From an uncultured Mediterraneibacter sp. (GTDB lineage Bacteria; Bacillota; Clostridia; Lachnospirales; Lachnospiraceae), in assembly GCA_944384505.1 (NCBI GenBank), contig CALWTQ010000028.1:1-43061 (forward strand): a DNA stretch of 43,061 bases, in the 5' to 3' direction. The notes beneath the pieces are model-generated. The model was not told the origin of the DNA and did not search any database. It saw only the letters and a list, made by a program, of their open reading frames with translations. The translations under genes and the position numbers were made by a program. Position 1 is the first letter of the stretch, and each line of letters starts with the position of its first letter. Shown piece by piece: positions 1 to 43,061 of this stretch.

Positions 1-69
<69 letters not shown>

Positions 70-240
70 GTGTTTGTGTCCAGTTCAGAACTAACTACTA
101 GCTAATTCTTCCCTTTTTACTGTTGTTTGGTTCGTATGAACCGTTCTTAGAAATTTTCTCTTCAAAGAAATTTTCAAGGGTTGTTGTCTATTGTTCAGTT
201 ATCAAGGTTCCTGTCGTTCTTTTCAAGCGACAGCTTTGAT

Positions 241-269
241 ATTTTATCAAATCCATTCCGCTTTGTCAA
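241..269 (-). promoter_or_regulatory. rRNA operon promoter P2 (proximal)
   Basis: On the minus strand TTGACA (269-264) is followed after 17 nt by TAAAAT (246-241), a near-consensus sigma-A promoter about 170 nt upstream of the 16S 5' end. It is the nearer of two tandem promoters, the usual arrangement for rRNA operons. Confidence 0.85.
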
Positions 270-322
270 GAACTTTTTTAATTTTCTTTTTGTTTTGCTG
301 TCTCTCGCGAGTCAGCTTAGAT

Positions 323-352
323 ATATTACCATTTCTCACCACTGTTTGTCAA
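323..352 (-). promoter_or_regulatory. rRNA operon promoter P1 (distal)
   Basis: On the minus strand TTGACA (352-347) is followed after 18 nt by TAATAT (328-323). It lies about 80 bp upstream of P2 and points the same way, into the rRNA leader. The leader between the promoters and 16S (70-240) is AT-rich and carries no gene. Confidence 0.8.
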
Positions 353-415
353 CAGTTTTTTACAAGTTTTTCAACTTTTTCTTTTCGGCTCTATATCTGG
401 TATATTTACTTGATA

Positions 416-424
416 TTATCCACA
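416..424 (+). promoter_or_regulatory. DnaA-box consensus upstream of rRNA promoter P1
   Basis: TTATCCACA matches the DnaA box consensus TTATNCACA exactly. It lies about 65 bp upstream of the -35 of rRNA promoter P1. A single 9-mer can occur by chance, so function is only a possibility. Confidence 0.35.
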
Positions 425-442
425 ACTTAACACAAAATATAC

Positions 443-472
443 AAAAACTACCGGATATATCCAGTAGTTTTT
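443..472 (-). terminator. Terminator downstream of tRNA-Ser
   Basis: A 30-bp near-perfect palindrome with AAAAACTAC and GTAGTTTTT as outer arms around GGATATATCC lies 15 nt beyond the tRNA 3' end. On the minus strand it ends in a T tract, as expected for an intrinsic terminator that separates the tRNA unit from the rRNA promoters. Confidence 0.75.
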
Positions 473-486
473 AGGATAATATCAAA

Positions 487-574
487 CGGAGAAAGAGGGA
501 TTTGAACCCTCGCGCCGGTTTCCCGACCTACACCCTTAGCAGGGGCGCCTCTTCAGCCTCTTGAGTATTTCTCC
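487..574 (-). tRNA. tRNA-Ser (anticodon GCU)
   Basis: The minus strand folds into an 88-nt class II tRNA. The acceptor stem is GGAGAAA/TTTCTCC with discriminator G at 487. The anticodon loop contains CTGCTAA, giving anticodon GCU for AGC/AGU serine codons. There is a long variable arm (GTAGGTCGGGAAACCGGC) and a T arm with GGTTCAAATCC. CCA is not encoded (GTTTG follows), so it must be added after transcription. A consensus promoter lies upstream and a hairpin terminator downstream. Confidence 0.97.
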
Positions 575-641
575 TGATTCTGAATTCGACTGTAGGATTC
601 ACTACAGCAGTTATTCAATTCTGCACCGATGTGCGAAACTT

Positions 642-670
642 ATTATACTAAAACCGTCAAGCAATGTCAA
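642..670 (-). promoter_or_regulatory. tRNA-Ser promoter
   Basis: TTGACA (670-665) and TATAAT (647-642) on the minus strand are separated by 17 nt. Both hexamers match the sigma-A consensus perfectly, as expected for a strong stable-RNA promoter. The start of transcription would be about 60 nt upstream of the tRNA. Confidence 0.9.
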
Positions 671-770
671 CGATTTTTTTAAATAAAAATTCATTGGTAA
701 CAGTTCAGCCATCTGTCATCAGAAGACGGATTTATGCTCGTATAATTTTGCTGCCGAATCATTTTCTTAA

Positions 771-1481
771 TCATATGTTAGCATTTATCGTTTCCTGAAT
801 CCTTTCCTGTACAGCAGCTGCAATCTCTGTAGTTTTCATATTTTTATATTCTTCATAGTAAAGAGGTTTCAGGAAGTGCACCTGTACCGTAACCGGTTTC
901 GATGTATTTGTATCAAAAGGTTTGAATGAGTCAATCAGAGCCACCGGCACAATCGGGCACTTCGCTTTTGTCGCTGCTTTAAAACTGCCTCCCTTAAATG
1001 TCCCGACATGATTTCCGTTTTTGGAGCGGGTTCCTTCTGCAAAGATTAAATAATTCCTCCCGCTTTTCACTTCTCCGGCGACATTAATAATAACCTGCAT
1101 AGCCTGCCGTACATCTTCCCTGTCAATCATATACGCTTTCATACAGGCAAAAACCTGTTTCAGAAAAGGGATGCCCGCGACTTCCCTTTTCGCCACCACG
1201 GAAAACGGCTTCGGACACGCCTCAATTACCGCAAGAACATCATATAACCCCTGGTGGTTTGGAAAAAACATAAACCCGTTTTCCGCAGGAATATTTTCCT
1301 GCCCATGGACGTCAATATGCACATTTCCTCCCCGGTTCGCACGCAGGTCAATCCACCGCAGAAACGCATACATATCCTCCTCTGTATATTTATCGACATG
1401 AGCCGCTCTATAACAGAGACGGATCCAGGCGAATGGCACCATATATAAATTTCTCAGCACCATCATCAATATGCGCTTCAT
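771..1481 (-). CDS. plsC: 1-acyl-sn-glycerol-3-phosphate acyltransferase (PlsC family)
   Basis: This 236-residue membrane-associated acyltransferase is expected to acylate lysophosphatidic acid to phosphatidic acid in phospholipid synthesis. The PlsC signature is visible as NHQGLYD (the HX4D catalytic motif, around residues 75-81) and FAEGTRS (the EGTR substrate-binding motif, around residues 148-154). The N-terminus is hydrophobic and basic, which fits a membrane anchor. Its ATG overlaps the stop codon of the fumarase beta gene by four bases (ATGA) with the ribosome site AGAGGAG just before, so the two are probably translationally coupled. It is the last gene of the leftward run. The exact acyl acceptor cannot be read from the sequence. 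Confidence 0.9.
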   Translation of the reverse strand: MKRILMMVLRNLYMVPFAWIRLCYRAAHVDKYTEEDMYAFLRWIDLRANRGGNVHIDVHGQENIPAENGFMFFPNHQGLYDVLAVIEACPKPFSVVAKREVAGIPFLKQVFACMKAYMIDREDVRQAMQVIINVAGEVKSGRNYLIFAEGTRSKNGNHVGTFKGGSFKAATKAKCPIVPVALIDSFKPFDTNTSKPVTVQVHFLKPLYYEEYKNMKTTEIAAAVQERIQETINANI

Positions 1482-2059
1482 GATATTTTCTCCTCTGCAT
1501 TCCCATTTTCTTTTACCGCATATTCCCGCACTGCGGTTTCGTACAAATTATTCCCAAGGCTGTCGATCACTACAATAGCCGGAAACTTTTCAACCGTTAA
1601 TCTGCGTATCGCTTCTGTCCCCAGATCATCATAAGCCACAACCTCCGAAGATATGATGCACTTAGACAGAAGCGCCCCCGCACCGCCCACCACAGCAAAA
1701 TATACAGCTCTGTTTCTCACAACAGCCTCAATCACTTCACTGCTTCTTTTTCCTTTTCCGATCATCGCCCCCATCCCCAGATCCAAAAGGCGGGGGGTGT
1801 ATTTATCCATTCTGCCTGCAGTAGTTGGTCCGGCTGAACCAATCGGCCGTCCAGGCCGCGCCGGCGAGGGCCCCATATAATAGATCACCTGTCCTCTCAG
1901 ATCCACAGGCAGTTTTCCTTCTTTCCGGATCGCTTCATCCATCCTTTTATGCGCAGCGTCCCTCGCAGTATAGATAGTGCCTGTAATATATACGTAGTCC
2001 CCCGATCTCAAAGAGGACAGGACCTCTTTATCCGCAGGTACAGTAATATGTTTTTCCAT
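1478..2059 (-). CDS. fumB: Fumarate hydratase class I, beta subunit
   Basis: This 193-residue protein corresponds to the C-terminal (beta) domain of class I iron-sulfur fumarases and tartrate dehydratases, which interconvert fumarate and malate. Visible family blocks are GDYVYITGTIYTARDAAHKR near the N-terminus, then YYMGPSPARPGRPIGSAGPTT (substrate-binding region, around residues 61-81) and MIGKGKRS. The alpha subunit lies 110 bp upstream on the same strand, so the enzyme is the two-subunit form. The ribosome site AGAAAGGAAA precedes the start. Sequence alone does not exclude L-tartrate dehydratase, but the housekeeping context favours fumarase. Confidence 0.88.
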   Translation of the reverse strand: MEKHITVPADKEVLSSLRSGDYVYITGTIYTARDAAHKRMDEAIRKEGKLPVDLRGQVIYYMGPSPARPGRPIGSAGPTTAGRMDKYTPRLLDLGMGAMIGKGKRSSEVIEAVVRNRAVYFAVVGGAGALLSKCIISSEVVAYDDLGTEAIRRLTVEKFPAIVVIDSLGNNLYETAVREYAVKENGNAEEKIS

Positions 2060-2110
2060 TTTCCATTTTCCTTTCTATACTGCCTTGTGCTATTTTCTCC
2101 ACCACAACGA

Positions 2111-2164
2111 ACGCAAAGCGCGGCTTTACAGATGGCGCAGGCCGAACTGTTATGAGCTTTGCGT
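2111..2164 (-). other. Intercistronic hairpin between fumarase alpha and beta genes
   Basis: ACGCAAAGC (2111-2119) and GCTTTGCGT (2156-2164) are perfect 9-bp inverted arms around a 36-nt GC-rich loop. The loop also contains short pairing segments (GCGC/GCGC and GGCC). There is no T tract, so it is not a clear terminator; mRNA processing or stability control is possible. Confidence 0.5.
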
Positions 2165-2169
2165 CCGGT

Positions 2170-3015
2170 TTAGATCACGCGGACAACATGGCGGTTCACA
2201 TGACAGCAAATATTAACAGCAACAGGCAGTCCCGCGATATGCGTGGGATAGGTATTGATATTCACGGCAAGAGCCGTTGTTGTCCCGCCCAGCCCGCCCG
2301 GCCCTATGCCAAGCATGTTGATTCTTTCAAGAAGCTCTTTCTCCATATCTTTTATATACGAAATCGGAGAGTGGCTCCCCGCCTCTCTGAGCAGCGCTTC
2401 TTTCGCCATGAGGGCGCACTTTTCAAAAGTGCCTCCAATTCCCACTCCCACAACCAAAGGCGGGCACGCATTCGGCCCGGCGTCCCGGACAGCGGTAAGC
2501 ACAGCCTCCTTGACGCCTTCTATACCTTCCGCAGGCTTCAGCATAAAAATCCGGCTCATATTTTCACTTCCGAATCCCTTCGGCGCAACTGTAATCTTCA
2601 CCTGATCGCCAGGCACAATGCGCACATGAAGAACCGCCGGCGTATTATCTTTTGTATTATCCCGGATCAGCGGGTCTCCCACTACGGATTTCCTGAGATA
2701 GCCTTCCGTATAGCCGCGTCTCACACCTTCATTCACCGCATCCTCGAGGCCGTCTCCCTCCAGATGCACATCCTGTCCCACTTCAAGAAACACAACCGCC
2801 ATCCCTGTATCCTGACAGATCGGAATCATATCCGAAGCAGCAATTTCAAGATTCTCCCGCAGCTGGGATAAGATTTTCCTGCCAAGAGGCGCCTTTTCCC
2901 CAGCCTCCGCCCGCTTCAGAGCATCCGACATATCCGGTGAAAGACAGTGATTTGCCTCAATACACATCTCGCTGATATTATCCGCAATCTCCTTCGTCTG
3001 GATCGTCCGAATCAT
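2170..3015 (-). CDS. fumA: Fumarate hydratase class I, alpha subunit
   Basis: This 281-residue protein is the N-terminal half of class I fumarase and is expected to hold the oxygen-sensitive [4Fe-4S] cluster. Cysteines likely to bind the cluster are visible in ICQDTGMAVVF (around residues 66-76), NACPPLVVGVGIGG and the following KCALMAKEALLR; GIGPGGLGGTTTALAVNI is typical of the C-terminal part. Its ATG overlaps the end of the upstream deaminase gene by four bases. The beta subunit gene follows after a 110-bp gap holding a hairpin. The pair may serve reductive or mixed-acid metabolism, but this is inferred from family knowledge. Confidence 0.9.
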   Translation of the reverse strand: MIRTIQTKEIADNISEMCIEANHCLSPDMSDALKRAEAGEKAPLGRKILSQLRENLEIAASDMIPICQDTGMAVVFLEVGQDVHLEGDGLEDAVNEGVRRGYTEGYLRKSVVGDPLIRDNTKDNTPAVLHVRIVPGDQVKITVAPKGFGSENMSRIFMLKPAEGIEGVKEAVLTAVRDAGPNACPPLVVGVGIGGTFEKCALMAKEALLREAGSHSPISYIKDMEKELLERINMLGIGPGGLGGTTTALAVNINTYPTHIAGLPVAVNICCHVNRHVVRVI

Positions 3016-3548
3016 AATTCTATCTCAATCTTTCTGTTTGTTCTGTGATACTGATGATATTTCACTCCCGCGGCGTCCATCATCCTCTTGGATGCAATCA
3101 CACTGGGAGTCTCCGCATACTTATCACTATCATAAATCACTTCGCGGATCCCGGCCTGAATGATCGCTTTGGCGCACTCATTGCACGGAAAAAGCGAAAC
3201 ATAAAGCTTTGCTCCGGCAAGACTTCCTCCACTGTAGTTAAGTATCGCGTTTAACTCACTATGAGTAGAATACACATATTTCGTTTCCAGAGGGTCTTCA
3301 CCGTCTCTTGCCCACGGGAAATCATCATCAGAACAGCCGATTGGGAATCCGTTATACCCCATCGACAAAATCTTGTTGTCCCGGCTGACAATACAGCACC
3401 CCACCTGTGTATTAGGATCTTTGGAACGCATCCCGGACAGCATTGCCACACCCATAAAATACTCGTCCCAGGACAGATAATCTTTCCTCTTCTCCGCCAC
3501 CGCTTCCATCTCCTTTACAATATTTTCCCTTGTGTGCATTTCCGCCAT
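3012..3548 (-). CDS. Cytidine/deoxycytidylate deaminase family protein (dCMP deaminase-like)
   Basis: The 178-residue protein has the zinc-dependent deaminase signature: HSELNAIL (His and catalytic Glu, around residues 96-103) and PCNECAKAI (two zinc-binding cysteines). DPNTQVGCCIVSRDN earlier in the chain and its overall length fit the dCMP deaminase/ComEB subfamily rather than short cytidine deaminases. It would convert dCMP to dUMP for thymidylate synthesis. Its start codon shares one base with the upp stop codon and its end overlaps fumA by four bases, so it is inside the operon. Next to upp it forms a pyrimidine salvage pair. Confidence 0.85.
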   Translation of the reverse strand: MAEMHTRENIVKEMEAVAEKRKDYLSWDEYFMGVAMLSGMRSKDPNTQVGCCIVSRDNKILSMGYNGFPIGCSDDDFPWARDGEDPLETKYVYSTHSELNAILNYSGGSLAGAKLYVSLFPCNECAKAIIQAGIREVIYDSDKYAETPSVIASKRMMDAAGVKYHQYHRTNRKIEIEL

Positions 3549-4183
3549 TATTTTGTGCCGAAAATACGATCCCCGGCGTCTCCCAGTCCGGGTACAATGT
3601 AGCCATGATCATTCAGCCTCTCATCCAGGGCTCCAATATAGATGTCTACATCCGGATGTTCCCTCTGCATACGCTGAACCCCTTCCGGAGCCGCGATAAT
3701 GCAAAGGAAACGAATATTCTTCACTCCTTTTTCCTTCAGCATCCGAATCGCCGCTGTACTGGACCCGCCCGTTGCGAGCATAGGATCTATCACAAAGACT
3801 TCCCTCTCCTCACAATCAGCCGGAAGTTTACAATAGTATTCCACCGGCTCCAGTGTTTCAGGGTCTCTGTAAAGTCCAATATGCCCCACCTTCGCCGTAG
3901 GGATAAGAGACAGCATCCCGTCCACCATACCGATTCCCGCACGCAGAATCGGCACAATCGCCAGTTTCTTGCCCGCAAGCACTTTGCCGGTCATCTCCGC
4001 GATCGGAGTTTTAATCTTCACATCCTCCAGCTTCAGATCCCTTGTTGCCTCATAACACATCAACTGCGCGATCTCTCCGATCACTTCCCGGAACTCCTTT
4101 GTTCCCACGCTCTCCTGACGGATATAGCTGATCTTATGCGCAATCAGCGGGTGCTCCATCACTATTACTCTTCCTGCCATCAC
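3548..4183 (-). CDS. upp: Uracil phosphoribosyltransferase
   Basis: This 211-residue enzyme converts uracil and PRPP to UMP. The PRPP-binding loop is visible as [16 protein letters not shown] (around residues 130-145) and the C-terminus ends with [11 protein letters not shown], a diagnostic uracil-binding block. [12 protein letters not shown] (around residues 81-92) is also typical, and the length matches the family. It overlaps the end of the TsaC-fusion gene by four bases and abuts the deaminase gene. In Bacillus, ywlC, ywlE and upp lie in the same neighbourhood, so this arrangement is conserved synteny. Confidence 0.97.
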
Positions 4184-5703
4184 TCTTCCTCCGCAAATGA
4201 ATTTATTTTTTCTGCGAGCTTAATAACCAGCCCGTTCAGTACCTCATAGCATTTCCCGTACGCCGCCAGCGGCTGTCCGTACGGATCAGGGATCGCCGTT
4301 GTATCTCCTATAAACTCGTTTAAAGTGTACACATTTTCGTGCTCGCCATACTCTGAAATAATCTTATTCTTTTCGCTCTCATCAATCGTAAGAATCAGCG
4401 TGTCATCCTGGAGATTCCCTTCATCAAACTGCCTGGATGTATGATCCGCCAATGTCATCCGGGCACTCTTCATGATCGCCTCCGCTTTCTGATTCGCAGG
4501 CTCAGGAAACAGCACAACCATTCCCCTTGAGTCAATTACATATTCCTGCTTCAGATCCAAATGTCTCAGAATCTCCGCCGCCATAGGGCCTCTGGCCGAA
4601 TCCGACCCGCTGACGAATGTGATGCGCCGGTACCGCTGCTTTTTTACCACGGCTGACGCAGACACCCTGGTATGGCCGGCAGCCTTTTCCAGGCGGTTCA
4701 TAATCGCTCTTCCGATTCCCTGTACAGCAAACGATTCGCTGTATATAGCCTCCACATCTTCCTCATCGAACTCTCTGAGCACCCGGTACAAGTTTCTGGC
4801 AATTGTTTTTTCGTTTTCCCTTGTCCCAATATTTCTGACCGTGCCATAATTATAGAAGGAAACCGTTTCATTGGTGGCAATCACGCCGATCTTACGCCCC
4901 TGCCTGTGCGCCGCATATGCAAGCTGGCGTATCGCCAGAATCTCTTCTCTCAGATCTCCCTCCACGATAATCAGCTGAGCCTTCGGCGCATAATGCCTGT
5001 ATTTCATCCCCGGCGCCTTCGGAGCTTTGTTGCTCTCATCTCCAAGCAGCGTCTCATCCACGCCCACTTCGCCGATCACCGCCTCGAACATCTCAGCCGT
5101 AATGGCGCCGGGCCTCAGAATCATAGGCGGATCCACAGTCATATCAAGAATCGTTGATTCCAGACCGATATCCACCTCTCCCGCATCCAGGATCATATCA
5201 ATCTTCCCGGCCAGATCTTCCGCCACATGTCCGGCTGTTGTCGGACTCGGCCGCCCGGATGTGTTCGCGCTTGGCGCAGACACAAAACCGCCCGCCGCCC
5301 GGATTACAGCCCGCGCCACCGGATCCGCGGGCATTCTGACCGCAACCGTATCGAGACCGCCTGTCGTTCCATACGGCACGACGCCGCTCTTCTCAAATAT
5401 CATAGTCAGCGGCCCCGGCCAGAAGTGAGCTGCCAGAATATCCGTCTCTGCCGGTATATTGACCGCCACCTTCTTCAAATCTTCATAATCCGCAATATGG
5501 ACAATCAACGGATTGTCAGAAGGACGTCCTTTCGCCTCGTATGTTCTTTTTGCCGCAGCTTCCTGCAGGGCATCCGCCCCCAGACCATACACTGTCTCTG
5601 TGGGAAAGGCAACCAGGCCGCCTCTTCTGAGAATCTCTCCGGCCTTTGCTATTACTTCCTTATCTATTTGATTTTTATCTATTTTCTCTATTATTGTCTC
5701 CAT
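4180..5703 (-). CDS. TsaC/Sua5 threonylcarbamoyl-AMP synthase fused to a low-molecular-weight phosphatase-like domain
   Basis: This is a 507-residue fusion. The N-terminal part (about 1-340) is Sua5/Ywl[44 protein letters not shown] and the Sua5 linker [13 protein letters not shown]. It makes threonylcarbamoyl-AMP for t6A37 tRNA modification. The C-terminal part (about 358-507) is a low-molecular-weight phosphatase fold like YwlE, with the acidic loop IPDPYG. Its P-loop reads [13 protein letters not shown], so Ser365 stands where the catalytic Cys is expected, while Arg371 is kept. A start 48 nt further upstream is possible, but ATG 5703 begins the conserved domain. A TATAAT at 5716-5711 sits just upstream. 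The gene follows cwlD by 72 nt and overlaps upp by four bases. Confidence 0.92.
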
Positions 5704-5775
5704 GCATCCTATTATAGCATTATTCCTCTCAAAAAAAAACCGTTTTATCATTGGCCCGGCTCAGTTCGCCCTTCA

Positions 5776-6471
5776 TCACTGAATATATTGAAGAATACCT
5801 TTTGACACAGCCTCCGCCAGACTTTGCTGATACGCCTCTTCAGCAAGTTTTTCCGCCTCACTGTAATTACTCAGAAAGCCGCACTCTACAATCACCACAG
5901 GCACTTCTGTTTTTTTCAATATATAATATGTATTATTCGCCGCAGCATTCTTTGCATTCTCCGGGTCAAGCTCTTTTAAGCATCTCTGCAGAATTTCCGC
6001 AGCCTGTTTTCCCTCTGTAGAATCTGTGTAATAAAACACCTGGGATCCGCTGACTGATTCTTCGTGATAGCTGTTTTGATGGATGCTGACAGCAAGCACC
6101 GGTTTTTGATTGTTCATAATGCTTACGCGCTCCTTCAGATCCGACACCTGAGTATCCGCCAGCCTTTCATCACTCTCTCTGGTCAGTATAACGTCAACTT
6201 TTTCCTTATTTAATATTTCTTTTATTTTCAAAGATATTTTTAAGTTTATTTCTTTTTCTTCTACGCCGTTTATTCCCACCTTACCCGCATCTATTCCTCC
6301 ATGTCCCGGATCCACAACAACCAAACGAGTTCCTTCTTTCGCGCTGCCCGCTGCCGCTGTCTCTCTTTCTCTCGCAGCGCTGTCCCACAGCATATCCCCG
6401 GCCAGCTGACAGAAATAGACCAGAACCAGCAAAGCTGCCATCACGGCTATAAGACCTATTTTCTTTTTCAT
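5776..6471 (-). CDS. cwlD: N-acetylmuramoyl-L-alanine amidase (CwlD-like, Amidase_3)
   Basis: This 231-residue secreted enzyme hydrolyses the amide bond between muramic acid and the stem peptide. An N-terminal signal/anchor (KKKIGLIAVMAALLVLVYFC) is followed by an Amidase_3 domain. VVDPGHGGIDAG holds the first zinc His, NLKISLKIKE the Glu, SIHQNS the second His, and VVIVECGFLSN the catalytic Glu. The size and anchor fit CwlD, which makes muramic-delta-lactam in spore cortex, but a vegetative amidase is possible. ATG 6471 was chosen because it starts the signal peptide and has AAAGGGG before it; an in-frame ATG at 6561 lacks a ribosome site. The Shine-Dalgarno lies in the 3' arm of a terminator-like hairpin. 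Confidence 0.85.
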   Translation of the reverse strand: MKKKIGLIAVMAALLVLVYFCQLAGDMLWDSAARERETAAAGSAKEGTRLVVVDPGHGGIDAGKVGINGVEEKEINLKISLKIKEILNKEKVDVILTRESDERLADTQVSDLKERVSIMNNQKPVLAVSIHQNSYHEESVSGSQVFYYTDSTEGKQAAEILQRCLKELDPENAKNAAANNTYYILKKTEVPVVIVECGFLSNYSEAEKLAEEAYQQSLAEAVSKGILQYIQ

Positions 6472-6480
6472 AATAAAATG

Positions 6481-6519
6481 CCCCTTTCCGCATATATCAA
6501 ATATATATGCAGAAAGGGG
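6481..6519 (-). terminator. Hairpin between the GH18 gene and cwlD; overlaps the cwlD ribosome site
   Basis: Two 17-nt arms (6481-6497 and 6503-6519) pair fully in the minus-strand RNA with one G-U pair. It lies 45 nt beyond the GH18 stop codon and is followed by CATTTTATT, a weak U tract, so it may terminate the GH18 transcript. The same 3' arm contains GGAAAGGGG, the likely ribosome site of cwlD. Confidence 0.65.
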
Positions 6520-6564
6520 ATATTTCTTTCTAAAACCGTGTTCGCTTTCCGATTCAGTCATCTG

Positions 6565-8538
6565 TCAGTTCACATACTGAAGAATCAGATCCCACACACC
6601 TGAGCTCTCCTGCCCAAGGCTCCATTCCGCGACCCCGGCCAGATTGTTCGCCTTGATCACTTTCAGCTTTTCTTCCAAAGACTGCAGGTCTTCCAGCCAT
6701 ATTTTATAGGTACCTTCCTCAGTTTCCCATTCGGCGTAGTTCTGTTTCGACGTGTCATCCCATTCAACCTGAGCCCCCATTGACGACACAACCTCCGCCG
6801 CGTCATCCATCCCGTAAGCCCAGCTGGATATATTATCAGGATATGAAGCCGCTTCTGTCCCCGCTTCCGATGCAAGCTGTTCTTCCGTCTTTGGCGTCTC
6901 AAGCCAGAGCCTTGTAAAGAACGGCACTCCGGCAACCAGCTTGTCCGCCGGAACAGATTGAAGCGCATCCGATATCCCATTTTCCAGATAACCGATTGAA
7001 GCGACCGGACCAGCCTCATAAGATCCGTCCGTGTGCTCATCATACGCCATAATCACTACATAATCCGCTACCGCCCCCTGCTCTTCAATATCATAGTGCT
7101 CATTATAAGGCTGCGGCACATAGTTATCCACCGAGAACACCAGACCATTCTGCCTGCATTTCACGGACAGCTCTCTTACAAACTGAATATAGTGTTCGCC
7201 ACATTCAGTAGAAATAAGCTCAAAATCCAGATTAATCCCATCTACTCCCGTTTCAAGAGCGTCGGCTATAACCTGATTGATCACTTTCGTTCTTTTTGAG
7301 GTATAGCTGAGCACTTCATATGTTTCCTCATAGGAGTTGATTCCGCCGTGAAAATCCCTGAGCACAGCCCACACCTCCAGGTTAGACTGGTGCGCATAGT
7401 TCACGTAGTCAGAATCAGCAAGGGAATATATGTTGCCTTCCGTATCCGCCAGACTGAACCATGTCGGCGCAATCGTTGTAAGTCCCTTCGTACCGGCAAT
7501 TGTCTGCAGGACATAATTGTTCGCATCAGTATTAGACACGTTATGCCATGCCATATTAATCGTGTAGTCTTTTGAAATATTCGTATATACCGGTTCCTCA
7601 AATTCCCTCGCTGTTGTTTCCGTTTGAATGTCACGCAGAGCACTGGTTTTGACATATCCAACAAATCCGTCCTCTGTTGCTACTTTTTTCCAGTCCTCTT
7701 CGTCCTCCAGTACAGTGACCTGATCTGACTTTTTCACTTCTGTCAGAATGGGGCTCTTTACGCCTCCCTGGTAACGTACTTCCGTATCCCTTTTCAGCTG
7801 CGCAGTCTGGATCTCACCCCACTCTGAAGTGATGACAGCCCTTGACACCGGATCATCATAGACTGCATATTCCATATTTGTATACGCCTGGATAAACGGA
7901 AGGGCAATATACGCGGTCTTGCCTTCTGTCTTCAGGATAACATAGTCTTCACTTTTCGTTTCTGTTATATCTGTATATTCTTTGCTTCCCACTCCCACCG
8001 AAACGTTTCCGCCCGGAAGAGTGTACAGAAGAACGTTCTCGTTTGAATCCCAGTAGAATCTCTTGTTGATATATTCCCGCACAGCCGAATATTCGATATA
8101 ATACTGGCCGTCATAAATCCTTCCCGGTGCCGGGGACGTCTGTCCGTCCGCCGTGTCCGCATCTTTCCGGATCACTTCATCATTAATCACAACTGCGAGA
8201 TCGTTATCCGCTTCCAGCTCATAATATTGTTTCAGATCGGCTTCCTCATTCGATGAACCGTAACGGCGCCAGATCACGAATCCTCCGATCGCAACTATAA
8301 TCAAAATAATGAGGATCAGCCAGCGTATAATCGTATTTCGTCTTCTTCTCCTCGCCCTGCTGCTTTTCTTCTGCCTCGGCTGTTGTCTCCCTGGGCTCTG
8401 GCTGCCTCCCGGCCTCTGGGCGTTTCCCGGTTTCCGGTCATTTCCCGGCCTGGGAATATTTCTGTCAGGGCGTCTTACGGGTACTCTTCCCCGGGCTCTT
8501 CTTTCCGAAGCCGCGCCCCTTCTTTCTCTTTCGTCCAT
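6565..8538 (-). CDS. Membrane-anchored GH18-like glycosidase with SH3 domain
   Basis: This 657-residue protein starts with an Arg/Pro-rich cytoplasmic tail (about 1-68), then one membrane helix (IIRWLILIILIIVAIGGFVIW) and a large extracellular part. The first extracellular segment resembles a copper-amine-oxidase-N-like domain; then comes an SH3-like segment (around TEVRYQGGVKSPILTEVKKS to GFVGYVKTSAL). The C-terminal half is a glycoside hydrolase family 18 barrel with DGINLDFE, the DGxxxDxE catalytic motif. It probably binds or cuts cell-wall or chitin-like glycans; such proteins occur in spore-cortex and cell-wall functions, but the substrate is unknown. ATG 8538 is preferred because AGGAGGT lies seven bases before it and TATAAT just upstream (8566-8561). 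Confidence 0.82.
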   Translation of the reverse strand: MDERERRGAASERRARGRVPVRRPDRNIPRPGNDRKPGNAQRPGGSQSPGRQQPRQKKSSRARRRRRNTIIRWLILIILIIVAIGGFVIWRRYGSSNEEADLKQYYELEADNDLAVVINDEVIRKDADTADGQTSPAPGRIYDGQYYIEYSAVREYINKRFYWDSNENVLLYTLPGGNVSVGVGSKEYTDITETKSEDYVILKTEGKTAYIALPFIQAYTNMEYAVYDDPVSRAVITSEWGEIQTAQLKRDTEVRYQGGVKSPILTEVKKSDQVTVLEDEEDWKKVATEDGFVGYVKTSALRDIQTETTAREFEEPVYTNISKDYTINMAWHNVSNTDANNYVLQTIAGTKGLTTIAPTWFSLADTEGNIYSLADSDYVNYAHQSNLEVWAVLRDFHGGINSYEETYEVLSYTSKRTKVINQVIADALETGVDGINLDFELISTECGEHYIQFVRELSVKCRQNGLVFSVDNYVPQPYNEHYDIEEQGAVADYVVIMAYDEHTDGSYEAGPVASIGYLENGISDALQSVPADKLVAGVPFFTRLWLETPKTEEQLASEAGTEAASYPDNISSWAYGMDDAAEVVSSMGAQVEWDDTSKQNYAEWETEEGTYKIWLEDLQSLEEKLKVIKANNLAGVAEWSLGQESSGVWDLILQYVN

Positions 8539-8684
8539 GCCGCACCTCCTATCAGGCATTATTATACCATATTTTCATTCCGCGTCATTAATAATTTGCC
8601 TGTTTCATCAGATTTTACTCTAATTTATACAGCTGGACTACAAGAACATTTCCATTTTACAGATACAGCAGTCTTGTCCGGCAG

Positions 8685-8924
8685 TTAAAGGGGGATTTCT
8701 GCCTGGTTATGTATGTTCACATCAGTGAATCCCAGTGCTTCTATGTTTCCTTCGCCACTCATTACATAGTCCCGCATATAAGTGCCTTCCTCCTTCGTCA
8801 TATAAGCCGTTACGATCTGGAGCGGACTCGCATGGTATCCGTCTATCGAAATTTCCACTCCGTCCCTCTCGTATCGCTCCAGCTCGTCAAACAATTCTCT
8901 GTAAACCGTTTCATCTCTTCTCAT
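8685..8924 (-). CDS. Small hypothetical protein
   Basis: I do not recognise a family for this 79-residue protein (starts MRRDETVYRELFDELERYER). It is acidic, has no membrane segment or cysteine, and looks like a small soluble alpha/beta protein. ATG 8924 is chosen because AAAGGAG lies ten bases upstream and the composition becomes protein-like from there; the in-frame extension to 9089 is Cys/Trp-rich and has no ribosome site. It sits upstream of the GH18 gene on the same strand, separated by 146 bp that include that gene's own TATAAT, so it is probably a separate unit. Confidence 0.6.
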   Translation of the reverse strand: MRRDETVYRELFDELERYERDGVEISIDGYHASPLQIVTAYMTKEEGTYMRDYVMSGEGNIEALGFTDVNIHNQAEIPL

Positions 8925-9373
8925 TTGCGTATACTCCTTTCCCGGCGGATCTTGATAAATATAGGTTTCCGTCCCGCATCTCCACAAGGAAGCATTCGTG
9001 ACATGCCGACAGATCTGCGACGGACCAAAAAACAGCAGGATCCTCTCCGGGTTCTTCGTCTGAGTTCTCCATTTTGATCTGTATATCATTTGGGGACTGC
9101 CATGACCTATGGCGTCTGATCCAGAAAGAATGCCGGATATTTTTCCCGGCCCCTCATTTTATGGATAACAGAAATCTTTCCCTCCTCCTTTCAGCTCTAA
9201 ATTTATTTACCAGGAGCTGCTGTCCTTTGTAAGTGCCATTATAAAAATCTCCGGAGCCCTTTGCAATGTGTTTATTGTTCATAACCCCTGTGAATTCGTT
9301 GATAAATAGCCGGGAAGCTCAATACTTTATCCCACTGCTGTGCATATCTCCCAATGTTGTGTGAATAGCAGTT
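8925..9373. other. Intergenic stretch without a recognised gene
   Basis: About 450 bp lie between the small hypothetical gene and the first foldback repeat. I see no ORF with coding character, no tRNA and no clear terminator here. The right part leads directly into the repeat that begins at 9374. Confidence 0.5.
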
Positions 9374-9724
9374 CAGCTATTTAGCGCACTAACAGTTCCC
9401 GACGAAATGTGTTCGGAAGCGGAGCGGATGGTTTGCGATACGTATTCTGTGAAAGGGGACAGCCGTGCGATGTTCCGTTCCAGAATCCGGAAAATCTAGC
9501 AGGCCGAAGAGATGTTTAAATACAAAGCGGCGCTCCGGGCAACTCGCTCCGCTCAGACAATCCCTGCGCGCCGCTTAACAACATCTCTCCGCCCTAAAGA
9601 TTTTCAGCGGATTCCTCCAAAGTCACATCTCCCGGCTGCCCCCTTCCTCAGAAAGTATACTCAAACCATCCGCTCCGCTTCCTGCGCATTTCCAGACAGA
9701 AGTGTTATTGCCCTAAACAGGCTG
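9374..9724 (+). repeat. Long foldback repeat, copy C (MITE-like)
   Basis: A 351-bp imperfect palindrome. It begins CAGCTATTTAGCGCACTAAC and ends with the reverse complement of CAGCCTGTTTAGGGCAATAA. A 21-bp perfect stem pairs 9415-9435 with 9662-9682. Further in, ATTCTG..GAAAGGGG pairs with CCCCTTCC..CAGAA, and GCGGCGC with GCGCCGC. The apical loop CAACTCGCTCCGCTCAGACA is nearly the same as in the copies at 9796 and 42758, although the arms differ. There is no coding sequence inside. The symmetrical termini suggest a non-autonomous mobile element or a structured RNA gene. Confidence 0.7.
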
Positions 9725-9795
9725 TAAAGCATGAATTGGCGCGGCTTGTGGGCTTTCAACTGCGAAAGTCTTCCGGCCGCGCCTGCTTCCCGCAG

Positions 9796-10135
9796 CAGCT
9801 ATATATTCATTAACTCCCGGCTTGAAAAGCCCAGAAAACAGCCCCATTTTAAGAAAAATTCTGCGGGGATGGAGGGTGGCGACGGGTGCCTTCGGATGGG
9901 GGTTAGGGAAAGTTAAAGCTGCGGTGACAGACGTTAGGGCTGACGGTGGAATTGTCTGAGCGGATGCGAGTTGTCCACCGTCAGTCCTTGCATTTAGTCT
10001 GTCGCCGCAGCTTTTAGTTTCCCTTATCCCCTGTAGCGAAGCCCTGAGCCATCCTCCATCCCCGCAGAATACGTCTTGAGAATGGACTCTGTTTTCGGAC
10101 GTTTCGCATCCGGACGTTAGTGAACTTTATAGCTG
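9796..10135 (-). repeat. Long foldback repeat, copy A (MITE-like)
   Basis: A 340-bp imperfect palindrome. Both ends carry an outward CAGCTATA terminus: CAGCTATATATTCATTAACT at the left, and CAGCTATAAAGTTCACTAAC on the minus strand at the right. Paired arms are 9859-9879 with 10049-10069 (21 nt, one mismatch), 9915-9932 with 9997-10014 (18 nt, one mismatch) and 9940-9950 with 9974-9984 (11 nt, perfect). The minus strand aligns in order with copy B at 42758. It lies 72 bp after copy C and ends just before the mecA promoter. There is no coding sequence inside. Confidence 0.75.
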
Positions 10136-10153
10136 CTCTCTAGTATTTTTTTC

Positions 10154-10182
10154 TTTACATCTTCTGCTTTTTTGTTTATACT
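10154..10182 (+). promoter_or_regulatory. Probable mecA promoter
   Basis: TTTACA (10154-10159) and TATACT (10177-10182) are separated by 17 bp, 70 bp before the mecA start and 19 bp after the end of foldback copy A. The match to consensus is moderate. Confidence 0.55.
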
Positions 10183-10252
10183 GAACATGGAAATATGTAT
10201 CCAAATCATTTTGGCGTGCATATTATCTTATATAGTATAAGGATGTGATTCT

Positions 10253-10963
10253 ATGAAAATTGAGAAGCTCAATGAAAATCAGATTCGTTGTACACTGACA
10301 CACGCTGATCTGGCAGCCCGCCATCTGAAGCTGAGCGAGCTTGCCTATGGTACCGAGAAAGCAAAATCATTGTTTCGCGACATGATGCAGCAGGCATCCT
10401 TTGACTTTGGATTCGAAGCGGAAAATATTCCGTTGATGATAGAGGCAATCCCTTCTTCCGCCGATTCAATCGTCCTTATTATTACAAAGGTAGAAGATCC
10501 GGAAGAGCTGGACACGCGGTTTTCAAAATTCACACCTGCTGCAGACGCAGATACGCTTAATTTTGATACCCTTGAAAAGCTGGAGGGAGCAGATGAATTT
10601 CTGAATCTGCTTAACAAGGTAAAGGAGGCCGCCGCAGGGATTCCTTCTCAGAAAGAAGCACCTGCTGAATTTGCAGTGCGGCTTTTCTCATTCGCAGCGC
10701 TGGACGGAGTAATCCAGGCTTCACGGCTTCTCGCACCAGTATATGCAGGAGCGAATACTCTGTATAAAGATGAAGAAAACAATATATTTATCCTCGCCCT
10801 TGCGCCGTCCTCACACACTGACAATGAATTCAACAAAATCTGCAACATGCTTTCAGAGTATGGTTCTCCCGAAAAAGCCGATGCGCCTACGCTCGCTTTT
10901 CTGGAAGAACACTGTGCGGTTATCGTATCGTCTGACGCCGTACAAAAGCTGGCTCAGCTCTAG
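10253..10963 (+). CDS. mecA: MecA-family adaptor protein
   Basis: This 236-residue cytoplasmic adaptor is expected to deliver substrates to the ClpC AAA+ protease. The N-terminal MecA domain begins MKIEKLNENQIRCTLTHADL and contains the family's FRDMMQQASFDFGFEAENIPLMIEAI block (about residues 41-66). A variable acidic linker follows, and then a C-terminal domain (about 150-236) that in the family binds ClpC. AAGGAT precedes the ATG by nine bases. The gene stands alone between a foldback repeat and a bidirectional terminator. In Bacillus MecA controls competence; the client here is unknown. Confidence 0.88.
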   Translation: MKIEKLNENQIRCTLTHADLAARHLKLSELAYGTEKAKSLFRDMMQQASFDFGFEAENIPLMIEAIPSSADSIVLIITKVEDPEELDTRFSKFTPAADADTLNFDTLEKLEGADEFLNLLNKVKEAAAGIPSQKEAPAEFAVRLFSFAALDGVIQASRLLAPVYAGANTLYKDEENNIFILALAPSSHTDNEFNKICNMLSEYGSPEKADAPTLAFLEEHCAVIVSSDAVQKLAQL

Positions 10964-10995
10964 TGTACCGACAGTATTTATCTGCATTACAGACA

Positions 10996-11049
10996 AAAAA
11001 GAGTGCATCCGCTCCGGATATCCTGATCCGGTGCGGGTGCACTCTTTTT
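10996..11049. terminator. Bidirectional terminator between mecA and the DUF1858 gene
   Basis: AAAAAGAGTGCA (10996-11007) pairs with TGCACTCTTTTT (11038-11049), and CCGGAT/ATCCGG pairs inside. A/T tracts on both sides let it stop both convergent transcripts. Confidence 0.9.
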
Positions 11050-11096
11050 CTTATTCTTAATTCTTCAGGGCCCCGGCTCAGACCCAGGATCTTTTC

Positions 11097-11309
11097 CTAT
11101 TTAGCTTCCGCTGCCGCCATAGCCGCATTGATCTTCTCTACAAGAAGACCGCCGTCAATCCCATGCACCATAGCCGCTTCTTCCAGCGTCTCCATCTGTG
11201 ACGCGGGGCATCCCAGGCAGTGCATTCCGATCTCCATCAGGATCGGTGCGGATTCCGGGAAAATATTGAGAAGTTCTCCGATTTTTGTATCTTTAGAAAT
11301 CTGTGCCAT
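11097..11309 (-). CDS. DUF1858 domain protein
   Basis: This 70-residue protein matches the DUF1858 pattern: [20 protein letters not shown], then [19 protein letters not shown] with a CxxC-like pair (HCLGC, about residues 38-42), then HGID and a C-terminal helix. Such domains occur alone or joined to redox and hybrid-cluster proteins and may bind a cofactor or metal; no reaction is established. AAGGAGG lies eight bases before ATG 11309. It converges on mecA and has a long AT-rich upstream region. Confidence 0.85.
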
Positions 11310-11563
11310 TTCTATTTCCTCCTTAAAAATAAATATTCTTCAGCGGATTTAATTATAATCCCTGTCAATTAAATTATCAACCGTGATTTTTTATTTATTT
11401 CTGAATTTTCTGACTTGTGTGCCGCATATTTTTGTTTTTTTGACTACTCAAAAGTCAAGAAACAATCTGTTTTTTTTCGACAATTTTACATTTTCATAAC
11501 AACTCACCAAAACGTTCGTTCTTTTTTTACCTTCGAGTAATCCACCAAAAACATATGTTTTTG

Positions 11564-11635
11564 TGTGGATAATGTGGATAACTTTGTGGAAATCCTCACT
11601 TTTTCCACGTTTTTCATTGTTTTCGGTGTGGATAA
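11564..11635 (-). promoter_or_regulatory. DnaA-box cluster
   Basis: Three perfect TTATCCACA boxes on the same strand in 72 bp; two of them are directly abutted (11564-11581). This density is typical of origin or DnaA-regulatory regions. No dnaA, dnaN or rpmH gene is near, so this is not the canonical origin setting. Confidence 0.55.
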
Positions 11636-11723
11636 GTTGAAAACTACTCAGTTTTTGATTTCGACTCTTTTTTACAAATAAAAACATTTTTGTGCATTTT
11701 GCTTATTTTTACGCTGATTATGT

Positions 11724-11774
11724 CGAAAACGGGAAAACTGCTTTTCGAATAAGAATTGCAGAATTCCCGTTTTC
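11724..11774 (-). terminator. Terminator-like hairpin downstream of the NlpC/P60 gene
   Basis: GAAAACGGGAAAACTGC (11724-11740) and GCAGAATTCCCGTTTTC (11758-11774) pair with a 2-nt mismatch in the middle, just beyond the stop codon of the leftward hydrolase gene. The 3' arm ends in T-rich sequence. Confidence 0.6.
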
Positions 11775-11788
11775 TTTTGAATATCAAA

Positions 11789-12913
11789 CTAGAGCACTCT
11801 CCGAACCGCGATAATATTTGTGTAGGTAGCGCTGCAGATTCCGATTCCATCCGCCTCGTTCATTGCATTTACAATATTCCCATCACCCATATACAGTCCC
11901 ACATGTCCGTCATAAAGGATCAGATCTCCCGGAAGAGCCTCCTCATAGCTCACACCGTATCCGGAATTTACCATATCATATGTGGTTCTCGGAAGGCTGA
12001 TGCCGAAATGTGCATAAACTGACTGAACAAAGCCCGAGCAGTCCGCGCCTTCGGTGAGGCTTGTCCCGCCCCATACATAGGGATTTCCAATGAACTGACA
12101 AGCATAGTCAATCACTGCCTGACCGGCTGTAACTGCTGTACCTGATGCATTCGCGGAAGCTGCTGTATTTTCCTGCTCTGCCGCGGCGGCCTGCGCTGCG
12201 GCCTCCTGCTGCTCCTGAAGAACTTTTTCTTCAGCAATCCTTGCTTCTTCTTCCTCTTTCGTCTCCCCGTAGGAATAAGAAACTTCTTCCGTGACATATT
12301 CCCCCGATACCCAGCCATCTGTATCGTCAACTCTGACAGGGTACCAGCCATCCACAGGATCGCCTGTGACTTCATACTGCTCGCCAAGACGTATCTGGGT
12401 TACGATATCCGCGCCGGTGCCCTGACCATTTCTTACATTGAGCACATCCGCCGTGACAGTAACCGTATCGTTTTCAAACTCCGCTGCCCGCTGCTCGGCT
12501 TCCGCGCCGGTAATCAAGGTATCCGCCGGCACATATCCCTCTGCGGATCCAGATCGGATCTTTGTCCAGCCATCCAGATATTCCAGCACCTGGGCAGCGG
12601 AATCTCCATATAGCTTCCCGACCCAGCTGCTGTTTTCATCCGGGGCACTTCTAATATAGGTATAATCTCCTGTATCAGAAAATGCCATATTCAAATACTC
12701 ACCCTCTTCTGTTGGTACCAGATAGAGATTAATATTTTCTTTTACTTCTGTCTCATAACATTTCTCCAGTACCGCTTCAATCCCTGCTGCCTGTACAAAT
12801 GACTGCTCCTCCGTATTCTCGGCAGCCATAACCTCAGACGCACTCCCCGGGATTATGATCATCCCTGCTATTGCAGAGAGTATCACCTTTTGCCTGATGT
12901 GTGTTTTAGTCAT
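11789..12913 (-). CDS. Secreted NlpC/P60 peptidoglycan endopeptidase with SH3 domains
   Basis: This 374-residue cell-wall hydrolase probably cuts D-Glu-diaminopimelate bonds in stem peptides. The N-terminus is a signal peptide ending near VMA-AE (about residue 31). Two bacterial SH3 domains follow (about 70-125 and 147-205), with GDYTYIRSAPDENSSWVGKL and VLNVRNGQGTGADIV as the typical beginnings. An Ala/Glu-rich linker (about 210-255) leads to the NlpC/P60 domain. Cys292 in GADCSGFVQ, the His of YDGHVGLYMGDG and the following polar segment are the expected triad. AAGGAGG lies six bases before the ATG. It is divergent from perR. Confidence 0.9.
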   Translation of the reverse strand: MTKTHIRQKVILSAIAGMIIIPGSASEVMAAENTEEQSFVQAAGIEAVLEKCYETEVKENINLYLVPTEEGEYLNMAFSDTGDYTYIRSAPDENSSWVGKLYGDSAAQVLEYLDGWTKIRSGSAEGYVPADTLITGAEAEQRAAEFENDTVTVTADVLNVRNGQGTGADIVTQIRLGEQYEVTGDPVDGWYPVRVDDTDGWVSGEYVTEEVSYSYGETKEEEEARIAEEKVLQEQQEAAAQAAAAEQENTAASANASGTAVTAGQAVIDYACQFIGNPYVWGGTSLTEGADCSGFVQSVYAHFGISLPRTTYDMVNSGYGVSYEEALPGDLILYDGHVGLYMGDGNIVNAMNEADGIGICSATYTNIIAVRRVL

Positions 12914-13166
12914 ATAAAACCTCCTTCATATTGTGTCTTTATCTTTTGTAGGAAGTCTTAAATGTTACACATTTGTTAAATTTATTACGCCGTTATTATA
13001 TCAACGCAACTGTGTAATGTCAACAAATTTGCCTGGCTTTTCGTTGACACTCATCGACACAATAATTTATTTCTACCTATATATAGTCATTTTCCCACAC
13101 AATGTGTTAATTATTTTGTAACATTTTAGAGAAAAGTATCCCTAATATATTTTTTTAAAATAACTA

Positions 13167-13215
13167 TTGACAAATCGTTTGGAATAGATTATATTTAATT
13201 ACAGTAATCGTTACT
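13167..13215 (+). promoter_or_regulatory. perR promoter with a candidate operator
   Basis: TTGACA (13167-13172), 17 bp, TATATT (13190-13195). Directly downstream lies the 13-bp palindrome AGTAATCGTTACT (13203-13215) at the expected transcription start, a good place for autorepression by the Fur-family product. The site does not clearly match the Bacillus PerR box. The rest of the 12914-13276 gap is AT-rich and holds no gene. Confidence 0.65.
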
Positions 13216-13276
13216 ATTATTGTTTTAAGAACCATTCTCATTTAGGAGAAGGAACAATTATATAGAAGGAGACAAG

Positions 13277-13711
13277 TTGAGCGGTTACCATTTAAAAAAG
13301 AAAGGGGGATTCCCATTGGCAACTTTAAAATACAGTCGGCAGCGAGAATCCATCAAGCATTACCTTTCGATAACAACGAAGCACCCCACCGCAGATGAGG
13401 TATACATGCATATGAAAAAGGAGTTTCCTAATATCAGTCTTGGCACTGTATACAGAAACCTCAACCTGCTGACTGACTTAGGAGAAGCAGTCAAGATTTC
13501 TACTCCTGACGGTGGAGACCGCTTTGATGGAAGACTCGAGCCGCATAATCACTTTCTCTGCACGAAGTGCGGACGGTTACTGGATCTGGATATCGATATG
13601 AGGAGCGTTGAAGCGGCCACAAGAAAAGCGGCAGAGAATTTCGACGGAATCATTACATCCAGCACCACACTTTTTTATGGTGAATGCAGCGACTGCATTA
13701 AAAAGTCATAA
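13277..13711 (+). CDS. perR: Fur-family peroxide-responsive regulator (PerR-like)
   Basis: This 144-residue regulator has an N-terminal winged helix (HPTADEVYMHMKKEFPNISLGTVYRNLNLL) and a C-terminal metal domain. GGDRFDG and PHNHFLC supply the Asp and two His that bind the regulatory metal in PerR; CTKCGR and CSDC form the structural zinc site. In PerR, peroxide oxidises the His ligands and derepresses the regulon. TTG 13277 is chosen because AAGGAG lies five bases before it; a second TTG at 13316 with AGGGGG is also possible. It is followed within 34 bp by reverse rubrerythrin, a known PerR target in clostridia, so it probably controls it and itself. Confidence 0.87.
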   Translation: MSGYHLKKKGGFPLATLKYSRQRESIKHYLSITTKHPTADEVYMHMKKEFPNISLGTVYRNLNLLTDLGEAVKISTPDGGDRFDGRLEPHNHFLCTKCGRLLDLDIDMRSVEAATRKAAENFDGIITSSTTLFYGECSDCIKKS

Positions 13712-13744
13712 CTATAAAAAGCAAAAAGAAAAGGAGACAAAATC

Positions 13745-14287
13745 ATGAAAAAATGGGTATGTACAGTATGTGGATATGTTTATGAAGGAGAAGCTGCACC
13801 GGCTGAATGTCCGGTATGCCATGCACCGGCTGAGAAGTTCCAGGAGCAGTCCGGCGAGATGACATGGGCTGCTGAGCACGTTGTAGGCGTAGCGCAGGGC
13901 GTAAGCGAGGACATCCTTGCTGACTTAAGAGCAAACTTTGAGGGCGAGTGCTCAGAGGTTGGTATGTACCTGGCTATGGCAAGAGTTGCTCACAGAGAGG
14001 GATATCCGGAGATCGGCCTGTACTGGGAGAAAGCTGCTTACGAAGAGGCTGAGCACGCTGCTAAATTCGCTGAGCTGCTTGGAGAAGTTGTTACAGACAG
14101 CACAAAGAAGAACCTGGAGATGCGTGTAGAGGCTGAGAACGGCGCTACAGCTGGTAAGTTCGATCTTGCAAAACGTGCGAAAGCAGCTAACCTTGACGCA
14201 ATCCATGACACAGTTCATGAGATGGCAAGAGACGAAGCTCGTCACGGAAAAGCATTTGCAGGTCTTCTGAAGAGATACTTCGGCTAA
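13745..14287 (+). CDS. Reverse rubrerythrin (N-terminal rubredoxin)
   Basis: This 180-residue non-heme iron protein has its domains in reverse order. A rubredoxin domain with [10 protein letters not shown] and CPVCHAP comes first (about residues 1-35); a four-helix diiron domain follows. [40 protein letters not shown] and [11 protein letters not shown] carry the Glu/His iron ligands. Such proteins reduce hydrogen peroxide and oxygen with NADH-derived electrons in clostridia. AAAGGAG precedes the ATG. It is separated from perR by 33 bp and ends at a terminator, so perR and this gene form one unit. Confidence 0.92.
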
Positions 14288-14341
14288 TACCGGCAATACT
14301 TAGTACACTCTAACTTACAACACAGAAATATAGAAACCTAA

Positions 14342-14387
14342 AGGCTGTCCCCTATAATTTCATAATTTTCTCGGGGACAGCCTTTTT
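14342..14387 (+). terminator. Terminator after reverse rubrerythrin
   Basis: AGGCTGTCCCC (14342-14352) pairs with GGGGACAGCCT (14373-14383) and is followed by a T run. It separates the two rubrerythrin genes. Confidence 0.9.
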
Positions 14388-14449
14388 CTCTCCGCAGGTA
14401 CATTTGTACATTTCTGCGGATAAACTTACAGAAAAAGGAGAATTACGTT

Positions 14450-14986
14450 ATGTCTAAATATGCAGGAACAAAAACAGAAAAAAATCTGATGGAAGCTTTC
14501 TCCGGCGAGTCACAGGCCCGCAACAAATATACTTATTATGCTTCCGCAGCAAGAAAGGCCGGCTTTGTACAGATGGCAAATATCTTTGAGGAGACTGCGA
14601 ATCAGGAAAAAGAGCACGCAAAGATGTGGTTCAAAGAGTTCCACGGCATCGGAAACGTAGAGGAAAACCTTGCTGACGCTGCTGCAGGCGAGAATTACGA
14701 GTGGACAGATATGTACAAGAGAATGGCTGAAGAGGCTGAAGAAGAGGGCTTTGCAGAGCTGGCTGCCAAATTCCGCGGCGTTGCCAAGGTTGAGGCTGCT
14801 CATGAGAAGCGCTACCAGAGACTTCTGGATCACTACCGTGAAGGAAAGACTTTCAAAGACGAGGCTCCTCTCGGATGGAAATGCGGCAACTGCGGATACA
14901 TCTACGAGGGAGATGAGGCTCCGGAGGTATGCCCGGTATGCGCTCATCCGAAGGCTTACTTTGAGAGAAAGGCTGAGAACTATTAA
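14450..14986 (+). CDS. rbr: Rubrerythrin (classical, C-terminal rubredoxin)
   Basis: This 178-residue protein has the usual order: a diiron four-helix domain ([46 protein letters not shown]) followed by a rubredoxin domain ([12 protein letters not shown] and [11 protein letters not shown], about residues 143-172). It is a peroxidase of anaerobes. AAAAGGAG lies before the ATG. A terminator lies between it and the reverse rubrerythrin, so it probably has its own promoter in the 160-bp gap, though I do not see a consensus one. It ends at a strong hairpin terminator. Confidence 0.95.
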
Positions 14987-15003
14987 GCGCTAATCCATTC
15001 ATC

Positions 15004-15052
15004 ATCCGGCGTGAGGATTTTATCAGAAAATCCCTGCGCCGGATTAATTTTT
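15004..15052 (+). terminator. Terminator after rubrerythrin
   Basis: ATCCGGCG (15004-15011) pairs with CGCCGGAT (15037-15044), with GGATTTT/AAAATCC stacked inside, followed by TAATTTTT. Confidence 0.88.
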
Positions 15053-15081
15053 AGCAACAGATGGCTGAGCGGTTATAATTT

Positions 15082-15322
15082 TCACCCTAAAACGGCCCAT
15101 ACCTGATAGATCACGCCGGAGCTAATAAATAACGTGCCCATAATCGTCGCGCCGTTCACAACCCCATTATAGACCGCTTCGAAATAATTCATAAAAGTGA
15201 TGGGCGTCTCATTTTCCACATACCGAAATGTATTCGGATCTATCACCGTAATTCCCCACTGACCTGGATCTGCTCATATGACCCGCTGGGAATAACATAG
15301 GAAAGCAGAACCACAAAAAATC
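15082..15322 (-). pseudogene. Fragment of a YfcC/AbgT-like carboxylate or peptide permease
   Basis: The minus strand reads FFVVLLSYVIPSGSYEQIQV, then after a frameshift TVIDPNTFRYVENETPITF, NYFEAVYNGVVNGATIMGTL and a stop after VIYQVWAVLG. This looks like the first membrane helix and the following loop of a YfcC-type carrier (ArsB/NhaD-like C4-dicarboxylate or amino-acid permeases). Most of the protein is missing on both sides and the frame is broken. It directly follows the M20 hydrolase fragment on the same strand; the two often form import-and-hydrolysis pairs. Assignment to the family rests on recognition of this short segment only. Confidence 0.55.
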
Positions 15323-15335
15323 CCCCTCTCCATAT

Positions 15336-15546
15336 TCCTCAGCCATGACACGGCAATATTGGCATAGACAGCTGCTCCCAGCGGAAGGATCTTCTCATCC
15401 AGGATCATCTTCGGACTGTGAAGCGGCACATTTCCCGCTGCTCCCGCCCCGATGAATACAAACATCCCAGGTATCTTTTCTGTCACATACACAAAGTCCT
15501 CCGTTCCGGTCATGGCCGGTATCTCCTGTACGCGGTTCCGCCCCTC
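15336..15546 (-). pseudogene. C-terminal fragment of an M20-family amidohydrolase
   Basis: An in-frame stretch reads NRVQEIPAMTGTEDFVYVTE and then IPGMFVFIGAG, VPLHSPKMILDEKILPLGAA and YANIAVSWL. This is the C-terminal end of M20 peptidases/N-acyl-amino-acid hydrolases (the TGSEDF and HSP-F-DE-L motifs, where His binds metal). The catalytic N-terminal two thirds are absent; upstream residues are not family-like. The frame then runs into permease sequence without the normal end of the gene. This is a decayed gene. Confidence 0.7.
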
Positions 15547-15742
15547 ACAACTCTGCATGTAAGCGCAGCTATGGCCGCCCGCAGCAGAATGCATGGGCTT
15601 CCATGCCCGATCACAGCAGTAACACCGGTTGAATTTTCGCTCAACCCAGAGTTGCCGGTTCATAATTAAAGATAATATCTGTATAAATATGCTTTATGCC
15701 AACATTTTTTCTCAAATTTTACAATGTTTTTTGACAAATCCC

Positions 15743-15771
15743 CTGACAAAAACAGCGGATTCTGATATCAT
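15743..15771 (+). promoter_or_regulatory. Promoter of the amidohydrolase remnant
   Basis: CTGACA (15743-15748), 17 bp, TATCAT (15766-15771). A good ribosome site AAGGAG follows 10 nt before the ATG at 15795, so the expression signals outlived the gene. Another TTGACA at 15731 has poor spacing. Confidence 0.5.
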
Positions 15772-15794
15772 AGATGTCGAAGGAGTGTAACAAT

Positions 15795-16014
15795 ATGAGT
15801 ACATCAGCGATAATTACCCGATTCATGAAGCCGCGGCTGCACACGCGGTTCTGCCCTCGCCACCGGAATTCCCGGGATCAGGATGCTCTCCCCGGGATAT
15901 CGCGCAGGCTTTGCCGTCCTGAGCGATGATATTATGGAGATTCCTTCCGATGATATCGATAAAGTCACTGTAACAGAGACTTATATTGACGCCCGCTGCG
16001 TTTATAGACAATAA
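15795..16014 (+). pseudogene. Remnant of a YtcJ-like amidohydrolase (Amidohydro_3)
   Basis: The 3' part reads LSPGYRAGFAVLSDDIMEIP, then SDDIDKVTVTETYIDARCVY and a stop at 16012-16014, the typical end of metal-dependent amidohydrolases of the YtcJ type. The 5' part in another frame reads SDNYPIHEAAAAHA, which matches the segment that normally lies shortly before. The large catalytic barrel is missing and there is at least one frameshift. It lies 23 bp before the TIGR00300-family gene, and its promoter could now drive that gene. Confidence 0.65.
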
Positions 16015-16037
16015 AATAAAGAAATGAGGTTATACAA

Positions 16038-17132
16038 ATGTTTCATTTACCAGAATACACAGAACCGGATTTTACACAGGACAAATTCATAAACGCCCCG
16101 GACGCCCTCTGGGAAACCGTGACAGTCCAAGGTGTGGCTCCGGAAAATTATCACAGCACTTCCATGTATCCGGAATACTTTAAGATCAATGGGAAATGGA
16201 CTCTTGCAGAGGAGAGCCGTATGGATTCCAGTGTCGTTCTCTGCGATAATGGGGAGCTGAAAGTAGTAGAAAACCGCAACCTGGAAGTCGGGGACAAGGT
16301 AATACTCGGCCGCACAGAACATGCTGAGAATGGGATCTATCTCCACAGCACAGGCTTTGAAAATCCGGAGACTTCCGAAGATGACCAGTTCGTATTCCGC
16401 CAGGGCAGAAGCCGTGAGACATCCTATGCCCGGGACTATGACAGACTCTTTGAACTTCTGAAATATGAAAAGGAGCATGGTAATATCATCTGGGTAATGG
16501 GCCCCGCCTTTTCCTTTGATGCGGATGCCAGACGGGCAATGCAGGCTATGATAGAAAACGGCTATGTAGACGGGCTGATGGCCGGCAACGCCCTTGCCAC
16601 CCACGATCTGGAGGGGGCGATGTTCCACACGGCGCTGGGCCAGGATATCTACACGCAGAAATCTCAACCCAACGGACATTACAACCATCTGGATGTAATC
16701 AACCGGGTTCGGAAAAGCGGCTCTATCGCCAAGTTTATCGAAGACTATAATATCGATAACGGAATCATGTACAGCTGTGTAAAAAATAACGTTCCATTCG
16801 TACTGACCGGTTCCATCCGCGACGACGGACCGCTTCCGGAGGTGATCGGAAACGCCTACGACGGCCAGACCGCTATGCGCAGTATGGTGAAAAAAGCTAC
16901 GACTGTCGTCTGCCTCGCAACTATGCTGCATACCATCGCAACCGGCAATATGACACCTTCTTACCGTGTTCTCGAAGACGGAACCGTCCGTCCTGTATTC
17001 TTATATACAGTGGACGCCGATGAATTTGTTGTCAACAAGCTCCTCGACCGCGGAAGCCTGGCAGCCACAACGATAGTGACCAATGTCCAGGATTTCATCA
17101 TGATTGTCGTAAAAGGGCTTGGCCTGATGTAA
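16038..17132 (+). CDS. TIGR00300-family protein (archaeal-type ornithine cyclodeaminase / LOR-SDH region-like)
   Basis: This 364-residue soluble protein has features of the TIGR00300 group: an N-terminal beta-rich domain related to the LOR/SDH conserved region (ETVTVQGVAPENYHSTSMYP, VVLCDNGELKVVENRNLEVGDKV) and a C-terminal nucleotide-binding domain with GNALATHDLEGAMFHTALGQ and NVPFVLTGSIRDDGPLPEV. Archaeal relatives are described as ornithine cyclodeaminases and the domain also forms the C-terminal half of arginine-guanidine-removing enzymes. The activity here is not proven. TGAGGT lies seven bases before the ATG. Upstream are remnants of amide- and peptide-hydrolysing genes, which hints at amino-acid metabolism. 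Confidence 0.65.
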   Translation: MFHLPEYTEPDFTQDKFINAPDALWETVTVQGVAPENYHSTSMYPEYFKINGKWTLAEESRMDSSVVLCDNGELKVVENRNLEVGDKVILGRTEHAENGIYLHSTGFENPETSEDDQFVFRQGRSRETSYARDYDRLFELLKYEKEHGNIIWVMGPAFSFDADARRAMQAMIENGYVDGLMAGNALATHDLEGAMFHTALGQDIYTQKSQPNGHYNHLDVINRVRKSGSIAKFIEDYNIDNGIMYSCVKNNVPFVLTGSIRDDGPLPEVIGNAYDGQTAMRSMVKKATTVVCLATMLHTIATGNMTPSYRVLEDGTVRPVFLYTVDADEFVVNKLLDRGSLAATTIVTNVQDFIMIVVKGLGLM

Positions 17133-17158
17133 AAGCCTTGCATAAAATGTGGAGGATC

Positions 17159-17407
17159 TCAGCATTCTTTTGCTTTGATCATCCGCATTTTTGCCTGTCT
17201 CGTCAGCTGCTTAATCTCCCACTCCCGGCGCATAGCCTCTTCCTTTGTCTGAAATTCCTCGTAATAGGCAAGCACAACCGGTCTTCTGGGTTTCGTATAT
17301 TTTGCCCCTTTTCCGTCATTATGATCTTTTATCCGCTTTTCCAGATTATTGGTCCATCCGGTATATAAAGAGCCGTCGCTGCACCGGAGAATATATGTAT
17401 AATTCAC
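17159..17407 (-). CDS. GIY-YIG nuclease superfamily protein (UPF0213 type)
   Basis: This 82-residue protein has the compact GIY-YIG fold: YTYILRCSDGSLYTGWTNNLEKRIKDHNDGKGAKYT carries the two Tyr strands, the catalytic Arg (in KRIKDH) and a Gly-rich loop; YYEEFQTKEEAMRREWEIKQL supplies the conserved Glu. The length is typical for the stand-alone YhbQ/UPF0213 group, whose biological role is uncertain (DNA repair has been suggested). It starts with GTG; AGGAGGG lies ten bases before. It is convergent with the TIGR00300 gene and divergent from the small regulator. Confidence 0.9.
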   Translation of the reverse strand: MNYTYILRCSDGSLYTGWTNNLEKRIKDHNDGKGAKYTKPRRPVVLAYYEEFQTKEEAMRREWEIKQLTRQAKMRMIKAKEC

Positions 17408-17463
17408 GCTGTTTCTTCCCTCCTGACTCTTACTATGTTAATCCATTCTTTCCTATTTTACAA

Positions 17464-17532
17464 TATGGAAAGTTTACTTGACATATCCCGTTTTCCTGAT
17501 ATAATTGAATTATGGAAAGCAAACTTTCCATA
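17464..17532 (+). promoter_or_regulatory. Promoter and double operator of the small HTH regulator
   Basis: TTGACA (17478-17483), 16 bp, TATAAT (17500-17505). A 22-bp perfect palindrome with arms TATGGAAAG/CTTTCCATA around CAAA lies just after the start point (17511-17532). A half-site TATGGAAAGTTTAC (17464-17477) abuts the -35. Repressor binding at both would cover the promoter; the adjacent HTH protein is the likely ligand. Confidence 0.8.
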
Positions 17533-17546
17533 GAAAGGATAAAACC

Positions 17547-17759
17547 GTGAAGAACCGCTTGGAAGAACTGAGGAAGCAAAGAGGAATTAAGCAGGAAGAA
17601 CTGGCCGCAGCTCTGGAGGTATCACGCCAGACGATCGGCTCACTGGAAAACGGACGCTACAATCCCTCCATCCTGCTTGCATTTAAAATCGCAAGGTATT
17701 TCGATATGTGTATCGAAGACATCTTTATCTATGAGGAGGAATCAGATGATGAAAAATAA
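17547..17759 (+). CDS. Small HTH_3 (Xre/Cro-like) transcriptional regulator
   Basis: The 70-residue protein is essentially one helix-turn-helix domain: RLEELRKQRGIKQEELAAALEVSRQTIGSLENGRYNPSILLAFKIARYF. An acidic tail ends in EEESDDEK. GTG 17547 is chosen because AAAGGAT lies eight bases before; an apparent TTG start at 17505 falls inside the -10 box and cannot be used. Its stop overlaps the next gene by 14 bases, so the two are co-translated. The palindromes around the promoter indicate autoregulation. Such small regulators paired with a membrane protein are common in Firmicutes. Confidence 0.9.
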   Translation: MKNRLEELRKQRGIKQEELAAALEVSRQTIGSLENGRYNPSILLAFKIARYFDMCIEDIFIYEEESDDEK

Positions 17760-18144
17760 TAACACAAAATGGTATCTGGGTTATGTTGTCTCTGCCGCGA
17801 TTATACTGTTAATCGCTTTTACGGATCTTTCCCGGGAGATGGATCTGGCTCTCGGAATCCTTTTTGCCGTTGTTTTTTCAGTCTCCCATACGCAGATCCT
17901 TCATTCAAAAATGCTCAAAACGGATGATGATTACAGAATTAGTGTTATGGATGAACGCAATATCATGATCAAGGAAAAAGCGGGAAATATAACAAACATG
18001 GTTACTCTCGTACTGCTGGGCCTGGCAACTGTTCTGTTCATCGCACTTGATTATATCGTTCCCGCGATTGTGACTGGAATTATCGTTGCTGTGCAGCCGC
18101 TTGTTCTTATCATTATAAGCAGTGCGATCGAGAAAAAGGTATAG
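17746..18144 (+). CDS. Small integral membrane protein paired with the HTH regulator (DUF2178-like)
   Basis: This 132-residue protein has four predicted membrane segments: YLGYVVSAAIILLIAF, ALGILFAVVFSVSHTQI, MVTLVLLGLATVLFIAL and YIVPAIVTGIIVAVQPLVLIII. Between segments 2 and 3 is a cytoplasmic loop with DERNIMIKEKAGNIT, a motif I associate with DUF2178-like proteins that accompany small Xre regulators; the exact family is not certain. GAGGAGG lies before ATG 17746 inside the regulator's reading frame, so translation is coupled. A stem-loop follows the stop. The function is unknown; it may relay a membrane signal to the regulator. Confidence 0.75.
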   Translation: MMKNNNTKWYLGYVVSAAIILLIAFTDLSREMDLALGILFAVVFSVSHTQILHSKMLKTDDDYRISVMDERNIMIKEKAGNITNMVTLVLLGLATVLFIALDYIVPAIVTGIIVAVQPLVLIIISSAIEKKV

Positions 18145-18171
18145 CGCTGAGAGCATTTATTCTCTCAGCGC
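18144..18171. terminator. Hairpin between two convergent genes
   Basis: GCGCTGAGAG (18144-18153) and CTCTCAGCGC (18162-18171) form a perfect 10-bp stem with an AT loop. It overlaps the stop codon of the membrane protein and the last codons of the ATPase on the other strand. There is no strong T tract on either side, so termination is likely but not certain. Confidence 0.55.
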
Positions 18172-19434
18172 CGTAATCGGAACGACGTACACACCGTCTG
18201 GGCGGCGGTAGGCAGCGCTGCTCATTCCGCATATCACACAGAGAACCCGGGGCGGTATGCCGCCCGGTTCTTTTTCTATATCTTTCTTAATCTTCAACAG
18301 GCCTGCTGCCGCATTATCAATCTGGTTGGCCCCCAGTTTTATCTCAAATGCGCACCAGTCTCCTCCCGGTATCTGTATCACCGCATTAATTTCCCGATTC
18401 TGATAATCCTGATAATGGAACAGCCGCCCGCCAAACGACTCCGCATAAATCCGAAGATCACGCTCACAGAGAGCTTCAAACAGAAATTTCAGCGTCTCCA
18501 GATCCCCCAACAGCGTCTCCGGCGTCACATTTAAAAGCGCACAGGCGAGTGAAGGATCACAGAAATGCCTTTTTTCGGCCTGCTTTACCCTTACCGATGA
18601 ACGTACCTTCACTGAAAACGGCGGTTGATTGTCCGTCAGGAAAAGGCGTGAAAAAATATCCAGATATGCCGCTATTGTATCTACGTCAATATCTTCGTCA
18701 TCCTTTTCCCTGACATCATTTTTCAAAAGACGATTTGTCGCTGTTGTACTTTCATTCCTGGCCAGCGAGCGGAGCAGAAGTCTGATCTTCGCTGTATTAC
18801 GTTTTACCCCATCTATTCTGTAAACATCATCGTCTATAATAGCATCCAGGTACTGCGCCGGCAGAAGAGCAGCTTCTCCCTCAGGAAGACCTATACTCGC
18901 CGGCCAGCCGCCCCTGATAATATAATAAATCAAATCTCTCAGATGAACTTCCCCTGACATGACCGGCTTCATCTCTCCGCCGCAGACCGCCTGAAGCGAA
19001 ATCAGCCCGCTGGAATCGCCGGATTCAAAAAGAGACATCGGCCGCATTCTGATTCTGGCAATTCTTCCCGCTCCACTGTGCAGAATCCCCTTGTGATTAG
19101 GCGTGGAGGAGCCGGTCAGTATAAACTGCCCTTTCTGCGGATTCTGATCCACCTGATACCTCACAGCATCCCACAGCGGCGGAACTTCCTGCCACTCATC
19201 GATCAGATGCGGCGTCTCTCCCTGCAGCACAAGTTCCGGGCTTAACTCGGCAAGGCTTCTGTTCTGAAAGCCCCCCGCCGGATCTCCCAGATAAATCTCG
19301 CTTTTGCTGTGATAGGATGACGTCCATGTCTTACCGCACCATTTGGGGCCTTCTATACAAAGCGCACCAAAAACCTTCAAATGCTCTTCTATCTGCTTAT
19401 CAATAATACGAGGTTTGTAATTTTTCTTATCCAT
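18157..19434 (-). CDS. ATPase of the AAA_14/DUF4143 family
   Basis: This 425-residue protein has the AAA_14 domain with a Walker A motif GPKWCGKTWT (about residues 29-38), Walker B HLIDEWQEV (about 76-84) and a sensor LTGSSTP. The C-terminal half is DUF4143, a nuclease-like domain with FHYQDYQNREINAVI and CAFEIKLGANQIDNA, resembling the PD-(D/E)XK arrangement. These proteins are widespread and often variable in gut Firmicutes; the role is unknown. It has its own unit, convergent with the small membrane protein. Its upstream region (19435-19666) is AT-rich with repeated 'attccg' motifs and no gene. Confidence 0.88.
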   Translation of the reverse strand: MDKKNYKPRIIDKQIEEHLKVFGALCIEGPKWCGKTWTSSYHSKSEIYLGDPAGGFQNRSLAELSPELVLQGETPHLIDEWQEVPPLWDAVRYQVDQNPQKGQFILTGSSTPNHKGILHSGAGRIARIRMRPMSLFESGDSSGLISLQAVCGGEMKPVMSGEVHLRDLIYYIIRGGWPASIGLPEGEAALLPAQYLDAIIDDDVYRIDGVKRNTAKIRLLLRSLARNESTTATNRLLKNDVREKDDEDIDVDTIAAYLDIFSRLFLTDNQPPFSVKVRSSVRVKQAEKRHFCDPSLACALLNVTPETLLGDLETLKFLFEALCERDLRIYAESFGGRLFHYQDYQNREINAVIQIPGGDWCAFEIKLGANQIDNAAAGLLKIKKDIEKEPGGIPPRVLCVICGMSSAAYRRPDGVYVVPITALRE

Positions 19435-19666
19435 TGCAGAATCCTCCTGTATGTATTTTAATCCATTCCGTGAGATTTTGCAATTGTAATCCGAGCGTTT
19501 TTCAATTTTTATTCCGAGTAATTTAGATTGTTTATTCCGTGAAATTCTAAATTTTCAACCCGAGCTTTTTTGACCCGTGCAATCGGGAAAGCAGACAAGC
19601 GATTCAGCGTAGTTATTTGCGAAACGGTGTACTAGGCTCGACAATACCTCGCCAAGTGCTCAGGCA

Positions 19667-19758
19667 TCACTGGAGGGCTGTCGCCCTATGGAAATATGAA
19701 AAGGCGGATCTGTGAAAGTAAACTTTCCCGCTCCGCCTTTTCATATTTCCGCACGGCT
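19667..19758. repeat. 92-bp repeat unit, copy 1, with a 19-bp hairpin
   Basis: This unit is identical base for base to 19803-19894. It contains a perfect 19-bp stem (19690-19708 with 19732-19750; arms begin GGAAATATGAAAAGGCGGA) and a GAAAG/CTTTC helix in the loop. A second small stem GGGCT/AGCCC-like (AGGGCTGTCGCCCTA) precedes it. No coding sequence is seen. Confidence 0.85.
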
Positions 19759-19802
19759 TATGCGCATCGAGCCTTTCCAGTTCGATTCCGCTTCGCTCCA
19801 TC

Positions 19803-19894
19803 TCACTGGAGGGCTGTCGCCCTATGGAAATATGAAAAGGCGGATCTGTGAAAGTAAACTTTCCCGCTCCGCCTTTTCATATTTCCGCACGGCT
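19803..19894. repeat. 92-bp repeat unit, copy 2
   Basis: This is an exact direct copy of 19667-19758, offset by 136 bp, ending seven bases before the stop codon of the SpoIIQ-like gene. The hairpin arms are at 19826-19844 and 19868-19886. On the minus strand it could act as terminator for the sporulation genes. Exact identity implies a recent duplication or gene conversion. Confidence 0.85.
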
Positions 19895-19900
19895 CGATGC

Positions 19901-20692
19901 TTATTCCATGAAGTTCATCGGGTCGACGGGCTGGCCGTCTTTCTGGATCTCGAAATAGAGATTCGGGCCTTCTACACTGTAGTATTTTGTTGGCTCGCTT
20001 AAGGTGCCAAGAGACGCTCCTGCTGCCACATAGTCTCCCACCGCAACCGGCACGTCCGCAAGCTGTCCGTATGTTGCGGTGTATCCGTTGCCCATATCCA
20101 GTGTTACGGTAGTTCCTGTCTGCGCAGTCTCGTCAATACTTGTCACAATCCCCGCCGCGGAGGCTGCGATTGTCTCTCCTACTTCTCCTCCAATGATCAT
20201 AGCAGGATTATACTGATACTGGTCGAGTGTCTGAAAAAACACTGTCTGATCCATGCTGTACCCCATGATCACAGCACCGCTGGCCGGCCATGCAAGCACG
20301 CTGTCCTCGCCAAACCACACTCCTGATGTATCCGCTCCGGACAGAGCCGTCCCATCAGAAGTTCCGGAACTTTCTCCGCTCTGACCGGAATCCGTACCAC
20401 CCGCCGCGCCGTCTGTCTCTCCGTATTCATTTTCATCTTCGGCCATACTGCTTTTTTCTGTATCATCTTCCGACTCTGGAAGAAGGATATCGTCTGCTGT
20501 AGTTTCTTCTGTATTATCTTCTGTAAGCTGTTCTGCTTCTTCCTCAGCCTTTGCCATCTGTTCGTTTATTTCCTTCCGGTAATTGCTGAAGGTGTATACC
20601 CCCACCAGGCCGATCACCGCCACGAAACAGATCACAATGCCGACTGCAGCTCCTTTTCCTTTGAAAAAGGACGGTCTTTCATTGTTATTCAT
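19901..20692 (-). CDS. spoIIQ: SpoIIQ-like LytM (M23) domain protein, catalytic residues absent
   Basis: The 263-residue protein has a short cytoplasmic N-terminus, one membrane helix (AAVGIVICFVAVIGLVGVYTF), a long acidic Ser/Gly/Glu-rich linker (about 45-125) and a LytM fold from about 128 to the end (GETIAASAAGIVTSI, GNGYTATYGQLADV, PVAVGDYVAAG). The motifs that bind zinc in M23 enzymes are altered: the first HxxxD is replaced around YNPAMIIGGE, and HxHFE reads NLYFE. It therefore probably acts as a scaffold, as SpoIIQ does in binding SpoIIIAH. It follows spoIID, as is common in clostridia. ATG 20692 is preferred because GAGGTG precedes it; GTG 20701 is possible. Confidence 0.82.
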   Translation of the reverse strand: MNNNERPSFFKGKGAAVGIVICFVAVIGLVGVYTFSNYRKEINEQMAKAEEEAEQLTEDNTEETTADDILLPESEDDTEKSSMAEDENEYGETDGAAGGTDSGQSGESSGTSDGTALSGADTSGVWFGEDSVLAWPASGAVIMGYSMDQTVFFQTLDQYQYNPAMIIGGEVGETIAASAAGIVTSIDETAQTGTTVTLDMGNGYTATYGQLADVPVAVGDYVAAGASLGTLSEPTKYYSVEGPNLYFEIQKDGQPVDPMNFME

Positions 20693-20816
20693 TGTCATCA
20701 CCTCTGGCTATATTTTTGCCAGAAAGCAGATGTATTATTCTGTTCCTTCCAAAGATTTAAATGATTCTAAAATATTTTCTGCCGGCAGCTGCCAGACGCG
20801 ATGGGGACAGTCCCCA

Positions 20817-21836
20817 TCAGAGCCGGTCTGTCTCCGGCATATCTGTACGCAGCTGCGTTCCCTCGAAGAAAAATGAAAGGATCTCCTCACAGGTTTTCCC
20901 CTCTTTTGCCATCTGATCCGCAGTCCACAGGCTCATTCCCAGGCCGTGTCCTTTCCCTGTTGTCGTAATCTTAATCTGGGCCGTGTCCTGCGCCTCCCCT
21001 TCCCTGGCTGCGTCGCCCTCACTGAACGAAAACGCACCTGACGGCAGTGAGAGCGCCTCCCGGAACTGATCCCCTGTGCAGACTGTTTCCCCGATTCTCA
21101 GCTCCTTCACATACCCGGCTGAATCATTAGAGAGGATTTCGAAATCCGCAAAAGCGTACCCTTTCTCCGCCTGTTCCCCGTCTGCCGCAGCCACAAGGAA
21201 ATCCCTGCACAGCTCCTGGATCTGCCTGTATGTGAATGTAAACACCTGTATCTCATCATCTGCCTCTTTATCCAGGGGACACTCTCTCACTGCAATATAA
21301 GGATATTCCTCCGTTCCCATCACTTCGGCTGCGCTTCTTGTTTTCCCCGCGCTGGACTGATGAAACGGCGTCCATGCATATGTATCATTGTAAAACAGCA
21401 CTGTATCATCAGTCTGTTCTACAGCGTCTGTATATTTTTTATAAACTGTTTCAAATCTTTCTTTTCCCAGCTGTTTTTCAAGTTCTTCTCTGGTCAGCCA
21501 GGATTCTGTGACGACCTTGTCCTCTGATTGATCCAATTCGCGGTACAGCTGAGTACGGATCAGAACTGCCTGCGCCTTCAGCGCTTCCGGTTCGCTGTCC
21601 CCCGACATTTCTCCGGCCAGAATGCCCGCCAGATATTCTGTCCAGTTGACTTCCGCAATCCCGTCCGCCTCCTCTGAATCCGGCACTCTCACTTTTATAA
21701 ACAGGCTGCCGCCCTCATCCTCTGCAGTAATATTCACACCGTTGGCAAACACAGATATAATATATGGAAGAAGAATAATGATTATAAGAAATGCCGCGAC
21801 AGATTTAAATCTTTGCTCTATCCAATATCGCTTCAT
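20817..21836 (-). CDS. spoIID: Stage II sporulation protein D (SpoIID/LytB family lytic transglycosylase)
   Basis: This 339-residue membrane-anchored enzyme degrades peptidoglycan during engulfment of the forespore. One N-terminal helix (SVAAFLIIIILLPYIISVFA) is followed by the SpoIID domain. VNWTEYLAGILAGEMSGDSEPEALKAQAVLIRTQ holds the catalytic Glu, and PFHQSSAGKTRSAAEVMG and GKGHGLGMSLWTADQMA are further family blocks. The gene has the ribosome site GGAGGG nine bases before the ATG; this site is in the 3' arm of a terminator that ends the upstream operon. spoIIQ follows after 124 bp, which include a small GATGGGGAC/GTCCCCATC palindrome (20800-20818). Confidence 0.93.
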   Translation of the reverse strand: MKRYWIEQRFKSVAAFLIIIILLPYIISVFANGVNITAEDEGGSLFIKVRVPDSEEADGIAEVNWTEYLAGILAGEMSGDSEPEALKAQAVLIRTQLYRELDQSEDKVVTESWLTREELEKQLGKERFETVYKKYTDAVEQTDDTVLFYNDTYAWTPFHQSSAGKTRSAAEVMGTEEYPYIAVRECPLDKEADDEIQVFTFTYRQIQELCRDFLVAAADGEQAEKGYAFADFEILSNDSAGYVKELRIGETVCTGDQFREALSLPSGAFSFSEGDAAREGEAQDTAQIKITTTGKGHGLGMSLWTADQMAKEGKTCEEILSFFFEGTQLRTDMPETDRL

Positions 21837-21888
21837 AAAAAACAGCCCTCCATATTTTAGTATATGAAGAGCTGTTTCTTTTCATACC
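21837..21888 (-). promoter_or_regulatory. Terminator overlapping a sigma-E-like promoter and the spoIID ribosome site
   Basis: On the minus strand AAACAGCTCTTCATAT (21877-21862) pairs with ATATGGAGGGCTGTTT (21855-21840) through 16 pairs including two G-U, followed by T6 (21842-21837) and directly by the spoIID ATG. It is a good intrinsic terminator for the ileS-glgP operon. GGTATGAA (21888-21881), 15 nt, CATATACT (21866-21859) resembles the sigma-E consensus; transcripts would start near 21852, after the 5' arm. Confidence 0.6.
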
Positions 21889-21905
21889 CACAGGTTTCCT
21901 GCAGA

Positions 21906-22802
21906 TTATAATTCAGTAGTCTGGTTCTGCCCCGGTTCTTCCGGTTTGGGTGAAACCGGCGGCGCTGATGGTTCCGGATGAACCGATGGAACCGGCTGCA
22001 CTGGCGGTTCCGGATGAACCGTCGGCTCCGGGTGACCCGATGGAACCGGCTGCACTGGCGGTTCCGGATGAACCAGCGGCTCCGGATGAGCCGGCGCGCC
22101 CGGATGGACCGGTGGCTCCGGATGAATCGGCGCGCCCGGATGGATCGGCGGAACCGGCGGCGGTGTAAGCTCCGGCTCCATGCCAGACCTGAAATCCTTG
22201 TTTCTCATAACAAACAGGCAGATCGCTTCATACAGCGGAACCGTCACCGACAGCACCGCGTGCACAATTCCCATATTGTGGCTTGTAAATCTTTCATAAA
22301 TCTGTACGCCGATAAGAATTCTCAGCGCCATGTACACAGCCGAATACACAACGGTCAGGATAATCAGGACCACATACATCACAATCAGCATCATAATCCC
22401 GATCCCGGCTCCTCCCCCCACAGTTCCTACTATACTGCTCAGGATGAGGAGAACGATGAGAATCCCCATTATAACTTCAAAAGCAATCGGAAGGATCAGA
22501 TTCCATATCCCCGGATTTCTGACTGTTTTGTTTTTGAGACAGATCTCGCCTGCCAGCTCCCCGTGAAAATAATCTCTTGCAAATGGAATGAATGCCAGCC
22601 ATGAGTGTGTTTTCCCCAGCCTTTTTCCAATCGTATACAAACCGATAGAGTGAAAAATGTAGCTCACCAGCATAAATATGAGGGCCACTGTCAGTACAAT
22701 CAGCCAGATCGACAGAATCGCGCCGAAAATCGTGTCATCTATACTGCTGTGATAGATTGACGGATAATCATACCGATAACCATAGTCATAACTAAAATCC
22801 AT
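21906..22802 (-). CDS. Multi-pass membrane protein with a Pro/His repeat tail
   Basis: The 298-residue protein begins with a Tyr-rich segment, then has about four membrane helices (FGAILSIWLIVLTVALIFML, ILPIAFEVIMGILIVLLIL, GIMMLIVMYVVLIILTVVY and a short one near LYEAICLFVM). GKTHSWLAFIPFARDYFHGELAG resembles the loop of DUF5684-type membrane proteins. The last 85 residues are Pro-rich repeats such as HPEPPVHPGAPAHPEP and HPEPPVQPVPS. I cannot assign a function. It starts 12 bp after glgP with AGGAGG before the ATG and is the last gene of the T-box operon, ended by the hairpin at 21840-21877. The repeats are also repeated at DNA level. Confidence 0.75.
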   Translation of the reverse strand: MDFSYDYGYRYDYPSIYHSSIDDTIFGAILSIWLIVLTVALIFMLVSYIFHSIGLYTIGKRLGKTHSWLAFIPFARDYFHGELAGEICLKNKTVRNPGIWNLILPIAFEVIMGILIVLLILSSIVGTVGGGAGIGIMMLIVMYVVLIILTVVYSAVYMALRILIGVQIYERFTSHNMGIVHAVLSVTVPLYEAICLFVMRNKDFRSGMEPELTPPPVPPIHPGAPIHPEPPVHPGAPAHPEPLVHPEPPVQPVPSGHPEPTVHPEPPVQPVPSVHPEPSAPPVSPKPEEPGQNQTTEL

Positions 22803-22814
22803 CTGTAACGCCTC

Positions 22815-25289
22815 CTATTCTTCCTGTCCGGACGGGACTTCAACCCTCTTCAGGTGCCAGATATCACTTACATATTCTTCAATTGTCCTGTCTGACGAGA
22901 ACTTGCCGCTGCACGCAGTCTGCATCATTGCCATCTTTGACCATCTCTGCTGGTCTCTGTACGCCTCTTCCACTTTCTTCTGGGCATCCGCATACGGACG
23001 GAAGTCTTTCAGGATAAAGTACATATCCGGGCGGTCTGTGCACTGTGTGTTGAGCAGTGAGTTATAGAGGTTCTTGTACATATTGTGATCGCCATGTGAG
23101 TATGTTCCATCCATCAGCTGGTCTACGACTCTCTTAAGCTCCCAGTCGTTAAAGTAAATATCCTGCGGGTTGTATCCACCGTTATTCTCATAGTTAATAA
23201 CTTCTTCTGAGCTCAGTCCGAAGATAAATGCATTCTCTTCGCCTACTTCCTGGACGATCTCCACGTTGGCTCCGTCCATTGTTCCAAGCGTGGGAGCGCC
23301 GTTTAACATGAACTTCATGTTTCCTGTACCGGACGCTTCCTTAGAAGCTGTGGAGATCTGCTCGCTTACATCCGCCGCCGCGAAGATGATCTCCGCGTTG
23401 GATACACGGTAATCTTCAATAAATACAACTTTTAGCTTGCCGTTGATGCTGCGGTCATTATTTACCACATCTGCAACGGAGTTGATCAGTTTGATTGTCT
23501 CCTTCGCTCTCAAGTATCCTGCCGCTGCCTTTGCGCCGAAGATAAATGTTCTCGGGTAGAAGGATATCTCCGGATGCTCTTTGATCTGGTTATACAGATA
23601 CATAATATGCAGAATGTTCAGGAACTGGCGCTTGTACTCGTGGAGACGCTTTACCTGTACATCAAAGATTGAGCGCGGGTCAACGTCAATGCCGTTGTGC
23701 TCCTTGATATATTTTGCCAGACGTACTTTATTCTGGTACTTGATCTGCATAAACTCACGTCTTGCGTTCTCGTCGTTTACATACGGTTTCAGCCTGGAGA
23801 TCTGGGACAGATCTGTGATCCAGCCGTCGCCGATCTTATTTGTGATCCACTCTGCAAGAAGCGGATTTCCATGAGCGAGGAATCTCCTCTGCGTGATACC
23901 ATTTGTCTTGTTATTGAATTTCTCAGGCATCATCTCATAGAAATCTTTCAGCTCCTGGTGTTCAAGGATCTCCGTGTGGAGCTTTGCAACACCGTTTACA
24001 GAGAATCCTGCGATAATCGCCATATTTGCCATGCGCACCTGGCCGTCCATGAGGATTGCCATCTTCTTCACTTTCTCCTCATTGCCCGGGTACATCTCAC
24101 GGACCTTAATGAGGAATCTGCGGTCAATCTCCTGGACGATCTGGTAGATACGCGGCAGAAGGCGTGAAAACAGGTCAATCGGCCATTTCTCAAGGGCCTC
24201 TGCCATGATTGTATGATTCGTGTAAGCACATGTCTTTGTTGTAACATCCCACGCCTCTTCCCAGTTTAATCCTTCCTGATCGATCAGCAGGCGCATCAGT
24301 TCCGGCACAGCCACCGTCGGATGCGTATCATTCATCTGGATGACTACCTTCTCATAAAGCTTGCGGATGTCGCTGTGTTTCTTCTTATATTTTGCAATCA
24401 ACGCCTGAAGGCTCGCGGAGATGAAGAAATACTGCTGTTTCAGACGGAGCTCTTTTCCTGAATAATGATTGTCGTTCGGATAGAGGACGTCAACGATCAG
24501 CTTCGCCAGGTTCTCCTGCTCTACTGCTTTATGATAATTTCCTCTGTCAAACTCATCCAGCTTAAAGTCGGTGATCGCCTTTGCGTCCCATACTCTCAGC
24601 GTATTTACTACGTGGTTGCCGTATCCTACGATAGGCATATCATAGGGGATCGCCAGTACAGATTCATAGTTCTCCTGAATGAAAATATCCTTTCCTGTAG
24701 CCGGATCCTTCTCAAAACGGATATTTCCGCCGAAACGGACTTCCTTCGCATACTCTTCGCGGCGGAGTTCAAAGGGATTCCCCTCTTTGAGCCAGTCGTC
24801 CGGCACTTCCTTCTGGTAGCCGTCCACGATCTTCTGCTTAAACATACCATAGCGGTAACGGATTCCGCATCCATATGCCGGGTAGTTCAGAGTTGCCAGA
24901 GAATCGAGGAAACACGCCGCAAGACGTCCCAGGCCTCCGTTTCCAAGAGCCGCGTCCGGCTCCTGGTCTTCAATTACATTCAGATCAATCCCCATCTCTG
25001 AAAGAGCTTCCTTGACGTCCTTGTATGCAGTCATATTAATCAAGTTATTTCCGAGGGCCCGGCCCATCAGGAACTCCATGGACATATAGTACACGGTCTT
25101 GGCGTCAGCCTCGTCATATGCCTTCTGTGTGGCAAACCAGTCGTCAAAGATGACGTCTTTCACCGCATAGGACACAGCCTGGAAGATCTGCTGGGGAGTC
25201 GCCTCCTCAATCGTCTTGCGGTACAGTGTCCGGATATTATCTTTCACCGTCTGCTTAAATGTTTCTTTTTCAAATCTTTTGCTGAACAT
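22815..25289 (-). CDS. glgP: Glycogen/maltodextrin phosphorylase
   Basis: This 824-residue GT35 enzyme releases glucose-1-phosphate from alpha-1,4-glucans using phosphate and pyridoxal phosphate. The PLP-lysine region KEASGTGNMKFMLNGAPTLGTMDGANVEI is visible near residue 645-675. YYMSMEFLMGRALGNNLIN and EPDAALGNGGLGRLAACFLDS are conserved N-terminal blocks, and length fits the family. ATG 25289 is preferred because it begins the conserved MFSKRF segment and has AAGGAAGG before it; an upstream ATG at 25316 lies inside ileS. It starts four bases after the ileS stop, so both are likely cotranscribed under the ileS T-box. Confidence 0.95.
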   Translation of the reverse strand: MFSKRFEKETFKQTVKDNIRTLYRKTIEEATPQQIFQAVSYAVKDVIFDDWFATQKAYDEADAKTVYYMSMEFLMGRALGNNLINMTAYKDVKEALSEMGIDLNVIEDQEPDAALGNGGLGRLAACFLDSLATLNYPAYGCGIRYRYGMFKQKIVDGYQKEVPDDWLKEGNPFELRREEYAKEVRFGGNIRFEKDPATGKDIFIQENYESVLAIPYDMPIVGYGNHVVNTLRVWDAKAITDFKLDEFDRGNYHKAVEQENLAKLIVDVLYPNDNHYSGKELRLKQQYFFISASLQALIAKYKKKHSDIRKLYEKVVIQMNDTHPTVAVPELMRLLIDQEGLNWEEAWDVTTKTCAYTNHTIMAEALEKWPIDLFSRLLPRIYQIVQEIDRRFLIKVREMYPGNEEKVKKMAILMDGQVRMANMAIIAGFSVNGVAKLHTEILEHQELKDFYEMMPEKFNNKTNGITQRRFLAHGNPLLAEWITNKIGDGWITDLSQISRLKPYVNDENARREFMQIKYQNKVRLAKYIKEHNGIDVDPRSIFDVQVKRLHEYKRQFLNILHIMYLYNQIKEHPEISFYPRTFIFGAKAAAGYLRAKETIKLINSVADVVNNDRSINGKLKVVFIEDYRVSNAEIIFAAADVSEQISTASKEASGTGNMKFMLNGAPTLGTMDGANVEIVQEVGEENAFIFGLSSEEVINYENNGGYNPQDIYFNDWELKRVVDQLMDGTYSHGDHNMYKNLYNSLLNTQCTDRPDMYFILKDFRPYADAQKKVEEAYRDQQRWSKMAMMQTACSGKFSSDRTIEEYVSDIWHLKRVEVPSGQEE

Positions 25290-25293
25290 TTTT

Positions 25294-28200
25294 CTATTTT
25301 CCTTCCTTTTCCACACCCATTGTAACTGCTTCGCCGTTGATCTTCCAATCCTTTACGAAGCCGGCCGGTTCTGCCTTCACAATCTCGTCAGCCAGCACCT
25401 CGCCGCTGATCTGGGCTGCGTATTTTTCAAAGACTGCCTCTGCCTTCTCTGTTCCGTTGTATGTCACCCTGATCCGGTCCATAACCTCGAAGTCCGCTTC
25501 TTTTCTCATGGTCTGAATCTTGCTGATGATCTCGCGCACGAAGCCTTCCTCCAGAAGTTCCGGCGTCAGGTTCGTATCCAGGACAACTGTGATTCCATTA
25601 TCATTTTCAGATACGTATCCCTCTGTCTGAGCCGTGTCAATCAGGAGATCCTCTTTAAAGAGCGTGATTTCCTGTCCGTTCACATCCAGTTTAAGCGCGC
25701 CGGTTTCATTGACTTCGTCCATGGCCGCATTTCCGTCTACAGAGTCAAGGGCTGCCTTGATCCCGCCTAACATTTTACCATATTTCGGTCCGACTGTCTT
25801 TAATTGTGGTTTAAATGTATATGAAGTAAAGTCTCTTACATCATCCGTAAACTTCACATTTTTTACATTCAGCTCGTCCGTCACAATATCCTGATAGAAT
25901 TCCGGCAGGACAAACGGTGCTTTTACAAACATCTGGCCAATCGGCTGACGGTTCTTGATATTGGACGCATTTCTGCAGGCGCGGCCCATTACGACCAGTT
26001 TGAGCACATGATCCATATTCTCTTCCAGCTCTTTGTCAATCTGCTCCTCATGCACCTCCGGGAACAGGCACAGGTGAATACTCTCCGGCGCATCCTTATC
26101 AATGCCGCGCACGAGATTCTGGTAGATCTCCTCTGTCATAAACGGAATCATAGGAGCAGCTGCCTTCGAAACAGTAACAAGAGCTGTATACAGTGTCATG
26201 TACGCATTGATCTTATCCTGCTCCATTCCCTTCGCCCAGAAACGCTCACGGCTTCTTCTGACATACCAGTTGCTCATGTCATCCACAAACTCCTGAAGAG
26301 CGCGGGCAGCTTCCGGTATCCGGTAATTCGCAAGGTTGTCGTCCACGGATTTCACCATAGTGTTCATCTTGGAGAGCAGCCATTTGTCCATTACGGAGAG
26401 TTTATCATACTCCAGTGTATATTTTGTGGCGTCAAAGTTGTCAATATTCGCGTAGAGAACGAAGAACGCGTAAGTATTCCACAGTGTTCCCATGAACTTT
26501 CTCTGGCCCTCTGTCACAGCCTTTCCATGGAAACGGTTCGGAAGCCACGGAGCGCTGTTGATGTAGAAGTACCAGCGGATTGCGTCAGCTCCGTATTTTT
26601 CAAGAGCATCAAACGGATCCACCGCATTTCCCTTGGACTTGCTCATCTTCTGGCCGTTCTCGTCCTGTACATGTCCCAGAACGATAACATTTTTATACGG
26701 CGCCTTGTTGAAGATCAGCGTTGAGATCGCAAGCAGGGAGTAGAACCATCCTCTCGTCTGGTCAACCGCCTCGGAAATGAAGTCCGCCGGGAACTGTTCC
26801 TCAAAGAGTTCTTTATTCTCAAATGGATAGTGGTGCTGTGCGAAAGGCATGGAACCGCTGTCGAACCAGCAGTCAATTACCTCCGGCACACGGTGCATCT
26901 CTTTGCCGCACTTCGGACACTTGATTGTAACCGCGTCAATGTATGGACGGTGCAGCTCGATATCATCCGGGCAGTTGTCGGACATGCTTTTCAGTTCCGC
27001 GATGCTTCCGATGGAATGCATGTGTCCGCACTCGCACTCCCAGATATTGAGCGGAGTTCCCCAGTAACGGTTACGGCTGATGCCCCAGTCCTGAACATTC
27101 TCAATCCAGTCGCCGAAACGGCCTTTTCCAATGCTCTCCGGGATCCAGTTGATTGTATTGTTGTTGGCGATCAGATCGTCACGAACTGCTGTCATCTTGA
27201 TAAACCAGGACTCGCGCGCATAGTAGATCAGCGGCGTGTCACATCTCCAGCAGTGCGGATAGCTGTGCTCGAACTTCGGCGCGTCGAAGAGCAGACCTCT
27301 GCCATCCAGATCCTTTAACACTTCCGGATCCGCTTTCTTTACAAACAGCCCCGCGAACGGAGTGGACTCCGCCATGTTTCCTTTCTCATCTACAAGCTGT
27401 ACGAACGGCAGACCGTATTTTCTTCCCACATTCGCGTCATCTTCACCAAACGCAGGAGCGATGTGAACGACTCCTGTACCGTCTGTCAGTGTAACATATG
27501 TGTCGCAGGTAACATAGAACGCCTTTTTATTCTGCTTTGCCGCAGCGTCAGCCGCGCACTGGTAAAGCGGCTCGTACTCTTTTCCTTCCAGCTCCGTACC
27601 TTTGTATGTCTCAAGAATCTCATAAGCCGGTTTGCCTTCCTCGCCAAGTTTGCCGAGAACCGTGTCAAGCAGCGCGCATGCCATATAATAAGTATATCCG
27701 TCCGCTGCCTTTACTTTCGCGTAATCCTCATTCGGATTTACACAGAGGGCAAGGTTGGAAGGCAGTGTCCAGGGCGTGGTGGTCCATGCGAGGATATAAG
27801 CGTCCTCGTCCTTTACCTTAAAGCGTACAACTGCGGAACGCTCCTTTACATCCTTGTATCCCTGAGCCACTTCCTGAGCTGAGAGCGGCGTGCCGCAGCG
27901 CGGGCAGTAAGGCACAATCTTAAAACCTTTGTAAAGCAGTCCTTTCTCCCAGATCTGCTTTAATGCCCACCACTCAGATTCGATAAATGTGTTGTGATAG
28001 GTTACATAAGGGTGCTCCATGTCAGCCCAGAAGCCGACTGTGGCGGAGAAATCCTCCCACATACCTTTGTATTTCCATACACTTTCCTTACATTTGTCGA
28101 TGAACGGCTCCAGGCCGTACTCCTCGATCTGCTCCTTTCCGTCGAGGCCGAGAGATCTCTCCACTTCCAGCTCAACCGGAAGACCGTGGGTATCCCATCC

Positions 28201-28449
28201 TGCCTTTCTCGGAACCATATAGCCCTTCATTGTGCGGTATCGCGGGATCATATCCTTGATCACACGGGTCAGTACATGGCCGATATGGGGCTTTCCGTTT
28301 GCTGTCGGAGGCCCATCGTAGAAAATGTATTCCGGACAGCCCTCCCTCTCTTCAATACTCTTCTCGAAGATCTTGTTATCTTCCCAGAATTTCTCAACTT
28401 CCTTTTCTCGTCCGACGAAATTCATGTCGGTGGGGACTTTCTTATACAT
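25294..28449 (-). CDS. ileS: Isoleucyl-tRNA synthetase
   Basis: This 1051-residue class I synthetase charges tRNA-Ile. YDGPPTANGKPHIGHVLTRV carries the HIGH signature (GKPHIGH), and KMSKSKGNAVDP is the KMSKS loop. The editing domain is seen around AWTTTPWTLPSNLALCVNP, and zinc-binding pairs such as CPRCGTPLSA and CPKCGKEMHR are present. The C-terminal part holds an anticodon-binding region (MSNWYVRRSRERFW). The length and Trp-rich editing block fit the eukaryote-like IleS2 type, which some Firmicutes have; this subtype is inferred. The T-box leader upstream controls it by uncharged tRNA-Ile. glgP follows after four bases. Confidence 0.97.
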   Translation of the reverse strand: MYKKVPTDMNFVGREKEVEKFWEDNKIFEKSIEEREGCPEYIFYDGPPTANGKPHIGHVLTRVIKDMIPRYRTMKGYMVPRKAGWDTHGLPVELEVERSLGLDGKEQIEEYGLEPFIDKCKESVWKYKGMWEDFSATVGFWADMEHPYVTYHNTFIESEWWALKQIWEKGLLYKGFKIVPYCPRCGTPLSAQEVAQGYKDVKERSAVVRFKVKDEDAYILAWTTTPWTLPSNLALCVNPNEDYAKVKAADGYTYYMACALLDTVLGKLGEEGKPAYEILETYKGTELEGKEYEPLYQCAADAAAKQNKKAFYVTCDTYVTLTDGTGVVHIAPAFGEDDANVGRKYGLPFVQLVDEKGNMAESTPFAGLFVKKADPEVLKDLDGRGLLFDAPKFEHSYPHCWRCDTPLIYYARESWFIKMTAVRDDLIANNNTINWIPESIGKGRFGDWIENVQDWGISRNRYWGTPLNIWECECGHMHSIGSIAELKSMSDNCPDDIELHRPYIDAVTIKCPKCGKEMHRVPEVIDCWFDSGSMPFAQHHYPFENKELFEEQFPADFISEAVDQTRGWFYSLLAISTLIFNKAPYKNVIVLGHVQDENGQKMSKSKGNAVDPFDALEKYGADAIRWYFYINSAPWLPNRFHGKAVTEGQRKFMGTLWNTYAFFVLYANIDNFDATKYTLEYDKLSVMDKWLLSKMNTMVKSVDDNLANYRIPEAARALQEFVDDMSNWYVRRSRERFWAKGMEQDKINAYMTLYTALVTVSKAAAPMIPFMTEEIYQNLVRGIDKDAPESIHLCLFPEVHEEQIDKELEENMDHVLKLVVMGRACRNASNIKNRQPIGQMFVKAPFVLPEFYQDIVTDELNVKNVKFTDDVRDFTSYTFKPQLKTVGPKYGKMLGGIKAALDSVDGNAAMDEVNETGALKLDVNGQEITLFKEDLLIDTAQTEGYVSENDNGITVVLDTNLTPELLEEGFVREIISKIQTMRKEADFEVMDRIRVTYNGTEKAEAVFEKYAAQISGEVLADEIVKAEPAGFVKDWKINGEAVTMGVEKEGK

Positions 28450-28485
28450 GTCTGATTTTCCTTTCTGTTTCCTGAAATCCGGCAG

Positions 28486-28835
28486 AAAAAAAGGCTTCCG
28501 TCCGTAAAAGGACGAAAGCCGATTCTCTCGTTTTTAACCACCTGTTACAACGTACTTGAAGCGCTCTGCCTGGACTGATGCCGCTTCGCATACGGTGTCC
28601 TCTAACGCGGGACCTGCGTCAGTTCCTACTCCGTCATCCGTGCAGCGTACAGGACGGCCTGCTTACAGCGCCGTGCGCCTCCGTACAGTTGCCCTCTGTT
28701 TCGGATACTGCGGCTCGGGAGTGATTTTCAAAAACCTGCTACTTGTGCCGGACTTCCACCGTCTCCGGCTCGCTGTGACGTTCAGAAAGTCTCTACTGTC
28801 TCCGTCATCGCCTTTGCTTTGTGAATTTATATACA
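28486..28835 (-). promoter_or_regulatory. T-box riboswitch (tRNA-Ile) of ileS
   Basis: The minus-strand leader has Stem I with the conserved distal block AGCGAGCCGGAGACGG then TGGAAGTCCGGC. The specifier is AUC (28725-28723), inside GAAAATCACTCCCGAGC, matching isoleucine. The T-box bulge AGGTGGTTA (28543-28535) offers UGGU to pair with the ACCA end of uncharged tRNA. A terminator (stem GGCTTTCGTCC/GGACGGAAGCC, 28520-28493, then T7) lies just before ileS. Transcription continues when uncharged tRNA-Ile stabilises the antiterminator. The wide Stem II/III region is long, about 200 nt. Confidence 0.9.
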
Positions 28836-28840
28836 TGGCT

Positions 28841-28870
28841 ATTATACGCGTATGGGTGCGGAAACGTCAA
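28841..28870 (-). promoter_or_regulatory. ileS T-box promoter
   Basis: TTGACG (28870-28865), 18 nt, TATAAT (28846-28841) on the minus strand. Transcription would start near 28835, giving a leader of about 385 nt. Confidence 0.85.
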
Positions 28871-28881
28871 GTGATTTCTCG

Positions 28882-28922
28882 ATTGGGGACGTAGTAAAAC
28901 CGACTTTTACTACGTCCCCAAT
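28882..28922. repeat. Dispersed hairpin, copy 1 (3' of the sulfatase gene)
   Basis: Perfect 18-bp arms (28882-28899 and 28905-28922; ATTGGGGACGTAGTAAAA and its complement) around CCGAC. It lies seven bases beyond the sulfatase stop codon. The same hairpin occurs at 37245. There is no T tract, so it may be a mobile repeat as well as a 3' end signal. Confidence 0.85.
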
Positions 28923-28928
28923 TGAGAT

Positions 28929-30383
28929 TCACACGTATTCCATCGACTGATCAAAGGCCCCTTCTTTATAGCAGAGGTCTTTCTGCCCGCGTCCGGTTAC
29001 GGCGTGTTTTCTGCCGTCACATTCCGGGACGGAGTATTTCTCAAACCACTCCTCCATGTCGCACTCCATCTCTGCGGCAAGTTCCTTATACCCTCCGTTG
29101 TCCCACAGATTCACAGATTCATCCGGATCGGATTTAAGATCATACAGTTCGTTAAAGTCCGCCTCATAGTGGCGGATAAACTTATATCCGTTCTTTTTTA
29201 TCATACGTGTTCTGCCGTATTCATCGTATACCACAATATCTCTGTCTTTCTGTCCTAACGGGTTCTGAATCAGCGGCAGGAGGCTCGTGCCAGGCTGCAT
29301 GGGTCCGGGAACTGCCTGGCAGCCTGCCAGTTCAAGGATTGTTGGATAGATGTCATACTGACTTACAGGAGTATGGCATACCTCACCTTTGTGCCCGCAT
29401 TCAGGCATCCGGACAATGAAGGGCACTTTCACAGCGCTTTCAAACATATTGGGAGGGAAGGTTCCGTTGCCCTTGCCCCAGATTCCATGATGCCCCATGT
29501 TCATACCGTTGTCCGCCGTAAATATCACAACTGTATTTTCAGCCAGCCCTTTATCCTCCAGAAGCTTCAGGATCCTGCCGACCCCGGCGTCCGCGGCGGA
29601 AACAGCCGCATAATATCCGGTCAGGTTTTCCCTTCGTTTCTCCTTCGTATCTCCCACAGGACAGGTATTGATCTGCCGGGGATTCAAAGGCAGATCCGGT
29701 GTGGATTCAAAGGAGCAGTCTTTGTAAATCTCGAGGAACTCACGGGGATGTTCTTCCGGATTCCACGGGCTGTGGGGCGCCGTATAATGAACGCTCAGAT
29801 AAAACGGCGCTTCTCCGTCCGCAAGTTCTCTGATATCGTCAAGAGCGCGCTCGGTAATCAAGTCCGTCACATAGCGGTCTGAAACAGACATCTCCCCTTC
29901 ATCGCAAATGTCCGGAGAATAGTAGCGGCAGCCGCCCCTTCCGATTGTATACCATCTGCTGAACCCTTTTTTCCGCGCAGCGTTGTCCCCTAAGTGCCAT
30001 TTCCCGCTCAGCGCGCACACATATCCGTTTTCCGCCAGCACTTCCATATAGGTCTTATGGCCGGCCAGATAATCAATCGCCCGGTCATTCATGTCAAAAT
30101 CTTTTAGTTCAGCCATCTGCGGATATTTCCATGCATCCAGGTTGCCTCCGCTGATCCAGTCCTGAACACCATGGCATGAGGGGATCTGCCCCGTCACGAT
30201 GGAGGCACGGGCCGGTGAGCACACCGGAGACGCACAGTGGAACTGGTCAAACCGGACGCCTTCCCGGGCCAGACGGTCCATGCTGGGCGTCTGAATATCT
30301 GTGTTCCCGGCGCAGCCCATGGCCCAGGCGCCCTGGTCATCCATAAGAATGAAAATAATATTTGGTTTTTGTTTTCCGTTCAT
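28929..30383 (-). CDS. Sulfatase (Cys-type, alkaline phosphatase superfamily)
   Basis: The 484-residue enzyme is predicted to hydrolyse sulfate esters of sugars. NIIFILMDDQGAWAMGC gives the metal-binding Asp pair (15-16). SPVCSPARASIVTG contains the CxPxR motif with Cys55, which must be converted to formylglycine. FTADNGMNMGHHGIWGKG supplies the second metal site. There is no signal peptide, so it is cytoplasmic and acts after import. It is the last gene of the SBP-permease-permease operon, eight bases after the second permease. No sulfatase-maturating enzyme is in the window. The substrate class (for example sulfated host glycans) cannot be read from the sequence. Confidence 0.92.
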   Translation of the reverse strand: MNGKQKPNIIFILMDDQGAWAMGCAGNTDIQTPSMDRLAREGVRFDQFHCASPVCSPARASIVTGQIPSCHGVQDWISGGNLDAWKYPQMAELKDFDMNDRAIDYLAGHKTYMEVLAENGYVCALSGKWHLGDNAARKKGFSRWYTIGRGGCRYYSPDICDEGEMSVSDRYVTDLITERALDDIRELADGEAPFYLSVHYTAPHSPWNPEEHPREFLEIYKDCSFESTPDLPLNPRQINTCPVGDTKEKRRENLTGYYAAVSAADAGVGRILKLLEDKGLAENTVVIFTADNGMNMGHHGIWGKGNGTFPPNMFESAVKVPFIVRMPECGHKGEVCHTPVSQYDIYPTILELAGCQAVPGPMQPGTSLLPLIQNPLGQKDRDIVVYDEYGRTRMIKKNGYKFIRHYEADFNELYDLKSDPDESVNLWDNGGYKELAAEMECDMEEWFEKYSVPECDGRKHAVTGRGQKDLCYKEGAFDQSMEYV

Positions 30384-30390
30384 GATACTT

Positions 30391-31221
30391 CTATCCTTTC
30401 ACGCTGCCTGCGGTAAGACCGCCGACAAAATATTTCTGTGCTATGAGGAATACGACAAAGATTGGGAGGATGGTCAGAACGCCTGCCGCCATAATCAGGC
30501 TGTACTGCATTCCCGTCTCATCCATAAAGTTTACCAGCCCCAGGTTCACTGTGTAAAGCTCTTTGCTGTTAATGTAGAAGAGCGCGTTGTCGTAATCATT
30601 CCAGCTCCAGGTAAAGAAGAGGATCAGCAGGGTGATAATCGCAGGCTTGCACAGCGGCACAATAATCTGGAAACAGATCCTGAGATCCCCTGCCCCGTCA
30701 ATCCTTGCCGCCTCAGAGAGCTCTTCCGAGATCTGCATCATGTACTGGCGCATCATGAACACGCCGTATATGGAAAATGCCGCGGGAAGGATGAGCGCCC
30801 AGTGCGTATTGTAGATTCCCATTTCCTTAAACATCAGGAATTTAGGAACCATCAAAAGCTGCGGCGGGATCATCATAGTCGCCAGATAAATCAGGAATAT
30901 CTTATCTCTGCCCGGAAATTTCATCTTGGCGAATCCGTATCCCGCCAGACATGTAGTCAGGATACTCAGGATCACAGACAGCGCGGTTACTTTAATAGAG
31001 TTCCAGTACATTAAAAGATAGCTGTATTTTCCTGAAAGGACCTCTATATAATTATCAAGTTTAAGTTCATTCGGTATCAGCTGAAACGGCACGGCAAACA
31101 CTTCCGCCTCACTCTTCACGCTGGCTGACAGCATCCAGATAAACGGCACGATACAGAGGATCACAAAGATCCAGATAAAGACCGTAGCTATCACCTTGCT
31201 GACTGTTTTTTTCTTTTCCAT
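30391..31221 (-). CDS. Carbohydrate ABC transporter permease (MalG-type)
   Basis: This 276-residue inner-membrane protein has six predicted helices and the permease loop EAARIDGAGDLRICFQIIVPLCKPAI (the EAA motif, with G at the usual site), which contacts the ATPase. The N-terminal helix VIATVFIWIFVILCIVPFIWMLSASVK and the MKLPG-like segment are typical of the MalG/CUT1 group. ATG 31221 has GGAAGGAGC before it; an earlier in-frame ATG at 31254 would overlap the first permease. No ABC ATPase gene is in the operon, so a shared MsmK-type ATPase encoded elsewhere is expected. Confidence 0.92.
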   Translation of the reverse strand: MEKKKTVSKVIATVFIWIFVILCIVPFIWMLSASVKSEAEVFAVPFQLIPNELKLDNYIEVLSGKYSYLLMYWNSIKVTALSVILSILTTCLAGYGFAKMKFPGRDKIFLIYLATMMIPPQLLMVPKFLMFKEMGIYNTHWALILPAAFSIYGVFMMRQYMMQISEELSEAARIDGAGDLRICFQIIVPLCKPAIITLLILFFTWSWNDYDNALFYINSKELYTVNLGLVNFMDETGMQYSLIMAAGVLTILPIFVVFLIAQKYFVGGLTAGSVKG

Positions 31222-31237
31222 AGATCTCAGCTCCTTC

Positions 31238-32134
31238 CTACATAGACGCTTCATTCCGCTTCTGGATACGGAACTGAAGCCATGTAATGATAAATATGAT
31301 AATCAGCAGTACGATGCCCTGAGCGGATGCAAATTCAAGCTTGCCGAACTGAAATCCTGTCCGGTATATATTATAAACCAGCATAGTCGTTGAATTGCCC
31401 GGTCCTCCGTTTGTCATCAGGTTGATCAGTCCGAACACTTTAAAGGAATTAATAATCGATGTAACTATAATGAAAAATGTAGTGCCGGACAGCATCGGAA
31501 TTGTAACATAGCGGATCTTCTGGATAATATTTGCCCCGTCAATGGCTGCGGCCTCATACAGATCCGCCGGAATATTCACCATGCCTGATATGAACAGCAT
31601 TACTGTATAACCGAGGTTCTGCCAGACACAGATAAATATGATCGTCGCAAGCGCATACCTTGTGTCCGCAATAAAGATTGGCGGGTTTTCTATCCCCAGC
31701 GCTTTCAGGATGCTCACAATCGGGCCGTTGTTTGAAAACAGCGCAAGCCATACCGCGGAGATCGCAACGATATTTACAATATACGGAAGATACAGGCCCA
31801 GCTGCGCCAGCTTTTTGCCAATCACATACTCATTGAGGATATACGAAATAATAAACGCAAACACAATGAGAAGGATTACAAAGCAGACTGTAAATATCAC
31901 GTTATTGATCAGGGAGGCGCGGAACCATTCATCTTTCCACATATCAATATAGTTCGCAAATCCGGCAAAAGAGAGGCCACTGATGCCTTTGGAATAATCC
32001 CACTTCGAAATACTGATAATAAAGCTTAAAATCAGAGGGAATGTCCAGAAGACCAGCACGCCGATCAGGTTAACGCCGATAAACGCATAGCCTTTTGCCG
32101 CGGCTCTCAGCGCTTTTTTCTTTTGATTATTCAT
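31238..32134 (-). CDS. Carbohydrate ABC transporter permease (MalF-type)
   Basis: This 298-residue protein forms the other half of the membrane channel. It has six helices, starting with GYAFIGVNLIGVLVFWTFPLILSFIISI, and the EAA loop LYEAAAIDGANIIQKIRYVTIPMLSG. MTNGGPGNSTTMLVYNIYRTGF near the C-terminus is a MalF/UgpA-family hallmark. It lies between the solute-binding protein gene, from which it is separated by a terminator-like hairpin, and the second permease. GAGGAGTGAG precedes the ATG. Together with the binding protein it defines a CUT1 family importer. Confidence 0.94.
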   Translation of the reverse strand: MNNQKKKALRAAAKGYAFIGVNLIGVLVFWTFPLILSFIISISKWDYSKGISGLSFAGFANYIDMWKDEWFRASLINNVIFTVCFVILLIVFAFIISYILNEYVIGKKLAQLGLYLPYIVNIVAISAVWLALFSNNGPIVSILKALGIENPPIFIADTRYALATIIFICVWQNLGYTVMLFISGMVNIPADLYEAAAIDGANIIQKIRYVTIPMLSGTTFFIIVTSIINSFKVFGLINLMTNGGPGNSTTMLVYNIYRTGFQFGKLEFASAQGIVLLIIIFIITWLQFRIQKRNEASM

Positions 32135-32157
32135 AATCTCACTCCTCCTATTTCAAA

Positions 32158-32193
32158 AGGACTGCCGCATGTTTTATTAATGCGGACAGTCCT
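32158..32193 (-). terminator. Attenuating hairpin between the binding protein and the permeases
   Basis: AGGACTG.CCGCAT (32158-32170) and ATGCGGACAGTCCT (32180-32193) pair with one bulged base, and TTTTG follows on the minus strand. It probably reduces readthrough, so the binding protein is made in excess over the permeases. Confidence 0.75.
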
Positions 32194-32225
32194 CTCTCAT
32201 TCATGCTCTTGTGCAGGCGTACTCC

Positions 32226-33557
32226 TTATTCTGCTTTTGCAATCGCTTCATCGGCACGCTTCTGCGCATTCGCCAGAGTATCCTCCACCGACTGTGCGCC
32301 TGCAAATACTTTTTCAAATTCCTCTGTCAGAATCGTATTGATCTCCTGAGCCGCCGTAAAGTTGGATCTTGTGGAGAATCCTGTTCCGGCAAGGTATACG
32401 CTTCTTGCGCTGTCCATATCAAAGAGATCCGTCTTGTCTCCAAAGATAAGTGATTCCAGCTCATCTTCCGTATACTTCGTACATGCCGGGATACGGGAGA
32501 ACGGAGCCACATAGTCCATACCTTCTTCCAGATACCAGATAATGAAATCCAGCGCCTCTTCCACATGTTCGGACTTCGCGTTAATGCTCATGTCATCGGT
32601 ATAGGAAGTAGTATAGTTTTCTTCCTGATCCTCTGACAGCCTCGGCATATTCGCAAATCCTGTTATAAAATCATGCGGGTATGTGTCTGTATCTTTCACA
32701 TCGCGGACAACCCAGTCGCCGAAGATCATTGCCGCTTTTTCTGTGAGGAACATATTTGCAACATCCATATTCTGAGTGGTAATGTCCACATAGCTCGGCT
32801 CAATGCCTTCCTCTACACGCGCAAGATATTTCTCTGTTACGTCCTTGATAACGTCTGTGTCGATTGCCGCCGAACCGTCTTCCGCATACATCCAGTTCTG
32901 TCCCTGCAGTCCGATCTGCATGGTAGTCACAGGCTGTCCTGCGTCATATCCGGGGTACATATATCCGTAAACCTTGTCATTTCCCTCTCCCTTTGTCAGC
33001 GCTCTCGCTGTTTCAAGGAATTCATCATAAGTCCAGTCAGGATCCGGGTAATCAATTCCGGCTTCGTCAAACATATCCTTATTATAAAGAATCGTGTAGG
33101 TCATCTTCTTTGCCGGAAGGCTGTAATAGTGTCCGTCGATCTCCCTCTGAGAAATCGTGTCGTCATAGTACTCACCGAGGTCAAATCCGGCGCTCTCAAA
33201 CAGCTCATCCATAGGATAGCAGTATCCGCTGTCCACACGTTTTTTCAGCCATACATCGTTCAGGCTTGTGAAGATATCAATGGAACTGTCGGACATCAGA
33301 GATACGTCAAGCTTTGTATTTCCGGAGTCATCGTTCACAAAACGTGTATACTCTACCTGGACATTCGGGTCAATCGCGTTGAACGCCTCGCATACCTGAT
33401 TCGGTCCCTGATCCTCCGGGAAAGATCCCCACCACTGCAGAACAACCGGTTCTGAAGAATCGCCGGTGGTCTCCTCGGACGAGCTTCCGCACGCACTGAG
33501 CATTCCGCTGAGCATCACTGCTGTAAGAACCAGCGCCGTCGCCTTTTTCAATTTCAT
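32226..33557 (-). CDS. Sugar ABC transporter substrate-binding lipoprotein
   Basis: The 443-residue lipoprotein has a signal peptide with lipobox LSACGSSSEETTG (cleavage before Cys, about residue 23) and the MalE/UgpB (SBP_1) fold. LQWWGSFPEDQGPNQVCEAF, YSLPAKKMTYTILYNKDMFDEAGIDYPDPDWTYDEF and AAMIFGDWVVRDV are typical blocks. It captures an oligosaccharide outside the cell for the two permeases. ATG 33557 is preferred because AAGGAGG lies eight bases before; ATG 33563 is too close. It is the first gene of the operon and diverges from yesM, and the putative YesN sites lie between. Confidence 0.93.
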   Translation of the reverse strand: MKLKKATALVLTAVMLSGMLSACGSSSEETTGDSSEPVVLQWWGSFPEDQGPNQVCEAFNAIDPNVQVEYTRFVNDDSGNTKLDVSLMSDSSIDIFTSLNDVWLKKRVDSGYCYPMDELFESAGFDLGEYYDDTISQREIDGHYYSLPAKKMTYTILYNKDMFDEAGIDYPDPDWTYDEFLETARALTKGEGNDKVYGYMYPGYDAGQPVTTMQIGLQGQNWMYAEDGSAAIDTDVIKDVTEKYLARVEEGIEPSYVDITTQNMDVANMFLTEKAAMIFGDWVVRDVKDTDTYPHDFITGFANMPRLSEDQEENYTTSYTDDMSINAKSEHVEEALDFIIWYLEEGMDYVAPFSRIPACTKYTEDELESLIFGDKTDLFDMDSARSVYLAGTGFSTRSNFTAAQEINTILTEEFEKVFAGAQSVEDTLANAQKRADEAIAKAE

Positions 33558-33589
33558 AATCATTTCCTCCTTATGTGTTTGATGGCTGT

Positions 33590-33706
33590 ATTATAAAACA
33601 ATCTGTGTATAAAATGAATAAACACCCTTTGGGTTCAATAGTAAATTATGTGGAAAATACACATTCCTCAGACTGTGCGTATGGTATTTTTTTATTGCGA
33701 ATGGTA
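33590..33706. promoter_or_regulatory. Divergent regulatory region with putative YesN sites
   Basis: A TATAAT (33595-33590) on the minus strand, with a poor -35, fits an activator-dependent promoter for the binding-protein gene. Upstream are two direct repeats TGCGTATGGTA (33676-33686) and TGCGAATGGTA (33696-33706), spaced 20 bp, two helical turns apart. This is the pattern expected of an AraC-type dimer, such as the YesN product. The gap 33558-33918 holds no further gene. Confidence 0.5.
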
Positions 33707-33918
33707 AAATCTTTGGAACCCGTGCGCTCCCCCTCTGAAAACCTGCGGCCGGCCCAAAAATAATGGCAGATCCAGGGTGGAATATTACCTTTACAGAAAA
33801 GCGGCAGTTGTGTAAAATTGCAATAAAATGGGGATATTATAATTTTTACAAAAACAGCTCATCCCATCAGAGACGGTGCGGGCTAAACTGTTACTTTATG
33901 AAAGAGTGGAGAGAACAA

Positions 33919-35700
33919 ATGAAGCAGTATTTTATGAAAATGAAGCTGTCCTACAGACTTTTTCTGATCATTATACTCTGCTTCCTGATTCCGTATGTCC
34001 TGCTGTACTTCGGTTCTTACTGGAGGGCGGAAAATATTATCAGGGAAAAAACAGAGGATGTAGAAGAGGAAAATATCCAGCAGGTGGGAAGCATCATTGA
34101 AAACCAGTGCCTCAATATTATCAATGCATCCAATTATCTGGTCTCACTGGATCATTATGGGCATCTGCTGCATCAGGAGCGCGGAACCTATGATTTCCTG
34201 TCGGAATACCAGACGGTAAACGGCCTGATTCAGAATGTAAACAATTCCCTTCTGAACGCCAGGGCAGATATCAGTATTTTTTCCGAAAGCACGCTTCTGT
34301 ATTCTACGGCAGTATTTCAGAGTGTGGAATTCCAGGAGTTCTATCACCTGTATATCGAAGAAAATGACCATCTGGACAATTACTCGCCGTTTTTTTCTAA
34401 AGTTCACGAAAGCTACATTAATATAAAAACGGAAAACTATATCTCCTGTATCCGGAGGATCTCAAAGTTTGATGAGGAAAACTTCTATCTGGTCATCTCA
34501 TTTCCGGTTTCTGCCTTTGAACCGGGGCTTAACTCGGCTATGGGCACTATGATCCTTCTGGATTCCGCCGGAAGTATCATCTGCCAGTCCCCTGATACTC
34601 CGGAAGATTACAGCGGGATTGCTGCAGCCGCCCTGGAGAGCCGCGGCGAAAGCGAAGAAGCATTTAAGCATCTGGAAATCAGCGGGACAAACAATATGGC
34701 GACCGCATATGACCTCCCTCTTTATGGGTGGACGCTCCTGAATGTCACCTCCCGCAGTTTTCTTTACGCTGAGATCTACCAGCTGCGCACAATCATCCTC
34801 GCCCTTTCGCTTGTTTTGATCGGTATCTGCCTTGCGGTTACATTTTACTGCATTTATCATCAGCTGAAGCCTCTTCTTCTCCTGAAGAAGAATATGGAAT
34901 CTGTTATCAGGGGCAATCTGAAAGCGGAAGTAACTGTGGTGGATTCTCAGGACGAGATCGGAGTGCTGACCCGGACATTCCACAATATGCTCGGGGAAAT
35001 CAATGTGCTGATTGATAAAGTGAAGAAAAAGGAACGGGAAGAGAATGAGCTGAGATTCGAGATGCTGCTTGCGCAGATCAACCCGCATTTTCTCTTTAAT
35101 ACACTCAACTCCATCAAATGGATGTCCGTAGTTGCCCGCACGGACAATATAACTGCAACCATCACTTCCCTCGGGCGCCTGCTGGAGATCAGCATGAATA
35201 AGGTAAATGATATCCTTCCTGTCAGGGAAGAGCTGACCAATATCAAAAGCTACATCCAGATCCAGCAGATCCGCTATCCGGGGCAGTTCGAGGTACAGTA
35301 TGACATAGACGACTCCATACTTTCCTGCCCTACCCCCAAGCTGATTCTCCAGCCGCTGGTAGAGAACAGTATCCTTCACAACGTGGAGCACCGGGATTTT
35401 CTGACCATCCGCATAACCGGAAAAAAGAAGGACGGGCTCCTGGAGTTCACTGTCTGGGATAACGGGTGCGGCATCGCTCCCGAGAAGCTGCCGACCATTA
35501 TCCGCCCGGGCAGCGGCGCAAAATCGGGTAAAGTTTTTAACGGGATCGGCGTGTACAATGTACATGAGCGGATCCGGGTTATTTATGGAAACAGCTATGG
35601 GCTCCGATATGAAAGTGACGGACATTCTTATACAAAAGCGATTCTTGCATTTCCTGACGTGACAGAAGCAGATGAAAAAGGAGGTCTGGACAATCCATGA
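33919..35700 (+). CDS. Sensor histidine kinase (YesM family)
   Basis: This 593-residue kinase has a helix at the N-terminus (LFLIIILCFLIPYVLLYFG), a large extracellular sensor region (about 40-285), a second helix (IILALSLVLIGICLAVTFYCIY), a HAMP domain and a His_kinase/HATPase module. His390 in AQINPHFLFNTLNSIKWM is the phospho-acceptor; LVENSILHNVEHRD, WDNGCGI and GIGVYNVHERI are the N, G1 and G2 boxes. ATG 33919 is chosen because GGAGAG precedes it and the hydrophobic segment begins soon after. The stop overlaps the regulator's ATG (ATGA). It probably senses the sugar or its bound binding protein. Confidence 0.93.
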   Translation: MKQYFMKMKLSYRLFLIIILCFLIPYVLLYFGSYWRAENIIREKTEDVEEENIQQVGSIIENQCLNIINASNYLVSLDHYGHLLHQERGTYDFLSEYQTVNGLIQNVNNSLLNARADISIFSESTLLYSTAVFQSVEFQEFYHLYIEENDHLDNYSPFFSKVHESYINIKTENYISCIRRISKFDEENFYLVISFPVSAFEPGLNSAMGTMILLDSAGSIICQSPDTPEDYSGIAAAALESRGESEEAFKHLEISGTNNMATAYDLPLYGWTLLNVTSRSFLYAEIYQLRTIILALSLVLIGICLAVTFYCIYHQLKPLLLLKKNMESVIRGNLKAEVTVVDSQDEIGVLTRTFHNMLGEINVLIDKVKKKEREENELRFEMLLAQINPHFLFNTLNSIKWMSVVARTDNITATITSLGRLLEISMNKVNDILPVREELTNIKSYIQIQQIRYPGQFEVQYDIDDSILSCPTPKLILQPLVENSILHNVEHRDFLTIRITGKKKDGLLEFTVWDNGCGIAPEKLPTIIRPGSGAKSGKVFNGIGVYNVHERIRVIYGNSYGLRYESDGHSYTKAILAFPDVTEADEKGGLDNP

Positions 35701-37244
35701 TCAAAGTACTGATAGCAGATGATGAGACGCTGGTAAGGGCCGGGATAAAGGCTGTCATCCCCTGGGAGGAAAATGGGTTCGAGGTGGTCGGCGAGGCCTG
35801 GGACGGAGAAGACGCATATTGTAAAATACTGTCTCTGAAGCCGGATATTCTGATCACCGATATAAAAATGCCGAAGATGGACGGTATTGAACTTCTCAAA
35901 AGGCTAAAAGAGGAAAAGATCCCCGTTAAATCCGTAATTCTGAGCTGTTTTGACGATTTTGACCTGGTGCGCGAAGGCATGAAATACGGGGCGAAGGATT
36001 ACATACTCAAGCTTTCCATTGATCCCGGCCAGATCCTGGGCGTTCTCAATGAAATACGCAAGGAACTGGACGATGTGCGCCAGGACGTCTTTGTTCTCCA
36101 TACGCAGGATCTGAAATACCTGTTTGTAAAAAAGCTGATGAAAAAGGAATTCGAATCAGAAGAACAGGTTTGTAATATAATCAAAAATCTGAGGCTGGCG
36201 GTCCGCCTGGAACAGTATAGGCTGTCGCGCCTCTGCCTGGACAGAAAAGACGGAGCATCCTCTCCAAAAGAATCGGAAATGTTCTATAATATCCTGGATC
36301 AGATCTGTAAGAGGCAGGCCGGAACCGAGATCATTTCCCTGGGAAATGAGGAGTTTCTGATTATTCACAACCGGGAGGGAAAAAGGCTGCACATGCAGAT
36401 CGCGGCTGCTATGAACAGCTATGCCAACAGAAGGATATTCTTCGGAAGCAGCGAGCCCCTGCAGAATTATCAGAATTTTGCCGAGGGGATGAGTCAGGCT
36501 GAGGAAGCGTTAGAATGCGCTGCCTTCTATGAAGCGGAAGATGAGATTAGATATTCCGGTCTGTCCCGGGAGCGGATCCCCCCTCTGACTTACCATGAAG
36601 AGCAGGTGCTGTCCCACGCTCTTCTCACCGGAAACAGCGGAAAAGCAGTTGAATATGTGCAGAAGCTTCTGGAGCGGATCAGGCAGTGTCATTATCCCAG
36701 GGAAACCTGTTTTGGATTCTTCGGTGATCTCCTGAATATTTACGGAAGAGCCGCGCAGGAGCTGAATATTCCTGTCCATTCTCTGGCCAGCGTGGAAACC
36801 AATATATATGACCACATAAGAAATCAGAGGTCACTGAACGACTGCGAAAATGCACTCCGGAAATTTACCGAAAATTTCACCGGGAATATCCGGGTTCTCC
36901 GCAGCAGCGGAGAACGTGAGGAGATCTTCCGGATCAAAGAATACGTCAACCAGCATTATATGGAGAATATAGATCTTAACACCGCTGCTTCCCTGGTCAA
37001 TATAAGTGCCTCTCACCTGAGCAGCATCTTTAAAAAAGAGACCGGGAAAAATTTCTCCGCCTACCTGACAGAAGTCCGCATGAAAGAAGCCGGGCGGCTT
37101 CTGAAAGATCCGCACATGTTGATCTATGAAGTGGCGGAAAAAACAGGGTATGCCAACTCAGGGTATTTCGGGAAGGCGTTTAAGAAGTATTTCGGGATTA
37201 CGCCGGAAGAGTATAGAAAAGATCCGCGAAACGGAGAAGAATAA
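35697..37244 (+). CDS. Response regulator with AraC output domain (YesN family)
   Basis: This 515-residue regulator has a receiver domain (about 1-120) with Asp55 in DILITDIKMPKMDG as the phosphorylation site and Lys in LKLSI. A central linker follows, and an AraC helix-turn-helix pair at the end: IDLNTAASLVNISASHLSSIFKKETGKNF and IYEVAEKTGYANSGYFGKAFKKYFGITPEEYRK. It should activate the divergent binding-protein operon when phosphorylated by YesM. The start overlaps yesM by four bases. A copy of the dispersed hairpin begins at the base after its stop codon. Confidence 0.94.
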   Translation: MIKVLIADDETLVRAGIKAVIPWEENGFEVVGEAWDGEDAYCKILSLKPDILITDIKMPKMDGIELLKRLKEEKIPVKSVILSCFDDFDLVREGMKYGAKDYILKLSIDPGQILGVLNEIRKELDDVRQDVFVLHTQDLKYLFVKKLMKKEFESEEQVCNIIKNLRLAVRLEQYRLSRLCLDRKDGASSPKESEMFYNILDQICKRQAGTEIISLGNEEFLIIHNREGKRLHMQIAAAMNSYANRRIFFGSSEPLQNYQNFAEGMSQAEEALECAAFYEAEDEIRYSGLSRERIPPLTYHEEQVLSHALLTGNSGKAVEYVQKLLERIRQCHYPRETCFGFFGDLLNIYGRAAQELNIPVHSLASVETNIYDHIRNQRSLNDCENALRKFTENFTGNIRVLRSSGEREEIFRIKEYVNQHYMENIDLNTAASLVNISASHLSSIFKKETGKNFSAYLTEVRMKEAGRLLKDPHMLIYEVAEKTGYANSGYFGKAFKKYFGITPEEYRKDPRNGEE

Positions 37245-37291
37245 TTGATTGGGGACGTAGTAAAAGTCGATTTTACTACGTCCCCAATCAA
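37245..37291. repeat. Dispersed hairpin, copy 2 (3' of the YesN gene)
   Basis: Perfect 21-bp arms (37245-37265 and 37271-37291; core GGGGACGTAGTAAAA) around GTCGA. It is the same sequence as 28882-28922 with slightly longer arms. It begins at the base after the stop codon of the response regulator and lies 19 bases before the end of the convergent ATPase gene. Confidence 0.88.
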
Positions 37292-37309
37292 GATTCACCC
37301 TGTCCCTTT

Positions 37310-39193
37310 TTACAGTTTTTTCACGAACAGCGCCCGTATCGCGTTAAGTACCGCAATGATCATTACTCCCACATCTGCAAATATAGCCAGCCACATGTTT
37401 GCAATGCCAACCGCACCCAGGATCAGACATATCACCTTTATCCCGATAGCGAACCATATATTCTCGTACACAATCCGCAGGCATTTCCTGGAGATACGGA
37501 TCGCCTTTGCGATCTTCAGCGGATCATCGTCCATCAGTACCACATCCGCCGCTTCGATCGCCGCGTCTGATCCCATAGCTCCCATGGCAATTCCGATATC
37601 CGCCCTGGTCAGTACCGGAGCGTCGTTAATGCCGTCTCCCACAAACGCCAGTTTCTCCTTCTCCTTCTTTTCTGCCAGCAGCTCCTCCACCTTTGCCACT
37701 TTATCTTCCGGAAGCAGCTCGCTGTATACCTGATCTATCCCGATCGAGGAAGCCACCTGCCTTGCCACCCGGTCGATGTCCCCGGTAAGCATAACAGTCT
37801 TTACCACGCCGGAAGCTTTCAGCTCCCGCACAGCCTCTGCTGCATGAGGCTTTTCGATATCAGAGATAACGATGTGCCCGGCATATTTTCCGTCTATGGC
37901 CATATGAATAATTGTCCCTACATGATGACAGTCTATATACTCGATCCCCAGCTTTTTCATCAGCTTGTCATTGCCTGCTGCCACGGGAATACCGTCCACC
38001 AGCGCGGTTACGCCGTTTCCGCTGATCTCCTTGATGTCTTTCACCCTGCTCCGGTCCAGTTCCTTTCCGTAAGCTCTCTGCAGGCTTTTGCTGATCGGAT
38101 GGGAGGACGCGCTCTCTGCCAGCGCCGCGTATTCCAGCAGCTTTTCCCTCGCCATCTCATTGTGATGGACTGCGTTCACTTCGAAGACTCCCTTTGTCAG
38201 CGTCCCGGTTTTATCGAATACTACATACTTTGTCTGAGACAGCGTCTCCATATAATTTGACCCCTTAATCAGCACGCCCGCATTGCTGGCGCCGCCGATC
38301 CCCGCAAAGAAACTTAAGGGGATGCTGATCACGAGGGCGCACGGACAGCTTATTACAAGGAAGGTAAGCGCACGGTAAATCCATGTGCCCCATTCCGCCG
38401 GAAGCCCCACCCCAAACATCCGCACAAGCGGCGGAAGAACAGCCAGCGCAATGGCGCTGTAGACGACGGCCGGTGTATATATTCTGGCAAATTTCGTGAT
38501 AAATTCTTCGGACTTCGACTTTCTGGAGCTGGCGTTTTCCACCAGATCCAGAATCTTTGATACCGTAGACTCGCCAAACTCTTTCGTTGTCCGGATCCTC
38601 AGCACGCCTGTCATGTTAATACATCCGCTTAAGATCTCATCGCCGGTCTCCACTTCCCTGGGGATACTCTCCCCGGTCAGCGCGCTCGTATTCAAAGTAG
38701 AACTTCCCTCTGTGACAATGCCGTCAATCGGCACTTTCTCACCGGGCTGCACGACAATCTCACTGCCCGGCTCCACCTCATCCGGATCAACCTGTTCTAG
38801 TTTTCCGTCTGTTTCGATATTGGCATAATCCGGCCGGATATCCATCAGCTCGCTGATATTGCGGCGGCTTTTTCCAACCGCATAACTCTGGAACCACTCT
38901 CCCACCTGATAGAAAAGCATAACTGCGATAGCCTCTGTATAGTCGCCGTTCTCCACAAGCGCGATGGCGATAGCGCCGATGGTGGCAATGGCCATCAAAA
39001 GGCTTTCATCAAATGCCTGCCGGTTCTTAATCCCCTTAAACGCTTTTATCAGGATATCGTATCCGATAATCAGATAGGGGACAAGGTAGAGTGCAAATCT
39101 TACATATCCCTGAACCGGCACGAAATTCAGCGCGATCATAAGGGCCGCAGCAATGAGAATCCGAACCAGCATTTTTTTCTGTTTCCTGCTCAT
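37310..39193 (-). CDS. cadA: Heavy-metal-translocating P1B-type ATPase (Zn/Cd/Pb type)
   Basis: This 627-residue pump exports divalent soft metals. It has the transmembrane CPC motif (SCPCALVISIPL), the phosphorylated Asp327 in DKTGTLTKG, the HP locus (SSHPISKSL) and GDGINDAPVL. The last helices contain MWLAIFADVGVMII, whose Asp is a marker of the Zn/Cd/Pb subgroup. It lacks the usual N-terminal HMA domain, which is instead encoded by the small gene 108 bp upstream. ATG 39193 is preferred because AGAGGG lies before it; a TTG at 39226 is possible. An ArsR-type regulator diverges from this unit. Confidence 0.92.
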   Translation of the reverse strand: MSRKQKKMLVRILIAAALMIALNFVPVQGYVRFALYLVPYLIIGYDILIKAFKGIKNRQAFDESLLMAIATIGAIAIALVENGDYTEAIAVMLFYQVGEWFQSYAVGKSRRNISELMDIRPDYANIETDGKLEQVDPDEVEPGSEIVVQPGEKVPIDGIVTEGSSTLNTSALTGESIPREVETGDEILSGCINMTGVLRIRTTKEFGESTVSKILDLVENASSRKSKSEEFITKFARIYTPAVVYSAIALAVLPPLVRMFGVGLPAEWGTWIYRALTFLVISCPCALVISIPLSFFAGIGGASNAGVLIKGSNYMETLSQTKYVVFDKTGTLTKGVFEVNAVHHNEMAREKLLEYAALAESASSHPISKSLQRAYGKELDRSRVKDIKEISGNGVTALVDGIPVAAGNDKLMKKLGIEYIDCHHVGTIIHMAIDGKYAGHIVISDIEKPHAAEAVRELKASGVVKTVMLTGDIDRVARQVASSIGIDQVYSELLPEDKVAKVEELLAEKKEKEKLAFVGDGINDAPVLTRADIGIAMGAMGSDAAIEAADVVLMDDDPLKIAKAIRISRKCLRIVYENIWFAIGIKVICLILGAVGIANMWLAIFADVGVMIIAVLNAIRALFVKKL

Positions 39194-39250
39194 ATTTTCC
39201 CTCTTCTCTTTTAAATGCTTAAACAATCTTTTAATTATTCTCCCCGCAAA

Positions 39251-39272
39251 ACACCCCGGATTTCCGGGGTGT
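39251..39272 (-). terminator. Hairpin between the HMA gene and the ATPase gene
   Basis: ACACCCCGG (39251-39259) and CCGGGGTGT (39264-39272) with a 4-nt loop, followed by TTTTGC on the minus strand. It is probably a partial terminator that lets less message reach the ATPase. Confidence 0.75.
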
Positions 39273-39301
39273 CTGTTTTTGCCTGCAGCGCAGCCTTTTA
39301 C

Positions 39302-39520
39302 TTACAGAAAGATCTCGCAGTCGTCTTCAACCTTTTTGCAGTTTTTACGCACTTCCTGCATAACAGTCTTCGCGTCCTGCCCCTCTTCAAACTCCACGTT
39401 CATCTTCAGCGTCATAAAGTTTACGACTGCGTTTTTTACTCCCGCGGTGTCCTTCGCAGCCTGCTCCATCTTATTTGCACAGTTTGCACAGTCAACATCA
39501 ATCTTATATGTTTTCTTCAT
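39302..39520 (-). CDS. Stand-alone heavy-metal-associated (HMA) domain protein
   Basis: This 72-residue protein is one ferredoxin-like HMA fold. The metal motif reads DCANCANKM (GMxCxxC variant, Cys about 11 and 14), and the second half AVVNFMTLKMNVEFEE is typical. Two extra cysteines occur near the C-terminus (NCKKVEDDCEIFL). The ATPase lacks its own N-terminal HMA domain, so this may be its separate metal chaperone or an N-domain supplied in trans. AAGGAG lies nine bases before the ATG. Confidence 0.9.
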   Translation of the reverse strand: MKKTYKIDVDCANCANKMEQAAKDTAGVKNAVVNFMTLKMNVEFEEGQDAKTVMQEVRKNCKKVEDDCEIFL

Positions 39521-39608
39521 AGCTTTATTCTCCTTTTCCTTCCCTGATTTCTCCGGTTCGCCCCTCTGTAAGGCTCTTCCGGAATTATTATTTTCTTTTA
39601 CGATTAAG

Positions 39609-39659
39609 CAATTATTTAATTGTTGACTATACTGTAATGCAGATTGTATAATAAGTCAA
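39609..39659. promoter_or_regulatory. Divergent overlapping promoters and operator of the metal locus
   Basis: Plus strand: TTGACT (39623-39628), 18 nt, TATAAT (39647-39652). Minus strand: TTGACT (39659-39654), 17 nt, TACAGT (39636-39631). Each -35 is beside the other's -10. CAATTATTTAATTG (39609-39622), an imperfect palindrome, abuts the plus -35 and may be the ArsR-type site. Confidence 0.65.
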
Positions 39660-39737
39660 TAGAAATGCAGATCATTTTCCCATTTGGGCGAAATAAATTT
39701 CCGAATGGAGCAATTTGCGGAAGGGAGAGCAGACGCG

Positions 39738-40085
39738 ATGAATACTCACGAAATAAAAGATGAAGAAAAAATAGTACAGCATATGCCGGGGGAAGATGAG
39801 ATCGCCGGCGTATCTGAGGCGATGAAGCAGCTCGGCGACCCAAGCCGCCTGCGGATCTTCTGGCTATTATGCCACTGCGAGGAGTGCGTGCTCAACATCG
39901 CGTCCATCGTAAATATGAGCAGCCCCGCGGTGTCGCACCATCTCCGCCTCTTAAAGAGCAGCGGTCTGATCGTAAGCCGCCGCGAAGGGAAAGAGATGTA
40001 CTATAAGACAGCAGATACCGAACTGGCCCAGGTTCTTCACCACACGATAGAAAAGCTGGGGCGAATCACCTGCCCTGAGCCTTAA
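39738..40085 (+). CDS. ArsR/SmtB-family metal-responsive repressor
   Basis: The 115-residue winged-helix repressor has the helix-turn-helix MSSPAVSHHLRLLKSSGLIVSRREGKEMYY and the metal-type motif CHCEECVLNIASI at the alpha3 position (ELCVCDL in relatives), where several Cys can bind metal. An additional Cys (TCPEP) lies near the C-terminus. Metal binding would release it from the operator and open both promoters. ATG 39738 is chosen because GGGAG lies about ten bases before; earlier in-frame starts lack a ribosome site. The AraC gene follows after 52 bases and could be cotranscribed. Confidence 0.88.
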   Translation: MNTHEIKDEEKIVQHMPGEDEIAGVSEAMKQLGDPSRLRIFWLLCHCEECVLNIASIVNMSSPAVSHHLRLLKSSGLIVSRREGKEMYYKTADTELAQVLHHTIEKLGRITCPEP

Positions 40086-40137
40086 ACAGCACATTTTCAC
40101 TCCATTAACAGCAGTATGAAACAGAGGGATATAAAGC

Positions 40138-41121
40138 ATGCAAAAGGATTATAAATGCGAGATCAAAGAAAAGCTTTCCCGGGTTCCTCCCGGATATATG
40201 GTTACAATTCGCCATCCGCATCCACAGGCAGCGGAAACTAAACTGGAAACCGCCCCTGACGCCCGGCTTCTTGTGGAAACATATGAACTCTATCCCGGAA
40301 TCGAACTTTCCTACAACTATTTTCTCGCGGATCAGTTTCATTTCCATCATCATCACACGCGCTCCTCGCTCTCCATCGACCACTGCAGCCACGGCCGCAT
40401 CGGCTGGAAGATGAAAGGAGGCTTAAGCCTGTACTTCGGAAGCGGCGACCTCTCTTTCCACGCCACAGACAAGTGCGCGGACTCTTTTATTACGCTTCCG
40501 CTTGGCTACTACGAAGGGCTCACCGTCATCCTGGACGCGGCCATCCTAAAAGCCTGTCCCCCTTCTCTTTTAAAAGAAGCCGGGGTAGACACTGAAAACC
40601 TGTGCAGAAAGTTCTGCGGAGAAAAAGAAACGGCCGCCCTTCCCGCCAGCAGCCGCATCGAACACATTTTTTCTGAGGTATATGATCTCCCGGAACAGAC
40701 AAAGCTCCCCTACCTCAAGCTGAAATGTCTGGAGCTTCTGCTTTTTCTCAACATGACAGAACCGGGCGAAGCCCACGCCCTGGATCCGTACCACTCGGAA
40801 CAGGTAGAAACTATCCGGCAGATCCACGATCAGATGATCCGGCATCCTGACCGCCGCTTTACAATCGAAGAGCTCTCCCGGCAGTATCACATCAGCACCG
40901 CGGTTCTGAAAAGTATCTTCAAGTCCGTCTACGGACTGCCTGTCGCCTCTTACATGAAACAGTACCGCATCACCCAGGCTGCCCGGATGCTCCGCTGTAC
41001 TTCGGAACCCGTCTCGGCTATCGCCCGGAAGGTCGGATACGAAAGCCAGAGTAAATTCACCGCGGCATTTAAAGACTGCATGAAAATACTGCCCACTGAT
41101 TACCGCAGGCAGTTCCAATAA
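40138..41121 (+). CDS. AraC-family transcriptional regulator
   Basis: The 327-residue protein has an N-terminal cupin-like region with several His in FHFHHHHTRSSLSI (about residues 68-81) and a C-terminal pair of helix-turn-helix units: RFTIEELSRQYHISTAVLKSIFKSVYGLPVASYMKQ and PVSAIARKVGYESQSKFTAAFKDCMKILPTDYRRQF. The His-rich loop could bind metal or be structural. GAGGGA precedes the ATG. It follows the ArsR-type gene by 52 bp in the same direction and ends at a strong terminator. Its target is unknown; a link to metal stress is only suggested by position. Confidence 0.87.
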   Translation: MQKDYKCEIKEKLSRVPPGYMVTIRHPHPQAAETKLETAPDARLLVETYELYPGIELSYNYFLADQFHFHHHHTRSSLSIDHCSHGRIGWKMKGGLSLYFGSGDLSFHATDKCADSFITLPLGYYEGLTVILDAAILKACPPSLLKEAGVDTENLCRKFCGEKETAALPASSRIEHIFSEVYDLPEQTKLPYLKLKCLELLLFLNMTEPGEAHALDPYHSEQVETIRQIHDQMIRHPDRRFTIEELSRQYHISTAVLKSIFKSVYGLPVASYMKQYRITQAARMLRCTSEPVSAIARKVGYESQSKFTAAFKDCMKILPTDYRRQFQ

Positions 41122-41152
41122 CAGCCCGGCGCCTCGAGCGCCGGGCTGTTTT
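41120..41152 (+). terminator. Terminator after the AraC-family gene
   Basis: AACAGCCCGGCGC (41120-41132) and GCGCCGGGCTGTT (41138-41150) form a perfect 13-bp stem with loop CTCGA, followed by TTTT. It could also act on the convergent dacA transcript. Confidence 0.92.
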
Positions 41153-41183
41153 CATCCAAGTATGATAAATCTCCCGATATCCC

Positions 41184-42677
41184 TTATCGGTATCGTCCGT
41201 TTCGGTCTCTCCGCCGCGGGTCGTCCTGGGCGGAAGCACGTCTCCGCTCTGTCCCGGGCCGCATTCCCTGATACACTCCTGAACCGTTCCCCGGCGTCTG
41301 CCGTCCCTGTACGCGCGCTGTGTTCTGCTGTCTTCTTCTTGCCGCCCTTCTTATTCTCTTCCTTTTAATATAGCGGTATCTCACAGAAATCAAAACAACG
41401 ATAAGCAGGAGAAGCGCTGCCGCTCCCACGCAGATCAACACACGGAGCAGCGAATTCCCCAGCGAACCCTCCTGCCCGTCCGCTTCGTTTTCTTCTGCCT
41501 GTTCAGCCTCTTTCACAGCCTGAATATATTCTTCTGTCAGAACAACTTCTGTGCTTCCCACATTCTGGCCCTCAAAGTAATAAGTAACCGTACCCGTGCG
41601 CTCCTCTTCACTGCCGATCGTGATCTCTTTCTGCAGGGAAGAAAACTCAGTCCCGGATGGAAGGACTACATACGGAGATTCCGCTGTATAAGAACTGATT
41701 TCCTCAGGCACGTCCTGGTCTTTTAAATACACTTTGGAAAAATTGCCATAAGCGTAATCGAACATAGCCCTTGTATCCACATACACATCCCCGTCGTCCT
41801 GCAGGATAACAGCCACCAGCCTGAGTCCGTCGCTTTCCGCCATCGTGACCAGAGTGGTTCTGGACTGATCCGTGTACCCGGTCTTGCCCCCGGTACAGTT
41901 CTCATAATAATAGTCATTTCCGGGCCAGAGCATCTTATGATTCTGCTGAAATGTCCTGGTCTCATTCATGAGATTCGTCTCGCCGATCGTGTATTCTAGT
42001 GTCTGTGTCACAGTCCGGAATTCCTCAAACTGATAAGCCGCCGCTGAAATCAGCGCCATATCACGGGCCGTCGTATAATGGAGCTCATCATGAAGCCCGT
42101 TGGCGTTCACCCAGTTCGACCCGGTGCATCCCAGTTCCTCCGCCCGGTCGTTCATCTCCTGGATAAACGTATTATAGTCCCCGCCCATCAACTTTCCCAC
42201 GCTCTCCGCAATGGCGTAGGACACCTCATTGGCAGAGGCAAGGAGCATCCCGTACATGGCATCCTTTCTGCTTAGGATCTCACCGGGAGTCATCCCGATG
42301 CTCGCATCGCCATATTCGAGAAACGAAGTACTGTCTTCTGAAAAATATACTTCATCCTCCGGATCAGAATTCTCCATGGCGATCAGCGCTGTAAGAATCT
42401 TGGTAATGCTGGCCGGATAATGGCGCTCATCCGCCTGCTTTTCATACAGCACCGCTCCGCTGTCCATGTCCATGACAATCGCTGAGTTTCCGTATATCTG
42501 AGGTCCCTTGGGCCATCCCAGGATATCGTTTGTCTCGGGTTCTACATCATAGGAAGCCTGCAGAGCCGCCTCAAATTCATTCTGATCCCCCTCTTCCGCA
42601 TACGCCGCGGAAGCCGGCGCAAAAGCACTGACCAAAGCAAGCGCCGCCGCAAGAATCCGTTTCCCTGTCTTTTTCAT
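41184..42677 (-). CDS. D-alanyl-D-alanine carboxypeptidase (DacA/DacF-like, class C PBP)
   Basis: The 497-residue protein has a signal peptide ending near AYA-EE and an S11 peptidase domain that trims pentapeptides in peptidoglycan. The three penicillin-binding motifs are Ser90-x-x-Lys93 (SITK), SAN (in LLASANEVSYAIAE) and KTG (GGKTGYT). A C-terminal beta domain, a membrane helix (VLICVGAAALLLLIVVLISV) and a very basic Arg-rich tail of about 55 residues (RYIKRKRIRRAARRRQQN...) follow. The tail is longer than usual and is predicted to be cytoplasmic. It could be vegetative or sporulation-linked; sequence does not decide. Confidence 0.94.
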   Translation of the reverse strand: MKKTGKRILAAALALVSAFAPASAAYAEEGDQNEFEAALQASYDVEPETNDILGWPKGPQIYGNSAIVMDMDSGAVLYEKQADERHYPASITKILTALIAMENSDPEDEVYFSEDSTSFLEYGDASIGMTPGEILSRKDAMYGMLLASANEVSYAIAESVGKLMGGDYNTFIQEMNDRAEELGCTGSNWVNANGLHDELHYTTARDMALISAAAYQFEEFRTVTQTLEYTIGETNLMNETRTFQQNHKMLWPGNDYYYENCTGGKTGYTDQSRTTLVTMAESDGLRLVAVILQDDGDVYVDTRAMFDYAYGNFSKVYLKDQDVPEEISSYTAESPYVVLPSGTEFSSLQKEITIGSEEERTGTVTYYFEGQNVGSTEVVLTEEYIQAVKEAEQAEENEADGQEGSLGNSLLRVLICVGAAALLLLIVVLISVRYRYIKRKRIRRAARRRQQNTARVQGRQTPGNGSGVYQGMRPGTERRRASAQDDPRRRDRNGRYR

Positions 42678-42757
42678 AACATCCTCCGGGTGAACTGTTA
42701 GTCTTTCCTATCATTATAGTAAAACAGACGGAAGGATGCAAGGACAGATTCACCGGG

Positions 42758-43061
42758 CAGCTATTTAGTGCACTAACTTCCGTGTGTAAAACGTTCGAAA
42801 ACAGGGGCTATTTCTGAGACGTATTCTGCGGGGATGAAGGATGGCGATGGATTCCGCTCCAGGGATATAAGTGAAACTAAGGGTTCCAGTGACGGACTAA
42901 AGGCAAGGACTGACGGTGGACAACTCGCTTACGCTCAGACAATTCCACCGTCAGCCCTAACGTCCCTCTCTGGAACTCTAAGTTTCACTAATACCCTTCC
43001 GAAGTCATCCATCGCCATCCTTCATCCCCGCAGAATTTTTCTCGAAATGGGGCTGTTTTCT
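42758..43061 (+). repeat. Long foldback repeat, copy B (truncated by the window end)
   Basis: The element starts CAGCTATTTAGTGCACTAAC and runs to the window end; the right terminus is not seen. A perfect 28-bp stem pairs 42824-42851 with 43008-43035 (ends TTCTGCGG/CCGCAGAA). Inner pairs are 42870-42878 with 42981-42989, 42883-42889 with 42970-42976, and 42910-42920 with 42944-42954. The apical loop is CAACTCGCTTACGCTCAGAC. It aligns in order with the minus strand of copy A, with compensatory changes in the arms. It lies 80 bp upstream of the dacA start. Confidence 0.78.

Follow-up and report, generated by a model that had tools for sequence, protein, structure and literature searches.

A dispersed family of paired long hairpins with a conserved apical loop in an uncultured Mediterraneibacter sp.: a candidate mobile repeat

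The draft genome of an uncultured Mediterraneibacter sp. contains a dispersed, multicopy family of elements with sharp ends, in which two homologous foldbacks follow each other in inverted order. The stems covary strongly, the apical loop is conserved in distant bacteria, and the elements are located just behind stop codons. The best explanation, to which a probability of roughly 55% can be given, is a non-coding and non-autonomous mobile repeat, in which two long hairpins stand head-to-head, enclosed by short inverted ends. The same tip is present in unrelated bacteria on stems whose changes are matched, and this points to a type of mobile hairpin element not described before.

Element layout and copies in the host genome

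The window is the entire contig C28 (1-43061; 43,061 nt) of the host draft genome (G000). It contains one complete element, copy A, of 762 bp (9374-10135, minus strand), delimited by both inverted ends and by full-length blastn relatives, which are 88-91% identical to it within the same genome. A search for 20-bp ends placed the left end, CAGCTATAAAGTTCACTAAC, at 10116-10135 and the right end, GTTAGTGCGCTAAATAGCTG, at 9374-9393, both on the minus strand. Folded as a single strand, copy A forms two foldbacks of ~340 nt each, H1 and H3, which are separated by a short hairpin, H2; its folding energy is -401 kcal/mol, whereas 20 shuffles average -253 (z -18). On the minus strand, H1 occupies 9796-10135 according to the fold, H2, with the stem GGCGCGGC/GCCGCGCC, lies at 9738-9783 (fold and sequence), and H3 (9374-9726) was recognised by consensus alignment as a diverged, inverted copy of H1. 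In this alignment H1 and reversed H3 are identical at 225 of 320 aligned positions, with a score of 236 against 121 (sd 9) in shuffles; in the direct orientation, which is palindromic as well, the score is 159.5. The general layout is that of 20-bp inverted ends around two ~340-nt foldbacks in opposite orientation.

Copy B (42758-43061, plus strand; delimited from sequence and alignment) belongs to a second element and comprises its H1-type foldback, cut short where the contig ends; its inverted end, CAGCTATTTAGTGCACTAAC, was found by the same end search at 42758-42777 (plus strand). The preliminary description of this DNA had aligned both copies with each other, which has been borne out (85% identity over 195 nt and 78% over 108 nt), and the matched stem blocks that it named, GTTCCAG/CTGGAAC in B and GCTGCGG/CCGCAGC in A, are present in the sequence. 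The extent then given for copy A, 9796-10135, had to be corrected, being only the first foldback of the complete element.

A covariance model, R2, trained on 42 rows that included both domains of copy A and excluded copy B, finds exactly three places in the window (E 6.9e-25, 1.6e-23 and 2.3e-20). The apical domains concerned are those of H1 of copy A (9912-10013, minus strand, loop at 9952-9973; 105.5 bits, training row), of H3 of copy A (9500-9600, plus strand, loop at 9540-9560; 88.1 bits, training row) and of copy B (42881-42982, plus strand, loop at 42921-42942; 100.2 bits, not a training row). The nearly invariant loop claimed earlier for three copies was recovered at these three places, the reversed control pattern giving 0 matches in the genome; the number three holds for the loops, but what had been taken for a third copy is H3 of copy A, seen on the other strand.

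Across the 3.95-Mb draft genome, 171 right-type and 185 left-type ends were found with at most one mismatch, the control giving 0 for either type. Counted by ends, these amount to ~178 element equivalents, many of them at contig ends, and elements fill, as roughly estimated from their sizes and the end counts, ~3% of the genome. Both ends could be delineated in 54 distinct elements of the loci fetched, of which 35 measure 755-772 bp and 19 measure 400-600 bp. Pairwise identity among the 35 full copies ranges from 77 to 98% (median 84%), that of nearest neighbours being mostly 87-94%, so that no recent burst is seen.

Several other features were noted in passing. At loci L015, L029, L035, L047, L051, L056, L059 and L060 the element is abutted by a further, degenerate copy of the outermost 7-16 nt of an end, perhaps as the trace of an earlier insertion or loss, and two contig ends, L030 and L069, which carry the same 75 nt beside different elements, are perhaps the two sides of one assembly break. 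The window also holds two identical 92-nt direct copies, spaced 136 nt and each with a 26-nt inverted repeat (19667-19894); a series of 18-nt tandem repeats (21951-22166) within an open frame (21906-22802, minus strand); and two near-perfect hairpins, GATTGGGGACGTAGTAAAA..TTTTACTACGTCCCCAAT, of another repeat family, 8.3 kb apart and 87% identical (28877-28932 and 37245-37298).

Covariation and the folded strand

Alignment A1 comprises 42 apical domains of the genus, chosen from 78, with near-duplicates and other taxa left out. Changes on both sides were found in 31 of its 34 pairs, 88.0% of the 1422 cells pair, and double changes number 440. The covariation score reaches 0.737, with the structure fitted to A1 itself; 500 shuffles, in which relatedness is lost, average 0.230 (sd 0.011, none reaching 0.737), and slid controls, in which it is kept, give at most 0.216. 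Moreover, nearly the same structure is returned by RNAalifold unaided. The earlier claim that pairing is kept while the sequence drifts agrees with these values.

The conserved apical loop follows the pattern CAACTCGC-N2-5-GCTCAGACAA, and its invariance in A1 is due to the loci having been picked by that pattern. The internal loop, TAAANNCA opposite AAC, was not a selection criterion and is conserved at 90% or more at most positions of A1. Among 51 usable helices (55 stem contexts), the apical stem shows a Watson-Crick pair at the 15th position in 46 and at the 16th in 10, which indicates a stem nearly fixed in length and variable in sequence.

In the 35 full copies, considering 157 pairs predicted on both strands, double Watson-Crick changes account for 7 of 91 variants seen once, 11 of 35 present in two or three copies and 33 of 41 shared by at least four. 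Compensation would rise with sharing in this way if single copies decayed and the lineages that spread were only those with an intact hairpin; the argument is weakened by the fact that older, shared variants had more time for compensation, which explains part of the trend.

Mismatches are lopsided. On the CAACTCGC strand of A1, A.C occurs 69 times and G.T 26 times (p 1.2e-5 if cells were independent, which they are not); counted by sequence, the ratio is 26 to 6 with 10 ties, and by distinct kinds 32 to 18. Apical stems of the genus give A.C 22 against G.T 4. In the full G000 copies, H1 shows A.C 30 and G.T 19, and H3, which is inverted, A.C 20 and G.T 37. Other taxa are balanced (A.C 7, G.T 7; 36 usable stems of 57). 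This asymmetry makes it look as if, in the genus, TTGTCTGAGC..GCGAGTTG were the strand that folds, either as RNA or as single-stranded DNA.

Distribution across bacteria and polarity of neighbouring hairpins

Related genomes were searched with the covariance model, as had been suggested when the element was first described, and 48 of 58 genomes of the genus gave matches (E <= 0.001), from 0 to at least 69 per genome, the latter figure being reached in both G000 and G026. The exact loop is found in 20 of the 58, and it is rare in the phylum, with 3 of 398 genomes in an even sample that includes the host genome. A collection of contigs amounting to 257 billion bases yielded at least 91 stretches with the exact loop, for which ~30 chance matches are expected by estimate; matches inside long open frames (L217, L223 and L237) are examples of the latter. 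The longer exact loop pattern gave no match in this collection, nor did the exact pattern in the viral contigs of IMG/VR, nor the element itself in a blastn comparison with plasmids and phages.

Among the matches listed, carriers outside the genus include Nitrospirales, Marinobacter, Polaromonas, Undibacterium, Porticoccaceae, Methylococcaceae and Mucispirillum bins, as well as Phascolarctobacterium, Anaerovibrio, Anaerocolumna, Enterocloster and others. In 30 genomes chosen for having the loop, up to 16 exact loops per genome were counted, with 0 in the controls, and a loop repeated in this way in one genome cannot be due to chance. Furthermore, R2 found matches in all 18 of the loop-bearing genomes chosen for it (E <= 0.05), up to 63 in number. 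In distant taxa the loop caps hairpin stems of different, unrelated sequence, and the elements are shorter than the ~340-nt foldbacks of the genus, their limits being approximate. The ends of the elements also differ between species, reading CAGCTAT in the host and AAATCTG in G044 and G086.

Neighbouring hairpins are mostly, though not universally, head-to-head. Among the matches listed, R2 neighbours less than 1 kb apart run plus then minus in 14 of 14 cases, as do H1 and H3; these come from seven genomes (Marinobacter, Anaerovibrio, Undibacterium and Anaerocolumna). In 37 chosen loci the order was plus-minus in seven neighbours, minus-plus in one (L246), plus-plus in one (L296) and minus-minus in two (L295 and L297), and neighbours with the exact loop stand in tandem in G100 (Nitrospirales) and G102 (Porticoccaceae). 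One large palindrome built from two halves occurs in Polaromonas (L204 and L241) and Undibacterium (L362).

By eye, the loci L292-L300, from Undibacterium, Polaromonas and Nitrospirales, have in common a second hairpin module upstream, CCGG..CCGG followed by a CTTTTCTTTGCTTCGCCAAAGAAAAG-like string, besides the loop; searches with the strings of this module returned only unrelated literature. For the loop, no paper on a bacterial repeat was found, the short-string matches listed being primers and, by title, eukaryotic work. Longer loop strings likewise gave no paper, though an earlier, unnamed prediction may exist in a supplementary motif list. No name for a factor recognising the loop was found in the literature on either the loop or the second-module strings.

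Genomic context, alternative explanations and known systems

A simple ORF caller assigned the 108 flanks of the 54 elements to gene 3' ends (41), gene 5' ends (46) or neither with certainty (21). In 25 of the 41 the stop codon is within 0-9 nt of the element (median 7), whereas no start among the 46 is that close (median 88.5; Fisher p 2.4e-11). Elements of G044 and G086 often begin, by eye, directly behind a stop codon, but in both genomes together the caller placed only 7 of 14 facing 3' ends, and also 2 of 15 facing starts, within 9 nt, counts which include L165 (G086), wrongly bounded at 1949 bp. One orthologous site without the element was found in Marseille-P3244 (L216, against L035 with it; flanks 79% and 77% identical), and to judge by eye L035 carries its element in the terminal coding part of a gene. 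Copies that occupy orthologous sites in several species (L039 with L152 and L089; L024 with L191; L054 with L106) are not counted as evidence, since mostly element-bearing loci were compared and about the same number is expected by chance.

This preference for stop codons is also what a structured RNA of mRNA 3' ends would show, in which the folded readthrough RNA would end, protect or process transcripts, or be released separately. The covarying stems, with 31 of 34 pairs changed on both sides, would be expected there too and would in so far count against the mobile reading, and to these may be added the conserved internal (TAAANNCA/AAC) and apical loops and the mismatch asymmetry, which looks as if one strand folded with G-U pairs (A.C 69 and G.T 26 being read on the other strand). 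However, copy A is flanked by two genes that are both read away from it, the scan found no promoter-like site inside it, and readthrough from adjacent genes would not first yield the favoured strand, UUGUCUGAGC..GCGAGUUG. Where the neighbouring genes of other taxa all run in one direction, the loop shows no strand bias, with 6 sense and 7 antisense cases; pairs are mostly broken by private changes; and an RNA motif would not need the inverted copies H1 and H3. A terminator scan of 9250-10260, which allows loops of 3-8 nt only, gave one weak site, against 1.2 in shuffles; by eye, however, GCAGAATTTTTCT comes after one long arm of H1 in the consensus. In agreement with the earlier remark that the element resembles no repeat class that could be named, no Rfam family fits: the window matches only rRNA and tRNA, 18 related loci match nothing, and the best score below threshold in copy A, 31 of 168 bits, belongs to eukaryotic miRNA hairpins and is far under the gathering score. 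An RNA of this type is considered unlikely, though it is the strongest rival of the mobile repeat. For human microbiomes, PMC8040213 reports 250 palindromic candidates for structured RNAs, of which 20 lack a predicted terminator, and the element may be one of the 250.

An ordinary MITE, whose inverted ends would be recognised by a classical transposase and whose hairpins would be incidental, accounts for the 20-bp inverted ends, for the high copy number, for the lack of any listed open frame inside copy A and for internally deleted forms such as the 19 of 54 copies of 400-600 bp. Nevertheless, direct repeats of 3 nt or more, as left by target duplication, were present at the ends of 0 of the 54 elements, and the loci fetched showed no partner insertion sequence (the transposase screen of the host genome being for PF01797). 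Moreover, the ends vary between species and the inner loop is kept, which is the reverse of end recognition, and the stems covary. All this makes a MITE quite improbable.

A true REPIN mobilised by a host RAYT, although it would agree with the inverted, intergenic hairpin pairs, their species-specific stems, the RAYT-like genes of many of the genomes and the element of L066, which lies in an interval holding a RAYT-like gene in four relatives, is the most doubtful reading, given that the GTAG or CGTC tag is missing (GTAG 3, CTAC 3, CGTC 2 and GACG 1 in 108 ends, a chance-like result), that 7 of 37 genomes, several of them drafts, have no PF01797 match and that 20 RAYT-like loci contain 3 weak loop matches, with ~6 expected by chance. 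Six of the seven genomes do have R2 matches (G036, 19; G085, 42; G089, 63; G105, 20; G092, 3; G102, 4), and RAYT as an obligatory partner is rejected on account of these and of a loop not above chance at RAYT-like loci. With regard to the L066 site itself, the element occupies 351-1112 of that locus (G000, contig C2), the RAYT-like gene stands between the same neighbours in L334, L338, L339 and L330, and in G044 and G080 the RAYT-like gene at the equivalent site is bordered by GGGGTCAGACCCC-type palindromes.

The preferred reading remains that of a mobile repeat. At the outset a structured RNA had been set against a mobile repeat; strong covariation and mobile-repeat patterns have been found together. 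Covariation alongside inverted ends, ~178 copies, an orthologous site without the element and mostly uncompensated private changes suggests that the hairpin structure may serve the spread of the repeat. That a factor acting in trans recognises the folded strand is suggested by the inverted duplication, by the polarity usually seen and by the conservation of the loop across phyla. A putative protein would read the conserved loop on the folded strand, whether DNA or RNA, and would copy or move the element, preferably to gene 3' ends; copies would then decay in place, and only those keeping the hairpin would spread again. PF01797 and neighbour-gene comparisons revealed no partner enzyme, and no neighbour gene recurs across phyla, the clusters obtained being ABC and LysR type proteins, frames inside repeats and RAYT/IS200 loci fetched on purpose. 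These negative results weigh against the mobile reading, as do the lack of a target duplication, the want of a recent burst among the full copies and a polarity that is not universal.

A shared factor that recognises the loop is implied by its occurrence on unrelated hairpins in Lachnospiraceae, Negativicutes, Proteobacteria and Nitrospirota. A wider proposal, for which the odds are put somewhat short of even, is that of a superfamily of mobile hairpin pairs, mostly head-to-head, extending over several phyla, in which only the hairpin geometry and the loop would be kept and a widespread putative enzyme would read them on the folded single strand. The loop pattern and model R2 provide a handle on the partner enzyme, on transcription and on mobility.

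As regards known systems, the large structured RNAs OLE, GOLLD and ROOL also combine a long covarying structure with conserved internal loops; the element differs from them in its ~178 copies in one genome, its symmetric inverted duplication and the lack of an Rfam match. Eukaryotic foldback transposons have long palindromic ends and a short middle, whereas in the present element either end forms a hairpin of its own, capped by a conserved loop. With MITEs, for which the consulted part of PMC3733652 gives a size of 70-300 bp, the element shares inverted ends, the lack of coding capacity, dispersal and insertion near genes, and it departs from them in the absent target duplication, the ends that vary between species, the covarying stems and its 762 bp. 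The closest likeness is to REP, BIME and REPIN sequences, which are described in the consulted parts of PMC3733652 and PMC3116915 as intergenic palindromes with species-specific stems, arranged in inverted pairs, present in many copies and often near gene 3' ends. Inverted pairing was found here in H1/H3 and in the 14 of 14 neighbours among the matches listed, with tandem order in Nitrospirales and Porticoccaceae. Unlike REPs, which measure 20-40 bp and carry a GTAG or CGTC tag (same part of PMC3733652), the units are ~340 nt long in the genus, tagless, conserved in the apical loop and without a link to RAYT. The element is accordingly filed with the intergenic mobile palindromes, and not as a member of REP or MITE; by analogy, the REPIN, in which paired REP hairpins are mobilised in trans, would offer the closest working model for it.
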